Shown one piece after another: positions 1-64,000 of a DNA stretch of 64,000 nt (positions are counted from its first letter, which is position 1; every line of letters begins with the position of its first letter). The position numbers and the translations under genes are program-made. Origin of the DNA: Rhodococcus sp. 105337. GTDB taxonomy: Bacteria > Actinomycetota > Actinomycetes > Mycobacteriales > Mycobacteriaceae. Below the pieces are notes generated by a model. The model searched no databases. It was not told the origin of the DNA and worked only from the letters and a program-made list of their open reading frames with translations. Where the stretch lies: NCBI RefSeq assembly GCF_012844225.1, contig NZ_JABAGQ010000004.1:62001-126000 (forward strand), given 5' to 3'.

Positions 1-541
1 TGACGCGACTGAGCAGATCGCCGCGCGGCATGGTGTCGTAATAGCGCAACGGCAACCGGTGCAGCTTCGCTTCCACATCCGAGCGCAACCGCCGGATCGT
101 GCCGACGACGACGATGTTGAGCAGATAGGCGCCGATCCACGACAGCAGCGCGGTGCCTAGATACAGCCCGAGCACGATCATCAGCACTCGACCGACGGCC
201 GAAAAGTCGACGCCCACACCGGGGGTGAGGTCCATCGACGCCACCATGTCCGCGAAGGTGTCCTGCCCCTGCGCGCGAAGCCCGTCGACGGCCTCGTCCT
301 TCGTGGCACCGGCCGGAAGCATCCGCCCGACCACGCCGTTGAAGATCAAGTCGGTGGCGTGCCCGAGAACCCGGGGCGCGATCGCGGACAGGATCACCGA
401 TCCGACGGTGGCCAGCAGCACCGTGACCACGAAACCGCGGTAGGACACCAGCCGGTGCATCAACCGTTTCACCGACGGTCCGAACGACCGGGGCTTCTGG
501 ATCGGTGCGGTGGCCGCGTGCCGTGCGGCGGGGCCCGTCAC
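1..541 (-). CDS. ABC exporter subunit (membrane domain + ATPase), 3' part outside window
   Basis: This is the N-terminal ~180 residues of an ABC exporter half-transporter; the rest lies beyond the left edge. The visible part is the membrane domain, with a basic N-terminus followed by hydrophobic helices (a segment like YRGFVVTVLLATVGSVIL) and the typical intracellular loop ending YDTMPRGDLLSRV. It starts at a GTG whose first bases overlap the TGA of the upstream exporter gene, so the two are translationally coupled. The pair resembles Rv1272c/Rv1273c of M. tuberculosis, which form a heterodimeric exporter. Substrate is unknown. The opposite-strand frames across this region are shadows. Confidence 0.85.
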   Translation of the reverse strand, partial: MTGPAARHAATAPIQKPRSFGPSVKRLMHRLVSYRGFVVTVLLATVGSVILSAIAPRVLGHATDLIFNGVVGRMLPAGATKDEAVDGLRAQGQDTFADMVASMDLTPGVGVDFSAVGRVLMIVLGLYLGTALLSWIGAYLLNIVVVGTIRRLRSDVEAKLHRLPLRYYDTMPRGDLLSRV

Positions 542-2271
542 ACCTGCTCCTCGACCGCGAGCTGCGACCCGACGATCTCCGCGTAGGTCGGACAGGTCTC
601 CACCAGCTCGTCGTGCCGGCCCAGTCCGACGATCCGTCCACGATCGAGTACCACGATCTGGTCGGCGTCGATGATGGTCGATACGCGCTGGGCAACGATG
701 ATCACCGCAGCGGACATGGTGACCGGCCGCAGCGCGGACCGCAGGCGCGCGTCGGTCGACAGGTCGAGCGCGGAGAACGCGTCGTCGAACACGTAGACGG
801 CGGGTCTTCGGACGAGCGCCCGGGCGATCGCCAGACGCTGGCGCTGCCCACCCGAGACCGTGGTGCCGCCCTGGGCCACGGGAGTGTCGAGGCCCAGCGG
901 CATCGCACGGACGAACTCGTCGGCCTGCGCGATACGTAGCGCCTCCCAGATCTCCTCGTCCGTCGCATCACGCTTTCCGTGCCGCACATTCGAGGCGATG
1001 GTGCCGGAGAACAGGTACGCCCGTTGCGGGACCAATCCGATCACCGATCGCAGCGTGTCGGGATCGAGTCGCCTGACGTCGGTGCCGCCGACGAGCACCG
1101 ACCCGGCCGTCGCATCGATCAAGCGCGGCACCAGCCCCACCAGGGTGGTCTTCCCCGAGCCGGTCGACCCTACGACGGCCGTGGTCGTGCCGGGCGCGAC
1201 GAGGAAGGTGAGGTCGTGCAGTACCGGCTGGTCGGCACCCGGGTATCGGAACTCGGCGGCGCGAAAGTCGACGGTCGCCGGATCCGCGGCGAACCCGGCC
1301 GGGTCGGCCGGCCGCACCACCGACGTTTCGGTGGCGAGAACATCCCCGATCCGGTCCGCACAAACGGCCGCCCTCGGGGCCATCATCGCCAGGAACGACG
1401 CCATCATCACCGAGATCATGATCTGCACGACGTAGGTGATCATCGCGCTCAGCGCGCCGATCTCCACGCTCCCGTCGGACACGGCGTGGCCACCGAACCA
1501 GATGATCCCCACGGTCGTCACGTTGGTGATGAACATGACCGCCGGAAACATCAGTGCCATCATTCGTCCGACCCGTAGGGTCGCGTCGGCCAGTTTGTCG
1601 TTGGCGACCCCGAAGCGTTCCATCTCGTGGTGTTCCCGAACGAAGGCGCGCACGACCCGGATGCCCGTGATCTGTTCGCGCAGGACGCGATTCACGCTGT
1701 CGAGAAACGCCTGCATGGAGCGGAACCCGGGGATCGTCACCCGGATGATCAGGCTCATCGTCAGACCGAGGACGGGCACCGCCACCACCAGCAGCCAGGC
1801 CAGCCCCGGCGCGACGCGCATGCCCAGAACGATGCCGCCGATGCACATGATCGGCGCGGTGACCAGAACGAACGAACTCATCACCAGGAGAAGCTGGATC
1901 TGCTGAACGTCGTTGGTGTTCCTGGTGATCAACGACGGAGCGCCGAACGTGCCGACCTCCCGCGCGGAGAAGGTGTTCACCCGGTGCAGGAGATCGTGCC
2001 GGATGTCGCGGCCGGCGGCGAGCGCGCCGCGGGCACCGAAGTACTGACCGGAGACGGTGCAGATCACCTGCAGCAGCACCACCACGAGCATCCACCCGCC
2101 GATGCGCATGATGTATCCGGTGTCACCTTTCGCGACGCCGTTGTCGATGATGTCGGCGTTGAGCGTCGGCAGGTAGAGCATCCCAGCCGTCGCGACGGAC
2201 TGCAGTGCTACCACCGCGACGACGTACGCGCGATAACGCGACAGGTACGCGACGATCAGACGGGTCAGCAT
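538..2271 (-). CDS. ABC exporter, fused membrane and ATP-binding domains
   Basis: A 577-residue half-transporter with about six membrane helices (residues ~15-300) and a C-terminal nucleotide-binding domain. Walker A (GSTGSGKTT) is at residues 368-376, and the signature VSGGQRQRL and Walker B (YVFDDAFSALD) follow. The residue after the Walker B aspartate is Asp, not the usual catalytic Glu. Such a degenerate site is typical of one half of heterodimeric exporters, which fits the coupled second half-transporter downstream. By length and sequence it resembles Rv1273c. The substrate (lipid, drug or peptide) cannot be told from sequence. It is transcribed divergently from the rifampin monooxygenase gene. 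Confidence 0.9.
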   Translation of the reverse strand: MLTRLIVAYLSRYRAYVVAVVALQSVATAGMLYLPTLNADIIDNGVAKGDTGYIMRIGGWMLVVVLLQVICTVSGQYFGARGALAAGRDIRHDLLHRVNTFSAREVGTFGAPSLITRNTNDVQQIQLLLVMSSFVLVTAPIMCIGGIVLGMRVAPGLAWLLVVAVPVLGLTMSLIIRVTIPGFRSMQAFLDSVNRVLREQITGIRVVRAFVREHHEMERFGVANDKLADATLRVGRMMALMFPAVMFITNVTTVGIIWFGGHAVSDGSVEIGALSAMITYVVQIMISVMMASFLAMMAPRAAVCADRIGDVLATETSVVRPADPAGFAADPATVDFRAAEFRYPGADQPVLHDLTFLVAPGTTTAVVGSTGSGKTTLVGLVPRLIDATAGSVLVGGTDVRRLDPDTLRSVIGLVPQRAYLFSGTIASNVRHGKRDATDEEIWEALRIAQADEFVRAMPLGLDTPVAQGGTTVSGGQRQRLAIARALVRRPAVYVFDDAFSALDLSTDARLRSALRPVTMSAAVIIVAQRVSTIIDADQIVVLDRGRIVGLGRHDELVETCPTYAEIVGSQLAVEEQV

Positions 2272-2457
2272 GTGATCACCCTCACAACGGTAACCACAAC
2301 TCGACGCAGATGCCCGATGTCACCCATTCGGGGGCCACGGCCCGCGCGTGCCCAGATGCGGATCGACGGGTGCGGCCGGACGGATCGGGCTACAGGAGGG
2401 ACGTCGGAAACGACGAAGGCAAGGAGTCGTGCGCTCCCTGCCCCTTTCAAGGTATAG

Positions 2458-4038
<1,581 letters not shown>

Positions 4039-4094
4039 AGTGTCCCCGCCGGCCGCGCGCACTCACCGCGCGGCGGCGACGATACGATCGCGCC

Positions 4095-4703
4095 GTGGCA
4101 GCGACTCGGTACGGCATCCTCGTCTACGACGACGTCGAGGTGCTCGACGCGTTCGGGCCGTTCGAGGTGTTTTCGGTGGCCGCGCGCCTTTCGGCGGGTA
4201 GTCCCCGTGGGAGCGCCGGTGCGACACTCGTGTCCGCATATCCGGATCGGCCTATCGTCACCGCCCGCGGCGGTCTGCGGGTGTGCGCCGACGTATCGAT
4301 TGCCACCGCACCGGAATTCGATGTGCTGCTCGTGCCGGGAGGTGTCACGCACAGCGCGGAGACCGATCCGGACCTGCTCACCTGGATCGCCGCACGAGCG
4401 TCGACACCGATCGTCGCCTCGGTGTGTACCGGGGCATTCCTGCTCGCGGCGGCGGGTGTGCTGACCGACCACCGCGTCACCACGCACTGGGACGACCTGG
4501 ACGACCTCGCCCGTCGCTTTCCCGAGTTGACGGTGCTGGACGGGCCCCGTTGGGTGCACGATCGAGGCATCTACACCTCCGCCGGTATTTCGGCGGGCAT
4601 CGACCTCGCCCTGCACCTGGTCTCTTCCGTCGACGACGACCTCGCGCGCCACGTGGCCCGGCAGATGGACTACCGACGATCAGGGGATCCGGGTTCGGCT
4701 TGA
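4095..4703 (+). CDS. DJ-1/PfpI family protein (class I glutamine amidotransferase-like)
   Basis: A 202-residue single-domain DJ-1/PfpI protein starting at GTG. The nucleophile elbow reads SVCTGAFLLAAAG with Cys111 as the putative nucleophile, and the fold begins with YGILVYDDVEVLDAFGPFEVF, a conserved early Asp/Glu region. Relatives include isonitrile hydratase (InhA) of Pseudomonas and the sensor half of GATase1-AraC regulators; here no AraC DNA-binding domain follows. It lies 56 bases after rox on the same strand and may be cotranscribed. The substrate is not predictable. The open frame extends upstream within rox, but the codons there belong to the shadow of rox. Confidence 0.8.
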   Translation: MAATRYGILVYDDVEVLDAFGPFEVFSVAARLSAGSPRGSAGATLVSAYPDRPIVTARGGLRVCADVSIATAPEFDVLLVPGGVTHSAETDPDLLTWIAARASTPIVASVCTGAFLLAAAGVLTDHRVTTHWDDLDDLARRFPELTVLDGPRWVHDRGIYTSAGISAGIDLALHLVSSVDDDLARHVARQMDYRRSGDPGSA

Positions 4704-5345
4704 CCTTCGAGTCGACGCGCGCCGATCGCCTGCTCCCTCCAGGGCGCCTGGACCATCGCACCCGGCACGGCAGGGGTCCGGTTGCGACCGAACCGTCCTG
4801 GACGAGGTGGAGAGCAACGCCACAGGCGGAGCGCCGGGCAACACCGTGGAGGTGCGTCCCCCGTCGGTGCTGTCGATCAGCCCCAGCGGATTCGGCGCCG
4901 AACTCGACGGACCCGGATGCCCGGACGCAACCAGACGACCTGCCCTGCGCCCGCCCAGTGCGGTTCCGACGCTGCGCCGGGCACCTCCGATACCACGGCC
5001 GGCTGGGTGGTCGCGGCCGATTGTTCACCGGTCCCACGACTGGCGAGCACTATCACCGCGGCAACAGGAACCAGGACACTCGCCCACCGGCACAGGGACA
5101 ACTCGACAGAAGAAGATGACCCTCGTTTCGGATCGGTCGAGTGCCGTCTCAGGTGCGAGCCAGGTAAGCAGGGTCGAGGTCGAGGCGGCGGAACATCTCC
5201 CCGTGTGCCCCGTGCCCGGCGTGCAGATCATGCTGTTCCTGCCCGGCGGACGCCGGGTCCGGTTGGGGGGTGCCCGTACTCGGGGTGCGGTATCGAGAAA
5301 AGCTCCTGACGGTGGCGGGTCGGCAAGGGGCGCGGTGAGTGCCGG
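4704..5345 (-). pseudogene. Decayed stretch with remnants of secreted or metal-handling proteins
   Basis: No intact gene is visible in these ~640 bases, but the minus strand has protein-like fragments in several frames. One (5149 to ~5241) ends with a His-rich run QEQHDLHAGHGAHGEMFRR, reminiscent of the N-terminal metal-binding tail of copper P-type ATPases, and then stops. Another (4877-5101) starts with a basic, hydrophobic signal-like segment (RWASVLVPVAAVIVLAS) and a Thr/Pro/Ala-rich linker before running out of frame. With the neighbouring broken multicopper oxidase, this suggests a decayed copper-resistance island. Family identities here are tentative. Confidence 0.3.
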
Positions 5346-6038
5346 CTATTGGGTGGTCAGCAACTGGCGCATGGTGTCGATCTCGCGCTGCTGGGCGTCG
5401 ACGATGGTGCGGCTCATTTCTATGGCGCCGGGGTATTGCCCGCGTCGGATTTCGGCCTGGGCCATGTCGATCGCGCCTTCGTGGTGGGCGATCATGTGGG
5501 TCAGGAACAGACGGGTGGCCTCGGTGCCCTGCGCGTCGGACAGCGCCTGCATGTCCTGCGCGCTCATCATGCCGCTCATGCCGGGCATGTCCTCCGTATC
5601 GGGCATGCCGCGGCCCATGCCGGGAATCGAAGTCATGGGCGTAGAGGTCATTTCGGGCATGTTGTGCCCTGCCCCGGGCATGCCGCCCGGCATCTGCGGT
5701 TCGTCCCACTGCTCGAGCCAGGAGATCATCTCATCGATCTCCGGGCCTTGGGCAGCCTTGATCTGTTCGGCCAGCGCGGTCACCGGCTCGGGAACACCAT
5801 TCTTGGAGAGGAGCGTGTCGCTCATTTCGATCGCCTGGGCGTGGTGCGGAATCATCATCCGGGCGAACATCACATCGGACTGGTTGTGTGCTGGGGTCTC
5901 TTCCGCAGGGGAGGCGGTCGCCGAGATGGTGGCGCTCGAGGTTGCGGCAGTGGTGCCGGTGTCGGAGTCGCTGCACGCCGCCGCTGCAAAGACCAACGCG
6001 AGTGCGGTGGCGCCGACGGCGAGGGTCTTCTTGTTCAT
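5346..6038 (-). CDS. DUF305 lipoprotein with Met/His-rich linker
   Basis: A 230-residue exported lipoprotein. A signal peptide (residues 1-21) ends in a lipobox with Cys22 as the acylation site. Two DUF305 helical repeats carry the paired-histidine motifs MIPHHAQAIEM (His65-66) and MIAHHEGAIDMAQ. They are separated by a Met-rich linker with many MPG/GM repeats (MPGGMPGAGHNMPEM), which looks suited to binding copper(I). DUF305 proteins occur widely in copper-resistance loci. Here the gene lies downstream of a broken multicopper oxidase and a SHOCT protein in the same orientation, so it is probably the last intact member of that operon. A direct role in copper binding at the cell surface is inference. 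Confidence 0.88.
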   Translation of the reverse strand: MNKKTLAVGATALALVFAAAACSDSDTGTTAATSSATISATASPAEETPAHNQSDVMFARMMIPHHAQAIEMSDTLLSKNGVPEPVTALAEQIKAAQGPEIDEMISWLEQWDEPQMPGGMPGAGHNMPEMTSTPMTSIPGMGRGMPDTEDMPGMSGMMSAQDMQALSDAQGTEATRLFLTHMIAHHEGAIDMAQAEIRRGQYPGAIEMSRTIVDAQQREIDTMRQLLTTQ

Positions 6039-6061
6039 GGAAGGTCGTCCTTTCCTCTAAT

Positions 6062-6308
6062 GGTCACAGGGCGGCGCGGAACGCGGTTTCCGCGCCGGCG
6101 TAGATGAATCGGATCCGGGCTCGCTGCCCGGGCGCCCGGCTCGTTCGGATCATCGATGACCAGAGCGCCGCACAGGCCGCGGTTGAACTGCAGCCCGGAA
6201 TGCGAGCTCGACGGGACGCGGCGTCAGCGGGGCCGAGACCACCTGCCGGCCCGGGCGGCGGCACTTCTGCTCGAGGGCCGATCCGACGAGGAAGGATCGA
6301 CGGGTCAT
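6062..6308 (-). pseudogene. Multicopper oxidase relic (internally deleted and frameshifted)
   Basis: An ATG one base after the stop of the SHOCT gene opens a Tat-like start, MTRRSFLVGSA, followed by QVVSAPLTPRPVEL, a typical multicopper oxidase N-terminus, but the frame stops after 52 codons. In the next frame GLQFNRGLCGALVIDDPNEPG matches the GxQxxRGLxGALVIxDPxEPG segment of these oxidases. In the third frame RIRFIYAGAETAFRAAL matches the RxRxINAGADTAFRVAL segment. Roughly the order of a real oxidase is kept, but its copper-binding HxH and C-terminal HCH motifs are gone. At ~250 bases it is far below the usual ~1.4 kb. I read it as a remnant left by deletions. Confidence 0.7.
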
Positions 6309-6309
6309 C

Positions 6310-6597
6310 CTAGCCACTCACTCGTCCCTTCCGAGGCTCGGTCGAGGGGACCTCACCGCCATGGATCAACATCTGCCGACGGGCCACGAATTCGCCGCAG
6401 TCGATGTCGCCGCGGGCAAAACGTTCTTCGAGCAGCCGCAGCGGATCGGTGTCCCGTGTGGTGCGGACTGGCCCGGTGCCGCGGTCGGTGCGGAACATCA
6501 TGGCCATCAGGTAGATCACCACGACCCAGAACGCGACCATGCACACGGCCATGACGATCCATCCGCTCCAGGTCAGCTCACCTGCCCAGCCCATCAT
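6310..6597 (-). CDS. SHOCT-domain membrane protein
   Basis: A 95-residue protein with one N-terminal membrane helix (about residues 8-32, rich in V/A/M/W) and a C-terminal SHOCT motif, DPLRLLEERFARGDIDCGEF, a short helical domain found at the ends of many small membrane proteins. In actinomycete copper loci such genes often precede a multicopper oxidase and a DUF305 gene, exactly the order seen here. Its stop codon is one base from the start of the oxidase relic, so the three formed one operon. The molecular role of SHOCT proteins is not known. Confidence 0.8.
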   Translation of the reverse strand: MMGWAGELTWSGWIVMAVCMVAFWVVVIYLMAMMFRTDRGTGPVRTTRDTDPLRLLEERFARGDIDCGEFVARRQMLIHGGEVPSTEPRKGRVSG

Positions 6598-6733
6598 GGT
6601 CGTCTCCTTTCCCCGGTTCGTGTCTTCAGCCTGGCGTGTGGACCCCCCGATTCCTGTGGAGGTCGTATGAAGATTTGCTCAAGAAGCCGTACGGCAGCGC
6701 CAGCAGTGGTGCGCGCTGGTGAAGATGGACGCC

Positions 6734-7507
6734 ATGGAGTCCTTCGCTCGCACCCCCACCGCAGCCGGCGACTCGGTGGCGCCGCAGCGTCCACCGACCG
6801 GGTTGCGGGCGATGGTCGTCGAGGACGAGTCGCCGTTGGCGAACCTGATCGGCTCGTATCTCGAACGCGACGGGTTCGAGACCTCGATCACCGGCGATGG
6901 CGCCGACGCGGTCACTTTGGCCCGGCAGGTCGACCCCGATGTCGTGGTCCTCGATCTGGGGTTGCCCCGTCTGGACGGGGTCGAGGTGTGCCGGCAACTG
7001 CGAACCTTCTCCGATGCCTATGTCGTGATGCTCACTGCGCGCACCGAAGAGATCGACACCCTCATCGGGCTGTCGGTCGGGGCCGACGACTATATGAGCA
7101 AACCGTTCAGCCCCCGGGAGCTGATCGCCCGTATCCAGGCCATGTTGCGTCGGCCCCGCACCCACACCACCACCGCGCGAACCGAGCCTGCGGCTGCCCC
7201 GCAGACCCGCGGCTTCGGTGAGCTGGCGCTCGACATCGACGGACGTGAGGTCACCGTCGACGGCGCGCCGGTGGCGCTCACCCGCACCGAATTCGATGTC
7301 CTCGCCGCCCTGGCGCGTGATCCCGGGGTGGTGTTCACCCGGGCTCAGCTGATCGAAACAGTCTGGGGGCCGAGCTGGATCGGGGACGAGCACCTGGTCG
7401 ACGTGCACATCGGTCATCTGCGTCGCAAACTCGGCGACGATGCCGTCCGCGGCCGCTATGTGCGTACCGTGCGTGGGGTCGGCTACAAGATGGGTACCGG
7501 AGCATGA
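6734..7507 (+). CDS. OmpR-family response regulator
   Basis: A two-domain regulator of about 257 residues. The receiver domain has the acidic pair VEDE, the phospho-acceptor Asp74 in VVVLDLGLPRLDG, and the Lys in SKPFSPREL. The C-terminal winged-helix domain ends with the typical RTVRGVGYKM. The start could also be ATG 6725 or GTG 6719; all give a long unstructured N-terminus before the receiver domain. The histidine kinase gene overlaps its stop (ATGA at 7504). It is divergent from the SHOCT-oxidase-DUF305 operon, so control of that operon is a reasonable guess. Confidence 0.9.
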   Translation: MESFARTPTAAGDSVAPQRPPTGLRAMVVEDESPLANLIGSYLERDGFETSITGDGADAVTLARQVDPDVVVLDLGLPRLDGVEVCRQLRTFSDAYVVMLTARTEEIDTLIGLSVGADDYMSKPFSPRELIARIQAMLRRPRTHTTTARTEPAAAPQTRGFGELALDIDGREVTVDGAPVALTRTEFDVLAALARDPGVVFTRAQLIETVWGPSWIGDEHLVDVHIGHLRRKLGDDAVRGRYVRTVRGVGYKMGTGA

Positions 7508-8649
7508 CCGAATCGATTGCTGCTCGGCGAGACTCGGTGTGGCTCAACTTCTCCGGGTCGAGCTTCGGCACCCGACTGTTCCTGGCATTGACGGTGGTGG
7601 TGGTCGGGTGCGCGGTCTGTGCCTGGCTTGTCGCTTCCGCTCTCGCGCCCGGAATCTTCCACGATCATCTCGGGCAGGCCGGCATCGACCACAACTCGAG
7701 TCAGGCCGGCCACGTCGAGCGGGCGTTCACCTGGGCGATCATCCTGGCCTGGGGTCTGGCGGTCGCGCTCGCGGTGCTGCTGGCGCTGGCGGTGAGCTGG
7801 TACATCACCCGACGCGTCCAACACTCGCTGACGGCGGTGACCGCATCGGCCGCCCGGATCGCCGGCGGCGATTACGACACTCGCGTGTACAGCCCCGGAC
7901 TCGGCCGCGAATTCGACGAGCTCGCCGTCACCGTCAACGAACTCGCCCGCCGCCTCGACGCCACCGAGGCCACCCGCCGCCGGATGCTCGCTGATCTCGG
8001 CCACGAGATGCGCACCCCGATCGCCACCCTCGACTCCTATCTCGAAGCCCTCGATGACGGCGTACGCACCTTCGACGACGACACCCGGCAGGTGTTGCGG
8101 GCTGCCACCCACCGGTTGGGCCGTCTTGCTCAGGACATCACCGCCGTATCCGGCGCCGAGGAACACTTCACCCGCATCCGTCCGGTGCCCACCACTACCG
8201 GTGCACTCGTTGCTTCTGCCGTCGGTGCCGTCCACGAACAGTACGACAGCCGAGGCGTCACACTGATCAGCCGCATCGACGATTCGATGGCCGTGACGGT
8301 CGATCCCGATCGGATCGGTCAGGTGCTGGGCAACCTGCTCGACAACGCCCTGCGACACACCCCTTGCGGCGGTGCCGTCACCGTCACCAGCAGGCGATCC
8401 GGTCCCGATCGAGTGGAGATCACCGTCGCCGACACCGGCGCGGGCATCGCCTCCGAGCACCTCGAGCATCTCTTCGACCGGTTCTATCGCGCCGACACCG
8501 CCCGCGACCGCGGGCACGGTGGCAGCGGCATCGGCCTGACCATCACCCGAGCCCTTGTCGAGGCTCACCACGGCCGTATCCGGGCCCACAGTGACGGACC
8601 CGGCCACGGAGCCTGCTTCACCGTCGAACTTCCTACGACCGGGAATTGA
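7504..8649 (+). CDS. Sensor histidine kinase
   Basis: A 381-residue membrane kinase. Two hydrophobic helices (about residues 24-48 and 75-100) enclose a short ~25-residue extracellular loop containing several His residues (FHDHLGQAGIDHN). A HAMP domain follows, then a HisKA domain with the phospho-acceptor His167 in LGHEMRTPIA, and a HATPase domain with the N box (NLLDNALRHTP), G1 (DTGAGI) and G2 (GHGGSGIGL). It overlaps the response regulator gene by four bases. The short His-bearing loop could bind a metal ion, which would match the copper-type neighbourhood, but that is inference. Confidence 0.9.
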   Translation: MTESIAARRDSVWLNFSGSSFGTRLFLALTVVVVGCAVCAWLVASALAPGIFHDHLGQAGIDHNSSQAGHVERAFTWAIILAWGLAVALAVLLALAVSWYITRRVQHSLTAVTASAARIAGGDYDTRVYSPGLGREFDELAVTVNELARRLDATEATRRRMLADLGHEMRTPIATLDSYLEALDDGVRTFDDDTRQVLRAATHRLGRLAQDITAVSGAEEHFTRIRPVPTTTGALVASAVGAVHEQYDSRGVTLISRIDDSMAVTVDPDRIGQVLGNLLDNALRHTPCGGAVTVTSRRSGPDRVEITVADTGAGIASEHLEHLFDRFYRADTARDRGHGGSGIGLTITRALVEAHHGRIRAHSDGPGHGACFTVELPTTGN

Positions 8650-8857
8650 CCCGGGATTCCACGTCGAAGGGACAGGTTCCTCTACGGCACAACCTCCGGC
8701 GGGGCTCCACGGACCGTGGCTGCGACCAGGCGGGGAGGAGAACGTACAGCCCTCCAGATGCCGGCGCATCAACACGCCAGGACAGCCGGTGACGTGCAGG
8801 ATCGCCCGATGTCGGCTCCGGTCGAAGTCTGAGCAGGTATGCCGGGGCGGGTTCTAG

Positions 8858-9448
8858 TCATCGTTGCAACACTCGGGGTGGCTCAGAGGTTAGCAGTGCG
8901 CCGAACAGTGTTGCCGGGGAGCAGTCTTGGAGAACCCGGCGCGGACGGTCGTTGAGTTCCTTCTCGACGGCCATCAGGTGCTCGAGTGAGTGCACGCTCA
9001 AGTCGGTGCCCTTTGAAAAGTAATCCCGCAGCACCCCATTCATATTCTCGTTCGAGCCCCGCTGCCACGGCGATCGAGAATCACAGAAGTACACCGGCAC
9101 ACCCAACGCGGCAGTCACCTCACCGTGACGTGCCATCTCGGTGCCCTGATCCCAGGTAATCGACCGCAGCAGTTCTTGGGGCAAATCCTTCAATCGCTCC
9201 GCCAACGCTCGACGCACACTCACCCCGTCGCGCCGAGGCAAGTGCAACAGCCGGACCACGCGGGTACGTCGTTCGACGAGAGTACCGATCGCCGAATGGC
9301 CTTCCTTGCCGATGATGAGATCACCCTCCCAGTGGCTTGCTTCGACCCGGTCGTCGGCCGAAGCAGGACGGTCGCGGATGGTGAGCATGGGTTGCTCGAA
9401 ACGGGAGCGACGGCGGTCGAGAGCAACGTTGGCGTAGGAAGAGTGCAT
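8858..9448 (-). pseudogene. IS30-family transposase, catalytic half only
   Basis: The open frame encodes the C-terminal catalytic domain of an IS30 transposase: SHWEGDLIIGKEGHSAIGTLVER contains the first Asp of the DDE triad, ITWDQGTEM the second Asp, and SPWQRGSNENMNGVLR the Glu. It ends with the normal ALLTSEPPRVLQR tail. The ~180-residue N-terminal part with the helix-turn-helix domain is missing; the similarity starts abruptly at about DRRRSRF, and the sequence upstream belongs to another transposase relic. It is therefore probably inactive. Terminal inverted repeats could not be identified. Confidence 0.85.
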
Positions 9449-9484
9449 CTGTTTTGTAGCGGGCGGCCGACTTTCGTCACTGCT

Positions 9485-9690
9485 TGACGGCGGTGAAGGA
9501 TCGCTCTCTCGACGACATTGCGACCACTTGTACTTCTCTACATCGAATCGGACCGGACGACCACCCCGACTTCCCTTGCGGCAGCGGTTTCGTTCTGGAC
9601 GTCCGGTTCGGCGGTCACTGCCTCAATGCCCCGCGATTTCATCATGACCGGTTAGATCGACGAGTAAGCCTTGTAGCCGAGCGCGAGCCG
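9485..9690 (-). pseudogene. IS5-family transposase relic (C-terminal fragment, frameshifted)
   Basis: Reading the minus strand across frames gives LALGYKAYSSI, then RGIEAVTAEPDVQNE, RGSRGGRPVRFDVEKYK and, after a one-base shift, GRNVVERAI. Together they reproduce the conserved end of IS5-type DDE transposases (xDKAYSSxxxR, RGIxAVIPEP, KGSRGGRPPxFDxExYKxRNVVERxF). Stops and frame changes show it is dead. It abuts the 5' side of the truncated IS30 gene, so one element probably landed in or next to the other before both decayed. Confidence 0.6.
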
Positions 9691-10442
9691 CCCGGCTCGC
9701 TGGGCCGGCACCGACATCGGCTCCACCAGCTACACGGCGTCCTTGTCCACCTCGGTGCGGCGATGGCTTCGCGCACCTCCGACAGCACCTCGTGGAGGGC
9801 GGTGGATCACGCTTCGCCAACAGCGTCCACCGTTTCGCCTCACCGACGCCGCGGAGGTCGCCGGCATCGGCCATTCGGCTTCGTCGGCCGTCGGAGTGAA
9901 CTCCTCCGTCATCTCCCAAGCAGAGACCTCCGTGTAACCGCAGATACGCGATCCGATCAATCGAGTCCACCAGCACCCCGCCCACCCGATCACCCCGCCC
10001 ACTCGATCGTTGTGACGACGAGCACCCTGAACAAGTTCCCGATCGCCACCAGCGTAGGGACAGCTCGATCTCGACGCGGGCGGCCCCATCTCATGCGCGG
10101 CAGGTTGCCCGTCTCCCGGTCGGCCATCAAAAAGGCTCCCGGAAGGGGTGCACAGTTTTTCCCTCCAGTCGGGTAGCAACTCACTATAAGAGGGAATTAT
10201 GACGATCAGACGCTAGGCCCTCGCGGGCGCGTTCGGGACGTCCATCACGTCGCCTCTGACGGATCGACTTCGTTACTTATTAGTTTCGTATCTTCCTGTG
10301 TCACCGTTTTCCCTGTTCAGCCCGTTTCATTTCATTTCGTTTCGTAATTCATTTCGTTCTTGTAAGGATACAAAACGTAGATTAGGGTGGTGAATAGCCC
10401 GATAAGCGGCGTCGGACGCGCATCCCAGACACGAGGACCCCC
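9691..10442. other. Gene-poor stretch with AT-rich leader
   Basis: No gene can be supported here. Open frames exist on both strands (for example plus 9484-10176 and minus 9730-10179), but their composition is Arg/Ser/Gly-rich, as expected of non-coding high-GC DNA. The first part probably continues the insertion-sequence debris. The last ~150 bases are distinctly AT-rich for this genome, with repeated TTTC(A/G)TTTCGTTTCG words at about 10325-10357, and serve as the upstream region of the coiled-coil gene at 10443. Confidence 0.5.
10360..10373. promoter_or_regulatory. Inverted repeat upstream of KfrA-like gene
   Basis: TTGTA-AGGA-TACAA is a perfect short palindrome, and a loosely matching outer CGTT/AACG extends it. 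It sits about 70 bases before the ATG of the coiled-coil gene, at the edge of an AT-rich block of TTTCGTTTCG-type repeats. Autoregulation by binding to operators in their own promoters is known for plasmid KfrA proteins, so this may be such an operator. The assignment rests on position only. Confidence 0.35.
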
Positions 10443-11537
10443 ATGAGCACCTCTTCCCCCGATACCTCTCGCCCGGAAAACGACCACGGCGGGGGTCCGT
10501 CCGGGCAACCTGAAGGTGCACCCGCGCGCGTGGGCCGGCCCCGCAAGTACGCGTCGGCCGCTGACCGGGTACGTGCCCACCGCGAGCGCGAACGTGCCAA
10601 GAAACAAGCGGCGCTCTCCCCCGCCGCTGCGCAGGCATCCACACCCGACGACGCGATTTCCACCCTGGCTACAACCACGACGGCGTTGCGGACTCTCACC
10701 GCGACGACACTCGAGCAGTACGCAGCAATCGCGGCCCGTATCACCGAAGCGGTCGACAAGCTGACCGACGCAGAGGCCGTCGAAGCGCAGATGACCAGAG
10801 CTGCGACCGAACTGGCCAAGGTCCGCGCCGACGCCGACGCCAAGATCGCGCGACTGCGCGAACAGCTCGCGCAGGCCACCGAGGATCGCGAGAACGCCGA
10901 TGCGGCGGTCGTCGCTGTCGACGCCGAACTCGCGGACGCGCGGGCCGCCCACGCCGAACAGGTCCGTCGGCTCCAGCAGGCCCATGAGGAAGAACTCGCC
11001 CGGGTGGGCGACGACCATGCCGACACGCTGCAACATCTTCAGGGCCGGCTCGCCGATGCCGAGTCCGAGCACAACCGGGTCGCCGCCGAATACCGGGAGA
11101 CCATCGAGGAACTCGAGGCCGACCTCACCGGGGGCCGTCGCGCGCTCGACGACACCGCCGCCGAACGAGATCGCATCCGCACCGAACTCTCCGAGACACG
11201 CGACGAACTCGGTCGGGTTCGGGCCGCGCTCGAACGCGAGTCTGCAACCGTCGCCCGCCTCGAGTCCGAGTTCGGCGCCGAACGCGACCGGAACGCCGAG
11301 CTTCGGGATCACCTCGAGCAGGCCCGGGTCTCGGCCGCCACCTCCCGCGCCGCGGAGACGGCCTCCCGCGAGCGCAGCGACGAGCTGCGGGCCGAGTTGA
11401 ACGATCTGCGCACCGAAGTCGCCGGGTGCCGGGCAGAACTCGATGCCGCGCGCACGGAACTCGTGCGAGCACGAATGACGGCGGATTCGGTGAAGCACCC
11501 GCGCGACGATTCGGCAGGCGTCGAACCACAGAAGTGA
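10443..11537 (+). CDS. KfrA-like coiled-coil protein with basic N-terminal motif
   Basis: A 364-residue, highly charged protein. After a disordered start it carries GRPRKYASAADRVRAHRERERAKK (residues ~30-55), an AT-hook-like, strongly basic segment probably contacting DNA. From about residue 65 to 350 it is an almost unbroken alpha-helical coiled coil rich in E, R, A and D with heptad-like Leu/Val spacing. Proteins with this opening are common on actinobacterial plasmids and genomic islands and are often annotated as KfrA-like. Its AT-rich upstream region and the transposase relics just before it suggest acquired DNA. Function is unproven; plasmid partition or nucleoid binding are possibilities. 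Confidence 0.65.
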   Translation: MSTSSPDTSRPENDHGGGPSGQPEGAPARVGRPRKYASAADRVRAHRERERAKKQAALSPAAAQASTPDDAISTLATTTTALRTLTATTLEQYAAIAARITEAVDKLTDAEAVEAQMTRAATELAKVRADADAKIARLREQLAQATEDRENADAAVVAVDAELADARAAHAEQVRRLQQAHEEELARVGDDHADTLQHLQGRLADAESEHNRVAAEYRETIEELEADLTGGRRALDDTAAERDRIRTELSETRDELGRVRAALERESATVARLESEFGAERDRNAELRDHLEQARVSAATSRAAETASRERSDELRAELNDLRTEVAGCRAELDAARTELVRARMTADSVKHPRDDSAGVEPQK

Positions 11538-11601
11538 CGGCCGGCCGTTGCGGACGGGGCTCCGTATTCCTTTCGGCCGCCTGAGCCGTTGCTGCCGCAC
11601 G

Positions 11602-12231
11602 CTACGGGGCAGGTACCTCCGCGGCGGGACCGGTCGGCACCGCGAACACGAAGTCGTTGTTCGCATAACCGAGCGGCGGTCCGACGAATTCCCCGCCGCA
11701 GGTGATGAGCAGCAGCGTTTCAGGACCATCGAGCCGGTTGATTTCGTCGAGCGGGAGGTTTCCCTCCTTGCCCACGCTCAGCAACCGGTCCACGCGGTAC
11801 TCGCGTGTGCGCCCGTCACCGGCCGACACGGTCAATTCGTCACCTTCGCGCACGTCGGCGAATCGCGCGGCGAACCCGTCGCCTTGATCGACGTCGTCGA
11901 CGTGTCCGGTCACCACGATCGCACCGCTCCCCCCGCCGGGCATCGCAGAGTCCACCCACCAGCCGAGTCGTGAAACATCTTGCGGGGGGAGCAATGTGCC
12001 GCTCGCGTCGGTGGCGACCGGGTCGGTCGGCGCGGTGACGCCGTCGAGCGTCAGGGACACCGGTGCTGCCGGGTCGTCGGCGATCGCCTCGACCGGTGGC
12101 GGCATGTCCTTCTTGCCCTCCGTCACCGACGCCGGGACGGAGGCAGTATCCGGATCGGAGGTGGTGGCGCAGCCGCCCAGAAATACAAGGGCGGCTGCGC
12201 ACACAACGGTGATGCTCGGTCGTGCCCGCAT
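11602..12231 (-). CDS. Class F sortase (lipoprotein type)
   Basis: A 209-residue exported protein. The signal peptide ends in a lipobox (VFLGGC), so it is probably lipid-anchored. The sortase domain has the catalytic His in VVTGHVDD and the catalytic Cys in LLLITCGG. The Arg normally found ~13 residues after the Cys is not evident; the segment reads GYANNDFVFA. The start ATG lies one base after the stop of the upstream Thr/Pro-rich gene, so they are cotranscribed. Sortases of this class are poorly characterised in actinomycetes and no LPXTG-like substrate was seen nearby. Confidence 0.85.
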   Translation of the reverse strand: MRARPSITVVCAAALVFLGGCATTSDPDTASVPASVTEGKKDMPPPVEAIADDPAAPVSLTLDGVTAPTDPVATDASGTLLPPQDVSRLGWWVDSAMPGGGSGAIVVTGHVDDVDQGDGFAARFADVREGDELTVSAGDGRTREYRVDRLLSVGKEGNLPLDEINRLDGPETLLLITCGGEFVGPPLGYANNDFVFAVPTGPAAEVPAP

Positions 12232-12232
12232 G

Positions 12233-12697
12233 TCAGCGACCGTAAATCGATCCGGCAGGGATGGATTGCACCGGCACCCGCGCATCGGGATTGCGATGGA
12301 CCGGCGGGGCACTCGGACTATCCGGAACCGGAGCATGCGGCGGCACGGTGCTGTGCGGGTGCGTCGGTTGCGGCGTCGTCGATGACGGCGGTTTCGTGGG
12401 CGGTGGTGTGGTCGTCGGTGGTGTCGTCGATGGAGGTTTCGTCGTCGGTGGTGGAGTCGTTGTAGGCGGCGGCGTGGTCGACGGGGGTTTCGTCGTCGGT
12501 GGCGGAGTCGTTGTAGGCGGTGGTGTCGTCGTCGGTGGCGTCGTCGACGGCGGTGGTGTCGTCGTGGGCTGGGTCGTTGCCACCGTCGGTGCGGACTCTT
12601 CGGTACTGCCCGCTGGTTGAGCCCCGGCTCCGCCGGCCACAGCCACGAGCAGTGTCGTTCCGAACAGCGCGGCGAGGAATGGAGATGCTTTTCGCAT
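12233..12697 (-). CDS. Secreted Thr/Pro-rich repeat protein
   Basis: A 154-residue protein with an N-terminal signal peptide (MRKASPFLAALFGTTLLVAVAGGAGA) and a long low-complexity middle of TTPPP and TTKPPSTT units from about residue 40 to 115, then a short non-repetitive C-terminus ending SIYGR. At DNA level this is an imperfect tandem array (about 12350-12590). The Thr-rich Pro-rich region is a likely site of O-mannosylation and would act as an extended stalk in the cell envelope. No sorting signal or membrane anchor is seen at the C-terminus. It directly precedes and is coupled to the sortase gene. Confidence 0.75.
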   Translation of the reverse strand: MRKASPFLAALFGTTLLVAVAGGAGAQPAGSTEESAPTVATTQPTTTPPPSTTPPTTTPPPTTTPPPTTKPPSTTPPPTTTPPPTTKPPSTTPPTTTPPPTKPPSSTTPQPTHPHSTVPPHAPVPDSPSAPPVHRNPDARVPVQSIPAGSIYGR

Positions 12698-12958
12698 GGT
12701 GGGTGCCTCAATTCGATGACCGAATGGATGGGTACCCCGACGTATGACATGTCGCAGGGACGACCACGGGTGTTAACGATTCCGCGAGTCGAGTCCCAGC
12801 CGACGCAACTCCGATACCGCGCCGTGTCCTCTCCGGGTGCCGGACGCTCTATTCCGCAGTATCGATAGGTCTCGTCCTTTTCGAACTCGCGCCCGCATCA
12901 CCGGGCTACTGTCCGGTGGAAGGTGGGAAGACTGTTCTCGTTCCGTCCGGGAGGCACT

Positions 12959-15900
12959 GTGCAGAACGACGAGGGTGACACCGCTGACCGGCCGCTCATC
13001 GACCTGCGGCATCACAGCGCGGTGGTCGTCGATCTCGGGGTCGTTCCGGGTGTCGCGTCGTTCTCCGGTGCCGAGGGCACCGGAACGTCCCGTCCCGACG
13101 AAACCGAGGGACGAGCAGACCCGGTGACGGCACTGCTGCGCCGACTGGACAGTGCCGGTGTGGGGATGGCGGTGTTCTCCCCCAGCGGACACGCGAAGGA
13201 AGCGTTGGAGACCGCGGGCCTCAGCGGGCCGCTGTCCGTCGCGGTGAACGAGACGACACCCGAGGGGGCCGCGGCACGCCTGGGCGCCAGGCCGTCGTCC
13301 GCCGTGCTCGTCACAGCCCGCGGCGAGCACGGGGTGCACCCCGGGCATCGTGCCGGGTTCGCCCTGGTCATCGAAGTCGACCGGGAGGGAGGCGAGCGGG
13401 ATCCGATCGTCGCGGGCACACACGTGGTGGTCCGGGATCTCGGCGAGATCGGACTGCGGGCAGATGATCGCCCCCTCTCGGACATCCCCGACGCCGCCGC
13501 GTCCGACGCGGAACTGGCGGCGTTCCTGCGGCTCCACGAACCGGTCCTGCTACTCGACCTCGACACCGCCACGGCGGATACCGAGCCGACCGAAAACCTT
13601 CGGAGCGCTCTGGCGAGGCTGGCGGAAACATGCATCGTTGTGGTGCTGAGCAGACGAGACCTGACGGGCCTGCAGGACCGGCTCGGGATACCCGGCCTGT
13701 GGTACGCGGGCCGACACGGGTTCGAACTCGCCGGACCGGCCGGCGAGAAGTACGAACACCCTGCCGTACTCGCGACGGGGACCGGTGCCGACCGAGCATC
13801 CGGTCACCCGGATGGCGGGGAAATCAGTCCCGCGCCTGGGCGGGACAAGGGCACAGCACTGCACTGGGTGCTCGAACACATCGCCCAGGGGAAGTCGGTG
13901 CTGCCCGTATACATCGGAGGCGATCGCACCGACGAGGACGCATTCGATGCGCTGCCCCGCGGCGGGATCGGGGTCGTGGTCCGGCACGAGGCCGGCGAGG
14001 ATCGACGGAGCGCCGCCCGGTTCGCGGTGAACGGCGCGGCCGGGGTGCAGGAGCTGCTGGATCTGGTCGGCGACATGCTCGAGCGCAACCCGCCGGATGC
14101 GTCCCGGGCCGGTGCGTGGACGCTGTTCTACGACGACTACGACCCTGATTCCGAGAAACTCCGGGAATCACTCTGCACCGTGGGAAACGGGTTCTTCGCC
14201 ACGCGCGGGTGTGCGCCCGAAGCAGTCGCGGGTCCGACCCACTATCCGGGCACGTACGTCGCCGGCCTGTTCAACCGGTTGCAGGACGACCGTCCGGGCA
14301 TGACGCTCGTCAACGAAAGCCTGGTGAACACGCCCAACTGGCTGCCGCTGACGTTCCGGATCGACGGTGGACCGTGGTTCGACGTGGACGCGGTCGAACT
14401 GCTCGATTACCGCCAGTACCTCGACCTGCGCCGGGCGGTTCTCACCCGCCGGGTGCAGTATCGCGACGCCGCCGGGCGGACGACCACAGTGGTCCAGCGA
14501 CGGTTCGTCGCGATGCATCTGGCGCATATCGGCGCGCTCCAGACCACGGTGGTGGCGCACGATTGGTCGGGCCTCGTGGAGTTCAGATCTTCGCTCGACG
14601 GTTCGGTCCGCAACGCGCTCGTCGACCGATACCGTGACCTGGCCGATCGACATCTCGTCCCGGTGGACGCGCGCGAGGTGTCGCCCGGTTCGGTGGTGCT
14701 GAGCATGCGGACGAACCAGTCGCATGTCCCGGTGGCGACGGCAGCACGCACCACCGTCCGGTCCAACGGCGAGCGACACGACACCACCTGTCAGTTGTTC
14801 GAGAATGACGGCAGCATCGGCCATATCGTCGCTGTCCGCGTCGACGAGGGTCGAACCGTCACGGTGGACAAATTGGCCACCGTGTTCACCGGTCGCGACC
14901 GTGCGGTCTCCGATCCTGCCGACGCGGCCACCCGCCTGTTGTCGGCGTCGGGCACGTTCGACGAGATCCTCGACGGTCACGTGCGGGCGTGGGAACTCCT
15001 GTGGGACCGGACCCGGATCACTCTCCATGATCGGCCGGATGAGTCCCGGATTCTGCGTCTGCACATGCTCCATCTCCTCCAGACCCTGTCGCGGAACACC
15101 GCCGATCTCGATGCGGGTGTCCCGGCCCGCGGCCTGCACGGCGAGGCCTACCGCGGACACATCTTCTGGGACGAGTTGTTCGTCTTCCCGGTGCTCAACC
15201 TGAGGAAACCGTCGCTGACCCGGTCCCTGCTGATGTACCGGTACCGCAGGCTGCCGGAGGCACGCCGCGCGGCCCGTGCCGCCGGTTACCAGGGCGCGAT
15301 GTTCCCGTGGCAATCCGGAAGCGACGGACGGGAAGAGAGCCAGCAGTGGCACCTCAATCCGCGGTCCGGGCGGTGGCTGCCGGACCCCAGTGCGCGGCAG
15401 CATCACATCGGCATTGCCGTGGCCTTCAACGTGTGGCAGTACTACCAGGTCACCGGGGATCTCGCGTTCCTCGGTGAGTGCGGCGCCGAGATGCTGGTCG
15501 AGATCGCACGGTTCTTCGCGAGTCTCGCCACGTACGACAGCACTCGGTCCCGATACGTGATGCGCGGGGTCGTGGGACCGGACGAGTTCCACTCCGGGTA
15601 CCCCGAGGCTCCGTACGACGGCATCGACAACAACGCCTACACCAACGTGATGGCGATATGGGTCATTCTTCGTGCGATGGAAGCGCTTGCCACACTTCCT
15701 GATCCGGACCGGACCGACCTGATGCACAGTCTGCACCTCGACGCGGACGAACTCGCCCGGTGGACCGATGTCACCCGGCGGATGTTCGTTCCGTTCCACG
15801 ACGGGGTACTGAGCCAATTCGAGGGATACGCCGATCTGGCCGAACTCGACTGGGACGGTTATCGCGAGCGGTACGGAAACATTCAGCGACTGGACCGGAT

Positions 15901-16492
15901 CCTCGAGGCGGAAGGCGACGATGTCAACCGGTACCGCGCCTCGAAACAAGCCGACGTGGTGATGCTGTTCTACGTACTCTCGGCCGACGAACTGCGAGAC
16001 CTGCTCGGACGCGCGGGTTACCGGTTCGAACCGGCCGCGATCCCCCGCACCATCGACTACTACCTCGCGCGCACGTCCCACGGATCGACCCTGAGCGCCG
16101 TGGTGCACTCGTGGGTCCTCGCGCGCGGCCATCGCGACGAGGCCGTGGAGTACTTCGAGAGAGTTCTCGTCTCGGATGTCACCGATATTCAGGGTGGCAC
16201 CACCCGGGAGGGCATCCATCTTGCGGCGATGGCGGGAAGCATCGACCTGCTGCAACGGTGCTTCACCGGACTCGAGACACGAGGCGACCACCTCATCTTG
16301 AACCCGCAGTGGCCGGAAAGCCTCGGTGCGCTGGAGTTCCCGATGCGCTACCGCGGACACAACCTCCAGGTATCGGTCCACGGCCGGAAGGTGGAGGTCA
16401 CCGCCGGGCCCGGAGACCACCGCCCGATCGAGGTGATGTGCCGCGACCGGACAGCCACTTTGCAGCCCGGGTGCACCGTTGCGCTGAGCTGA
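12959..16492 (+). CDS. otsB1: OtsB1-like trehalose-phosphatase / GH65 hydrolase fusion
   Basis: About 1177 residues in three parts: a degenerate HAD-like N-terminus (residues ~10-150); an OtsB-type phosphatase domain (~180-390) with motif I LLLDLDTA and motif IV GGDRTDEDAF; and a full glycoside hydrolase family 65 region (~400-1170) with the catalytic Glu in GVVGPDEFH and the phosphorylase-like HIFWDELF. The same domain order occurs in M. tuberculosis OtsB1 (Rv2006, ~1327 residues). The GTG start at 12959 follows GGGAGG; an in-frame ATG at 12923 is possible. Phosphatase or trehalose/maltose phosphorylase activity is not certain; in mycobacteria OtsB2 is the main phosphatase. Confidence 0.85.
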   Translation: MQNDEGDTADRPLIDLRHHSAVVVDLGVVPGVASFSGAEGTGTSRPDETEGRADPVTALLRRLDSAGVGMAVFSPSGHAKEALETAGLSGPLSVAVNETTPEGAAARLGARPSSAVLVTARGEHGVHPGHRAGFALVIEVDREGGERDPIVAGTHVVVRDLGEIGLRADDRPLSDIPDAAASDAELAAFLRLHEPVLLLDLDTATADTEPTENLRSALARLAETCIVVVLSRRDLTGLQDRLGIPGLWYAGRHGFELAGPAGEKYEHPAVLATGTGADRASGHPDGGEISPAPGRDKGTALHWVLEHIAQGKSVLPVYIGGDRTDEDAFDALPRGGIGVVVRHEAGEDRRSAARFAVNGAAGVQELLDLVGDMLERNPPDASRAGAWTLFYDDYDPDSEKLRESLCTVGNGFFATRGCAPEAVAGPTHYPGTYVAGLFNRLQDDRPGMTLVNESLVNTPNWLPLTFRIDGGPWFDVDAVELLDYRQYLDLRRAVLTRRVQYRDAAGRTTTVVQRRFVAMHLAHIGALQTTVVAHDWSGLVEFRSSLDGSVRNALVDRYRDLADRHLVPVDAREVSPGSVVLSMRTNQSHVPVATAARTTVRSNGERHDTTCQLFENDGSIGHIVAVRVDEGRTVTVDKLATVFTGRDRAVSDPADAATRLLSASGTFDEILDGHVRAWELLWDRTRITLHDRPDESRILRLHMLHLLQTLSRNTADLDAGVPARGLHGEAYRGHIFWDELFVFPVLNLRKPSLTRSLLMYRYRRLPEARRAARAAGYQGAMFPWQSGSDGREESQQWHLNPRSGRWLPDPSARQHHIGIAVAFNVWQYYQVTGDLAFLGECGAEMLVEIARFFASLATYDSTRSRYVMRGVVGPDEFHSGYPEAPYDGIDNNAYTNVMAIWVILRAMEALATLPDPDRTDLMHSLHLDADELARWTDVTRRMFVPFHDGVLSQFEGYADLAELDWDGYRERYGNIQRLDRILEAEGDDVNRYRASKQADVVMLFYVLSADELRDLLGRAGYRFEPAAIPRTIDYYLARTSHGSTLSAVVHSWVLARGHRDEAVEYFERVLVSDVTDIQGGTTREGIHLAAMAGSIDLLQRCFTGLETRGDHLILNPQWPESLGALEFPMRYRGHNLQVSVHGRKVEVTAGPGDHRPIEVMCRDRTATLQPGCTVALS

Positions 16493-16518
16493 CGTCGCGC
16501 GAACCCTCGCAGGGCCGC

Positions 16519-19266
16519 TCATCGGGCGTGGCGGCGGGCTCTTCTGCGCAGGAGTTCGTCGCATCCCCACACCACGACCGGAAGCGGCAGCAACAGCGCG
16601 AGCTGCCACCACTCGGGCACCGCAGTACCGAACACTTCCCGGAGTACCGGCACCGTCACGATCACTGCCGCGAAGAACACCTCGAATGCGATGCCCCACA
16701 ACAACAACGGGTTGGTGAACAACCCGATGTCGGCGAGCGATGCACGCTGCGTGCGGGCCGCCGTGGCGGTGCCTATCTGGCACGCGACGATCGCCAGGAA
16801 CGTCATGGTGGTCGCCTGCTGCCAGGTGTGGTGCAGCGGACCGGAGTCGACGTCGGCGCCGAGCGACCATCCCCCGGCCACCAGCGTGCCGAGGAACAGC
16901 GCCAGCACCAGCACCGTCGAGACACCGCCGAGCACCAGCCAGGCACGGACCATCATGGATCGGTCGATGACCGACTGGGCCCGCGTCCTGGGTGCGCGTT
17001 CCATGAGTCCCGGCTCCGCGCGTTCACGTCCCAGCGCCAGAGCAGGCACCGTCTCCGTCCCGAGGTCGATCGCCAGAATCTGCATCACGGTCAACGGCAG
17101 AGGTATGGCCCCGCCACTCAACGCGTACAACAGGAACGGCACGACCTCCGGGGTGGTGTGCGCGAAGATGTAGACGATGAACTTGCGGACGTTGTCGTAG
17201 ACCCTGCGGCCGGCCTCGACCGCAGTCACGATGGTCGCGAAGTTGTCGTCCGTGAGAACCATCGTGGCCGCTTCGCGCGCCACATCGGTACCCGACTTGC
17301 CCATCGCGATACCGATATCGGCGCGGCGCAACGCCGGAGCGTCGTTCACGCCGTCGCCGGTCATGGCCACGATGTAGCCGGCACCCTGCAACGCGTCGGT
17401 GATCCGCAGCTTGGACTCCGGCGAACTGCGCGCGAAGATCAATTCGCCAGGAGTCGCGAGGACCGCGTCGAGTTCGCGGTCGGACATGCGGTCGACCTCG
17501 TCACCCCCGAGCACGGTCAGTCCGCCCCGCCCGATACCGACGCTCTCGCCGACACCTCGGGCGGTCAGCGCGTGATCGCCGGTGACCACGATCAGGCGTA
17601 TCCCGGCGTCGTGGCATCGCGCGACCGCGTCGGGCACCTCTGCGCGGGGCGGATCGATCATGGCGGCGACACCGAGCAACACCAGGTCGTGTTCGGCGTC
17701 GTCGCGTTCGGGCAGCGACCCCGCTTCGGGATCGAGACGGCGTTCGGCAAGCGCGAGGACGCGTCGTCCCTGTCGTGCCCACGAATCGACGACACCCTCG
17801 ACCTCGAGGCGATCGGCGTCCGTCAGTTCGCGGTCGCCGCCCACGCCGACCGCGATCCGTGTACAGCGGGCGAGCACGACCTCCGGCGCACCTTTGGTGT
17901 GCACCCAGGCACCGCCGGGACCGTCATCGACCGTGGACATGCGGCGCAGCACGGAGTCGAACGAGTAGAGCGCCCGGCGACCGGAATGCTCGGCGGGTAC
18001 GTCGACACCCATCGCCTCGGCCGCACGGAGCAGCGCCAATTCGGTCTGGTCCCCGGTGCCTTGATCGTCACCGGATGTGTCCTTGCGGCGGATCGTCGCA
18101 TTGCTGCAGCACACCGCAGCCCAGGCGAGGCGAGCCGGCGGCGTGTCGGGTGCCGGGCGCTCCGGCGACCCGTCGAAGTCGAGGACACCGGCAGCAGTCC
18201 ACATTTCCACCACGCTCATCTCGTTGAGCGTGAGCGTGCCGGTCTTGTCCGTGCAGATCACGCTCGTCGAACCGAGTGTTTCCACCGCGGAGATCCGTTT
18301 GACCAGGGCACCCCGCCGGGCGAGGATCCGCACCCCGACCGCCAGGGCGAGCGTGATCGTCGGCAACAGTCCCTCGGGGACGTTCGCGACGAGCAACCCG
18401 ATCGCGAAATCGGCGGCTTGTGAGAGCGACAAGCCCGCGAAGATGGTGCCCAGCGGAATGAAGGCGATCCCCATCCCGACCGCCACCAGCGCGATGAGCT
18501 GCGCCACCCGCTTGACCTGCTTCTCGAGCGGGCTCTCCTCGTGCCCCACTCGCTGCGACAGGGCGGCGATCCGGCCGAGTTCGGTGCGCATGCCCGTCGC
18601 GAACACCACTGCGGTGGCCTCGCCCGCCGTGCAGGAGGTTCCACTGAACACCACGTCTCGTGCCCTGATGAGGGGCACATCGGTGCTGCCGGCGTCGACG
18701 CGTACCTCGACCGGCGCGGATTCACCGGTCAGTGTCGACGTATCGATGTCCACCGCCCCCGACAACAGCCGAGCATCCGCAGAGATGCGGTCGCCCTCGG
18801 AGACGACCACGACATCACCCGGCACCAGCAGGTGCGCCTCGACCTGAGTCTCTTGTCCGTCGCGCAGCACCCGCGCGTGCGGCGGCAGGTAGGCCGACAG
18901 CGCTTCCACGGCTTGTTCGGCGTGACGCTCCTGCACGAAGGCAAATCCTGCGTTGAGGCAGATGACGACGACGATCGCGACGGCCAGCGGCCCCGAACCG
19001 GAGACCCAGGCGAGGAGAGCCGCCACCCACAGCAACAACGCCAGCGGATGGACGAGCTGGCGCAGCAGCTCGCGCCAGGCCGGCTCGCCCTTCTGCCGGA
19101 CCAGGTCGTTCGCGCCCACCTGGGCCAAACGCCGTTCGGCCTCTCTGGCCGAGAGGCCCTCGGTGCGGGTACGCAGATCCCGCAAGAGGCGGTCGAGCGA
19201 CTCCTGCGGGTCCGTGACGGAGAAACCTCCGTCCGAGACCGGTGGCGATGTCGGTGAACTCGTCAT
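16519..19266 (-). CDS. P-type cation-transporting ATPase (P2-like)
   Basis: A 915-residue ion pump. The N-terminal cation-ATPase domain leads to the actuator motif TGES (residues 180-183), the phosphorylated Asp340 in DKTGTLT, and the hinge [20 protein letters not shown]. The ion-site helix M4 reads [10 protein letters not shown], which is characteristic of P2 ATPases (Ca or Na/K pumps), not of heavy-metal pumps (no CPC), and the C-terminal cation-ATPase helices are present. The closest recalled relatives are CtpF-like proteins of mycobacteria. The exact ion cannot be assigned. It converges with the otsB1 gene, 26 bases apart. Confidence 0.88.
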
Positions 19267-19426
19267 GAGGGAACCGCCTCTGCGCCGATGCGGTGTCGGT
19301 GCTGGGAGTCAGGGCCGCTGAGTGCAGAGTCAACAGGGCGACGGCGTTCCTCGTGGGAGGAACGAGGCACCACTTCGGTATCGATCGCCGTTCACGGTGC
19401 GTGCGGGCGGGTGTATCCGCAGCGGG

Positions 19427-19876
19427 CTACGGCATCGTCGTATCGGTACGGGGCAGTTCGTCGGGGAACCGGAGGCTGCATCCCAGTTCGTCGGCCGACG
19501 CGGTGCTCCAGCCGTCCCGGAACCAGGCGACACAGGTGTCGGCGACGAGGCGGACGTCGCGGGAGAACAGATAGCCGTCGGTGCAGTCCTCGAAGTGGCC
19601 GTCGAAGTGCCACAGGTCCAGGACCAGCCCGTTCGGGGTGTGGTCTCCGAGCAGCAGGTGCGACAGCTCGATACGTGAGCGGCGGAGCATGAGCACACCG
19701 TCGGCGAGCACATGGATCTGCGCGCACACGACCTCGGGGTCGTCCTCGGACGGCACATAGTCGCGCGGGCCGATCTCGAGGACGAATCCGGCCGGCCTGC
19801 CGGTGAGCGACGCGACGAGCCATTGCGCCATGTCGTCCCACGTCGTGGCACCCGAACCGGCCCCGGGATCCGGCAT
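19427..19876 (-). CDS. Hypothetical protein, possibly YbjN/TY-Chap-like
   Basis: A 149-residue acidic cytoplasmic protein. The ATG at 19876 follows a strong GGAGGGGAG ribosome-binding site. The sequence (WDDMAQWLVASLTGRPAGFVLEIG ... VCAQIHVLADGVLMLRRS ... WFRDGWSTASADEL) has an alternating strand/helix pattern that resembles the YbjN/type III chaperone-like fold seen in small actinobacterial proteins, but I cannot place it in a named family with confidence. It is divergent from the first gene of the Wadjet-like operon, 107 bases away. There is no sign of catalytic motifs. Confidence 0.65.
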   Translation of the reverse strand: MPDPGAGSGATTWDDMAQWLVASLTGRPAGFVLEIGPRDYVPSEDDPEVVCAQIHVLADGVLMLRRSRIELSHLLLGDHTPNGLVLDLWHFDGHFEDCTDGYLFSRDVRLVADTCVAWFRDGWSTASADELGCSLRFPDELPRTDTTMP

Positions 19877-19983
19877 CTCCCCTCCTACGGTCGCACGTTG
19901 TCGCACGACCAGAATAAGGAAGCGCGCCGACACGGGCGGCGGGTGATGCGGGCTCCGGGCGCCCGTCCGCCTACCCTGTCACG

Positions 19984-21504
19984 GTGAACGAAACAGGTCG
20001 ATCCGGCACCCGGACGGTCGAGGACCCGACGGTGCGGCACGGCCGGCTCCGGCTGTTCTCCTTTGCGACCGCCGAGAAACGCACCGAATATCTGTGGGTG
20101 CTCCGGGCGTTCGATCATGCCCGCGCCAACTACGTGGTGCTGCTGCACGCAGCCGATGTCGAAGCTGTGCTCGGCCGCATCAGCGGTGACGATCCGGCGG
20201 CAGCACTGACCTCGTCGGAGATCGCTCCCCTGCTCGAGCAGTTGCACGCGTGGGGCGTGCTCGAACGCAGCTACGACGGAACCCGCGCAGCCACCCTCGC
20301 GGAGTACCGCAACCGGCACTTCGTCTACCAGTTCGGGCAGGAAGGGTTCTATGCCTTCCGTGCCGTCGACGACGTCCTGACCGGTCGCGGGCACGATGTC
20401 GCGCTGTCCCGGTTGGCGCTGGCCGATCTCCTCGCCGATCTGACCGAACTCGCCGATGCCAACGACGCCGGGGACGGCGAACTCGTGTACCGGAAACTCA
20501 ACCGCCTCGATGCGACCCTGTCGGACATGGCGGAGCGGGCCGCGCGGTTCTACCTCGTCCTGGGTGACCTGGTGCGCACCACCGAGATCACACCCGAAGT
20601 GTTTCTCACCCACAAAGACGCGCTGCTCTCGCACATGCGGGAGTTCAGTTCCGACCTCGCCCGGTACGCGCCGAAGCTCACCGCCGCCCTCGCGCGGGTC
20701 CAGGCCACCGGCGCCGCGCGGCTACCTGCCCTCGCCGCGGCGCACGACGAAAGGGTCCTGCTCTCCTACGAAGAACGCGAAGCCGACTGGCGCCAGCGCT
20801 GGCGCGGGCTCGAACACTGGTTCGCGGGCATGGGGTCGGCGCCGAGCGAATCCGAGCGGTTGCGGGAGGGCACGATGAGTGCGATCGCGGCGGTGCTGGC
20901 GCTGCTGCGCCGCCTCACCGAGACCCGCCGAGGCGGAGTGAGCCGGGAGTCGCAGTTGCGGCACCTGGCGGGATGGTTCGCTGCCGCGCCCAGCGAGGAT
21001 GCCGCGCACGCATTGTTCGGGGCGGTGTTCGACCTGGGCCGTCCCCGGCATTTCTCGGTGCCGCATTCCGACGCCGACGTGGTGCCCGCCAACCGGTCGT
21101 GGTGGGACGCACCGCCGGTCGAGATCTCCCGCACGCTGGCCGAAACGGGCCGGACACCGTCTCCCGGTGCGCCCGGCCGGGTGCACCGCAACGACGCGGC
21201 CGTGCGGCGGTTGCGTGAAGTGCAGTGGGAGAACCAGCGACGCCGTGCCGACGCGGCGCGGTCCCTCGCCTCCGGCGGCGTGCGGGACCGTGAACTCACC
21301 GAACCGGAGACCGAGGTGCTGCTCAGCCTCATCGACGCGGCGCTGTCGGCGCGGGTACCGGTGAGCGGACGCGTCCGCGGCGACGGAACGTCCGGCACGC
21401 AGAACGGCGTGAAACTCACGTTGCGGCCCAGCACCGAATCAACGGTGGTGCGCACCGCACGCGGACGGTTGTATCTGGACGCTCTCACCGTGGACGTGCA
21501 GTGA
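19984..21504 (+). CDS. jetA: Wadjet component JetA (DUF2397/TIGR02677)
   Basis: A 506-residue protein beginning at GTG. It opens with RLRLFSFATAEKRTEYLWVLRAF and contains YRNRHFVYQF and WFAAAPSEDAAHALFGAVFDLGRPRHFSV followed by VPANRSWWDAPPVEISRTL, the pattern of TIGR02677/DUF2397. In Wadjet systems JetA is the kleisin-like subunit bridging the SMC-like JetC dimer. It is the first of three overlapping genes: its stop codon overlaps the GTG of jetB. The system cleaves closed circular plasmids in other bacteria. In the usual naming the DUF2397/2398/2399 type is, as I recall, Wadjet type III. Confidence 0.88.
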   Translation: MNETGRSGTRTVEDPTVRHGRLRLFSFATAEKRTEYLWVLRAFDHARANYVVLLHAADVEAVLGRISGDDPAAALTSSEIAPLLEQLHAWGVLERSYDGTRAATLAEYRNRHFVYQFGQEGFYAFRAVDDVLTGRGHDVALSRLALADLLADLTELADANDAGDGELVYRKLNRLDATLSDMAERAARFYLVLGDLVRTTEITPEVFLTHKDALLSHMREFSSDLARYAPKLTAALARVQATGAARLPALAAAHDERVLLSYEEREADWRQRWRGLEHWFAGMGSAPSESERLREGTMSAIAAVLALLRRLTETRRGGVSRESQLRHLAGWFAAAPSEDAAHALFGAVFDLGRPRHFSVPHSDADVVPANRSWWDAPPVEISRTLAETGRTPSPGAPGRVHRNDAAVRRLREVQWENQRRRADAARSLASGGVRDRELTEPETEVLLSLIDAALSARVPVSGRVRGDGTSGTQNGVKLTLRPSTESTVVRTARGRLYLDALTVDVQ

Positions 21505-22886
21505 GAGCACGCACCATCGCGCCGCTCGACCTCGATTCGTACCAGCGCGCGGCCCGCCTGATCCTCACCCACCACCTGGTGACCTCGACGTTCCCCGACC
21601 GCACCGCCCTGCCGTTGCTGCGGCGGTGGGCCACCGAATTACGTGACGACCTGCTCGACACACTCGGCTACCGGCTCGAGGTGACCGAAACGACGGCCAG
21701 GTTGTTCACCGTGCTGGACCGGCTCGACCCGGGGGCTGGTACCGCCACCCACACCGACCGGCCCTTCGACCGGCGGCGGTATGCCTACCTCGCACTGGCC
21801 GTTGCGGCGCTCGGCCGCGCAGGTGGACAGATCAGCCTGTCCGAACTGGCCGGCCACGTAGCCGCCGATGCCTCCCGGATCGACGGAGTGGATCTGGCCA
21901 CCGACAGGGCGACGGACCGCGACGCCTTCGTCGACGCGGTGGCCTGGCTCGCGGCGCGCGGGGCGATTTCCCTCGCCGACGGTGATGCGGGTGGATGGGC
22001 GAGCGATCCCGACAGCGGCGAAGCTCTCTACGACATCGACCGGTCGGTCGTGGCGGCATTGTTCCGTCCGCCGCTGGCCCTGCAGCACCTGAACTCGGTG
22101 CGCGGTCTGCTCGCGGACCCGGCCGGCGGCGCCCACGTGTCCGACGGGCGGCGTTCCGCCGAGGCCACGCGACGGGTTCGTCGCGCTCTGATCCAGCGTC
22201 CCGTCGTCTACGCGGAGGGACTCGACGACGCCGAAGCAGTGCAACTCGCGCTGCCGCGCACCACCGCCGACCTGGAAGTGCTCACCGGACTGGTGGCGGA
22301 GCGGCGTGCGGAGGGCGTGGCCCTGGTGGACACCTCCGGTCGCCTGTCGGACGTGCGGTTCCCCGGCACCGGCACCGTCGCGCAGGTGGCACTGTTGCTG
22401 GCCGGAGAGATCTGCGACCGGGTGCTCGACCCGGATCTGCCTGCACCGCTGCGACTTCCCCTCCCCGCCGACGAGCACGACGCTCTCGTCGCGGCGGTGG
22501 ACGCAGCGATTCCACGCTCGGGGGTGTTCACCGCGTTGGCGGTGACCGGCCCACCCGACCGCGCGGACGGAGACGATCTCTCCGGAGAGCGCGTCCGGCC
22601 CGAGCACCCGATGGTCGACGATGCGTGGCTGGCGAGCACCATCCGCGGGCTCGTCGACACCTACGGCCGCACCTTCGCGGCGCAATGGCAGGCGGATCCG
22701 GCGGGCCTCACGGACGCGGCGGTGGCTCTGCTCGCGAAGCTGGACCTCGTCGCCCGGGTGCCCGGTGGCGTGCTCGCGCTGCCCGCGTCGGCGCGGTTCC
22801 GGGGCGCGACCGTCAGTGTGCGTAAACGAGATCCGCAGATCGACCTGTTCCCGGACGAGACAAGCGAGACGGAGAGTCATGAGTAG
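21501..22886 (+). CDS. jetB: Wadjet component JetB (DUF2398/TIGR02678)
   Basis: A 461-residue protein with the TIGR02678 pattern: YQRAARLILTHHLV near the start, then FDRRRYAYLALAVAALGRAGGQISLSELA and GEALYDIDRSVVAALF. JetB corresponds to the KITE (winged-helix) subunits of SMC complexes such as MukE. It begins at GTG overlapping the jetA stop and its end overlaps jetC by eight bases, so the three subunits are made in fixed proportion. No nuclease motif is visible in it. Confidence 0.88.
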   Translation: MRARTIAPLDLDSYQRAARLILTHHLVTSTFPDRTALPLLRRWATELRDDLLDTLGYRLEVTETTARLFTVLDRLDPGAGTATHTDRPFDRRRYAYLALAVAALGRAGGQISLSELAGHVAADASRIDGVDLATDRATDRDAFVDAVAWLAARGAISLADGDAGGWASDPDSGEALYDIDRSVVAALFRPPLALQHLNSVRGLLADPAGGAHVSDGRRSAEATRRVRRALIQRPVVYAEGLDDAEAVQLALPRTTADLEVLTGLVAERRAEGVALVDTSGRLSDVRFPGTGTVAQVALLLAGEICDRVLDPDLPAPLRLPLPADEHDALVAAVDAAIPRSGVFTALAVTGPPDRADGDDLSGERVRPEHPMVDDAWLASTIRGLVDTYGRTFAAQWQADPAGLTDAAVALLAKLDLVARVPGGVLALPASARFRGATVSVRKRDPQIDLFPDETSETESHE

Positions 22887-25800
22887 TGCCCGTTTCCGGC
22901 CCACCCGCGCCGGAATCATCAATCTGTGGGACTACCGGGATCAAGAGTTCTCGTTCGCGGACGGGCGCCTGGTGCTCCGTGGCCCCAACGGGTCGGGTAA
23001 GACCAAGGCCCTCGAGGTGCTGTTCCCGTTCGTGCTCGACGGGCGCATCGAACCGCGCCGGCTCAACCCGTTCGCGGGCGAAGAGCGCACGATGCGCTCG
23101 AACCTGCTGTACCAGGGGCAGGACAGCGCGTACTCCTACGTGTGGATGGAGTTCTGCCGCGGCCGGGCCGAGGACCCGGAGGCCGTCACGGTCGGGGTCG
23201 GCATGCGCGCCACGCGGGGAAACGACAAGGTCACGCGCTGGTATTTCGTCGTCGACGGACGCGTGGGTGTCGACTTCTCGTTGCTCGACACCGAAGACCG
23301 GCCGCTGACCCGGAAGCAGCTGATCGAGGAAGTCGGCGCCGACGCGGTCACCGACCGGCCGGTGGAGTACCGGGCGGCCATCGATGCGCGCATGTTCGGG
23401 CTGGGGGCGCAGCGATACGACCAATTGATCAACCTGATCCTCACGTTGCGACGCCCGCAGCTGGCGAAGAACCTCGATCCCAAGGGGTTGTCCCAGGCGC
23501 TGACCGACGGTCTCCGCCCACTCGACGATCAACTGCTGGTCGAGGCGGCCCGGTCGTTCTCCGACATGGAGGAGGTGTCGCGGACGCTCGAATCGCTGGC
23601 CGCGGCCGACGACGCGGCGCAGAGTTTCGTCGCCGTGTACTCGAACTATCTGCGGCAGCAGGCACGCTCGGAGGTCGACCAGGTGGGGATGCGTCTCGCG
23701 ACGGTCCGGGCCGCAGTCGAGGCGTTGCGCTCTGCCGTCGCCGACAGAGAAGGAGCCGCCGCCGCCCGCGCACAGGCCGAGGAAACCCTCGCCGTGGCCG
23801 AGCGCGACCTCGAACAGGCCCGCGCCAATCTCGACGCCCTGCAACGCTCCGGCGCATACGAGGGCAAACAACAACTCGACGACCTTGCGCAGGCGGTCGC
23901 GAACCTCGAACGCACCACCGCGGTGCAGGCCGAGCAGGCAGAGCGGGCTCAGAGCGCGGTCGCGCAGCGCGCCGACGAACTCGAGCGGGCCGAGTCCGCC
24001 CTCGCCGCAGCACTGTCGACGCGGACCCGCTGCGAGGATGCACTTCACGAGGCCGCCGAAGACGCGGGCATCGACTGGCACGGTGCCGAACATCTCGATC
24101 GAACCGATCGGCTCGTCGCCGCGCTCGACGCACACGCGGAAGAACGCGACGCCGACGTGCGGGCGGTGCGGGCGGCCACCGGAAGCGTGGACGCCGCTGC
24201 GGCAGCGCGCACGCGTGCGGAGGCCGCGGCGACGCGCAGTCGCGCGCAACGCGAGTCGGCCGCCGCTGCGGTGGACGCGGCGGAAACAGTGGTCGCACTG
24301 ACGCGAGCGGAGACGGCCACCGACCTGCGGACATGGTGGACAGAGCATGCGGAACGCTATGCGGTAGAGGGCATTTCGCAGGATCTGCTCGACGCGCTGG
24401 ACTCCGCGATCGCGGCCGCCGGGCAGGACGACGCCGCGACACCCGCCTCTGTGCTCGGCATCCACACGGCCCCCGCGCTCGAGGAACTCCGGTTCCGGCG
24501 ACGCGCGCTCACCTCGGAGATCGAAACACTCGGGGTGCGGATCGCGGAGTACGACGTTGAGCGGACCGAAGTGGACGCCGAACACGACGACGCTCCCCCG
24601 CCGTTCCCGGCGCGGACGGGAAGCCGGGAGTCGCTGCCGGGCGCTCCGTTGTGGCGTCTGGTGCGATTCCGCGACGACGTCACCGCAGCGGACGCAGCCG
24701 GAATCGAGGCGGCCTTGCAGGCCGCGAACGTGCTCGACGGATGGATCTGGGCGGGGAACGGCGAGTTGCCTGCCACCGAGTCGGAACAATTCCTCGTCGC
24801 GGTGCCGGCACCGCATCGGCCGTCGGGGCCGACGCTGGCCGATGTGCTGGTGCCCGAACCCGATACGGAGGTCCCCGAGCGCGATGTCGCCGCCGTGCTC
24901 GAGTCGATCGCGCTGACGTCCACACCGGCCGGCGGGGTCGCAGTGTCGGTGGACGTCACGGGCGGTTTCCGGCAGGGCACTCAGGTGGGCCGGCACGTCA
25001 AGACACACGCCGAGTTCATCGGGGCGACGGCCCGCGCACGCCGGCGACAACGACGAGTCACGGAACTCGAACGTGCGGTCGCCGAAGCACGTTCGACGGC
25101 GGAGTCGTTGCGCGAGCAGCATCGCCTCCTCGGGGACCGGCTGACCGGGCTCGACGAAGCCGCCGCCGCGGTGCCCCGCACCGGGTCGGTGCTTGCCGCT
25201 TTGCGGAAGGTCACCGAGTGCGCGGGTGCACTGCGGACGTCCACCGAGGCGGCTGCGGCCGCCGACCGCGATCTCGATCAGGCGCTGGCGGAATTCGCTA
25301 CCCGGCAGCAGCACCTGCGCTCGATCGCCGCACGACATCGCGCGCCCCACCTCCCGCAGGAACTCGACAGCCTGGACGCTGCGGTGCGGCACTTCCGCTC
25401 GCAGGGACAGGCCCTGCTGCGGGCGTTGCGAGAGCACGCCGCCACCGGCGAGCGGGTACGAGAAGCGCGGGTGCGGCTCGACGAGGCACGCCGCGTCGCC
25501 GACGAAGCCGCCGAACAATCGGCCATCTCCGAAGAGTCGTTCACCGCCCAGCGACAGAAACTCGAAACACTGCGCGACGCGCTCGGTGCCGGCGCCGACC
25601 GGATCGACGTGCAACTCGAACAGGCTCGGGCCCGGATCGAGTCTGCGAAGACCTCCCAGCGTGCCGCGCGCAAAGCGTATGAAGCGGCCATCGAGCGGAT
25701 CGGCAAGTCGGAGGCCGCGCATACCGCCGCCGAGGACACCCTGCGTTCGGCGCTGGCGGAATCCCGCGCCGACGCCGAGCGGCTGGCGCCTTTCGCGCGG

Positions 25801-27042
25801 CCGGACCTGCTGGCGCTCCTCGGGATCGAGCACCCGCACGCGTGGCCGGCGAGCACCGCGGCGTGGCTGGACACCGACCAACTGCTGTACCGGATTCAGC
25901 ACGCGGAACCCGACGCCGACGTTCCGGTCTTCCCGTCCGAGGTGCAGGCGCTCTTCCGTTCGCTGGCAGCGGCGACGGCAACGGTCACCGCCAGTGAATC
26001 GGCTCGCAAGTCCACGCGCACCGCGCTCGCCGCTGCCGTGCAGGAGTTCGATACGGAACTCGCGCGTAGTCAGGACTACCGGTTGCAGTGGGATGCGCCC
26101 GACGGGCTGACCGTGGTGCAGGTGCAGGACGAACAGGGGTACTCGTCGGTCGGGCAGTTCGCGGTGCGTATCGCGCACGCTCGTCGCGAGCAGGAGTTGC
26201 TGCTGACCGACTCCGAGCGCCGCATCCTCGAAGATGCCCTGCTGGCGGCTCTGTCCCAGCAGATCCACGAACGCACCGTCGACGCACGAGACCTGATCGC
26301 ACGCATGGGTGCCGAGATGCGGCAGCGGCACATGTCCTCGGGCAACACGATCGGCGTGCACTGGGTGCTCGCGGACGATCTGGACGACCCGGCGCGCGCG
26401 GTCTGCAAACTGCTCGACCGCGACGCTGCGGCGCTGTCGGCGGACGACCTCGCCGGCATCCGGGCGCACTTCGCATCCCGGATCCGTGCGGAACGAGCCG
26501 CGCATCCGGAGCGCTCCTACCCGGAAATCCTTGCCACGACCCTCGATTACCGCCGTTGGCGGGTGTTCTCGTTCAGTCTCATCGGCGCGGACGGGAGCGA
26601 CGACAAACTCACACCTGCGCGGCATTCGGCGTTGTCGGGCGGTGAGCAGTCGGTGTCGCTGCATCTGCCGTTGTTCGCGGCGGCGCACGTGATGCTCGAT
26701 TCCGCGGATCCGCATGCGCCGCGGTTGCTGGCGTTGGACGAAGCGTTCGCGGGCGTCGACGACACGGGGCGAAGCGAGTTGCTCAGTCTGTGTGTGCAGT
26801 TCGACCTGGACTTGTTCATGACCGGATTCGACCTGTGGATCACGTACGCCGGTGTTCCCGGTTGCGCGCACTACGACCTGTCGCATTCGGTCGCCGAGCA
26901 CACCGTTGCCGCGACGCTGCTGGTGTGGTCGGGCGGGGAACTGCTGGCCGAGCACGACGGCTCGGACCTCGCAATTGCGTTGGGATCCCCCGGTACCCGG
27001 AAGGTGGCGCAGCCGGTGGAGGGGTCACTCGAATTCGTCTAG
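22879..27042 (+). CDS. jetC: Wadjet component JetC, SMC-like ATPase (TIGR02680)
   Basis: A 1387-residue SMC/MukB-type ATPase. The N-terminal head starts RFRPTRAGIINLWDYRDQEF with Walker A LRGPNGSGKT (Lys41). A very long Ala/Glu/Arg-rich coiled coil fills roughly residues 240-1130, interrupted near the middle (around residues 560-700) by a more globular hinge-like segment. The C-terminal head carries the signature ALSGGEQSVSLHLPLF and Walker B RLLALDEAFAGVD. In Wadjet this motor extrudes plasmid DNA loops that JetD then cuts. The ATG at 22879 overlaps the end of jetB. All ATPase motifs look intact. No jetD follows. Confidence 0.9.
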   Translation: MSSARFRPTRAGIINLWDYRDQEFSFADGRLVLRGPNGSGKTKALEVLFPFVLDGRIEPRRLNPFAGEERTMRSNLLYQGQDSAYSYVWMEFCRGRAEDPEAVTVGVGMRATRGNDKVTRWYFVVDGRVGVDFSLLDTEDRPLTRKQLIEEVGADAVTDRPVEYRAAIDARMFGLGAQRYDQLINLILTLRRPQLAKNLDPKGLSQALTDGLRPLDDQLLVEAARSFSDMEEVSRTLESLAAADDAAQSFVAVYSNYLRQQARSEVDQVGMRLATVRAAVEALRSAVADREGAAAARAQAEETLAVAERDLEQARANLDALQRSGAYEGKQQLDDLAQAVANLERTTAVQAEQAERAQSAVAQRADELERAESALAAALSTRTRCEDALHEAAEDAGIDWHGAEHLDRTDRLVAALDAHAEERDADVRAVRAATGSVDAAAAARTRAEAAATRSRAQRESAAAAVDAAETVVALTRAETATDLRTWWTEHAERYAVEGISQDLLDALDSAIAAAGQDDAATPASVLGIHTAPALEELRFRRRALTSEIETLGVRIAEYDVERTEVDAEHDDAPPPFPARTGSRESLPGAPLWRLVRFRDDVTAADAAGIEAALQAANVLDGWIWAGNGELPATESEQFLVAVPAPHRPSGPTLADVLVPEPDTEVPERDVAAVLESIALTSTPAGGVAVSVDVTGGFRQGTQVGRHVKTHAEFIGATARARRRQRRVTELERAVAEARSTAESLREQHRLLGDRLTGLDEAAAAVPRTGSVLAALRKVTECAGALRTSTEAAAAADRDLDQALAEFATRQQHLRSIAARHRAPHLPQELDSLDAAVRHFRSQGQALLRALREHAATGERVREARVRLDEARRVADEAAEQSAISEESFTAQRQKLETLRDALGAGADRIDVQLEQARARIESAKTSQRAARKAYEAAIERIGKSEAAHTAAEDTLRSALAESRADAERLAPFARPDLLALLGIEHPHAWPASTAAWLDTDQLLYRIQHAEPDADVPVFPSEVQALFRSLAAATATVTASESARKSTRTALAAAVQEFDTELARSQDYRLQWDAPDGLTVVQVQDEQGYSSVGQFAVRIAHARREQELLLTDSERRILEDALLAALSQQIHERTVDARDLIARMGAEMRQRHMSSGNTIGVHWVLADDLDDPARAVCKLLDRDAAALSADDLAGIRAHFASRIRAERAAHPERSYPEILATTLDYRRWRVFSFSLIGADGSDDKLTPARHSALSGGEQSVSLHLPLFAAAHVMLDSADPHAPRLLALDEAFAGVDDTGRSELLSLCVQFDLDLFMTGFDLWITYAGVPGCAHYDLSHSVAEHTVAATLLVWSGGELLAEHDGSDLAIALGSPGTRKVAQPVEGSLEFV

Positions 27043-27437
27043 CCACGTGCAGGCGGCGGGCCCGGTTCCACAGTCACCGCACGGAGATCGGATCGCCCCT
27101 GGTACAGCAGGCCCAGCGAACCGATCTCCGTGCGGCGAGTGCGAATTCGGCGACCGAAGCAGGTACGCAATTAGTTTCGCGAACATCGCAAATGTGCCGG
27201 CGTGGATTCCACGATTCACTACCGAAGCCGGCTCATTATCCGAAACCCCTTCCGGGCCAAAGAAAACCCCGGCTATCTTCGCCGATTGTGTAATGAACAT
27301 CGAATTTCCCACGATGATCGGGGCATGACACACCCGCACGGATCGGTCTCCGCAATACCCACCGGCCTCGTCGGGGCATCACCGAACACCCGCTCTCCTA
27401 TTCCGGATCGAATCTCACCGAACCGAAAGGAAACACC
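27043..27437. other. Intergenic stretch after jetC, no jetD
   Basis: No gene is seen in these ~395 bases. The expected fourth Wadjet gene (DUF2399/TIGR02679, a Toprim-type nuclease of ~400 residues) would normally start here, but neither an open frame nor a recognisable fragment was found. The stretch contains the large inverted repeat at 27077-27135 and, toward its end, a moderately AT-rich region and a GAAAGGAAACACC ribosome-binding site for the secreted-protein gene at 27438. Confidence 0.6.
27077..27135. repeat. 15-base inverted repeat with 29-base loop downstream of jetC
   Basis: CCGCACGGAGATCGG at 27077-27091 is exactly complementary to CCGATCTCCGTGCGG at 27121-27135. In RNA it would form a strong stem 34 bases after the jetC stop. 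It lacks a following T-run, so it is an unusual terminator, if it is one; a protein-binding site or the scar of a lost element are alternatives. Confidence 0.6.
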
Positions 27438-27935
27438 ATGCGCGTCTCCACACGGCTTTCGATTCTGACCGGTACGGCGCTCGCCGCCGCCGGTGTGGCG
27501 GTAGCGGGAGCGCCCGCCGCCGCAGCCGACCCAATCGGCCCCACGCTGACCTCTGCTCCGATCTCCGTTTACCAAATTCCCGCTGTCGGCGTGCAGATCA
27601 CCGGACTCGGACTTCCGGATCTGCTCTTCTCCTCTGTGAACGCCTCGTCTCCCGGAAAGGGCCGGACGACCTTCACCCTGCCCGTGAGCGACGCCCCGTG
27701 CTGGACCAGCGCTGCGCTCACGCTCGTCCGCATCAACTATGTGAATCTGGCGAACGGCACCAGCGGCTCCACGAGCTTGCGGCCCTGCACGCCATACGGT
27801 TCACTGCCCGATGCGCCCACGGTCGACACCGGATCGGGACCCGTCGCCATCACCGTCGCCATCGTCGGGGCCGAGGGCTACCCCAATGCCGGACAACCGT
27901 CGCTCCCCGGTATCGGAGGTTTCGTCGCTCCCTGA
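27438..27935 (+). CDS. Secreted protein of unknown function
   Basis: A 165-residue protein with a clear signal peptide (residues 1 to ~30, ending APAAAADP). The mature part is rich in Gly, Ser, Thr, Pro and Val with two Cys residues (APCWTS and LRPCTPYG) that could form a disulfide, and is predicted to be mostly beta-structure. No catalytic motif is visible. Small exported proteins of this type are frequent in Rhodococcus. The start is supported by an AAAGGAAA sequence nine bases upstream. It is a single gene. Confidence 0.75.
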   Translation: MRVSTRLSILTGTALAAAGVAVAGAPAAAADPIGPTLTSAPISVYQIPAVGVQITGLGLPDLLFSSVNASSPGKGRTTFTLPVSDAPCWTSAALTLVRINYVNLANGTSGSTSLRPCTPYGSLPDAPTVDTGSGPVAITVAIVGAEGYPNAGQPSLPGIGGFVAP

Positions 27936-28082
27936 CTCTCCCCGGCGGCATGAGCGCGCCCGATCCGCGCATTCGTCCCGGGTCTATACAGTGGCCCTGC
28001 AACGGTGTGATGCGCCGCGTCGTGTCCCCGGACTGTTTCCGGTCCGGGGCACGAGGGTGCCGGGGGTCGGTCGAGCAGGGGA

Positions 28083-28442
28083 ATGGAGTCGGCGGGAGTG
28101 CGAGCAACCACGGTCAAGTTCGCTCGCGAGCGGTTGGGTGCGCTGGTGCGCGAAGTCAACGACGACACCGTCGCGGTCGAGATTACCGGGAAACACCATG
28201 AGGCAGTGCTGATCTCGAAGAAGCGATATCTCGCGCTGCAGGAGGCCACGTTTCTCCTCCGCTCACCCGAACTCATGGACAGTCTCCGCAAGGAGATGGC
28301 GCGTTCGCTTCTCGAAGAACACTCGACCACCGCGCCGGACGGCGCCACCGACAAGGCCGAGAAACCGAAAACACCCGCCCGGCGTCCGCCACGCGCGCGC
28401 TCCCGCAAGCAGCGGAAGAAGAAGCGGAAGAAAGCCGACTAG
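28083..28442 (+). CDS. Phd/YefM-type antitoxin-like protein with basic tail
   Basis: A 119-residue protein. Residues ~8-70 match the Phd/YefM fold (TTVKFARERLGALVREVNDDTVAVEITG, then EAVLISKKRYLALQEATFLL). The last ~45 residues are disordered and extremely basic, ending with runs of Lys/Arg (RKQRKKKRKKAD). Antitoxins of this family repress their own operon and bind a RelE- or Doc-type toxin, but no toxin gene lies next to it: downstream is a small membrane protein on the other strand. It may be an orphan regulator. A GTG at 28098 is an alternative start. Confidence 0.75.
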   Translation: MESAGVRATTVKFARERLGALVREVNDDTVAVEITGKHHEAVLISKKRYLALQEATFLLRSPELMDSLRKEMARSLLEEHSTTAPDGATDKAEKPKTPARRPPRARSRKQRKKKRKKAD

Positions 28443-28454
28443 CGCCGACACGTC

Positions 28455-28670
28455 CTACGGGTTGTTCAGCCGGGCGCGATAACCGAAGAACACCACCGAG
28501 ACCAGTCCTGCAGCGATCATCGAGCCGCCCACAGTCGTGGGAATGTCCGGACGAAAAGCGACGACCACGCCACCTATCGCGAGCACCGCTCCGAATGTTG
28601 CCAGCCAGATCGCGATCGCGGCGGCACGCCCTCGCGCTGCCCGGGCCGTGTCGTCATGATCGTTCGCCAT
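28455..28670 (-). CDS. Small membrane protein (two helices)
   Basis: A 71-residue protein with two hydrophobic helices (about residues 19-40 and 46-66) separated by a short loop (RPDIPTTVGG). The N-terminus is hydrophilic with several Asp and Arg residues. It belongs to no family I can name; similar short proteins are common in Rhodococcus and Nocardia. It converges with the antitoxin-like gene, 12 bases between the two stop codons. Confidence 0.65.
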   Translation of the reverse strand: MANDHDDTARAARGRAAAIAIWLATFGAVLAIGGVVVAFRPDIPTTVGGSMIAAGLVSVVFFGYRARLNNP

Positions 28671-28770
28671 CGTTCACCGCAATCAGGGTTGTTCGCCGGA
28701 CGACCCGAGCAACTCGAACGGGTCACGGCACAGGATCGCAGGTTGTGTCGAGCAATGCACCCCTCGAGGG

Positions 28771-29328
28771 TTACCGGCGCGGTTCGTATCGCATTGCCAC
28801 GGTGCCCGCACCGAATTCGTGCCGGTCCAGGAAGCGCAATTCGAGGGGCTTCGACAACCCCGCGAACAACGTCGGTCCGTGGCCGGCGACCCTGGGCTGC
28901 ACCACGAACTCGTACTCGTCGATCAGCCCCAGTTCGGCCAACGCCAACGGGAGTCGCACGCCTCCGACGAACAGACCGTTGGGCGCTTCCTGCTTGAGTT
29001 TCCGCACCGCCTCGGCCAGGTCCCCCTGTACGAGTTCCGCGTTCCAGTCGACACTCGGGAGCGTGCTCGACACGACGTACTTCTTCGCTGCGTCGATCGT
29101 CCGGGCGAACGGGTCCGTCCATTCGGGATTCTCTGCCGACGACGGCGACAATCGCCACGCCGACTCCATGAGTTCGTACGTCACGCGGCCGAAGAGCAGC
29201 GCGTCGGCCCGCTCGAGGTTCGCGGTGTGGTGGCGGTGCAACCCCTGCAACTCTTCCTCCGCAGGCACCGCGCGATGATCGCAGCATCCGTCCAGAGTGA
29301 TGTTGATGGAGTACCGGAGTAGTCCCAT
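28771..29328 (-). CDS. Dihydrofolate reductase-fold (RibD C-terminal) protein
   Basis: A 185-residue protein of the RibD C-terminal/DHFR-fold family: YSINITLDGCCDH at the start, LLFGRVTYELMESAW in the nucleotide-binding region, KYVVSSTL and NGLFVGGVRLPLALAELGLIDEYEFVVQPRVAGHG at the end. Family members are NADPH-binding reductases of unknown substrate, found widely in actinomycetes. The ATG at 29328 gives the usual start MGLLRYSI; an upstream in-frame ATG at 29352 adds eight unlikely residues. A related gene is encoded divergently at 29470. Confidence 0.8.
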   Translation of the reverse strand: MGLLRYSINITLDGCCDHRAVPAEEELQGLHRHHTANLERADALLFGRVTYELMESAWRLSPSSAENPEWTDPFARTIDAAKKYVVSSTLPSVDWNAELVQGDLAEAVRKLKQEAPNGLFVGGVRLPLALAELGLIDEYEFVVQPRVAGHGPTLFAGLSKPLELRFLDRHEFGAGTVAMRYEPRR

Positions 29329-29469
29329 CGGCCGAGAATACGTGAGAGGCAAGTGCCGTTCCGGCGCTTCGGCTGCACCGATAGAAGAAGATGCCGAGTG
29401 TGCGATGAGTATGCCTGCCCGGCACGGTCTACTTCTTCGACCGAGGAACTACGACGGGGAGGTGGGGGC

Positions 29470-30114
29470 ATGGGCCTCATCGAGATCGAACTGTTCACCA
29501 CGCTCGACCTCGTCGGGCAAGCGCCCGGCGGCCCCGAGGAGGACCCGGAAGGATTCCCGTTCGGCGGCTGGCAAGCACCCCTGCTCGACGCGGTGACCGG
29601 AGCGCAGATCGGTGCCGCGTACGAGGGCACGGACGCACTCCTTCTCGGTCGTCGAACCTATGACGTGTTCGCCGCATACTGGCCCCACCAGAAAGGCGGT
29701 GAGGACAGCGAGATCGCCACCTTGTTCAATTCGGTTCCGAAGTATGTGGCTTCCCGCGGCAACCCCGACCTGTCGTGGGCGGGGTCCACGAAGCTTGGGC
29801 CCGATCTGGTCGCCGCGGTGCGCGAGGTCCGCGACCGGCACGAGCACATCAAGGTCGTCGGAAGCCTGAATCTGGTGCAGACCCTCCTGCGCGAAAAACT
29901 CTACGACCGCCTCGACCTCTGGGTGCACCCGATCGTGCTGGGGGTCGGGAAGAAGCTGTTCGACGGCGGCGGGGTGCCCACGAACCTCACCCTCCTCGCG
30001 CCACCGGTCGCCGATCCGAAGGGCACCGTCTATCTGCGCTACGAACTCGCCGACGGCACACCGGAAACCGGCGACATGAGCGCACCCGATCGCGGGGTGG
30101 AGCCCGGAGCCTGA
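29470..30114 (+). CDS. Dihydrofolate reductase-fold (RibD C-terminal) protein
   Basis: A 214-residue relative of the preceding gene, with LLLGRRTYDVFAAYWP (nucleotide-binding region), VPKYVASRG and HIKVVGSLNLVQTLLREKLYDRLDLWVHPIVLGVGKKLF. Its C-terminal ~20 residues are a disordered extension. The two paralogs are divergent with 141 bases between their start codons and share little sequence beyond the family pattern, so they are probably not a recent duplication. The substrate is unknown. Confidence 0.82.
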   Translation: MGLIEIELFTTLDLVGQAPGGPEEDPEGFPFGGWQAPLLDAVTGAQIGAAYEGTDALLLGRRTYDVFAAYWPHQKGGEDSEIATLFNSVPKYVASRGNPDLSWAGSTKLGPDLVAAVREVRDRHEHIKVVGSLNLVQTLLREKLYDRLDLWVHPIVLGVGKKLFDGGGVPTNLTLLAPPVADPKGTVYLRYELADGTPETGDMSAPDRGVEPGA

Positions 30115-30151
30115 CACCCGTACGCGCCCCGGCCCGTGAGTTTCGGGGTGC

Positions 30152-31810
30152 TCACGGTTCGGCGACCGTCAGCACTCCGGATTCGTCCACCACATCCAGC
30201 GACAACGTGCGGTATCCCTCGGTGTCGAACAGAACGGTGACGCGGTCGTGCTGGGCACTCAGCACCACGCCCCGGCCCCAGTGCTCATGGACGACGGGCG
30301 TCTCCGGCGAGAGCGGTTCGCCGGCGATGGTCGATCCGGCGTCCGGTGCAAGGTCCGGCACGACCCCGGCCACGCAGTTGTCACACGTACCGCAGGGGTC
30401 GGGGATTGTCTCGCCGAAGTAGCCCAGCAGGAATTGCCGACGGCAACCACGTGTCTCCGCGTAGCCACGCATCATCTCGACACGTGACCGGTCGAAGCGT
30501 TCGCCGGCTTCCGCGGCGTCCCTCGCACGCTCGAGTGCCCGGCGCGCAGTGAGATCGGCAGCGATGAACCCACGGCGACCTCCGACGATCACACCGGCCC
30601 GCTCCAGGAGGTTCGCCGCGTTCGCGAGCCGCCGCCCTCGGTCACCGAGTTCCTCGCGTATCCGTCCGAGCCGCACAGGGCCCGATGCGCGAACCACGGC
30701 GAACACCCGCGAGATCAAGTCGTCGTCCGGCGAGTGCGTGGTGAAGAAGGTGGCGAGGGAAAGATCCTCCGTCCGGTAGAACATCGAGACGGTCGCTCGC
30801 TCCCCGTCCCGGCCCGCACGTCCGATCTGCTGGTAGTAGGAGTCGATCGAGTCGGGCACGGACGCGTGGACGACGAACCGAACGTCAGGCTTGTCGATCC
30901 CCATGCCGAACGCAGAGGTCGCCACCACCCCCTCGCAGGTGCCGTCGAGGAATCGTTCGTGCACGTCGTGGCGCTGCTGTGCGGGCATGCCGGCGTGATA
31001 GGCACAGGCGCGGATGCCGCGTTCGGCGAGACTCTCCGCGTAGCGCTCGGTGTCCTTGCGCGTAGCCGCGTACACGATGCCGGGCCCCTCGAGGGACACC
31101 ACCTCGTCGATGACCGCGCGACGTTTCTCCGCGTCCTCGATGTGGCGGTGCACCGCGATATCGAGGTTCGGTCTGTCGAATCCGCCGGCCACCACGACCG
31201 GGTCGCGCAAGCGCAGCGCACCGACGATGTCGTCGCGGACCGGGGGCGAGGCCGTGGCGGTGAGGGCCGCCACGGGCGGTCGTCCGAGACGCTCGAGCGC
31301 ATCGGCGAGCCGCAGATAGTCCGGCCGGAAGTCGCTGCCCCACACGGAGACACAGTGCGCTTCGTCGACCACCATCAGTGCGACGCGCACGTCGCCGAGG
31401 CGCTCGATCACCTCGTCCTTCGCGAGTTGCTCGGGCGAGACGAAGACGTAACCCGCTTCGTGCCGGCTCACCGCCTGCCAGTTGGACTCGTTCTCCGCCG
31501 CACGTTGCTTGGAATTGATCGCCATTGCCTTCGGGGCGCTCGTGGAGTCCAGGAAGGCGATCTGATCGTTCTGCAACGCGATCAGCGGAGACACGATCAC
31601 GGTCACTCCCGGAAGCAGCAACGACGGGATCTGGTAGATCGCGGACTTGCCGTAACCCGTGGCCAGCACCGCGAGAACATCACGACCGTCGAGGAGCGGC
31701 ACCATCGCGTCGAGTTGTTCGGGGTGCAGTGTCTCCCATCCGAACACGCGCCGGGCGGCGTCCTCCAACCTGTCGCGGGGATCGCTCGTCGAAGAGGAGT
31801 TCACGGACAC
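30152..31810 (-). CDS. recQ: RecQ-family ATP-dependent DNA helicase
   Basis: A 552-residue superfamily 2 helicase that unwinds DNA 3'-5' during repair. Motif I is VLATGYGKSAIYQIP, motif II VVDEAHCVSVWGSDFRPDY (DEAH), motif III ALTATA and motif VI QQIGRAGRDG. The zinc-binding four-Cys module is present (GCRRQFLLGYFGE then CGTCDNC). The C-terminal region after it is short and has no HRDC domain. A GTG start at 31810 with GGAG six bases upstream is chosen; the open frame extends to 31876. Confidence 0.9.
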   Translation of the reverse strand: MSVNSSSTSDPRDRLEDAARRVFGWETLHPEQLDAMVPLLDGRDVLAVLATGYGKSAIYQIPSLLLPGVTVIVSPLIALQNDQIAFLDSTSAPKAMAINSKQRAAENESNWQAVSRHEAGYVFVSPEQLAKDEVIERLGDVRVALMVVDEAHCVSVWGSDFRPDYLRLADALERLGRPPVAALTATASPPVRDDIVGALRLRDPVVVAGGFDRPNLDIAVHRHIEDAEKRRAVIDEVVSLEGPGIVYAATRKDTERYAESLAERGIRACAYHAGMPAQQRHDVHERFLDGTCEGVVATSAFGMGIDKPDVRFVVHASVPDSIDSYYQQIGRAGRDGERATVSMFYRTEDLSLATFFTTHSPDDDLISRVFAVVRASGPVRLGRIREELGDRGRRLANAANLLERAGVIVGGRRGFIAADLTARRALERARDAAEAGERFDRSRVEMMRGYAETRGCRRQFLLGYFGETIPDPCGTCDNCVAGVVPDLAPDAGSTIAGEPLSPETPVVHEHWGRGVVLSAQHDRVTVLFDTEGYRTLSLDVVDESGVLTVAEP

Positions 31811-31922
31811 GAAGGCTCCTGTCTGCGGGGTAGGGGCTGTCCACGGGATGGGGCAAACCCGGCCTACCCCGAGCACCCCGGCGCAAACGGCCTTCTTCGG
31901 AGAATCGCAGTCGTTCGAGGAC

Positions 31923-31947
31923 GCGGTTCAGGGGTACCCGACCGCAT
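31923..31947 (+). promoter_or_regulatory. GGGTACCC element, repeated at 59681
   Basis: A 25-base sequence, GCGGTTCAGGGGTACCCGACC followed by GCAT, which recurs with only two differences at 59681-59705. It contains the palindrome GGGTACCC and the hexamer GGGTAC, which matches the -10 of SigF/SigB-type general stress promoters in mycobacteria; a GTTC lies 15 bases upstream as a possible -35. It precedes the SDR gene by 38 bases. A stress-type promoter is the likeliest reading. Confidence 0.5.
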
Positions 31948-31985
31948 CACACGTGCACAGCACGTCACGACTCGAGGAGGAAGTC

Positions 31986-32768
31986 ATGGCTGGAACTCGT
32001 CCGTTGGCGCTGGTGACCGGCGCTTCGCGAGGTATCGGATTCGAGCTGGCGAATCTGTTTGCCGAGAACGGTTACGACCTGACGGTCGCCGCCTCGTCGG
32101 AAGCGATCCACGACGCCGCCGGCGAATTGCGGAGGCGGGGCGTCTCGGTGAACCCGGTCCAGGTCGATCTGCGCACCGAGGACGGAGTGCGCGCGCTCTA
32201 CGATGCGGTCGTCGCCGACGGGCGGCCGCTGTCGGCCGCAGCACTCAACGCGGGGGCCGGGGTGGGGGGCGCATTCGTGGACGCGGACCTCGAGGATCTG
32301 CTGTCGGTGGTCGACCTGGACGTGCGCTCGACAGTGCATCTCGCGCGTCTGGTGCTGGCCGACATGGTGCGCGCCGGGGAGGGTCGTGTTCTGATCACCT
32401 CGTCGGCGGTGTCGAAGATGCCCGGTCCGTACCAGGCGGTGTACAACGCGTCGAAAGCATTCGTGCAGTCCTTCGCGGAGGGAGTGCGCAACGAACTGCG
32501 CGACAGCGGTGTGACCGTCACGGCGATGCTGCCCGGAGCCACCGACACCCAGTTCTTCGCCCGCGCGGGTCTGCTCGACACCGTGATGGGCAAGGCTCCC
32601 AAGGACGACCCCTCCGTCGTCGCGAAAGACGGGTACGAGGCGCTGATGAGAGGCGACCGCAGTGTGGTCGCGGGATCGCTGCTGACGAAGTCGCTCGCAG
32701 CACTCACTACCGTGACACCGAAGCCGGTGACCACCGCCCTGAACCGCGTCATCGCGAACCCCCGCTGA
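31986..32768 (+). CDS. Short-chain dehydrogenase/reductase
   Basis: A 260-residue classical SDR. The cofactor motif is TGASRGIG (residues 11-18), NAGAGVGG follows, the catalytic Ser lies in LITSSAVSK, and the active-site YNASK motif is intact. Such enzymes oxidise or reduce hydroxyl/keto groups with NAD(P)H; the substrate is not predictable. The ATG is preceded by GAGGAGGAAG. A stress-promoter-like element lies upstream. The gene is divergent from recQ. Confidence 0.88.
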   Translation: MAGTRPLALVTGASRGIGFELANLFAENGYDLTVAASSEAIHDAAGELRRRGVSVNPVQVDLRTEDGVRALYDAVVADGRPLSAAALNAGAGVGGAFVDADLEDLLSVVDLDVRSTVHLARLVLADMVRAGEGRVLITSSAVSKMPGPYQAVYNASKAFVQSFAEGVRNELRDSGVTVTAMLPGATDTQFFARAGLLDTVMGKAPKDDPSVVAKDGYEALMRGDRSVVAGSLLTKSLAALTTVTPKPVTTALNRVIANPR

Positions 32769-32808
32769 CACGGCATCTCGGGCGACGGTATTCCGGGTGC
32801 CCGCCAAC

Positions 32809-33393
32809 TCAGCGGAACGCGTCGGCCGCGGCCTGAACCTGTGCGACGTGTGCGCGCCATCGGGCGCCGTTCGTGTAAGGGAGGCTGTCGACACGTTCCG
32901 ACAATCCCGCGGATCCGTCGATGGTCTCCCTGACGATGTCGGCATGTCCGGCATGCCGCGCAGTCTCGATGATCATGCGCATCAGAGCCTGGTGCAAGGT
33001 GATACGTGCATCCCTCCACCATGGGACGCGCCCGGTCGAATCCAGGTCGCATTCGTCGAAAGTCTGCGCGGCGTGTTCCCAGGAGCGACGGTAGAGGTCG
33101 TCGACGATGAACTGCTTCGACTCGGCGGGCGTCGCCCACATGTCGGCGTTCTCCGGAGCGTCGGGATGTAACCACGGAAAGTCCACGGGAGGCCGTCGTG
33201 CGAATGCCTCACCGAAATAGCCGAATTCGCAACTCGCCAAATGCTTTACCAGTCCAAGCAGGTTCGTGCCCGTCGGCGTCAGCGGACGGCGGAGGTCGTA
33301 CTCCGACAGGCCTTCCAGTTTCCACAGAACCGATTCACGGAGGCTCTGGAGTTGGTAGATCAGGTCGGACTTGTAGGTCGTCGCCTCGGTCAC
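32809..33393 (-). CDS. DinB-like (DUF664) protein
   Basis: A 194-residue four-helix-bundle protein of the DinB/DUF664 superfamily. Potential metal-binding histidines are visible in GLVKHLASCEFGYFGEAF and in ETARHAGHADIVRETIDG, the typical spacing of three His residues. In mycobacteria and relatives some members are mycothiol-dependent enzymes, but many are uncharacterised. The GTG at 33393 is inferred as start from the family's usual N-terminus (TEATTYKSDLIYQL). Confidence 0.8.
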   Translation of the reverse strand: MTEATTYKSDLIYQLQSLRESVLWKLEGLSEYDLRRPLTPTGTNLLGLVKHLASCEFGYFGEAFARRPPVDFPWLHPDAPENADMWATPAESKQFIVDDLYRRSWEHAAQTFDECDLDSTGRVPWWRDARITLHQALMRMIIETARHAGHADIVRETIDGSAGLSERVDSLPYTNGARWRAHVAQVQAAADAFR

Positions 33394-33423
33394 AGAGGGA
33401 GTGTATCGGCCTATGCTGACGCG

Positions 33424-33627
33424 ATGTTCTTTCTCTTCGGCTACGGCACCAAACGGCAGTACCTCGGCGAGGGGCACACTCGCACGTGCCCGCGCTGCCA
33501 CAACACAACCCAGTGGAGAAGGCTGCGCGTGTACAAGCAGTTCACCCTGTTCTTCATCCCGGTCGCGCGGTGGAATCGCCAGGAGTTCGAAGAATGCGGT
33601 ATCTGCGGCACCGTTGTCGAAAGCTGA
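33424..33627 (+). CDS. Small zinc-ribbon protein
   Basis: A 67-residue protein with two CxxC pairs (CPRCHN at residues ~22-27 and CGICG at ~58-62) that should bind one zinc ion, joined by a hydrophobic stretch YKQFTLFFIPVARW. It matches the short zinc-ribbon (zinc_ribbon_15-like) proteins encoded in many actinomycetes. Function unknown. Its start is 30 bases from the start of the divergent DinB-like gene, so they may share control. Confidence 0.75.
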   Translation: MFFLFGYGTKRQYLGEGHTRTCPRCHNTTQWRRLRVYKQFTLFFIPVARWNRQEFEECGICGTVVES

Positions 33628-33654
33628 CCGCCGTCTTCCCCGAAAGCTGCCGTA

Positions 33655-35166
33655 TCAGGTCCCGCAGAAGGTCTGAAAAGACTCGGTGAACTGCCGTGGT
33701 GCGGGAGCGGCGTAGTCCGACCATTCGTCGCGCCGGCCGAACGGATGCGTCACGACCTCGAGCAACGTCGTGAAGGGCGAGAGGTCTCCGTCGGTGGCGG
33801 CGCGGAGAGCAGCATCGACCTGGTGATTTCGGGGGATGTAGAGCGGATTGACCTCGTCCATCGCGTCCGCGGTGGCCGCCGGTCCCCTGCCCTGTTGCGC
33901 CAGGACCTCGTTCCAGCGTTCCAGCCAGGGGCCGATAGCCGTCCGGGGCAGGAGGCCGTCGAGAGACGCGGAGTGCCCGCGCAGTTCTTCGGCGAGAGCA
34001 CGGAAGGTCCCCGTCCAGTCGGCGCCCGATTCTTCCATCAACGACAGCAGGTCGTCGACCAGCGCCCGGTCGATGTGGGTGCCGGCGACGCCGAGTTTCG
34101 CTGCGATCCCCGCCGTGTAGTGGGCGTCGTAACGCTCGTCGAAGGTGTCGAGCACGCCCGTCGCGGCGGTAATCGCATCGTCCGGGGTGGACGCCATCAA
34201 GGGCAGCAGCGTTTCGGCGAACCGCGCCAGATTCCATTTCAGGACCGCGGGCTGGTTACCGAACGCATAGCGGCCCGCATGATCGATCGAACTGAACACC
34301 GCGGCCGGGTCGAACGCGTCGAGAAAAGCGCACGGACCGTAATCGATCGTCTCCCCGGAGATAGTCGTGTTGTCGGTGTTCATCACTCCGTGCACGAAAC
34401 CGGTGAGCATCCACTTCGCCACCAGTGACGCCTGCGCCTCGACCACGGCCTCGAAAAACCGCAGATAGCGGTTGTCGTCGCCCGTCGCGGGCCGTTCGGT
34501 GAGCTCCGGATAATGGCGGCCGATCGCGTACTCGGCGAGGCGCGGCAGCACCTCGCCCCGACGCACGGCGAACTCGAAGGTCCCGACCCTGAGGTGGCTC
34601 GCGGCGATCCGGGCGAGCACAGCCCCGGGCTCGAGTCCGTTTCGGGGCACGTGTGTGCCGGTGGCAACCACAGAGAGAGCTCGCGTCGTGGGAATGCCGA
34701 GCGCGTACATCGCCTCGCTGACCAGGTATTCGCGCAGCATCGGGCCGACGACGGCGAACCCGTCACCGCCGCGGGAGAACGGAGTCGGCCCCGAGCCCTT
34801 GAGATGCAGATCGACTCGCCGCCCGCCTTGGCCCGCGAGTTCACCGAGCAGCAGGGCGCGTCCGTCTCCGAGGAGCGGGGCATAACCGCCGAACTGGTGA
34901 CCCGCATATGCCATCGCCACCGGCGCGGCTCTGTCGGGAACAGCCGATCCGGACAGCACACCGACGCCCTCTTCGCTGCGCAGCACCACGGCGTCGAGCC
35001 GAAGTTCGGCTGCCAGTTGCTCGTTGAGCACAAGCAGTGCGGGGTCAGGAGCCTGTGCACCCTTCCACGGCACCGTGAGGTCGCCGAACTCGTCGACGAA
35101 GGTGCTCTCGAGACCGGGCACCGCCGTGCTCGTGCCGCTGAGGGTGAAATCCGGGTTCGCAGCCAT
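33655..35166 (-). CDS. selO: Protein adenylyltransferase SelO (YdiU/UPF0061)
   Basis: A 503-residue pseudokinase-fold enzyme that transfers AMP from ATP to Ser, Thr or Tyr residues of proteins, linked to oxidative-stress responses. The ATP-binding region is visible as LGDGRALLLGELAGQGGRRVDLHLKGSG and FSRGGDGFAVVGPMLREYLVSEAM; the metal-binding part is HGVMNTDNTTISGETIDYGPCAFLD. Length is typical of bacterial SelO. The C-terminus ends with FCGT, a Cys in the position where eukaryotic SelO has its selenocysteine motif. It converges with the zinc-ribbon gene, 27 bases apart. Confidence 0.92.
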   Translation of the reverse strand: MAANPDFTLSGTSTAVPGLESTFVDEFGDLTVPWKGAQAPDPALLVLNEQLAAELRLDAVVLRSEEGVGVLSGSAVPDRAAPVAMAYAGHQFGGYAPLLGDGRALLLGELAGQGGRRVDLHLKGSGPTPFSRGGDGFAVVGPMLREYLVSEAMYALGIPTTRALSVVATGTHVPRNGLEPGAVLARIAASHLRVGTFEFAVRRGEVLPRLAEYAIGRHYPELTERPATGDDNRYLRFFEAVVEAQASLVAKWMLTGFVHGVMNTDNTTISGETIDYGPCAFLDAFDPAAVFSSIDHAGRYAFGNQPAVLKWNLARFAETLLPLMASTPDDAITAATGVLDTFDERYDAHYTAGIAAKLGVAGTHIDRALVDDLLSLMEESGADWTGTFRALAEELRGHSASLDGLLPRTAIGPWLERWNEVLAQQGRGPAATADAMDEVNPLYIPRNHQVDAALRAATDGDLSPFTTLLEVVTHPFGRRDEWSDYAAPAPRQFTESFQTFCGT

Positions 35167-35416
35167 CTTCCGAGAGTAACCATTACTCGACGAGCCAACC
35201 GGGAGGGTCGGTTCGGGTAGCTGTGCGCACTCAGCAGATACATTCTCGGCTGCCGCGTCGCCGGGACGCTGCTGCGTCCCCGAGTCCCGGGCTCATGGAG
35301 AGGGAGACGCCTTTTCATCGCGATGCTGCCTCCGGGGTCGTGTCCGAAGCAGCTCGGTGGGATGACCGCCGAGCCAACGTGGTAACGGCTCTTTCGGCCG
35401 GGGCGACGTAGGTGGT

Positions 35417-35977
35417 ATGTCGAACACTGCGCGTCTGGCGGTAATCGCCTGCGTTTGTGCCGTACTTGCGGGTTGCGGTGCCGACGACGCCGCGAATCCG
35501 CCGCAACCGGCCACTTCGCGCACCACGAGCGTCGACGTCGCCACAACGGTCGATCCCCCGCCGCCGTCGGCCCCGCCGGCCACCTCCACTCCGGTGTGGG
35601 ACACGGCCGAACCGTCGACGCAGGTGCCGGCGCCCGCATCGGAACCACCGGTGTCCGACACGGAGGCCTACATCGTCGATTGTCAGACCGGTCTCGGCCC
35701 GATCGAAACCTATTGGTCGGACGGCACCGTCACCGGATACACCGACTACTGCCAGTCGGTACACGACCGTGTGCTCGAAGGTGAACGCGCCGCGAATGCG
35801 CCGGTCTGCGACGGAATCGTGTGCCGATACCCGTCGGGTGAGATCGCACCCGACCCCAACGCTGTGCCCGACGACCGCTGCACGAATCAGATCAACTATG
35901 CGGGCGATCCTCGTTCCAACGCCGAAATCAACTCGATCGGCGAGCAGACGGGCCAGTGTCCCGCACCGATCTCCTGA
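35417..35977 (+). CDS. Lipoprotein with Cys-rich C-terminal domain
   Basis: A 186-residue lipoprotein; the signal sequence ends with the lipobox VLAGC (Cys20). A Pro/Thr/Ser-rich linker spans roughly residues 27-80 and a globular C-terminal part contains six Cys residues (DCQTG, YCQSV, VCDGIVC, RCTNQ, QCPAP), probably disulfide-bonded. No family recognised. The upstream ~250 bases contain no other gene. Confidence 0.75.
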   Translation: MSNTARLAVIACVCAVLAGCGADDAANPPQPATSRTTSVDVATTVDPPPPSAPPATSTPVWDTAEPSTQVPAPASEPPVSDTEAYIVDCQTGLGPIETYWSDGTVTGYTDYCQSVHDRVLEGERAANAPVCDGIVCRYPSGEIAPDPNAVPDDRCTNQINYAGDPRSNAEINSIGEQTGQCPAPIS

Positions 35978-36112
35978 TACTTCCTCCCAGCTCTCGGTCC
36001 ACTCACCGGCGAACCGTCAGGGGACGACCGGGCCGTCCGAACCACGTGTCCGCACCACCTCCGCGTTCGGCTCCCCGTGCGCAGCCACCTCGCGCGCACA
36101 CCGACAGGGCTC

Positions 36113-36685
36113 TTACATGGGGCGGGCGCGGGGTCGCGCGCCGTTCAGGAACAACTCCGTGATCCGGCGTGCATTGTCGGCTCCTCCGGCCAAGTCCGTC
36201 GCGCGGGCCAGATGGAGGAACGCATTCATCAGGAACTGCGGGTCGCCGGTGAGTTCGTCTCCGGTCACGGCCCCCTCGAACAGTACGACCACGGGACTGA
36301 GCACCTCGCGGACGTAGAGCGCGGAGATCTCGTCGCGAGTCGTGTCGCTCACCTGGTCGAGGGCATCGTAGATGCGCTGTTCGAACGAGATGGAGGACCC
36401 GTGGTCTTCCGAACAGGCGACCGCGAGTGCGGTCAGGCGGTCGTCCAGAGATCCCTCGGTGTCGACTGCCTTCCGGATACGGAGGTGCAGGTTGCCGATG
36501 AATTCGCGGGCGACCGCCCGATACAGGTCTTCCTTCCCACCGGGGAAGTGATGGTAGATCGACGGCTTCCTGATTCCGACGGTGCCGGCCACGCCGACGA
36601 GGGAGATCCCGGCGTAGCCGGTGCCGGCGAGCTGGTCGGCGAAAGCGGCCATGATTTGCGTGCGGGTGTCGGTTCCGTCGGTCAT
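36113..36685 (-). CDS. TetR-family regulator
   Basis: A 190-residue repressor with the N-terminal helix-turn-helix (GISLVGVAGTVGIRKPSIYHHFPGGKEDLYRAV) and a helical ligand-binding domain. The palindrome CTACCG-GA-CGGTAG at 36765-36778, 80 bases upstream, is a good candidate operator, so autoregulation is likely. Its start codon overlaps the stop of a 22-codon open frame that looks like the beginning of an ABC transporter ATPase. The ligand is unknown. Confidence 0.87.
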   Translation of the reverse strand: MTDGTDTRTQIMAAFADQLAGTGYAGISLVGVAGTVGIRKPSIYHHFPGGKEDLYRAVAREFIGNLHLRIRKAVDTEGSLDDRLTALAVACSEDHGSSISFEQRIYDALDQVSDTTRDEISALYVREVLSPVVVLFEGAVTGDELTGDPQFLMNAFLHLARATDLAGGADNARRITELFLNGARPRARPM

Positions 36686-36750
36686 CGGTTCCTCCGAGCG
36701 CCGTAGGACTTGGCCAGGTCGGCTATTTCGATTGCACGGGAACTGCGCAT
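36682..36750 (-). pseudogene. Truncated N-terminus of an ABC transporter ATPase
   Basis: Between operator and TetR gene, an ATG at 36750 opens a 22-residue frame, MRSSRAIEIADLAKSYGARR plus two residues. AIEIADLAKSYGARR is the standard N-terminal strand and A-loop of an ABC-type ATPase (xIEVxxLxKxYGxxxA, with the adenine-stacking Tyr). The frame then stops, overlapping the TetR start by four bases. It is probably what remains of a drug-export gene deleted between operator and regulator; a coincidental leader peptide is the alternative. Confidence 0.45.
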
Positions 36751-36764
36751 GCGAATCAGCCTAC

Positions 36765-36778
36765 CTACCGGACGGTAG
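36765..36778. promoter_or_regulatory. TetR operator candidate
   Basis: CTACCG-GA-CGGTAG is a perfect palindrome with six-base arms in the region ahead of the TetR gene. ACCGNNCGGT-type sites are common operators of TetR repressors in actinomycetes. Confidence 0.6.
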
Positions 36779-36785
36779 TCTAGCA

Positions 36786-37284
36786 ACAAGACGGCGGCGC
36801 CACCGTCCTGGCCGGTCCCCGAAAAACACCGGACCAATGAACCCGCACGGGTGCGTCGAATGCGTCCGGCAACGCACCTGCGAAGATCAACCGCAGGTCA
36901 CGGCCCCCTTCACGCCGCTGTGTCCTCGGGCACGAAAAGGTCACGACGACCCCCCGAAAAGCGGCTTCCGCACCCGATTTCGGGCAGGGCGGGACGACAG
37001 CACGAAGCGCGTCGAGGCCCAGTCTGCGAACGAACCGAACCCGGCGCTCGGACTTCCATAGAACCCAGACGAATTACAGTGCGGCAGAACAACTTCGGAT
37101 CGAATACGCGGGTTGTCCGGGCGCGCCGGACACGACGGGTTCGGCGTTGCGGCGGCAACCTCGAGCGGCCGCTCCGGGCGGTTCCGGCGGCGACGAATCG
37201 CGGTCGGCTGCGACGGCTGTCACGTCCCCGGGGCTGAAATGGCCTTCGGCACGATGCCTTGAAACGCCCCCTAGCTGCGGCGTT
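36786..37284. other. Intergenic stretch without recognised features
   Basis: About 500 bases between the TetR operator and the leader of the GH19 gene. Several overlapping frames are open on the plus strand (for example 36851-37237), but they encode Arg/Pro-rich sequence without family resemblance and no good ribosome-binding sites. I see no gene, repeat or RNA here. Confidence 0.5.
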
Positions 37285-37404
37285 ACCTGGTTGTGACATA
37301 AAAACCGCTGGAACGGAAATTAAACATCTCCTTTCGGTAACGCCAGCGGTCCCGTTTTGAAAGGGCCGAGCCCCAGCTTTCGGCCGAATCTTGGAGCACG
37401 ACTC
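37285..37404 (+). ncRNA. Structured 5' leader, candidate riboswitch (possibly c-di-AMP, ydaO type)
   Basis: The leader before the GH19 gene can fold strongly. CCGCTGG (37305-37311) pairs with CCAGCGG (37343-37349), enclosing an A-rich internal region with GGAAATTAAAC and CGGTAACG. GGCCGA (37364-37369) pairs with TCGGCC (37380-37385) just before the ribosome-binding site GGAG. Cell-wall hydrolase genes of actinomycetes are often controlled by ydaO-type c-di-AMP riboswitches, and the AAACCGCTGG...GGTAACGCC...GGGCCGAG wording is like what I recall of those leaders, but I could not align it to the family model. Confidence 0.5.
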
Positions 37405-38232
37405 ATGCCTGTTTCACCCTCGCGCCGTATCAAGTGCGCCATCGCCGCCACTGCCGTCATCACCGCCGGTGTCGGATTCGGTACCGCCACCGCCAACGCC
37501 AATCCGGTCACCTCTGCGGCCACCCGCTACCAGGAGCCCGGCAACCTGCTCAAGGCGCTCGACATCGACGCGCTCACCGGCTCGGGATGGTCGAAGGTGG
37601 ACAATACCACCGTCGAACCCGAGGAATCCTCCGAGGAAACCTCCGGGGAAACCGAGCAAGCGGTCGAGCCTGTGGCCGAGCCCGCCCCGGCTCCTCCGCC
37701 GCCTGTGGTCACCCCCGACGAGCTGGCGCGCATCGTGCCGGGCGTCCCGCCCGAGAAGATCAACGAAGTCATCGCCCCGTTGAACGATGCGATGGTTCGC
37801 AACGGTATCGACAACCCGGTTCGTCAGGCGGCGTTCATCGCGCAGCTCGCCGTCGAGTCCGATTCGTTCCGCACGTTCGAGGAGTACGCATCCGGTCGCG
37901 CCTACGAGGGCCGCGCCGACCTCGGTAATACCCAGCCGGGAGACGGCGAGCGGTACAAGGGCCGCGGCGCCATCCAGGTCACGGGTCGCCACAACTACCA
38001 GAAGCTGAGTGAGCACACCGGGGTGGACTTCGTTTCGCACCCCGAACTGCTGGCCACCGGGGAAAACGCTTTCACCACCGCTGCCTGGTACTGGACCTCG
38101 CGCAATCTCAACGAGGTCGCGGACACGGCCGGAATCGTTCGGGTCTCCGAACTGGTCAACGGCGGTCACCACGCCCTGCAGCGGCGGGTCGCCGACTTCG
38201 AGCGCGGCCTGAACGTGCTGCTGCAGCCGTAA
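37405..38232 (+). CDS. Secreted GH19-type cell-wall hydrolase
   Basis: A 275-residue exported enzyme. The signal peptide ends about residue 32 (ATANANP). A linker rich in Glu, Thr and Pro (residues ~65-110) leads to a glycoside hydrolase 19-like domain of ~165 residues with the catalytic Glu in IAQLAVESDSFRTFEEY and the conserved block GDGERYKGRGAIQVTGRHNY. GH19 domains cleave chitin or, in bacterial and phage lysins, the glycan of peptidoglycan. With a C-terminal domain matching lysozyme-like GH19 proteins and a leader typical of wall hydrolases, peptidoglycan remodelling is the better guess. Confidence 0.82.
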   Translation: MPVSPSRRIKCAIAATAVITAGVGFGTATANANPVTSAATRYQEPGNLLKALDIDALTGSGWSKVDNTTVEPEESSEETSGETEQAVEPVAEPAPAPPPPVVTPDELARIVPGVPPEKINEVIAPLNDAMVRNGIDNPVRQAAFIAQLAVESDSFRTFEEYASGRAYEGRADLGNTQPGDGERYKGRGAIQVTGRHNYQKLSEHTGVDFVSHPELLATGENAFTTAAWYWTSRNLNEVADTAGIVRVSELVNGGHHALQRRVADFERGLNVLLQP

Positions 38233-38266
38233 CCTCACAGGACTCCCGGTCCTGGACCACCCGGCC

Positions 38267-38301
38267 GATCCGGCCCGCCCTTTCGCAGGGCGGGCCGGAT
38301 C
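38267..38301. terminator. Bidirectional terminator hairpin
   Basis: GATCCGGCCCGCCC and GGGCGGGCCGGATC form a perfect 14-base stem with a 7-base loop, followed by GTTTTC. It lies between the convergent GH19 and VIT genes and can end transcription from both. Confidence 0.85.
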
Positions 38302-38314
38302 GTTTTCGTCGGGC

Positions 38315-39058
38315 CTAGACCGCTACGTCGAAGATCTGCCCGATTGCGTACGTCACCACCATTGCCAGTGCGCCCCCGAGCACGACGCGCACCACGGCTC
38401 GTCCGCGCCGGGCTCCCCCGAGCCACGCACTCGTCGACCCGGTGATCGCCAGCGCGACGAGCACGGACGCGAACGTCACCGGAATCCGCACCCCGTCCGG
38501 CGCGAGCACGATGACCAGCAGCGGCACGAGCGCCCCGAGCGTGAACGACACCGCCGACGACAGCGCGGCGAGCCACGGATTGGCCAGTTCGGTCGGGTCG
38601 ATCCTCAGTTCCACCTGCGCGTGCGCAGCGAGCGGATCCCGGGCGGTCATCTCCTCGGCCGCGGTCCGGGCCGTGCTCTCCGAGAGCCCCCAACTCTCGA
38701 GCAGATCCTCCAGCTCGGCCAGTTCGGCTTCCGGCATCACCTCGAGCTCGCGCCGTTCCGCGACCAATGCGGCCTGTTCGGTGTCGCGCTGAGTGCTCAC
38801 CGAGACGTATTCACCGAGTGCCATCGACACGGCTCCCGCCGCGAGACCGGCGACACCGGCGGTCAGAATGGTCTGTTCCGTCGTCGTAGCTGCCGCGACG
38901 CCGACGACCAGTCCTGCGGTCGAGACGATGCCGTCGTTCGCGCCCAGTACACCTGCGCGCAGCCAGTTGAGTTTGCCCGCCAAGGAGCCGCCGTGGGGTT
39001 CTGCGCCCTTGTGGCCTCCCGGCTCGCCCCCCTGCGACCGTGGTTCGGGCAACGACAT
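38315..39058 (-). CDS. VIT1/CCC1-family membrane transporter
   Basis: A 247-residue membrane protein of the VIT1/CCC1 family, which in plants and yeast move Fe(II) or Mn(II) into vacuoles. The first helix carries LRAGVLGANDGIVSTAGLVVGVA and the second AGAVSMALGEYVSVSTQRDTEQAAL, the conserved metal-site regions; three more helices follow the acidic cytosolic segment (ELEVMPEAELAELEDLLE), whose Glu residues bind metal in the plant protein. The ion exported here is presumably iron or manganese. It is followed by the hairpin at 38267-38301. Confidence 0.88.
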   Translation of the reverse strand: MSLPEPRSQGGEPGGHKGAEPHGGSLAGKLNWLRAGVLGANDGIVSTAGLVVGVAAATTTEQTILTAGVAGLAAGAVSMALGEYVSVSTQRDTEQAALVAERRELEVMPEAELAELEDLLESWGLSESTARTAAEEMTARDPLAAHAQVELRIDPTELANPWLAALSSAVSFTLGALVPLLVIVLAPDGVRIPVTFASVLVALAITGSTSAWLGGARRGRAVVRVVLGGALAMVVTYAIGQIFDVAV

Positions 39059-39240
39059 GCCGTCAAGCTAACACCGTCCCGGGCCGAAGGATGAGCATTC
39101 GCTCTCCGTAAGCACCTCCTGCCGGCTCGTAGTGTGTGACGGTTGCGGGAGAGATCGCCGGCTCACCCGCCGAAGGCCACGCCCCGGCCGCTGTCTGGAC
39201 AATGCGGCGCGAGAGGACTGCGGCGCGAGAGGACACTGCC

Positions 39241-40092
39241 ATGGCCAGCACCCGTATCGCGGTTACCGGATCCACCGGCAACATCGGCCGCGCTGTCGCC
39301 GCCCACCTCGACGAGACCGGGACCCGCATGCGTCTGGTGGTACGCGATCCTGCGCGCGCGCCGACCGGAGCCCGCGACGTCGTGCAGGCGTCCTACGGCG
39401 ACCTCGAGGCCGCGACCGCCGCGTTACGCGGGGCGGACGTGCTGTTCATGGTCTCGGCATCCGAGAGCGCGGACCGTCTCACACAGCACCGCACCTTCGT
39501 CGACGCCGCGGCTGCCGCCGGGGTGCGGCACGTGGTCTACACGTCGTATCTCGGGGCCGCCCCCGACGCGACCTTCACGCTCGCCCGCGACCATTGGGCC
39601 ACCGAGCAGTACCTGCGCGAGTCCGGGATGGCATGGACATTTCTGCGGGACTCCCTCTACCTCGACTTCCTGCCCACGCTCGCAGACGAGGACGGAGTGA
39701 TTCGCGGCCCGGCCGGGGACGGCCGGGTGGGCGCTGTGGCACGAGCGGACATCGCGCGCAGCGCCGCCGCCGTGCTCGCGGGGGTCGATGCTCATGCCGG
39801 CCGGACCTATGACCTGACCGGTCCGGAAGCGATGACGCTGAGCGAGGTCGCGCGCACGATCACCGACGTGACGGGGCGGGCGACCACGTACGAGGAGGAA
39901 ACGGTCGAGCAGGCGTACGCCTCGCGTCGCAAGTACAAGGCCCCCGCGTGGCAACTCGACGCGTGGGTCTCGACGTACACGGCGATCGCCGCCGGTGAGC
40001 TCGCCGCGGTGACCGACGCGGTCGAGCAGCTGACCGGCGCTGCGCCGCTGAGTCTCGCCGAACTCCTGGCCCCGGGTTCACACCAGGCCTAG
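39241..40092 (+). CDS. NmrA-like NAD(P)-binding protein (atypical SDR)
   Basis: A 283-residue Rossmann-fold protein with IAVTGSTGNIGRAVAAHL at the start, the family's dinucleotide motif. It lacks the SDR YxxxK catalytic pair in canonical form and matches NmrA/SDR_a5-type proteins related to quinone oxidoreductases (QorB-like): VVYTSYLGAAPDATFTLARDHWATEQYLRESGMAWTFLRDSLYLD. Those enzymes use NADPH to reduce quinones or act as redox sensors. The ATG at 39241 is chosen; the frame is open from 39136 without a recognisable start. Confidence 0.8.
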   Translation: MASTRIAVTGSTGNIGRAVAAHLDETGTRMRLVVRDPARAPTGARDVVQASYGDLEAATAALRGADVLFMVSASESADRLTQHRTFVDAAAAAGVRHVVYTSYLGAAPDATFTLARDHWATEQYLRESGMAWTFLRDSLYLDFLPTLADEDGVIRGPAGDGRVGAVARADIARSAAAVLAGVDAHAGRTYDLTGPEAMTLSEVARTITDVTGRATTYEEETVEQAYASRRKYKAPAWQLDAWVSTYTAIAAGELAAVTDAVEQLTGAAPLSLAELLAPGSHQA

Positions 40093-40102
40093 GGAACCGG
40101 CT

Positions 40103-40657
40103 ATGAGCGGCGAACCCGGCACCCTGTGGACGATCGGGCACTGGACATGCCCACCCTCCGTCCTGCTCGACACGCTTGCGACCGCGGACATCGACCTGGT
40201 AGCCGACGTACGCAAGATGCCCGGTTCGCGCCGCAGTCCGCACGTCGACGCCGACGCGATGACGTCATGGCTCGGCGATGCAGAAATCGGATACCTGCAC
40301 CTGACCGAACTCGGTGGCCGGCGACCGAAGCAGAAGGACATCGCCACGCGGATCAACGCCGGGTGGCGGAACACGAGTTTCAAGAACTACGCCGACTACA
40401 CGCTCACCCCCGCGTTCGAGACGGGGCTGGCGCATCTGAGCGACCTCGCCCACGACCACCGGGTCGCGATCATGTGCGCCGAGCCCATGCCGTGGCGTTG
40501 CCACCGCCTTCTGATCGCCAACACGTTGACCGCGCGGGGATGGACGGTGGTGCACCTGATGACCGGCGCGGCACCGAGGCAACACGTCCTCGGCGGGTGG
40601 GGGGCTGTACCGAAGGTCGGTGCCGACGGTGTCGTGACCTACCCCGACACTGGGTGA
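40103..40657 (+). CDS. DUF488 family protein
   Basis: A 184-residue protein of DUF488: TIGHWTCPPSVLLDTL at the start, VADVRKMPGSRRSPHVD, YLHLTELGGRRP and the Cys-bearing IMCAEPMPWRCHRLLIANTL. The two conserved Cys residues near the C-terminus and the invariant Arg/His pattern are all present. The family is often linked with DNA repair or metal stress but has no firm function. It starts 10 bases after the stop of the NmrA-like gene, so the two form an operon. Confidence 0.85.
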   Translation: MSGEPGTLWTIGHWTCPPSVLLDTLATADIDLVADVRKMPGSRRSPHVDADAMTSWLGDAEIGYLHLTELGGRRPKQKDIATRINAGWRNTSFKNYADYTLTPAFETGLAHLSDLAHDHRVAIMCAEPMPWRCHRLLIANTLTARGWTVVHLMTGAAPRQHVLGGWGAVPKVGADGVVTYPDTG

Positions 40658-40778
40658 GACCCCGACACTGCGCTCGGACCGGCGCGCAAACGACGAGCAC
40701 CGGAACGCGCCGATCCCTGATGGAACGCGACCGTCGTTGACAGACTTGTTCTGCCTCCAACCTTCGAAGGGAAGCCGG

Positions 40779-41216
40779 ATGAGCGTCGTCAACCTCGGGA
40801 AGCAACACCCCGCCGCATACAAGCAACTGGTGAGTCTCAACGAGCAGGCCGAAGAAGCAGTCCGGCAGGCCGAGCTGGACCCGTTGCTCGCAGAACTGGT
40901 CAAGATCCGGATTTCACAGATCAACGGGTGCGCGTTCTGTCTGCGCATGCACACCCGCGACGCCGTCGAGAAGGGCGAGACCGGCGACCGGCTGGCGGTG
41001 GTGGCCGCGTGGTGGGAGTCGCAGTACTTCACATCCCAGGAGCGCGCGGCCCTCGCGCTGGCCGAACAGGTCACGCGGTTGCCGGTGCCGGACGCACACA
41101 CCTGGGACGACGGGTCGCTCACGCCCGCGCAGGCGTCCGCAGTCGGCTGGCTCGCGGTCGTGATGAACGCGTGGAACCGGGTGGCGATCACCAGCGGTTA
41201 TCCCGTCGGACCCTGA
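40779..41216 (+). CDS. Carboxymuconolactone decarboxylase-like (AhpD-type) protein
   Basis: A 145-residue all-helical protein of the carboxymuconolactone decarboxylase/AhpD superfamily. It carries the redox motif INGCAFCLRMHTRDA with two Cys residues separated by two residues and the following His, the arrangement of AhpD-like peroxidase partners, and the subsequent ALALAEQVTRL helix. Such proteins use the Cys pair in alkylhydroperoxide defence. The start ATG follows GAAGGGAAG. Confidence 0.85.
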   Translation: MSVVNLGKQHPAAYKQLVSLNEQAEEAVRQAELDPLLAELVKIRISQINGCAFCLRMHTRDAVEKGETGDRLAVVAAWWESQYFTSQERAALALAEQVTRLPVPDAHTWDDGSLTPAQASAVGWLAVVMNAWNRVAITSGYPVGP

Positions 41217-41234
41217 GCGTCCGGGTCCTGGCCG

Positions 41235-42122
41235 CTACGGACGGACAGCGGCCTCGACGTCCCGCACGAACCGGGTGGTCGCGTCGGCGAGTTCCGCGGG
41301 ATGCGAACGAGGTGACCAGTGGCCCGCATCCAGCGGGTGCACGCGCAGATCGGTCACCCATCTGTCGGTGTCTTCGTACCCGACCGGCCGCACCGCCCGG
41401 TCCCGCAGATTCAGGACCAGCTGGACGGGAACCTCGGTCCGTCGCTCACGCGGACCGGCGAGCCGCCGGCGCAGATTGGCGCGATACAACTTCAGTCCGT
41501 GCGCCATGTCGTCGGGCAGGGTCGGCGCGACCGGCCCGATCGCCGCCGGGTCCGTCCGGTCGAAGAATCCGACGAAGGCAGGCCAGCGCCGGGCGAACCC
41601 TGCCCGCAGCACGAGCGCCGGCACTCCGGGGATCTGGAACAACAGGGTGTAGGACGAGGCCAGCGCCTGCTCGCCGGGTCCGAGGAGCCGCAACTCCCCT
41701 GCCCGCCGGCGCATCCACAGGCCCAGATGGTCCAGGTTCGGCCCCGATACCGAGGTGTACGACGCGATCCGTCCCGTGGCGATCGGCTCGCACACGGCTT
41801 CCCAGCACAGGACCGCACCCCAGTCATGACCGAGCAGGTGGACCGGTTCGTCCGGGCTGACCGCGTCGATCACCGCGAACAGGTCGGCGGCGAGGTGCTC
41901 GAGTCGGTAGTCCTCCACCGCATCGGGGACGGTGGACTTCCCGGCGCCGCGATTGTCGAAGCGCACGATCCGGAAGGTGTCGGCGAGCAGCGGCGTCACC
42001 CGATCCCACAGAGCGTGCGTATCGGGCCAGCCGTGGACGAGGACGAGAGTCGGCCCGTCCGGGTTGCCTTCCTCCACGACGTGGAGCCGGGTCGGTCCGT
42101 TGGTGACGACACGACTGATCAT
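41235..42122 (-). CDS. Alpha/beta hydrolase (epoxide hydrolase-like)
   Basis: A 295-residue alpha/beta hydrolase. The oxyanion motif is HGWPDTHALWD, the nucleophile elbow GHDWGAVLCWE (Asp as nucleophile, as in epoxide and haloalkane hydrolases), and the catalytic His lies in DAGHWSPRSHP. A cap domain sits between. The Asp nucleophile makes an epoxide hydrolase-like reaction more likely than an esterase. It converges with the AhpD-like gene, 18 bases apart. Confidence 0.85.
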   Translation of the reverse strand: MISRVVTNGPTRLHVVEEGNPDGPTLVLVHGWPDTHALWDRVTPLLADTFRIVRFDNRGAGKSTVPDAVEDYRLEHLAADLFAVIDAVSPDEPVHLLGHDWGAVLCWEAVCEPIATGRIASYTSVSGPNLDHLGLWMRRRAGELRLLGPGEQALASSYTLLFQIPGVPALVLRAGFARRWPAFVGFFDRTDPAAIGPVAPTLPDDMAHGLKLYRANLRRRLAGPRERRTEVPVQLVLNLRDRAVRPVGYEDTDRWVTDLRVHPLDAGHWSPRSHPAELADATTRFVRDVEAAVRP

Positions 42123-42213
42123 GTTCTCCCCCGATGTCGCGCAGCACTGGAAGTACGCATGGCGCCCAGATTAACGTGACGCGGAGTAATAAGTAACCGC
42201 GAGTGTTCGGCGC

Positions 42214-43782
42214 CTACGGTTCATGCGAGGGAAGCCGGTCCTGGACGTTCCCGACCTGCTGCGGACGCAGCATGCGCCAGGCGACGAGCGCGGACACGAC
42301 CATCAGTGCGGCTCCGATCGCCGACGTGATCGCCACTCCACTGTCGAACGCGGATCCGGCGGCGGCCAGGAGGGCGTCGGCCTGCACTGCGGGCAGTGTC
42401 TCGGCCACCGCGTGCGCGCCGCCGAGAGTTTGTTGCGCGGCCGCCGCCTGCGCCGCATCGATCCCGGCGGGGACGGTGAAGTGGGACGTGTACGACGCCG
42501 TGAGAATCGAGCCGAGTACGGCGGTTCCGAGCACGGCACCCATCTCGTACGCGGTTTCCGACACCGCCGAGGCCGCGCCGGCCTTCGTCGGAGGCACGCT
42601 CGAGACGATCAGGTCGTTCGAAAGCGTCTCCGCCGCACCGATGCCCGCACCGAGCACGGCGAACGCGACGATGATCGGTGTGACGGCAGACGGCGAGGCC
42701 GTCAGGAACACGAGCCCGTAACCGATTGCGGACAGCAGAAGGGCCGCAACGATGATCGTCGACGGCCGGATCCACCGCACCAGCAGCACCACCGACATCC
42801 CGGCGACGACCATGACGGCCAGTCCCGGAACGAGAGCGATCCCGGCTTGCATCGGGCTGTGCCCGATGACGAGCTGCAGGTGCTGCGAGACGAAAAACAG
42901 GAAACCCACCAGCGAGAACACCGACAGCAGGTTGACGATGACGGCGCCCGAGAAGGCCGTCACCCGAAACAGCCGGACGTCGAGCATCGGATCGCTCCGG
43001 CGCAGTTGCCGCCGGACGAAGAGCACCAGCGCGAGCACGCCCACCACCGCGGGAACGAGCGCGGCGAGACCCATCCCGTCGCCGGCGAGGCGCTTGATCG
43101 CATAGACCAGCGGCGCCAACGCGAGCATGGACAGTCCGATGCTCACCACGTCGACCCGGCCGGGATTCGGGTCCTTCGACTCGGGAACGAACATCGGTGC
43201 GAGCACGAGCAACGGAATCAAGACGGGCACGGCGAGCAGGAAGACCGAGCCCCACCACGCGTGCTCGAGCAGGAATCCGCCCACGATCGGACCCAGTGCG
43301 GCGCCGGCCGCGAAGCACGACGCCCAGATCGCGATGGCGAAGCGTCGCTGGTCACCGTCGAGGAAGATGTTGCGCAACAACGACAGCGTGGACGGCATGA
43401 GCATCGCGCCGAAGAAACCGAGCGCACCGCGGGCGACGATCAGCAGTTCGGCGGACGGTGCATAGGCGGCCGCAACGGAGACGGCGGCGAATCCCGTCGA
43501 GCCGATGAGCAACAGGCGTCGGCGCCCGATCCGGTCACCGAGGCTGCCCATCGCGACGAGCAGACCGGCGAGCACCAGCGGGTAGATATCGATGATCCAC
43601 AACTGCTGCGCTCCGGTGGGCTGCAGTGCCGACGAGATCTCGGGCAACGCGAAGGCCAGGACGGTGTTGTCCACCGAGACAAGCAGCACCGGCAGCATGA
43701 GCACCGCGAGAGCGGCCCAGTCACGAGGACCGGCCTTGGCGCTCGGTGAGAGGTCGGGCGGGGAAACAGGGGTGGTGGACAT
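42214..43782 (-). CDS. MFS multidrug exporter, DHA2 (QacA/LfrA) type
   Basis: A 522-residue transporter with 14 predicted helices. Motif A GSLGDRIGRRRLLLIG follows helix 2, and the DHA2-specific motif D1 appears in helix 1 as LLVSVDNTVLAFALPEISSAL. The membrane-embedded Asp of that helix is the proton/cation site. The closest recalled relative is LfrA of M. smegmatis, which exports fluoroquinolones and cationic dyes and is regulated by a TetR protein. Here a TetR gene lies divergently across a 33-base palindrome, so it is the probable target of that repressor. Confidence 0.87.
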   Translation of the reverse strand: MSTTPVSPPDLSPSAKAGPRDWAALAVLMLPVLLVSVDNTVLAFALPEISSALQPTGAQQLWIIDIYPLVLAGLLVAMGSLGDRIGRRRLLLIGSTGFAAVSVAAAYAPSAELLIVARGALGFFGAMLMPSTLSLLRNIFLDGDQRRFAIAIWASCFAAGAALGPIVGGFLLEHAWWGSVFLLAVPVLIPLLVLAPMFVPESKDPNPGRVDVVSIGLSMLALAPLVYAIKRLAGDGMGLAALVPAVVGVLALVLFVRRQLRRSDPMLDVRLFRVTAFSGAVIVNLLSVFSLVGFLFFVSQHLQLVIGHSPMQAGIALVPGLAVMVVAGMSVVLLVRWIRPSTIIVAALLLSAIGYGLVFLTASPSAVTPIIVAFAVLGAGIGAAETLSNDLIVSSVPPTKAGAASAVSETAYEMGAVLGTAVLGSILTASYTSHFTVPAGIDAAQAAAAQQTLGGAHAVAETLPAVQADALLAAAGSAFDSGVAITSAIGAALMVVSALVAWRMLRPQQVGNVQDRLPSHEP

Positions 43783-43816
43783 GGATCTCGTGCTTTCGAA
43801 GTCAAGGCCGGAACCT

Positions 43817-43850
43817 TCGTTACTGTACCAGCTGGACGGTACAGTAACGA
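43817..43850. promoter_or_regulatory. TetR operator between exporter and regulator
   Basis: TCGTTACTGTACC and GGTACAGTAACGA are perfect 13-base arms around an 8-base spacer, placed in the 86 bases between the divergent MFS and TetR genes. A repressor dimer (or pair of dimers, as QacR) bound here would block both promoters. Confidence 0.8.
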
Positions 43851-43868
43851 TGGTCGTAGGATCGCCTG

Positions 43869-44411
43869 GTGCCACCCCCACCTGCCGCCCGCACCAAACT
43901 TGTGGACGCATTCGTGTCGGTCCTCCTCGAACAGGGTGAACGAGCCGCCACCCTCGACGCGGTGGCGGCCGCCGCCGGCGTCTCCAAAGGCGGCCTGCTC
44001 TATCACTTCCCGTCGAAAGCAGCCCTGATCGAGGGTCTTGCCGAACATGTCGAACAGCTCGCCGCCGATGACGCCGAACTCATGCGCACAGCCCCGGAAG
44101 GTCCTGCGGCGTACTACATTCACACCTCGGTGTACGCCGACACCCCCATCGACCGAGCCATCATCGCGACCACGCGTCTGAGCCAGGGCGCGAACGAACG
44201 CGCCCGGCAGGCACTGCACCGCATTCGCCAGGGCTGGCTGGACGTTCTCACCGACGCGCTCGCGGACCCCGCCGTCGCCCGAGCGGTGATGCTGATCGGC
44301 GACGGCCTGTACTACAACGCTGCGATGTCGGGAGAAACGAGCGAGACACCGCCCGAGAACGTCGACGAACTCCTCGAAGTGGTCCGGTACATGACCGACC
44401 GACGCGACTGA
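43869..44411 (+). CDS. TetR-family repressor of the MFS exporter
   Basis: A 180-residue TetR regulator beginning at GTG. The helix-turn-helix reads ATLDAVAAAAGVSKGGLLYHFPSKAALIEGL. The ligand domain contains AAYYIHTSVYADTPIDRA. It is transcribed divergently from the drug-exporter gene, with the long palindrome at 43817-43850 between them, so binding of an exported drug presumably releases it. It ends exactly one base before the stop of the convergent phosphoesterase gene. Confidence 0.85.
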   Translation: MPPPPAARTKLVDAFVSVLLEQGERAATLDAVAAAAGVSKGGLLYHFPSKAALIEGLAEHVEQLAADDAELMRTAPEGPAAYYIHTSVYADTPIDRAIIATTRLSQGANERARQALHRIRQGWLDVLTDALADPAVARAVMLIGDGLYYNAAMSGETSETPPENVDELLEVVRYMTDRRD

Positions 44412-44933
44412 TCACCAGCTACCCGATCCGGCTTCCCTGACCGGGAGCCGATGCAGTTCGACCTCGCCCAGCGCACCGCTGTCGATCGTCGCCGTCATGT
44501 ACGTGCAGTGTGGCTGCCGACGCCGATCCGTGGGCGAACCCGGATTGAGCAGGCGCAGACCGCCGGGAGCTGTGGTGTCCCACGGGATGTGGGAGTGACC
44601 GAACACCAGCACATCCGTGTCGGGATACGCCGCCTCCATGCGCTTGTCCCGGCCCGCCGAGGCGCCGGTCTCGTGCACCACCGCGAGACGAAGCCCGTCG
44701 AGCGTCACCCGCGCGACCTCCGGAAGCCGCTCCCGCAGGGCGGGTCCGTCGTTGTTCCCCCAGCATGCGACCAGGCGCCGTGCACGTTCTTCGAGGGCAT
44801 CGAGCAGTCCGACGCCGATCCAGTCACCCGCGTGGACGACGATGTCGGCACGATCCACCTCGTCCCACACGACCGCGGGAAGCCCGCGCGCCCGCGCGGG
44901 GACGTGGGTGTCGGCCAGCAGCAACAACCTCAT
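44412..44933 (-). CDS. YfcE/MJ0936-type metallophosphoesterase
   Basis: A 173-residue calcineurin-like phosphoesterase. The metal ligands are visible in LLLADTHVP (D, H), VVHAGDWIG (D), CWGNNDG (N), AVVHETGAS (H) and LVFGHSHIPW (H, H), the complete two-metal site of YfcE-type phosphodiesterases. The ATG at 44933 gives the normal start MRLLLLADTH. It lies 38 bases downstream of mshC on the same strand. The physiological substrate is unknown. Confidence 0.88.
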   Translation of the reverse strand: MRLLLLADTHVPARARGLPAVVWDEVDRADIVVHAGDWIGVGLLDALEERARRLVACWGNNDGPALRERLPEVARVTLDGLRLAVVHETGASAGRDKRMEAAYPDTDVLVFGHSHIPWDTTAPGGLRLLNPGSPTDRRRQPHCTYMTATIDSGALGEVELHRLPVREAGSGSW

Positions 44934-44971
44934 CGGCCCAGTGTGCCGCGCCCTGCTCGGCCATGCCGGTA

Positions 44972-46213
44972 CTACCGCAGAGGAACACCCAGCAGCGCAT
45001 CGACCGCGTCCGCGAACAGGCCGGGCGCCGACGCATCGTCGCCACCCTGCTCGACCGCGAACCGAGCCCAACCATCAAGGGCCGCAAGAGCCTTCGGGGT
45101 GTCGAGATCGTCGGCGAGATGCTGGCGCAGCCGCGCGATCGTGTCGTCGGCGGACTGCGCCGACTTCAGTGCCGCCGCCTGACGCCACAGCGCGAGCCGG
45201 GTGTGCGCGTCGGAAAGCACCTCGTCGGTCCAGGCCCGATCGGTGCGGTAGTGCCCGGAGAGCAGCCCGAGGCGGATCGCGGAGGGGTCGACGCCCTGCA
45301 CCCGCAGCTTGGAGACGAACACGAGGTTGCCGCGCGACTTGGACATCTTCTCGCCGTCGAGACCGATCATGCCGGTGTGGACGTAGTGCCGCGCGAAACG
45401 CCGATCACCGGTGACGGCTTCGGCGTGTGCGGAGGAGAACTCGTGGTGCGGGAAGATCAGGTCGCTGCCGCCACCCTGCACGTCGAAACCACTGCCGATG
45501 CGATTGAGGGCGATCGCCGCGCACTCGATGTGCCAGCCCGGGCGGCCGTCACCGAACGGAGACGGCCACGCCGGCTCTCCCGGCCGCTGCGCGCGCCACA
45601 GCAGCGCGTCGAGCGGATTGCGCTTGCCCGAACGGTCGGGATCGCCGCCGCGCTCGGCGAAGAACCGCATCATCGTGTCGTGGTCGTACCCGGATTCGTA
45701 TCCGAACTGCTCGGTGGCGTCCACCCGGAAGTACACGTCGGGGAACTCGGGATCGTCGACCGTGTAGGCGGCGCCCGATGCGACGAGCTTCTCGACGAGT
45801 TCGACGACCTCGTTCACCGATTCGACGGCGCCGATGTAGTCGCGGGGCGGCAGCACCCGGAGCGCTTCCATGTCTTCGCGGAAGAGCGCGGTCTCGCGCA
45901 TTCCGAGGACCATCCAGTCCTCGCCGTCGCGCTCCGCGCGTTCGAACAGCGGATCGTCGACGTCGGTGACGTTCTGCACGTAATGCACGTCGTGTCCGGC
46001 GTCGCGCCAGATGCGATTGACGAGGTCGAAGGCCAGGTAGGTGGCTGCGTGCCCGAGGTGGGTGGCGTCGTACGGGGTGATGCCGCAGACGTACATCGTC
46101 GCGGTCGCGCCGGGTGTGACGGGGCGCACCGCACGATCCGCGGTGTCGAACAACCGCAACGGGGGCCCCTCACCGGGGACGGACGGGATCGCGACGTCGG
46201 ACCAAGACTGCAT
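44972..46213 (-). CDS. mshC: Cysteine:GlcN-inositol ligase MshC (mycothiol synthesis)
   Basis: A 413-residue ATP-dependent ligase that joins cysteine to 1-D-inosityl-2-amino-2-deoxyglucopyranoside, the third step of mycothiol synthesis. It is a cysteinyl-tRNA synthetase relative: zinc-binding Cys43 in [17 protein letters not shown] with the HIGH-like signature at residues 52-55, the second zinc region [19 protein letters not shown] and the KMSKSRGN loop. It lacks the C-terminal tRNA-binding domain of true CysRS, which separates MshC from CysS. The gene heads a run of conserved actinobacterial genes. Confidence 0.95.
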
Positions 46214-46272
46214 GGATACGAGAGTAGTGGAGCGGCGCGACGCCCCTGCCGGGGCACCCGGCGGTCAGGATC

Positions 46273-47082
46273 TCAGAAGGCAGGCCACGGAATCCGGCGC
46301 TCGCCGAGCGGCCGGGGCATGACGGGATGCTCGAGGAGGACCTCGATTCGCCGGCGCAGCGCCTCGACTTCGTCGGCGGTGATGTACTCGCGCAGCACGT
46401 CGGCGAATTCACCTTCGAGGCGGCGCGCGAGTTTGTCGAGGTCGGTGAGCAGTGCGGGGTCGATGGGGTCGCCGGCCCACCCCCACAGCACCGTCCGGAG
46501 CTTGTCGTCGCGGTGCAGGCAGATGCCGTGGTCGATCCCGTAGACGTTGCCGTCGACACCTTCGAGGGCGTGCCCGCCCTTGCGGTCGGCATTGTTGAGC
46601 ACGAGATCGAGCACCGCCATCCGGTGCAGGCGCGGGTCGTCGGCATGGATGAGCAGGACGTCGTCACCGTCGAGGTCGCGGGCCCGGAGGATCGGCAGCC
46701 ATCCCTCGGGCACAGCTCCGGCCGGGTAGAGATCGACCACGTCCAGCCGGTCGGCCGGGCCGTCGGATGGATCGCGGGTGTCGATCCAGCGTTGCACCAT
46801 CCCCGGGCCGAACGGACCGTCGCGAAGCACCGTGAGCGGGATGACACCCCAGCCGAGCGCCTCACAGATCAGGTACGACGCGACCTCCCTGCCGGCGAGG
46901 GTGCCGTCCGGGAAATCCCACAGTGGCCGTTCGCCGCGCACGGGCTTGTAGACGCAGCGGACGACGGTGCCGCCGTAGCTCGCATCGCACACCAGCGTCG
47001 CGTTGCTGGCGTGGGCGATCTGACCGATGACGGTGAGTTCACCTTCGGTCAGAACGGTGCGCAGGTCGGCGACGGGGGTCAC
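46273..47082 (-). CDS. SCO1664-family protein (PI3/4-kinase-like fold)
   Basis: A 269-residue protein of the SCO1664 family, distantly related to phosphatidylinositol 3/4-kinases. The core is visible as GGTVVRCVYKPVRGERPLWDFPDG (ATP-binding Lys), MAVLDLVLNNADRKGGHAL (catalytic-loop-like Asp/Asn) and VYGIDHGICLH (metal-binding Asp). It is always found beside the DUF3090 and phosphomutase genes in actinomycetes, which suggests a shared but unknown pathway. It ends three bases after the start of the neighbour's stop, tightly linked. Confidence 0.85.
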   Translation of the reverse strand: MTPVADLRTVLTEGELTVIGQIAHASNATLVCDASYGGTVVRCVYKPVRGERPLWDFPDGTLAGREVASYLICEALGWGVIPLTVLRDGPFGPGMVQRWIDTRDPSDGPADRLDVVDLYPAGAVPEGWLPILRARDLDGDDVLLIHADDPRLHRMAVLDLVLNNADRKGGHALEGVDGNVYGIDHGICLHRDDKLRTVLWGWAGDPIDPALLTDLDKLARRLEGEFADVLREYITADEVEALRRRIEVLLEHPVMPRPLGERRIPWPAF

Positions 47083-47084
47083 CG

Positions 47085-47672
47085 TCAGCTCTCCTCGCCG
47101 AACCAGGACGCCGGATCGAAACCGGGAGTACGCAGGTATCCGTTGGTGCGAATGCAGATGTGGCCGTCGCCGCCGATGGGCTCACCACACAGCGGGCACG
47201 GCGCGCGGCCTGCCGCGATCACCATGTCCGAGCGCGCGGCGAATTCGCGGGCCTGCACCGGGGTGAGGAACACCCGAACGGCGTCGGGGCCTTCCTCGGT
47301 GTCGTCGAGGACAACGGACTCGTCGAGTTCGGTGTCGGTGACGGCAAGCAACTCCACGACCACGGCCCCGGAGTCGGAGTCCCAGCCGAGGCCCATGGTG
47401 CCCACGCGGAATTCCGCTTCGATGGGTGTCACCAGCGGATCGATGTCGACGGGCAGTTCATCCGGTACCGCCGTGCCGAACCTGCGGTGCACCTCTTCGA
47501 GCAACAGGCCCATCCTGTCGGCCAGGATCTGCACCTGCTGCTTTTCCAGCAGGACGCTCACAATCCGGGACTCGTGCACGGCCTGCAGATAGAACACCCG
47601 GTCCCCCGGTTCACCGACGGTGCCGGCGATGAACCGGTCCGGAGTACGAAACACGTGTATCGCGCGAGCCAT
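47085..47672 (-). CDS. DUF3090 family protein
   Basis: A 195-residue protein that matches DUF3090 in length and sequence (ARAIHVFRTPDRFIAGTVGEPGDR, FYLQAVHESRIVSVLLEKQQV). It ends with a zinc-binding-like cluster, CPLCGEPIGGDGHICIRTNG. The ATG at 47672 follows GGAGGTGCG. Function is unknown; the conserved pairing with the SCO1664 gene (two bases apart) and phosphomutase-like gene is its main clue. Confidence 0.88.
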   Translation of the reverse strand: MARAIHVFRTPDRFIAGTVGEPGDRVFYLQAVHESRIVSVLLEKQQVQILADRMGLLLEEVHRRFGTAVPDELPVDIDPLVTPIEAEFRVGTMGLGWDSDSGAVVVELLAVTDTELDESVVLDDTEEGPDAVRVFLTPVQAREFAARSDMVIAAGRAPCPLCGEPIGGDGHICIRTNGYLRTPGFDPASWFGEES

Positions 47673-47717
47673 CGCACCTCCTCGAGTCAACCCACTCTGC
47701 CATGCCGGACATTCTCA

Positions 47718-48446
47718 TTATCCGCCCGTATTCCCTTCGGGTTCTCCACCTGCGGATTCGTCGCCGTCGGCAGCACCGCCGGGTACCTCGCCGCCGGGTA
47801 CCGACTTGGGAGCGGACGGCCCGGCGAGCCCGGACAGGTCCGAACCGGTGTCGTTGATGCGCAGCACGAACGGTCGCGTATCCGTGTACCGGACGACGGA
47901 GATCGACGCGGGTTCCGCGACGATCCGCTGGAATCCGTCGAGGTGGGTGGCGAGCGCATCGGCGAGGATCGACTTGATCACGTCGCCGTGCGTGCAGGCC
48001 ACCCAGACGACGTCTTTGCCGTGCGCGTCGGCGAGGCGCCGGTCGTGTTCGCGGATCGCCGCGACCGCGCGGGCTTGCACCTGGGCCAGGCCCTCACCGT
48101 CGGGGAACACCGCCGCCGACGCGTGCTGCTGAACTACTTTCCACAGCGGCTCCTGCAGCAGGTCCTTCAGGGCCCGGCCGGTCCATCCGCCGTAGTCCAC
48201 CTCCGCGAGCCGATCCTCGACCACCGGGGTCAGTCCGCGGTCGTGGCTCAACGGCTCCACGGTCTGCCGGCACCGGAGCAGCGGCGACCGCACGATCTCG
48301 GTGATCTCGAGCCCGGACAGCCGGGTGACGAGATTCTTCGCCTGGATGTGGCCGACCTCGTCGAGTTCGACACCCGGGGTACGGCCGGCCAGGACATGCG
48401 AGGTGTTGGCCGTCGATCGTCCGTGGCGCAGCAGGATTACCGTCAT
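47718..48446 (-). CDS. Histidine phosphatase family protein (MSMEG_4193-type phosphomutase)
   Basis: A 242-residue histidine phosphatase. The phospho-accepting His is in LLRHGRSTANT (RHG motif), with SPLLRCRQTVEPL, the Glu in DYGGWTGRAL, and the second His in VWVACTHGDVIKS. The C-terminal ~40 residues are Gly/Pro/Glu-rich and disordered. It is named a phosphomutase by homology, but phosphatase activity on a small phosphorylated compound is equally likely. It corresponds to Rv2135c in gene order. Confidence 0.88.
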   Translation of the reverse strand: MTVILLRHGRSTANTSHVLAGRTPGVELDEVGHIQAKNLVTRLSGLEITEIVRSPLLRCRQTVEPLSHDRGLTPVVEDRLAEVDYGGWTGRALKDLLQEPLWKVVQQHASAAVFPDGEGLAQVQARAVAAIREHDRRLADAHGKDVVWVACTHGDVIKSILADALATHLDGFQRIVAEPASISVVRYTDTRPFVLRINDTGSDLSGLAGPSAPKSVPGGEVPGGAADGDESAGGEPEGNTGG

Positions 48447-48509
48447 GGATCCAGCCTAGAGGCCGCGCCACGCGGCGTCGCCGCAGACAGTCGGCGGGTC
48501 ACCGGCCGA

Positions 48510-49358
48510 TCACGTCGCAGAGATCACGCCGGTGCCGAGTAGCCCGAGCACCACGACGCCGAGCGCGACGCGGTAACCGACGAACCAGTACATCGAGTGG
48601 TTGACGAGGAACCTGAGCAGCCAGGCGATGGCCGCGTAACCGACAGCGAACGCTATGAGGGTAGCGACGAGCAACTGCGGTCCGGATGCGTTGAGTCCCT
48701 CTCCGACCGGCTCGAATGCGTCGGGCAGGCTGAACAGACCCGACGCGACGACCGCGGGAATCGCGAGCAGGAACGAATACCGGGCCGCGGCTTCTCGGGT
48801 GAGGCCGAGGAACAGGCCCGCCGAAATGGTGCCGCCGGAGCGCGAGACGCCGGGAATCAGCGCCAGCGCCTGCGCCGACCCCATGATCAGACCGTCCTTG
48901 AGGGTGAGCTGCTCGACGCCGCGACGCTGCTTGCCGAAGTACTCGGCTGCCGCGATCACGATCGAGAAGACGATGAGCATCGTCGCGACGAGCCAGAGGT
49001 TGCGGGCAACCGTGCGGATGTCGTCCTTGAAGACGATGCCGAGGATGCCGATGGGGATAGTGCCGAGAATGACGTACCAACCCATCTTGTAATCGTGGTC
49101 GGCGCGCCGCTCGCGGTTCACGAGCCCGCGGAACCAGGCCCGGACGATGCGCCAGATGTCGCGGGCGAAGTACACGAACACCGCGGCTTCGGTGCCGAGC
49201 TGGGTCACCGCGGTGAACGATGCTCCGGCGTCCTCCCCGAAGAAGACCTCGGAGACGATGCGCATGTGACCGGACGACGACACGGGAAGAAACTCGGTCA
49301 GCCCCTGGACGATTCCGAGCACGATCGTCTGTAGCCAGGTCATCGATTCGCCGATCAT
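48510..49358 (-). CDS. uppP: Undecaprenyl-diphosphatase UppP (BacA)
   Basis: A 282-residue polytopic membrane enzyme that dephosphorylates undecaprenyl diphosphate so the lipid carrier can be reused in peptidoglycan synthesis. Both active-site motifs are intact: [14 protein letters not shown] near the N-terminus and [12 protein letters not shown] near residue 170. Eight or so helices are visible. The first ATG (49358) has GGAGG seven bases upstream; a second ATG at 49343 is possible. Overproduction of this enzyme gives bacitracin resistance. Confidence 0.94.
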
Positions 49359-49549
49359 GCGGAGACCTCCGTGTGCCCGGCCGAGCAGGAGAGGGCGCGG
49401 CGCTGGTTCCTCACTCGCGGAAGGCTACGTGGCAACGGTGCTCTCGGCGCGCCGGAACACCCTCGGTACGCCTCGGCACTAGGCTTGCCACCCGGGGAGC
49501 GCGGTGCGGTACCGCACGATCCCGATGCCGGGGAGGTAGTGCGGTCGCT

Positions 49550-50488
49550 ATGGAATACAGGACTGTCGGTTCGAGCGGGTTGCGCGTGTCGCGGCTCGGC
49601 TTGGGCACTTTGACGTGGGGTCGCGGCACCGATGGGGACGAGGCGGCGGCGCAGCTGTCGGCTTTCGTCGACGCCGGGGGCACGCTCGTCGATACGTCTC
49701 CGGCCTACGGCGACGGGGTGTCGCAGCGCATCCTCGCGGAACTGCTCGACGACGTCGTCCCCCGGGACGAACTCGTATTGTCCGGTAGCTCGGGCATCGA
49801 CACGACCAAGATCGGGTCCGGGCGCGTCGACTGTTCGCGCGGCGGGTTGCTCACCCAGCTCGATACGACGCTGCGGGAACTCGGAACCGACCACCTCGAT
49901 GTGTGGCAGGTCGCGACGTGGGATCCGCACACTCCGATCGAAGAAGTCGCCTCCGCACTCGAGTTCGCGGTCGCGAGCGGTCGCGTCCGGTATGTCGGGG
50001 TGCGCGGTTACCTCGGATGGCAACTGGCGACCGCCGCTGCGGCGGCACGGCGACCGGCCCCGATGGTGTGTACGCAGGTCGAGTATTCGTTGCTCGCGCG
50101 CGGCGTCGAGGAGGAACTGGTCCCGGCCGCGGCCCATCACGGTGTCGGAGTGTTCGCGGCGGTGCCCCTGGCCGGCGGCGTGCTGACCGGCAAGTATCGA
50201 TCGGGAATGCCGGCGGATTCGCGCGGCGCGGACGAGGTGCACGCCGAGGAAGTGCGTCGCTACCTCACCGAATCCGCGGTACGCGTGGTCGATGCGGTGG
50301 CAACGGCAGCGGACGGGCTGGGAACGTCGCCGCTCGCGGTGGCGCTGGCGTGGGTCCGGGACCGGCCGCAGGTGGCATCCACTCTGGTGGGTGCGCGCGA
50401 CCTGGCACAGCTCACCGGGGTGCTCGTGGCCGAAGAGCTCGCGCTGCCGCCGGCAATCGCTGCCGCGCTCGACGATGTGAGCGCGTAA
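49550..50488 (+). CDS. Aldo/keto reductase-like protein lacking the catalytic Lys and His
   Basis: A 312-residue TIM-barrel protein of the aldo/keto reductase family. The Asp and Tyr of the usual catalytic tetrad are present in VDTSPAYGDGVSQ, but where other members have the Lys (IATKxG) it reads VLSGSSGI, and where the His is expected (QLHRPDP) it reads QVATWDP. The NADPH-binding C-terminal part (STLVGARDLAQL) is retained. It therefore may bind NADPH without normal reductase activity. It stands between uppP and the heme operon. Confidence 0.8.
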   Translation: MEYRTVGSSGLRVSRLGLGTLTWGRGTDGDEAAAQLSAFVDAGGTLVDTSPAYGDGVSQRILAELLDDVVPRDELVLSGSSGIDTTKIGSGRVDCSRGGLLTQLDTTLRELGTDHLDVWQVATWDPHTPIEEVASALEFAVASGRVRYVGVRGYLGWQLATAAAAARRPAPMVCTQVEYSLLARGVEEELVPAAAHHGVGVFAAVPLAGGVLTGKYRSGMPADSRGADEVHAEEVRRYLTESAVRVVDAVATAADGLGTSPLAVALAWVRDRPQVASTLVGARDLAQLTGVLVAEELALPPAIAAALDDVSA

Positions 50489-50516
50489 CCGGCTGCATCG
50501 CCCTCGCCGAATCAGC

Positions 50517-50535
50517 AAAGGTTAGGCTACCCTCT
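50517..50535 (+). promoter_or_regulatory. DtxR/IdeR-type iron box
   Basis: AAAGGTTAGGCTACCCTCT matches the 19-base consensus TTAGGTTAGGCTAACCTAA at 14 positions, including the whole central GGTTAGGCTA. It lies 40 bases before the ATG of hmuO. Iron-loaded DtxR/IdeR would repress the heme-use operon. Confidence 0.8.
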
Positions 50536-50574
50536 CCGTAGGTAGGATCATTCGGAATGCAGGGAGGTCGGCCG

Positions 50575-51240
50575 ATGGCCGCAATCGAGGTCGCCGGATT
50601 CGCCGAGCGCATCAAGATCGATACACAGCAGGCGCACCGGGACACCGAGAACTCCGTGTTCGTCTCCGAACTGCTCGCCGGCACGCTCACCGCCGAAGCC
50701 CACGCCGAATTGATCGCGCAGTCGTGGTTCCTCTACGACGCGCTCGAACGCATCGGCCGCACCTACACCGCCGATCCGATCGTCGGGCCGCTGCTCTCGG
50801 ACGACCTGCTTCGTATCCCTGCCCTCGAAGCCGACCTCGACTTCCTGATCGGCCACGACTGGCGCAGCCGGATCACTCCCCTCCCCGCGACCACCGCGTA
50901 CGTCCAGCGTCTCGAGCAGGTAGCGGCGTCCTCGCCGGAAGCGTTCGTCGCCCACCATTACCTGCGCTACCTCGGTGACCTGTCCGGCGGACAGATCATC
51001 CGCCGGATGCTCGAGCGTGCCTACGGCTACGAACGGGACGGTCTGCGGTTCTACATCTTCGACGCCATCCCCAAGCCCAAGCCGTTCAAGGACGCCTACC
51101 GCGCCACCCTGGATGCCGCCCCGCTCGACAGCGACCAGCAGCAGGCAGTGATCGACGAGACAATCCTCGCCTACGGCCTCAACCGTGCGCTGTTCGAGGA
51201 CCTTGCTGCACGCATCGACCGCTACCGGGTTCGGGCCTGA
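50575..51240 (+). CDS. hmuO: Heme oxygenase (HmuO type)
   Basis: A 221-residue biliverdin-forming heme oxygenase that breaks heme to release iron, biliverdin and CO. It follows C. diphtheriae HmuO closely: the proximal heme ligand His21 in QQAHRDTENSVF, WFLYDALERI, DWRSRITPLPAT and the distal-helix block HHYLRYLGDLSGGQII. The ATG at 50575 has GGGAGG upstream; an ATG at 50557 is less likely. It is the first gene of the operon under the iron box and is two bases from hmuT. Confidence 0.92.
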   Translation: MAAIEVAGFAERIKIDTQQAHRDTENSVFVSELLAGTLTAEAHAELIAQSWFLYDALERIGRTYTADPIVGPLLSDDLLRIPALEADLDFLIGHDWRSRITPLPATTAYVQRLEQVAASSPEAFVAHHYLRYLGDLSGGQIIRRMLERAYGYERDGLRFYIFDAIPKPKPFKDAYRATLDAAPLDSDQQQAVIDETILAYGLNRALFEDLAARIDRYRVRA

Positions 51241-51242
51241 CG

Positions 51243-52268
51243 ATGCTCGTCTCGCCCCGCACGACGCTGACCGTGCTGCTGCTCGTAGTCGCCACCGCGT
51301 TCGCCGGTGCGTGTAGTTCACCCGCCGGAGACGGCCCGTCCAGTTCCGATGCGACAGGTCACCGCACCGCCGTGGTCGACGACCGCAACCCCCGTCCGAT
51401 CGGAGCAACCCCGTCGCCGACCCTGCCCGCCACCGTGCGCGGCGCCGACGGCGTGGATGTCACCGTCACCGACGTCTCCCGGATCGTCGTCGCGGACCGC
51501 TCCGGAACCCTCGCCCAGACCGTGCACTCACTGGGTCTCGGCGGCAACATCGTCGGGCGGTCGACCGCGATTTTCCCTGCCGGCGAACACATTCCCAACG
51601 TGACGCCGGGCGGCCACAGCCTCAACGCGGAAGCCGTCCTCGCGCTGAGCCCGACGGTCGTGCTCACCGACACCTCCATCGGCCCGCTCGCGGTGCAGGA
51701 ACAGATCCGCGCAACCGGAGTGCCGGTGGTGTTCGTCGACCCCGAGCGCAACCTCGACACCGTCGCCCCCGGCATCGAGATGGTCGCCGCAGCCCTCGGC
51801 GTGCCCGAAGCCGGCGCGGCGCTGACCCGGCGCACTCTCGACGAGATCACCGCGGCACGCGACTCCGTCCCGTCCGACCATCCCGATCTCACCGTCGCGT
51901 TCCTGTACCTGCGGGGTTCGGCGATCAAAATGCTCGGCGGACCGGGATCGGGCGCAGATGCCCTGGTCGCCGCCGCGGGCGCACGCGACGCCGGCATCCT
52001 CGCCGGCCTCGAATCCCAGTTCGTGCCCATCACCAGTGAGGCGATGATCGCGTCCTCACCCGATGTCATCCTGATCATGACGCACAGTCTCGAATCCGTC
52101 GGTGGCCCCGACGGTCTCGCAGCCCTTCCGGGCGTGGCGCAAACGCCCGCCGGTAAGACGCAGAACATCGTCGACATGGACGATTCGGTGTTGCTCAGTT
52201 TCGGACCCGACACCGGAAAAGTGCTCGGGGCACTCGTCGAAGCGCTGTACCGGACGGATACCGCATGA
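51243..52268 (+). CDS. hmuT: Heme ABC transporter, substrate-binding lipoprotein
   Basis: A 341-residue lipoprotein with a lipobox at FAGAC (Cys24) and a class III periplasmic-binding-protein fold (VSRIVVADRSGTLAQTVHSLGLG ... VPVVFVDPERNLDTVAPGIEMVAAALG). It captures heme at the cell surface and passes it to HmuU. Candidate heme ligands include the His of EHIPNVTPGGHSLN and the Tyr in VAFLYLRGSA. It overlaps hmuU by four bases. Confidence 0.9.
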   Translation: MLVSPRTTLTVLLLVVATAFAGACSSPAGDGPSSSDATGHRTAVVDDRNPRPIGATPSPTLPATVRGADGVDVTVTDVSRIVVADRSGTLAQTVHSLGLGGNIVGRSTAIFPAGEHIPNVTPGGHSLNAEAVLALSPTVVLTDTSIGPLAVQEQIRATGVPVVFVDPERNLDTVAPGIEMVAAALGVPEAGAALTRRTLDEITAARDSVPSDHPDLTVAFLYLRGSAIKMLGGPGSGADALVAAAGARDAGILAGLESQFVPITSEAMIASSPDVILIMTHSLESVGGPDGLAALPGVAQTPAGKTQNIVDMDDSVLLSFGPDTGKVLGALVEALYRTDTA

Positions 52269-53380
52269 CCGCGGGTCGCCCCGGCGGCCCCCTCAGCGGC
52301 ACCGCCGACGATCCGGTGGCCCCCGGCGGGACGGTCGAGAAAGCAGGCATCGGACGCACCACGATGGTCTTCGTGGGCCTCGGCGCAGCACTGCTGATCC
52401 TCGCTGTCGTGTCCGCATGTCTCGGGCAGGTGCCCACAAGTCCCGCGGAAGTGGTCGGAAGCCTGCTGCACCGCATCGGTCTGGACCTCGGGTCGATGCC
52501 CGCGCATCCCGCCGGCGAAGTGACGCTGTGGGAGGTGCGGTTCCCGCGCGTGGCGCTCGCCATGCTGGTCGGGGCGGCGCTCGGCTGCTCCGGGGCGCTT
52601 CTGCAGGGCATCTTCGCCAATCCCCTCGCCGAACCCGGCGTGATCGGGGTGTCCTCCGGAGCCGCGGTAGGCGCGTCCGCGGTCATCGTGCTCGGCGGCG
52701 CGTTCACCTCCGGATGGTCACTCGCGTGGGCGGCACTGCTCTCCGGTCTGGTCACCACCGCGCTCGTCTACATGCTGTCGCGTTCCGACGGACGTACCGA
52801 GGTCGTCACCGTCATCCTCACCGGGGTCGCAGTCAACGCCGTCGCCGGAGGTCTCATCGCCTTCTTCACCTTCGTCGCCGATCCCGCCGCCCGCGACCAG
52901 ATCGTCTTCTGGCAACTCGGCAGCCTCGGCGGGGCCACCTGGGACACCGTCTCCGTGGTGGCGCCCCTGACCCTCGTGGGCGTCGCGGCCGCCGTCGTGC
53001 TGGCTCCCAAACTCGACCTCCTCGCGCTCGGCGAAAACGTGGCCCGGCATCTCGGCGTCGAGGTCGAACGGGTCCGCCAGATCTCGATCGTCGTGGTGGC
53101 GGTGCTGGTCAGCGCCGCAGTCGCCTTCACGGGAATCATCATGTTCGTGGGTCTGGTGGTGCCCCACCTGATGCGCATGCTCCTCGGCCCGGCGCATCGC
53201 GTGCTCGTCTGCGCGAGCGTTCTGGCGGGCGCCGTCGTTCTCCTCGCAGCCGATCTGGGCGCGCGCACCCTCGTCGAGAACGCCGACCTGCCACTCGGGA
53301 TGATCACGGCGCTGATCGGCGGTCCGGCCTTCTTCTGGATGTTGCGCCGCACCCGCGCCGAACAGGGGGGCTGGGCATGA
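52265..53380 (+). CDS. hmuU: Heme ABC transporter permease
   Basis: A 371-residue FecCD-type permease with about ten helices. Typical blocks are RFPRVALAMLVGAALGCSGALLQGIFANPLAEPGVIGVSSGAA and GIIMFVGLVVPHLMRMLLGPAHRVL. It transports heme across the membrane with HmuT and HmuV. Start and stop overlap both neighbours (ATGA at each junction). Confidence 0.92.
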   Translation: MTAGRPGGPLSGTADDPVAPGGTVEKAGIGRTTMVFVGLGAALLILAVVSACLGQVPTSPAEVVGSLLHRIGLDLGSMPAHPAGEVTLWEVRFPRVALAMLVGAALGCSGALLQGIFANPLAEPGVIGVSSGAAVGASAVIVLGGAFTSGWSLAWAALLSGLVTTALVYMLSRSDGRTEVVTVILTGVAVNAVAGGLIAFFTFVADPAARDQIVFWQLGSLGGATWDTVSVVAPLTLVGVAAAVVLAPKLDLLALGENVARHLGVEVERVRQISIVVVAVLVSAAVAFTGIIMFVGLVVPHLMRMLLGPAHRVLVCASVLAGAVVLLAADLGARTLVENADLPLGMITALIGGPAFFWMLRRTRAEQGGWA

Positions 53381-54225
53381 GCCGGCTGCTGCACCGACGG
53401 GAGGACCGCGCGGTACCGGCACGATCCGGGCCCGGCACCACCACCGTGCGCGCCACCGGGGTACGGCTGAGCCGGGGCACCCGGGAGATCCTCCGCGGCG
53501 TCGACCTCGAGGTGCGGGTCGGTGAGGTGCTCGCGCTCGTCGGCCCCAACGGTGCCGGCAAATCCACCCTGCTCGCCGCACTGACCGGTGACCTCCCGAT
53601 CAGTGGCGGACGCATCGAGGTCGACGGACGACCGCTCGCCGACTGGTCTGCACTGGCGCTTGCCCGCAGGCGCGCGGTGCTGCCGCAGCACCATGCCGTC
53701 GGTTTCCCGTTCACCGCCCGGCAGGTGGTGCGCATGGGCCGTGCGGCATGGTCGCGCACCCCGCGGCAGGACGACGACGACCGGATCGTCGCGGACGCCT
53801 TCGCCACCTGCGACGTCACGCACCTCGCCGACCGGCCTTTTCCTGCGCTCTCGGGCGGCGAACGGGCCCGGGTCGCGCTCGCGCGGGTACTCGCCCAGGA
53901 CACCGAAACGTTGTTGCTCGACGAGCCCACGGCAGCCCTCGACATCGGCCATCAGGAATCGGTGATGCAGGTCGTGCGGGATCGCGCCGACCGAGGTCAC
54001 GCTGTCGTGGTGGTCCTGCACGACCTCGGCCTGGCAGCCGCCTACGCGGACCGGATCTGCGTGCTCAAGAACGGCCGGATCGCGGCCGACGGTCCACCCG
54101 CCGCGGTCCTGACCGAAGACCTCCTGGCGAGGGTCTACAACTATCAGGTTCGCGTGACGCAGCATCCGGAAACCGGGACTCCGCTCGTGCTCCCGCGGCG
54201 CGCCGGCACATCCTCCGGGATGTGA
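53377..54225 (+). CDS. hmuV: Heme ABC transporter ATP-binding protein
   Basis: A 282-residue ABC ATPase: Walker A LVGPNGAGKSTLL, Q-loop LPQHHAVG, signature LSGGERARVALARVLAQ, Walker B LLLDEPTAALD and the switch His VLHDLGLAAAYAD. It drives heme import through HmuU. The ATG at 53377 overlaps the hmuU stop. The open frame continues upstream only as a shadow of hmuU. Confidence 0.92.
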   Translation: MSRLLHRREDRAVPARSGPGTTTVRATGVRLSRGTREILRGVDLEVRVGEVLALVGPNGAGKSTLLAALTGDLPISGGRIEVDGRPLADWSALALARRRAVLPQHHAVGFPFTARQVVRMGRAAWSRTPRQDDDDRIVADAFATCDVTHLADRPFPALSGGERARVALARVLAQDTETLLLDEPTAALDIGHQESVMQVVRDRADRGHAVVVVLHDLGLAAAYADRICVLKNGRIAADGPPAAVLTEDLLARVYNYQVRVTQHPETGTPLVLPRRAGTSSGM

Positions 54226-54359
54226 GCCGGGCGTCACAGGCACCGCGATCGCCCCGAGCCGGGTGCGGCGAGGCAACGGCGATCAGGAACACTGGAAGCA
54301 ACGCGCCGCCGCGGAACGTGTCGGCGCGTGAAGCGACGCGACGACGAGGAGCGAGAACG

Positions 54360-55364
54360 ATGGGCAGACCGGGTATCCGTGGGACCGCGCTGGTGTGGGG
54401 AGTCGCGGTGGCGGTACTCGCCGGCTGCTCGTCGGAGAATGCGTCCGACACGATCCAGACCATCGAACCCGCCACCCCCGCGTCCGCCCCCAGCGTGGCA
54501 CCCGAGGCCGCCGGCAACGTTCGCCCGTTCGACTACCGGGTCGATGCCCTGATCGTCCAGCCCGACACCGGCACGTTGGTCGCCCTCGCCGACGACGGAG
54601 CCCGTCTGCTTCTGCTCGACGACGGCGCCGCCGAACCCCGCGTCGTGGACCTTCCTGCCGAGGCGGCGACCGTGGTCGCCGGACGGGACGGCACCGTGCT
54701 CGCACCCGGGTCCGGCGTCGTGGCGCAGGTCGACACCACCGACGGTGCGGTCACCGAAGTTTCCGTGGACGCCGACGCTCTCTCGGCTGCGGTCCTGAGC
54801 GACGGCCGGTGGGCGGTGGGCACGGCCGACGGCCGGGTCCTGGTCGTCGCGCCGGGCACCGGCGAGGTCGAAGAGACCATCTCGGGACTCGCCTCGACCG
54901 ACCTGATCGCCGTCAGCGGCGACTCGGTCGCCGCTCTCGACCGCAGGCAGACCTCGCTCACCTCGGTCGATATCGAGGACGCGCATCTGGGTGCGGCGTT
55001 GCGGGCCGGACGCGGCGCGACCCAGCTGGCCACCGATCCGTACGGGCGCGTGCTCGTCACCGATACGACCGGCGAGGAACTGCTCGTCTACACCATCGAC
55101 TCGCTCATCCTGCGGCAGCGCTACCCCGTCGGCCCCGCTCCGTACGCTGTTACCTACGACGAACAGCGTGATCTGGTATGGGTGACGTTGACCGGAAGCA
55201 ACGAGGTGGTGGGCTACGATCTGTCGACCGGGACCGCGGAGGAACGCCATCGTTTCGCGACCGTGCGACAGCCGAATTCGGTTGCCGTCGACCCGGCTGA
55301 TGGGACGCTGGTGATCGCCTCGGCGACCGGCGACGGACTGCAGAGGATCCCGATCGAAGGGTAG
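54360..55364 (+). CDS. lppL: LppL-like lipoprotein (beta-propeller)
   Basis: A 334-residue lipoprotein with lipobox VAVLAGC (Cys23). The mature part is made of repeated ~40-residue units with patterns such as DRRQTSLTSVDIE and YGRVLVTDTTGEELLVYTID that indicate a beta-propeller. It corresponds by position and type to LppL (Rv2138), next to pyrD in M. tuberculosis. Function unknown; the propeller may bind a ligand in the envelope. Confidence 0.8.
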   Translation: MGRPGIRGTALVWGVAVAVLAGCSSENASDTIQTIEPATPASAPSVAPEAAGNVRPFDYRVDALIVQPDTGTLVALADDGARLLLLDDGAAEPRVVDLPAEAATVVAGRDGTVLAPGSGVVAQVDTTDGAVTEVSVDADALSAAVLSDGRWAVGTADGRVLVVAPGTGEVEETISGLASTDLIAVSGDSVAALDRRQTSLTSVDIEDAHLGAALRAGRGATQLATDPYGRVLVTDTTGEELLVYTIDSLILRQRYPVGPAPYAVTYDEQRDLVWVTLTGSNEVVGYDLSTGTAEERHRFATVRQPNSVAVDPADGTLVIASATGDGLQRIPIEG

Positions 55365-55366
55365 AG

Positions 55367-55621
55367 ATGGCAAACGAGCGATTCAGCCGGTTCACCCGAC
55401 TCCCCGTCGACTGGGACACCAGTAACGACGAATACGAATACGCACCGCTGCGGCTCCCGCGCGACGTGTCGCGGGTGAGTGCGTCGCTTCGCCTGGCGAT
55501 CTCCGCCGAGTTCCACGGCTGGGAGTTGACGCGCCTGCGGCTCTATCCCGACGGCAGTCGCCGGGTGTTGCTGCGTCGCCGCAAGACCGGCCAACCTGTT
55601 CCCCACCCCACTGTCCGCTGA
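55367..55621 (+). CDS. DUF5703-type small protein
   Basis: An 84-residue basic protein ([57 protein letters not shown]) starting two bases after the lppL stop. It resembles the short DUF5703-type proteins encoded between lppL-like genes and pyrD in Rhodococcus and Nocardia. No catalytic motif; function unknown. Operon position suggests cotranscription with lppL and pyrD. Confidence 0.7.
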
Positions 55622-55661
55622 TCCGAACCCCGGCCGCCGCCGGGCCCGCAGGGAGTTGTCC

Positions 55662-56732
55662 GTGTACCGCTTGCTTCTTCGGCTGATGTTCCTTCTCCCC
55701 CCGGAACGTGCGCACCACCTCGCGTTCTTCGCGATGCGTCTGGTGACGCGGTTCGCGCCCACCCGGGCACTCGTCTCGAAGGTTCTCGTCACCGACGACC
55801 CGATCCTGCGCAACACCGTCGCAGGGGTGGACTTCCCGGCGCCGCTCGGGCTCGCTGCCGGTTTCGACAAGGACGCCACGGGTGTGGACGTATGGGGTCC
55901 GCTGGGCTTCGGATTCGCTGAAATCGGCACTGTCACCGCGCAGGCACAACCCGGCAATCCGGTGCCCCGGCTCTTCCGGCTCCCCGCGGATCGTGCGCTG
56001 GTCAACCGAATGGGCTTCAACAACCACGGCGCAGGTGAGGCCGCCAACCGGCTCCGGCAGCGCCGCCGCACCGTCCCGATCGGCGCAAACATCGGCAAGA
56101 CGAAGGTCGTGCCCGCAGAGGACGCGACCGCCGACTACACCGAGAGCGCGCGCCTGCTCGGGCCACTCGCCGACTTCCTCGTCGTCAACGTCTCGTCCCC
56201 GAACACTCCCGGACTTCGCGACCTGCAGGCCGTCGCGTCCCTGCGCCCACTGCTCGCTGCCGTCCTCGAGACCGTGACGGTGCCGGTGTTCGTGAAGATC
56301 GCGCCGGACCTGTCGGACGACGACATCGACGCCGTCGCCGATCTCGCGCTCGAACTGGGACTTGCCGGCATCGTCGCCACCAATACCACCATCCGCCGCG
56401 ACGGTCTCCGCACCGACCGGGCGCGCATCGACGAGATCGGCGCCGGCGGTCTGTCGGGTCCCCCGGTGGCGGCTCGCTCGCTCGAGGTTCTGCAACGGCT
56501 CCACCATCGCGTCGGTGACCGTCTGGTGATCGTGTCCGTCGGCGGCATCGAAACCGCGGAGCAGGCGTGGGAACGCATCCTCGCGGGAGCCTCACTGGTG
56601 CAGGGCTACACCGGGTTCATCTACGGCGGCGGCCTGTGGGCACGCCGCATCAACAAGGGCATCGCGCGCAAACTGCGTGCCCACGGCTACCGGTCGATCG
56701 CCGATGCCGTCGGCGCGGGAGCCCGGGTGTAG
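55662..56732 (+). CDS. pyrD: Dihydroorotate dehydrogenase, class 2
   Basis: A 356-residue membrane-associated flavoprotein for the fourth step of pyrimidine synthesis, oxidising dihydroorotate with quinone as acceptor. The hydrophobic N-terminal helices ([22 protein letters not shown]) mark the class 2 type, and the active site carries Ser in [13 protein letters not shown]-binding blocks [16 protein letters not shown] and [15 protein letters not shown] are intact. The GTG at 55662 has GGGAG at a good distance; a TTG at 55656 is too close. It ends the lppL operon. Confidence 0.94.
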
Positions 56733-56749
56733 CCCCCGGCGGAACCGTC

Positions 56750-56798
56750 ACGGCGGGTGACATCGCAGCACATCACGTGCCTCGATGTCACCCGCCGT
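56750..56798. terminator. Bidirectional terminator-like hairpin
   Basis: ACGGCGGGTGACATC and GATGTCACCCGCCGT are perfect 15-base arms around a 19-base loop, in the gap between pyrD and the convergent PEBP gene. A short T-containing tail follows on both sides. It probably ends both transcripts. Confidence 0.7.
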
Positions 56799-56805
56799 TG
56801 TAGAT

Positions 56806-57348
56806 CTAGGCGACCTCGTAGGTCCCGGTGAGAAGTCCGCGCGCGATGGCGTGGCCGAAGACGTTGAAGCCGAGGAACGCCGGGCTCGAATCGGCCGTGA
56901 CACCATCGAGAACGTCGACGTCGAGTGCGTGCACCGCGACGATGTAGCGGTGGTAGCCGTGACCCGCCGGAGGCGCAGCGCCGATGAATCCGTGCGCGCC
57001 GCCGTCGTGACGGAGCGTCACAGCCGACTCGGGCAGCCCCGGCGCTCCGGGAGTCCCGGCGCCCGTGGGCAACTCGGTGACAGTGACCGGAATGTTCGCG
57101 ACAGCCCAATGCCAGAATCCCGAACCGGTGGGCGCATCCGGGTCGAACACCGTGACGACGAAACTCTTGGTCTCCGCCGGAAACCCGGACCAGGACAGCT
57201 GCGGCGAGACGTCACCGCCGCCGGGGATCCCGAACGCTCCGCTCGCCTGAGGAAGTTTCCATTCCTCACCCTCGGCGAAGTCTTCGCTGGTGACCTCGAA
57301 CGTCGGCAACGCGGGCAGGAACTTGTACGGGTCGTAATCGAAGGCCAT
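56806..57348 (-). CDS. PEBP/YbhB-like protein
   Basis: A 180-residue phosphatidylethanolamine-binding-protein-like protein. The ligand-pocket blocks are [39 protein letters not shown] and [12 protein letters not shown] with the conserved Asp, His and Tyr. It corresponds to Rv2140c. Bacterial family members bind small anions or lipids; a specific role is unknown. Its start ATG is 32 bases downstream of the M20 peptidase gene on the same strand. Confidence 0.9.
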
Positions 57349-57380
57349 ACCGGTCCTTTCGTGATCGGGATACAACTGGG

Positions 57381-58733
57381 TCAGGCGTGCATGAGGAAGT
57401 GTTCCATGACGCGGGTGCCGAAGTGCAGTGCGTCGACGGGGACACGCTCGTCCACCCCGTGGAACAGAGCAGCGAAGTCCAGGTCGGGCGGCAACTGCAG
57501 AGGCGCGAAGCCGAAGCACCGGATACCCAGTCGCGCGAACGCCTTCGCGTCGGTCCCGGCGGAGAGCATGTACGGCACGGTGCGCCCGATGGGGTCGTGC
57601 GCGAGGATCGCAGCGTTCATCGCGTCCACGAGATCGCCGTCGAAGGTGGTTTCGTACGACTCGAGGCTCGTGATCCATTCACGCGTGACATTCGGCCCGA
57701 TCAATTCGTCCACGGTGCGTTCGAATTCGGCGAGGCGACCGGGAAGAATTCGGCAGTCGACCATCGCATGCGCGGTCCGGGGGATCACGTTGGCCTTGTA
57801 ACCCGCGTCCAGCATGGTCGGGTTCGCCGTGTCGCGCAGGGTCGCGCCGACGATCCGGGCGATCGACCCGAGCTTCGCGAGGGTGCCGTCGAGGTCCGGG
57901 GACGACGGATCGAGGTCGAGTCCGGTCTCCTCCCCCACCACAGCCAGGAACTCCGCGACCGAATCGTTGACGACGAGCGGGAACGTGTGGGATCCCAGTC
58001 GGGCGACGGCTTGCGAGAGGACGGTGACGGCGTTGTCCTCGTGGAGGAACGAACCGTGGCCCGCGACACCGGTTGCGGTCAGCCGCAGCCAGCCCATTCC
58101 CTTCTCTGCCGTCTCGACCATGTAGAGGCGGCGTTCGCTGCCGTCGGGGCGCGGGACGGTGAGCGAGAAGCCGCCCACTTCCCCGACGGCCTCGGTGACG
58201 CCGTCGAACAGGTCGGGCCGGTGTTCGACGAGCCACTGCGACCCGTACTTGCCGCCGGCCTCCTCGTCGGCGAGGAAGGCGAACACGAGATCGCGGGGAG
58301 GAACGATGTTCTCGGCTTTGAAGTACCGCGCGACCGCGATCATCATGCCGACCATGTCTTTCATGTCGACCGCGCCGCGCCCCCAGACGTAGCCGTTCTC
58401 CACGGCACCGGAGAACGGGTGCACGCTCCAGTCGGCGGGTCCGGCCGGCACGACGTCGAGGTGCCCGTGCAGCAGCAGCGCACCGCGGGCAGGGTCGGCG
58501 CCCGCGAGACGAGCGAAGACGTTGCCGCGACCCGGCGCACCGGACTCGACGTAGACGGTCTCGTACCCCACCTCTTCGAGCAGCGAGGCCACCCATTCGG
58601 CACACTCGCGCTCGCCGCGGGTGGTCGCGGGATCGCCGGTGTTGGACGTGTCGAAACGGATCAACCGGGAGACGAGGTCGACGACCTCCGCCTCTGCCCG
58701 GGAGGGACGGTGAGCACTCGGGTGTGTGGCCAT
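57381..58733 (-). CDS. M20-family metallopeptidase
   Basis: A 450-residue zinc peptidase of family M20. Metal ligands and catalytic residues lie in [12 protein letters not shown] (His, Asp), [10 protein letters not shown] (bridging Asp) and [14 protein letters not shown] (catalytic Glu), and a dimerisation domain fills the middle. It corresponds to Rv2141c, a dipeptidase-like protein. The substrate, probably an acylated amino acid or dipeptide, is unknown. Confidence 0.9.
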
Positions 58734-58851
58734 GCATGCATGTCTACCATTGCCCCGGTCCTGGATCAGTGCAGGTGAGGGTGCCGATTTGGGGCGGGCG
58801 CCTCGGTGGGATAGTCTTTCACAGCACCCGCCGGAGCGGGCGCAAGCATGA

Positions 58852-58937
58852 GTCCGAGTGGCGGAATGGCAGACGCGCTAGCTTGAGGTGCTAGTGTCCT
58901 ATTAACGGACGTGGGGGTTCAAGTCCCCCCTCGGACA
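58852..58937 (+). tRNA. tRNA-Leu (anticodon GAG), copy 1
   Basis: An 86-base type II tRNA. The acceptor stem GTCCGAG pairs with CTCGGAC, the anticodon loop TTGAGGT gives anticodon GAG, a long variable arm (TGTCCTATTAACGGACG) follows and the T arm reads GGGGGTTCAAGTCCCCC. CCA is not encoded. A terminator hairpin follows at 58960. Confidence 0.95.
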
Positions 58938-58959
58938 CTCTGCGTTGAGACAGACGATG

Positions 58960-58989
58960 AAGGCCCCGAACCGCAAGGTTCGGGGCCTT
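58960..58989 (+). terminator. Terminator after tRNA-Leu copy 1
   Basis: AAGGCCCCGAACC and GGTTCGGGGCCTT form a perfect 13-base stem with a GCAA tetraloop, 22 bases after the tRNA. Confidence 0.85.
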
Positions 58990-59149
58990 TGTCGTGGTGC
59001 CGGCAGCTCCCGGTTCGTGGCTCCCGATCGGCCCCGACGGCCGTTCCTCCGCGATGTCGAGGCGTTTTGGGAATCGGCCCCGGCATGCGCTACTGTTTCT
59101 TCAGCGCCCGCGGGAGCGGGTGCTACCGGCATGTCCCTCGTGGACGTCG

Positions 59150-59235
59150 GTCCGAGTGGCGGAATGGCAGACGCGCTAGCTTGAGGTGCTAGTGTCCTAT
59201 TAACGGACGTGGGGGTTCAAGTCCCCCCTCGGACA
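59150..59235 (+). tRNA. tRNA-Leu (anticodon GAG), copy 2
   Basis: Base-for-base identical to copy 1, 298 bases downstream. The upstream flank is also partly conserved: CAGCRCCCGC with GGAGCGGG occurs before both copies, so the promoter region was duplicated together with the gene. Confidence 0.95.
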
Positions 59236-59264
59236 CTCCCGGCAGTTCCACGAACTGCAACCAC

Positions 59265-59305
59265 ACGAGGTCACGAACTCGAAAGAGATTGTGGCCTCGT
59301 TTTTC
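59265..59305 (+). terminator. Terminator after tRNA-Leu copy 2
   Basis: ACGAGGTCAC pairs, with one mismatch, with GTGGCCTCGT, and a TTTTT run follows. It differs in sequence from the terminator of copy 1. Confidence 0.75.
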
Positions 59306-59680
59306 GTATGTCCGCACCCGAATGCCTCGCACGAATCCGACCGCATGTCGTCGCCTTCATCGTCCTTCACTCCTCTGACTGCGCAGCGATCGTCCGGCTC
59401 GGTACCCCCACACGCACAGCTGACAGCCGGACACGCTCCCAGTCTGGGCGTGAGCACCGTTCGGCGAGCCGGGAGCGCATCCGTTTCCGGCCGGATCGCC
59501 GAGCGCCGGCGAGACCGCCGGAATCCCGGCCCGCTCCGTGAGGGGGTTTTGGGGGTTTAGATTCTGCATTTCTAGGGTTTCCGTATGGTGCGGTATTTCA
59601 TTTCTCGCTCTGCCGGTTGCCGAGCTCGGTCGGAAGTCGACGTCAAGGGCACATGCCCGCCCGGAATCGGAGTAATCGGA
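59306..59680. other. Intergenic stretch, no gene recognised
   Basis: About 375 bases between tRNA copy 2 and the LapA-like gene. The open frames (such as 59209-59541 or 59585-59908 on the plus strand) run through the tRNA or overlap the next gene and have no family resemblance. Confidence 0.5.
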
Positions 59681-59705
59681 GCGGTGCAGGGGTACCCGAC
59701 GGCAT
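59681..59705 (+). promoter_or_regulatory. GGGTACCC element, second copy
   Basis: GCGGTGCAGGGGTACCCGAC followed by GGCAT, 23 of 25 bases identical to the element at 31923. GGGTAC is only eight bases before the ATG of the LapA-like gene, so the transcript would be nearly leaderless if this is the -10. Confidence 0.5.
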
Positions 59706-60117
59706 GTCAACCAGCTCTCGAGGCCCAGGCGAGTCGAATCCCGACTACTCCCCCTCCCCGCAGCGCAGCGGCGCCTCCGTCCCTTCGTCGGGCACAACGC
59801 CGGACCCCGACTCCCCTGGTGATCTGCACCCCGACCTCGAACGGCGTAAAGGCATCAGGCACACCCGGACCGGTGCTCTCTGGAGTGCACTGCTGGCCGG
59901 CATCCTGATCTTGCTGTTGCTGTTGGTGTTCATCCTGCAGAACCTCGACAGCATCACGCTCGAACTGTTCGGGTGGGACTTCTCGCTGCCGCTGGGTGTG
60001 GCACTACTGTTCGCCGCGATCGCCGGAGCGGTGATCGTCGGACTCACCGGGGGCCTGCGGATCCTGCAGCTTCGGCACGCAGCCAACCGGCAGCGCACAC
60101 TCACCACCGGACAGTAG
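59704..60117 (+). CDS. LapA-domain (DUF1049) membrane protein
   Basis: A 137-residue protein. The first ~50 residues are hydrophilic and disordered; then come two membrane helices (about residues 58-80 and 97-118) with the LapA signature VFILQNLDSITLELFGWDFSLPLGVALLFAAIAGAVI. In E. coli LapA helps control lipopolysaccharide synthesis; actinomycete members have no known role. The ATG at 59704 lies inside the GGGTACCC element. Confidence 0.82.
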   Translation: MSTSSRGPGESNPDYSPSPQRSGASVPSSGTTPDPDSPGDLHPDLERRKGIRHTRTGALWSALLAGILILLLLLVFILQNLDSITLELFGWDFSLPLGVALLFAAIAGAVIVGLTGGLRILQLRHAANRQRTLTTGQ

Positions 60118-60146
60118 GACGGAGACGAGTACGGCGGCCGAGAACA

Positions 60147-61091
60147 TCAGCCGCCGTACCGCTGCGTGAGTTCGGCCCCGATCCGCGCGAGCGCACGCTG
60201 CACGGTGTCAGGAGCGAGCACCTCGACCGCCCCACCCCAACCGGCCAGATTGCGAGCGATGTCACGCGGGCTGGGTGCAGCGATCCGGACCCGGCTGCGC
60301 CCGTCGTCGCACTCGGCGTCGACGTGGCAGTGGCGACCGAAGTGGTCACGCAGGATCGGGACGTAGCGGGTCTCGATGAGGACGGTCGCCCAAGTCCCGG
60401 AACGCTTCTGCTCGACCTCGCCTACCACCTCGTTCCACGCCCGGTCGAGCGCGAAGTCGTCGGGACGTTCTGCGATCTCCTCGGTTGCTTCGACCTCGGC
60501 GATCCGATCGACGCGAAAGGTGCGCTGCCCACGCTCGGTGCCCGCGATCAGGTACCAGGTCTCGTCCTTGTCGACGAGGCCCCACGGAGCGACCGAGCGC
60601 ACCGAGCGGTCCCCCAGCGCGTTGGTGTAGGTGAGTCGCACCTTCCGGCGACGCACCACGGCATTCTGCAAGACGTCGACGGTGTGCGGCCGCGGCCGGT
60701 CGAGCCGGCTCCACCCCGTGCGGTCACTCATCACGGCACCGGCAGCCGCTTCCGCGTCGGCCCGAAAGGTCTGAGGAAGGGCGCGGACGAGCTTGCGCAG
60801 AGCGGTCCTGGCCTCCCCCGAGATCGCGGCCGACGGACCGACCAGCAGAAACAGCGCCTGCGTCTCTGTGGCCGACAAGCCACTCAGGTCCGTGCGGGCG
60901 CCGCCGACCAGTGCCCAGCCACCACCACGCCCGGGTTGCGGGTAGACCGGAATCCCGGCGATCGACAGCGCTTCGAGGTCACGTCGGGCCGTCGCCACCG
61001 ACACCTCGAGTTCGTCGGCGAGCTGCCCGGCGGTCACCCGCCCCCGCTGCTGGAGAAACAGCAGGGCCGCGACGAGCCGGTCTGCGCGCAT
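60147..61091 (-). CDS. WYL-domain transcriptional regulator
   Basis: A 314-residue regulator: a DeoR-type winged helix at the N-terminus (GRVTAGQLADELEVSVATARRDLEAL), a WYL ligand-binding domain (SVAPWGLVDKDETWYLIAGTERGQRTFRVDRI) and a WCX C-terminal domain. It is divergent from the glyoxalase-like gene with the palindrome at 61112-61134 between, so it probably controls that operon and itself. The ATG at 61091 gives the standard family start MRADRLVAALLFLQ. Confidence 0.88.
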   Translation of the reverse strand: MRADRLVAALLFLQQRGRVTAGQLADELEVSVATARRDLEALSIAGIPVYPQPGRGGGWALVGGARTDLSGLSATETQALFLLVGPSAAISGEARTALRKLVRALPQTFRADAEAAAGAVMSDRTGWSRLDRPRPHTVDVLQNAVVRRRKVRLTYTNALGDRSVRSVAPWGLVDKDETWYLIAGTERGQRTFRVDRIAEVEATEEIAERPDDFALDRAWNEVVGEVEQKRSGTWATVLIETRYVPILRDHFGRHCHVDAECDDGRSRVRIAAPSPRDIARNLAGWGGAVEVLAPDTVQRALARIGAELTQRYGG

Positions 61092-61111
61092 GGCCCCAAC
61101 TATCCCCGTAA

Positions 61112-61134
61112 AAGTGCTCAGTTGATGAGCACTT
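61112..61134. promoter_or_regulatory. Operator candidate for the WYL regulator
   Basis: AAGTGCTCA-GTTGA-TGAGCACTT is a perfect palindrome with nine-base arms, in the 94 bases between the divergent WYL and glyoxalase-like genes. Confidence 0.75.
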
Positions 61135-61185
61135 CGAGGAGAAAAGTGGATCTCACCGGAAAGAAACGAGAAAGGAACTGCTGCC

Positions 61186-61605
61186 ATGCTGCGAGGACTG
61201 ACCACCACCAATTTCGTCGTCGACGACCTCGACTCTGCCGTGAGCTGGTACAGCGAACTGCTGGGCATCGAGCCCTACTTCGTCCGTGAAGCAGAGGGGA
61301 CGACGGCGTACGCAGAATTCCGCATCGGCGACTTCCAGCACGAACTCGGATTCGTCGATCGGCGGTTCACCCCTCCGGGCCGAGGCAGCGCGGAACTCGG
61401 CTCGGCGCTGACCTACTGGGCCGTCGACGACGTCGAGGCGGCATACGAACGCTTGCTGTCGATGGGCGCCACGCCACACGAGGACGTGACCGAGCGCGGA
61501 CCGGGGTTCGTCACCGCGTCGGTCGTCGATCCGTTCGGCAACGCGCTCGGCGTGATGTACAACCAGCACTATCTCGACATCGTCGAGTCGACGAAGGGCT
61601 CCTGA
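61186..61605 (+). CDS. Glyoxalase/bleomycin resistance (VOC) protein
   Basis: A 139-residue protein with two beta-alpha-beta-beta-beta modules of the VOC superfamily: TTTNFVVDDLDSAVSWYSELLGIEPYF and the second-half VVDPFGNALGVMYNQHY. One of the metal ligands (Glu/His) at the usual places is visible in FQHELGFVD. Substrate is unknown. It is the first gene after the WYL operator and is one base from the YdeI-like gene. Confidence 0.85.
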   Translation: MLRGLTTTNFVVDDLDSAVSWYSELLGIEPYFVREAEGTTAYAEFRIGDFQHELGFVDRRFTPPGRGSAELGSALTYWAVDDVEAAYERLLSMGATPHEDVTERGPGFVTASVVDPFGNALGVMYNQHYLDIVESTKGS

Positions 61606-61606
61606 C

Positions 61607-62014
61607 ATGGATGTCGTGGCGAGCAACGCCGAGGAATGGCGCGCATGGCTGGACACCCACGGCCGGTCCGAGACCGAAGTGTGGTTGATCATCGCGCACA
61701 AAGGCAGCGGCAGGCCGAGCCTGCGATACCACGAGGCGGTCGAGCACGCACTCTGCTACGGATGGATCGACGGTCTGCACCGCAAACACGACGCACACAG
61801 CTCGCGGCTCCGGTTCAGCCCCCGGCGGCCGAGGAGCACGTGGAGTGCGCTGAACCGGGAACGCGCCGAGCGGATGGTCGCGCAGGGTCTGATGACCGAG
61901 GCAGGGCAATCAGCGATCGACCTCGCCAAAAAGCGGGGCACCTGGCAGCCGACGCCCGGCACAGCGCCCGTCGATCGGCGCGAAGGGGCGCAGGTCCGGG
62001 ACCGTCGCCGCTGA
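61607..62014 (+). CDS. YdeI/OmpD-associated family protein
   Basis: A 135-residue protein with the family start VASNAEEWRAWLDTHGRSETEVWL, the conserved YHEAVEHALCYGWIDGLHRK, FSPRRPRSTWSALNRERAERM and GLMTEAGQSAIDLAKKRGTW. Many members run ~190 residues; this one stops after a short basic tail (REGAQVRDRRR), so the C-terminal helical part is absent. The family's function is unknown. It is coupled to the VOC gene and followed by a strong terminator. Confidence 0.8.
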   Translation: MDVVASNAEEWRAWLDTHGRSETEVWLIIAHKGSGRPSLRYHEAVEHALCYGWIDGLHRKHDAHSSRLRFSPRRPRSTWSALNRERAERMVAQGLMTEAGQSAIDLAKKRGTWQPTPGTAPVDRREGAQVRDRRR

Positions 62015-62030
62015 GTCGGATCATCGGACG

Positions 62031-62067
62031 AGTGAGGCCCCGAACCATGTCGGTTCGGGGCCTCACT
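62031..62067. terminator. Strong terminator hairpin
   Basis: AGTGAGGCCCCGAACC and GGTTCGGGGCCTCACT form a perfect 16-base stem with a 5-base loop, between the convergent YdeI-like and small membrane-protein genes. Its GGCCCCGAACC core is shared with the terminator at 58960. Confidence 0.85.
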
Positions 62068-62095
62068 CCGTGCTGTCGGCGTCCGCGACAACCGT

Positions 62096-62338
62096 TCAGG
62101 GTCGGCGTCCCTTGCGGAAGTAGCGGATCGGTCCGAAGAAGTTCACCGCGATCACCAGCGCCCACTTGAGTTTGCTGCCGTTGACCTTCTCCGCCGGACG
62201 TGTCGCGAGGTCCGCCCAGGCCGTCGCCGCCAAGGACAACTGCACCGACGCGAGTGTCAGAACCAGTGCCTGCTTCCACGGAGGCATCTCGGCAAACCTG
62301 GTCTTCTTCGACGTCCGTGTCGTCACGGTCCGGCTCAT
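62096..62338 (-). CDS. PLDc_N-type small membrane protein
   Basis: An 80-residue protein with a basic N-terminus, a hydrophobic helix (ALVLTLASVQLSLAATAWADLA) and a second helix ending KLKWALVIAVNFFGPIRYFRKGRRP. The WxxxxxxNxxGPxxYF pattern is that of PLD nuclease N-terminal (PLDc_N) domains, often found alone in small membrane proteins. Function unknown. Its start is 24 bases from the palindrome at 62362. Confidence 0.75.
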   Translation of the reverse strand: MSRTVTTRTSKKTRFAEMPPWKQALVLTLASVQLSLAATAWADLATRPAEKVNGSKLKWALVIAVNFFGPIRYFRKGRRP

Positions 62339-62361
62339 CGTTCCTCCTGGTGTGGCATAGC

Positions 62362-62392
62362 GATATCGGGCGCGACAACCACGCCCGATATC
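62362..62392. promoter_or_regulatory. Divergent operator candidate
   Basis: GATATCGGGCG and CGCCCGATATC are perfect 11-base arms around a 9-base spacer, in the 86 bases between the divergent PLDc_N and SDR genes. Such a long palindrome in a shared promoter suggests a regulator bound there; no candidate regulator lies next to it. Confidence 0.65.
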
Positions 62393-62424
62393 ATTATTGG
62401 TACAGCACCACACGGAAAAGGCAG

Positions 62425-63897
62425 ATGAACCCCCAAAGCGACACCCTGACTTCGACCAGCGAGACCTTCGGTACCGATCGCATCGATCCCGCCGACCTCG
62501 AAATCTGCCTGAGAGTTCTCGACCAGGCCGCCGAACTCCACGCCGAGCATCCGGACGCCGTGACCGTGCAGCGCGCGGTCGGGCACATGTTCAAGAAGTT
62601 CAAGCAGATGCGGCGTAAGGAAACCCGTGGGCGCAAGGCCGCGGCGGACCGAGAGGTGATCTCGGCGACGGCCACCGGGTCTCCCCAGCGGATCGACGAC
62701 GAAACCGCCGGGGTCCCGATCACCTCCTCGACGAGCGGTGCGAGTGCGGGTACGCTGTTGCGTCCGCGCCCCTGCTACATCTGCAAGGACCGCTACACGC
62801 AGGTGGATGCCTTCTACCACCAGCTCTGCCCGTCGTGCGCGGCCGAGAACCACGCCAAACGCGACGCCCGCACCGACCTGACGGGTCGCCGCGCGCTGCT
62901 CACGGGCGGTCGTGCCAAAATCGGTATGTACATCGCGTTGCGACTGCTCCGCGACGGCGCCCACACCACCGTGACCACCCGGTTTCCCAACGACGCGATC
63001 CGCCGTTTCTCCGCGATGGAGGACAGCGGCGACTGGCTGCACCGATTGCGTGTGGTCGGAATCGACCTCCGCGATCCCGCCCAGGTCGTCGCACTTGCCG
63101 AGGACGTGGCCGCGCAAGGCCCTCTCGACATCCTCATCAACAACGCGGCCCAGACCGTGCGCCGCTCCCCCGGTGCCTACTCGGCGCTCGCCGACGCCGA
63201 ATCGGGCCCCCTGCCGGCGGGACCGCTTCCCGAAGTGCTCACCTTCGGGAAGCCCTCCGACGCGCATCCGGCGGCGCTGACCGGTGCACTGCCCGCGGAG
63301 TTGTCCGGTGACGCGCTGACCTCACTCGCGCTCGTGGCCGGGTCGGCGACACCCGAACGGGTCGCCGCCGGCATTGCGGTCGACGCGGGCGGCCTGCTTC
63401 CCGATCTCGTGCACACCAACAGCTGGGTGCAGACCGTCGGCGAAGTGGAACCGCTCGAGCTTCTCGAGGTGCAGCTGTGCAACTCGGTGGCACCGTTCAT
63501 CCTGGTCAACCGGTTGCGGCCGGCCATGGCGGCCTCCCCCGCCCGCCGTAAGTACGTCGTGAACGTCTCCGCGATGGAGGGTCAGTTCGCCGGCCGCCGG
63601 TACAAGGGCGCCGGGCATCCGCACACCAACATGGCCAAGGCCGCGCTGAACATGCTCACTCGCACCAGCGCCGAGGAGATGCTCGAGGACGGCATTCTCA
63701 TGACCGCAGTCGACACCGGCTGGATCACCGACGAGCGTCCCCACCACACCAAGATGCGACTGGCGGAGGAAGGGTTCCACGCTCCTCTCGATCTGGTCGA
63801 CGGTGCGGCCCGCGTCTACGACCCGATCGTGCAAGGCGAGGCCGGTACGGATCTGTACGGCTGTTTCCTCAAGGACTACCGTCCCGCCCCGTGGTGA
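62425..63897 (+). CDS. SDR family oxidoreductase with N-terminal zinc-ribbon
   Basis: A 490-residue protein. A helical N-terminal part (residues ~20-70) is followed by a four-Cys zinc module, CYICKDRYTQVDAFYHQLC then CPSC (residues ~113-135), and by an SDR Rossmann domain starting RRALLTGGRAKIGMYIALRLL with DILINNAAQTVRR. The usual YxxxK catalytic motif reads HPHTNMAKAALNM, so the Tyr is replaced while the Lys remains. Homologs with the same zinc module occur in other actinomycetes and in eukaryotes. Substrate and role are unknown. The ATG follows AAAAGG. Confidence 0.82.
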   Translation: MNPQSDTLTSTSETFGTDRIDPADLEICLRVLDQAAELHAEHPDAVTVQRAVGHMFKKFKQMRRKETRGRKAAADREVISATATGSPQRIDDETAGVPITSSTSGASAGTLLRPRPCYICKDRYTQVDAFYHQLCPSCAAENHAKRDARTDLTGRRALLTGGRAKIGMYIALRLLRDGAHTTVTTRFPNDAIRRFSAMEDSGDWLHRLRVVGIDLRDPAQVVALAEDVAAQGPLDILINNAAQTVRRSPGAYSALADAESGPLPAGPLPEVLTFGKPSDAHPAALTGALPAELSGDALTSLALVAGSATPERVAAGIAVDAGGLLPDLVHTNSWVQTVGEVEPLELLEVQLCNSVAPFILVNRLRPAMAASPARRKYVVNVSAMEGQFAGRRYKGAGHPHTNMAKAALNMLTRTSAEEMLEDGILMTAVDTGWITDERPHHTKMRLAEEGFHAPLDLVDGAARVYDPIVQGEAGTDLYGCFLKDYRPAPW

Positions 63898-64000
63898 TGC
63901 TCCGGGTGTCGGCCCGCGTCTGCGACCGGGCCGACACGAACACGGTTTGGAGGCCCGTTGCACACCGTCAGGTGACGCGAGCGGACCTCGAGCACGGAGA

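Follow-up and report, generated by a model that had tools for sequence, protein, structure and literature searches.

The window, a 64,000-nucleotide stretch of DNA from Rhodococcus sp. 105337, holds a type II Wadjet locus that has probably lost its JetD nuclease and appears to have kept the JetABC motor for a non-cleaving role on DNA. Judged from sequence comparison, loss of JetD with retention of JetABC under selection is very likely, and activity of the motor without a nuclease is the favoured expectation, while a specifically chromosomal role (organisation or segregation) is a tentative proposal.

Type II JetA, JetB and JetC genes lie together in one operon at window positions 19984-27042 (Table 1), with overlaps of 4 bases (jetA/jetB) and 8 bases (jetB/jetC). 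For jetC, comparison favours 22879 as the start over the 22621 of the ORF list, which is an in-frame ATG further upstream, within jetB. JetA matches TIGR02677 (235 bits), PF09660 (465 bits) and PADLOC JetA2 (601 bits), JetB matches TIGR02678 (139 bits), PF09661 (227 bits) and PADLOC JetB2 (688 bits), and JetC matches TIGR02680 (756 bits) and PADLOC JetC2 (1414 bits). In the PDB, entry 9qe0, presumably nvJET, matches window JetA (E 6e-14) and JetC (E 5e-75), and JetB has no match to PDB sequences at E<=1. Family names and a review suggest that JetA and JetB act as kleisin and KITE subunits. The genome also carries a canonical SMC gene (TIGR02168, 980 bits, at G000:C31). Separately, a second JetABC locus was seen, likewise without JetD.

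Table 1. Features of the Wadjet locus, in window coordinates; JetC motifs were compared in 79 proteins, with the partial JetCs of L097 and L099 set aside.
Feature	Position	Strand	Description
jetA	19984..21504	+	Kleisin-like subunit, DUF2397; 506 aa, GTG start, frame intact
jetB	21501..22886	+	KITE-like subunit, DUF2398; 461 aa, GTG start, frame intact
jetC	22879..27042	+	SMC ATPase; 1387 aa, ATG start inside end of jetB
JetC Walker A	22981..23007	+	GPNGSGKTK; identical in 79/79 JetCs
JetC ABC signature	26629..26652	+	ALSGGEQS; kept in 79/79 JetCs
JetC Walker B	26722..26748	+	RLLALDEAF in 69/79 JetCs, RLLGLDEAF in 10/79
Gap at expected jetD start	27043..27437		No jetD and no detectable remnant (profile search against shuffles)
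Hairpin directly after jetC	27062..27150	+	Strong; 35-nt arms 27062-27096/27116-27150, 80% complementary

A sequence-only reading had described an operon with intact jetA-C and no jetD after jetC, and both observations hold: the frames are open, JetC has its Walker A, signature and Walker B motifs, and the gap after jetC has no JetD match. A clean JetD profile, on which all JetD counts below rest, scored -2.3 against the gap, where 50 base shuffles reached 1.9, and -1.7 against 27043-32000; a JetD remnant in the gap was rejected because its score was no better than that of the shuffles. Across the whole genome (4.46 Mb, 34 contigs) PF09983, PF09664 and TIGR02679 gave no match at E<=1e-3; the built-in controls for the PF09664 and TIGR02679 searches were silent, and the same models detect JetD in relatives. 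With none of the three JetD families matched, a JetD acting in trans was rejected, though one encoded in sequence absent from the 34-contig assembly would also fit. Since JetD is missing at the locus and unmatched genome-wide, the known mechanism would not be expected to restrict plasmids here. The label of a Wadjet-type anti-plasmid operon is borne out as to the type II JetABC families and unsupported, as to 'anti-plasmid', for the JetD-less form. The transcript probably ends at the hairpin after jetC, a putative terminator (fold of 27040-27160, z -5.0; 0/200 shuffles as good).

The counts show that the JetD-less state, as read from profile matches, is common in the family and not peculiar to this strain. 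All 18 genomes of the genus have a JetC orthologue, three of them only as a piece at a contig end, and two of the 18 have JetD, both times directly after jetC. Among 77 testable named loci from Rhodococcus, Nocardia and kin, searched within the available flank (L077, L097 and L108, with flanks too short, stood outside the count), JetD follows jetC in 16 (D+) and was not found in 61 (D-). DUF2397 is above cut-off in 129/301 genomes of the family, and two agreeing models place JetD in 39 of these 129 JetA-bearing genomes, compared with 25 of 30 outside the family; plasmid relatives in Streptomyces (JetC ~49%) have JetD after jetC in 4/4 stretches read. The gene mshC lies within the 3' flank in 33/81 loci (12 D+, 21 D-), which indicates one chromosomal place common to both kinds there. 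JetD is also absent from R. coprophilus (L103) and, apart from the window's own genome, from 15 of 17 genomes of the genus, a count that may include R. coprophilus itself; a recent strain-level deletion or an assembly gap was rejected for the window on this ground.

Two pairs of D+ and D- loci show clean empty sites. L078 and L057 align up to the jetC stop and then again beyond jetD, over 7.8 kb at 83%; L036 aligns likewise with L042, which has no match to the clean JetD profile, and the alignment resumes within the last bases of jetD (7.9 kb at 83%). For the window and for L031/L032 no such site was obtained: the window and L031-L033, its next relatives after R. coprophilus, have only the jetC end in common, with no blastn match between the window's 3' flank beyond it and any of these three, and at the position of jetD in L031, L032 carries ~4.5 kb of different sequence.

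That JetD is ancestral to the locus is well supported, because the JetD and JetC trees place it so. The locus JetDs (11 rows, drawn from nine among the 16 named D+ loci) group in a single clade (100/99), whose outside relatives match those of JetC; the broad trees held 42/44 JetDs and 41/43 JetCs, L154 and L163 being left out of both and L161 having no usable JetC, and the JetC tree leaves out the partial L097 and L099. Parsimony gives 15 losses if regain is disallowed, and 6 changes, losses and gains mixed, at equal cost (L077 and L108 outside the count). The shorter count favours a history, compatible with any function, of a single JetD loss in the ancestor of the family followed by regain in about four lineages, as does the finding that JetD is almost as distant between the four D+ lineages as it is from its Streptomyces counterpart. 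These distances raised reacquisition from outside, for which the trees give no support; with a single JetD clade that has the sister groups of JetC, and with every locus JetD at the same place after jetC, single loss and regain is a minority reading. The JetDs of L031 and L076 do group together (98/93) against the JetC tree, which could reflect exchange within the family or long-branch error and makes the number of losses uncertain; such exchange may apply to SMB37 or Antrihabitans. A correlation test (Pearson 0.985, Mantel 0/2000; falling to 0.75 with outgroups) was given no weight because it mostly reflects one clade, to which 13/16 rows belong.

By their dN/dS values, jetA-C are under purifying selection in JetD-less lineages. 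Ten D-/D- pairs gave 0.013-0.198 for jetA (the 34-codon L083/L050 pair was ignored, and L050 and L053 were left out of the jetA alignment), 0.046-0.193 for jetB and 0.032-0.153 for jetC, and the window against R. coprophilus gave 0.082, 0.178 and 0.144, respectively. In jetC, dN/dS exceeds 0.075 in seven of the ten D-/D- pairs and is 0.056-0.075 in four D+/D+ pairs, all of one clade, so selection on it may be slightly relaxed. Relative to MshC, distances range from 0.9 to 3.4, one D- group having JetC at ~2x the D+ group and two others lying close to D+. Across JetABC, a residue common to the four D+ lineages is, on average, conserved in 92-94% of 16 D- lineages. This comparison found no JetD-less-specific change, and hence no sign of a new interface or a lost JetD-binding surface; an eroded surface in D- lineages was rejected on this ground.

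JetD is likewise missing from many relatives of this soil bacterium, which points to a useful task for the motor that involves no cutting. JetABC would still assemble as a kleisin-KITE-SMC dimer, load on DNA and extrude loops using ATP; having no attached nuclease, it would not cut, and it would be retained because looping itself is useful, most likely in chromosome organisation or segregation beside Smc-ScpAB, a role modelled on MksBEF of Pseudomonas aeruginosa. The sequence-only reading had left inertness, another effector and another use of the SMC complex open; the comparative data favour JetD loss with a non-cutting use and speak against inertness. Two checks proposed with that reading gave no JetD elsewhere in the genome and low dN/dS. 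Decay after JetD loss is very improbable: JetD is gone, the jetC dN/dS of D- pairs tends above that of the four D+ pairs and one D- group is faster relative to MshC, but dN/dS stays within 0.01-0.20, broken jetA frames occur among 81 loci only in two D+ loci, the ATPase motifs are intact and JetC is kept in all 18 genomes of the genus, all of which upholds the earlier argument that intact genes count against simple decay.

Continued destruction of plasmids by JetABC together with an unrecognised nuclease from another part of the genome would suit a JetABC that looks unchanged after JetD loss, and Toprim and non-Toprim nucleases of other kinds are expected in any genome. It is nonetheless unlikely, given the genome-wide lack of matches to the JetD families and the neighbours of jetC: in the window a 165-aa ORF that matches no family, followed by a Phd/YefM-like antitoxin gene, and among the D- loci a same-strand gene <=150 bp from jetC in 13/61, with no family common to more than two. 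The 13/61 count comes from an approximate gene call (a rough script using codon-position GC that missed at least the window's 165-aa ORF), and a replacement effector beside jetC was rejected since no shared family was found. We give similarly low weight to a JetABC that senses small circles and acts without cutting, for instance through plasmid compaction, silencing or a reduced copy number. Deletion of MksB in C. glutamicum raised plasmid copy number, with the nuclease present there (PMC10123090), and an R. erythropolis strain whose table entry lists Wadjet_II with three proteins, subunit identities unsaid, carries three circular plasmids (PMC12915292). The preferred reading, a motor kept for a non-cleaving role, can be taken further: the Nocardiaceae type II Wadjet motor might be a core SMC complex of the chromosome, selected mainly for a role that needs no nuclease, with JetD an optional weapon dropped about fifteen times. 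We regard this as possible though doubtful; if true, those losses would be natural replicates of the passage from plasmid killer to chromosome-organising condensin.

Interconversion of defence and chromosome-organising SMC complexes is named as an open question in a review (PMC10586767, section 7). Matched D+ and D- strains exist in the family, two pairs of them in the same 8-kb surroundings, which makes a nuclease-independent job of the Wadjet motor directly testable. JetABC calls in Rhodococcus may be scored as anti-plasmid defence though the cutter is absent. The R. erythropolis table has such a Wadjet_II entry of three proteins (PMC12915292), and a survey found Wadjet together with an RM system and either Eleos or PD-T4-3 in 73% of 97 Rhodococcus genomes, and the term 'JetD' is missing from its main text (PMC10482375). 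Among the matches listed in the open-licence literature, no title or abstract describes a JetD-less type II Wadjet in Rhodococcus or Nocardia.

With Wadjet type II (JetABCD; DUF2397, DUF2398, TIGR02680, TIGR02679/DUF2399; e.g. Neobacillus vireti nvJET) the window shares three subunit families, gene order and overlaps, with JetA, JetB and JetC in one operon; the JetD nuclease (TIGR02679/DUF2399) is missing at the locus and unmatched in the genome, whereas PADLOC demands the full JetABCD set for type II (PMC9252829). The locus does not belong to Wadjet type I/MksBEFG: PF09983 has no match in the genome, and the subunits match type II families best. MksBEFG of Corynebacterium glutamicum and EptABCD of Mycobacterium smegmatis, both from related actinobacteria, are four-gene Wadjet systems that include the nuclease; MksG has DUF3322 and DUF2220, and PF09983 is found in C. 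glutamicum and not in the window genome. There is also a likeness to MksBEF of P. aeruginosa, which organises and segregates the chromosome (PMC7485682). It is MukBEF-like according to a review, whereas the window system is type II; both are three-subunit Wadjet-like SMC complexes without a nuclease beside a canonical SMC, and in the window the SMC, kleisin and KITE operon keeps an intact ATPase under purifying selection.

The window's jetA, jetB and jetC genes, which encode kleisin-like, KITE-like and SMC ATPase subunits, respectively, belong to the type II Wadjet families; all frames are intact and each gene overlaps the next. The solved structure 9qe0 was matched by JetC and JetA in a PDB sequence search, in which JetB had no match at E<=1.

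Positions of the jet operon and other features of the window
Feature	Position	Strand	Basis
jetA	19984-21504	+	TIGR02677/PF09660; PADLOC JetA2, 601 bits
jetB	21501-22886	+	TIGR02678/PF09661; PADLOC JetB2, 688 bits
jetC	22879-27042	+	TIGR02680; PADLOC JetC2, 1414 bits
Strong hairpin 3' of jetC	27062-27150	+	fold of 27040-27160, z -5.0
Phd/YefM-like antitoxin gene	28083-28442		family scans; toxin sought only by family scans
Two tRNA-Leu(GAG) genes	58852-59236		starts 298 bases apart, equal scores

The sequence-only reading had seen no gene for the nuclease, jetD, after jetC, and profile searches agree: the best score for JetD was -2.3 in the 395-base gap after jetC (50 base shuffles reach 1.9) and -1.7 in nucleotides 27043-32000. 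PF09983, PF09664 and TIGR02679 had no match at E<=1e-3 in the whole genome (4.46 Mb in 34 contigs), although for the last two models the control gave no signal; the same models detect JetD in relatives. A canonical SMC gene is also present in the genome.

Named genomes were scanned, and among the best 80 of 177 confirmed relatives jetD lies immediately 3' of jetC at 16 loci, those of Rhodococcus sp. SMB37 (L031), R. tibetensis (L036), the Rhodococcoides fascians group (13 loci) and Antrihabitans stalactiti (L076). JetD was not detected within the available 3' flank at 61 (only 730 bases at L101), and the flank was too short for the test at three. Loci without jetD include those of R. opacus, R. 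qingshengii, R. ruber and Prescottella equi, and all 27 testable Nocardia loci. In two relatives the jetA frame is broken (L050:7037-8539, a metagenome assembly, and L053:7032-8533) though jetD is kept, reflecting either sequencing error or decay.

An orthologue of JetC was found across the genus (18 of 18 genomes, three of them with a contig-end piece only), and TIGR02679 in two, both directly 3' of jetC and one split across two frames; PF09664 picks out the same two. In the draw from the family, 131 of 301 genomes had DUF2397, 129 of them over cut-off, and JetD was detected by either model in 39. The phylum draw (396 genomes) held 30 genomes outside the family with DUF2397 over cut-off, 25 of them with PF09664 and three of the other five with a partial JetA match only; its three family genomes with JetA had no PF09664 match. 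Comparing 39/129 inside the family with 25/30 outside gives a Fisher exact p of 1.3e-7, a rough guide only since the genomes are related, with counts per genome rather than per locus. Three family genomes (L167, L168, L172) show an unusual gene order, with jetD 5' of jetA in the same orientation.

The JetD-less state reflects loss rather than mere absence. R. kyotonense loci with and without jetD (L078 and L057) align to the jetC stop and again after jetD (7.8 kb at 83%), and the alignment of R. tibetensis L036 with the jetD-less R. koreensis L042 breaks off a few bases short of the jetC stop, to restart in the final bases of jetD (7.9 kb at 83%). SMB37 L031 and the jetD-less L032 give no clean pair, with other sequence at the L032 site. 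Because the window has only the jetC end in common with L031-L033, we infer its own loss from the tree. At syntenic loci, mshC, SCO1664-family, MSMEG_4193-family and uppP genes lie on the 3' side. Mapped on the JetC tree, JetD presence takes at least five changes; with equal costs and a Streptomyces outgroup the minimum is six and the root has JetD, and with regain disallowed there are 14 losses below the common ancestor of the JetD-bearing loci, or 15 with that outgroup. JetD was found 3' of jetC by profile search in all four outgroup stretches read, and complete JetABCD is annotated on two outgroup plasmids. L138 and L139 are large linear Streptomyces plasmids with complete type II JetABCD; a Wadjet on a linear plasmid is not expected to cut its own carrier.

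Separate origins of JetD are suggested by distances, as JetD identity among the four JetD-bearing lineages is 39-51% (37-45% to Streptomyces) and that of JetC 61-70% (45-48%), but are not supported by the trees. In a tree of 42 JetDs those of the window-type locus (11 rows) form one clade (100/99), and its outside neighbours are the same groups as in the JetC tree (41 rows), so the ancestral locus carried JetD, and JetD evolves fast. The SMB37 and Antrihabitans JetDs pair up (98/93) in conflict with JetC, so within-family exchange or long-branch error is possible there.

Selection was estimated as dN/dS (Nei-Gojobori with Jukes-Cantor). Ten pairs of JetD-less loci gave 0.013-0.198 (jetA), 0.046-0.193 (jetB) and 0.032-0.153 (jetC), and the window against R. 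coprophilus 0.082, 0.178 and 0.144, respectively. Four JetD-bearing pairs, all from one clade, gave 0.046-0.055 (jetA, three of the four), 0.074-0.191 (jetB) and 0.056-0.075 (jetC), and two mixed pairs gave 0.157 and 0.068 for jetC. From these ratios, jetC of JetD-less pairs tends to be slightly less constrained, yet far from neutral. All 79 JetCs compared share an identical Walker A and have an intact signature and an intact Walker B. JetC distance relative to MshC is 1.60 in the JetD-bearing group; three JetD-less groups have values of 1.62, 1.89 and 3.02. Columns common to the four JetD-bearing lineages are kept by a mean of 92-94% of 16 JetD-less lineages. The JetABC motor shows neither decay nor visible remodelling. 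The locus is a three-subunit SMC operon that lacks its nuclease and is intact and under selection.

A second, diverged JetABC locus lies on another stretch of the genome (G000:C34:112180-118912, equal to L131:8147-14939), with JetD again absent and a convergent thiolase gene next. Its JetC, 28-34% identical in two pieces, is adjoined by DUF2397 and DUF2398 genes and has the Walker A GTNGSGKS, with ISQGET vs LSGGEQ and VLLDDAF vs LALDEAF at the first locus. This motif set is identical in five of six second-type loci read, and the same search patterns found none of it in L137. The ATPase of this JetC may work differently.

JetABC is thought to extrude DNA, with JetD cutting once extrusion is complete (PMC10586767). 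Without JetD, the complex would extrude or bridge DNA and then stall or detach with no cut, and such non-cutting extrusion or bridging is presumably what selection keeps. PADLOC is described as demanding JetABCD, with MukFEB-like three-gene sets placed under 'other' (PMC9252829), and a published annotation enters the three-protein form as Wadjet_II (PMC12915292). A literature search, mostly by title and abstract, found no report of JetD loss in a type II Wadjet or in this family. The nearest precedent is MksBEF of Pseudomonas aeruginosa, and loss of JetD from a Wadjet is already in print for the Pseudomonas complex.
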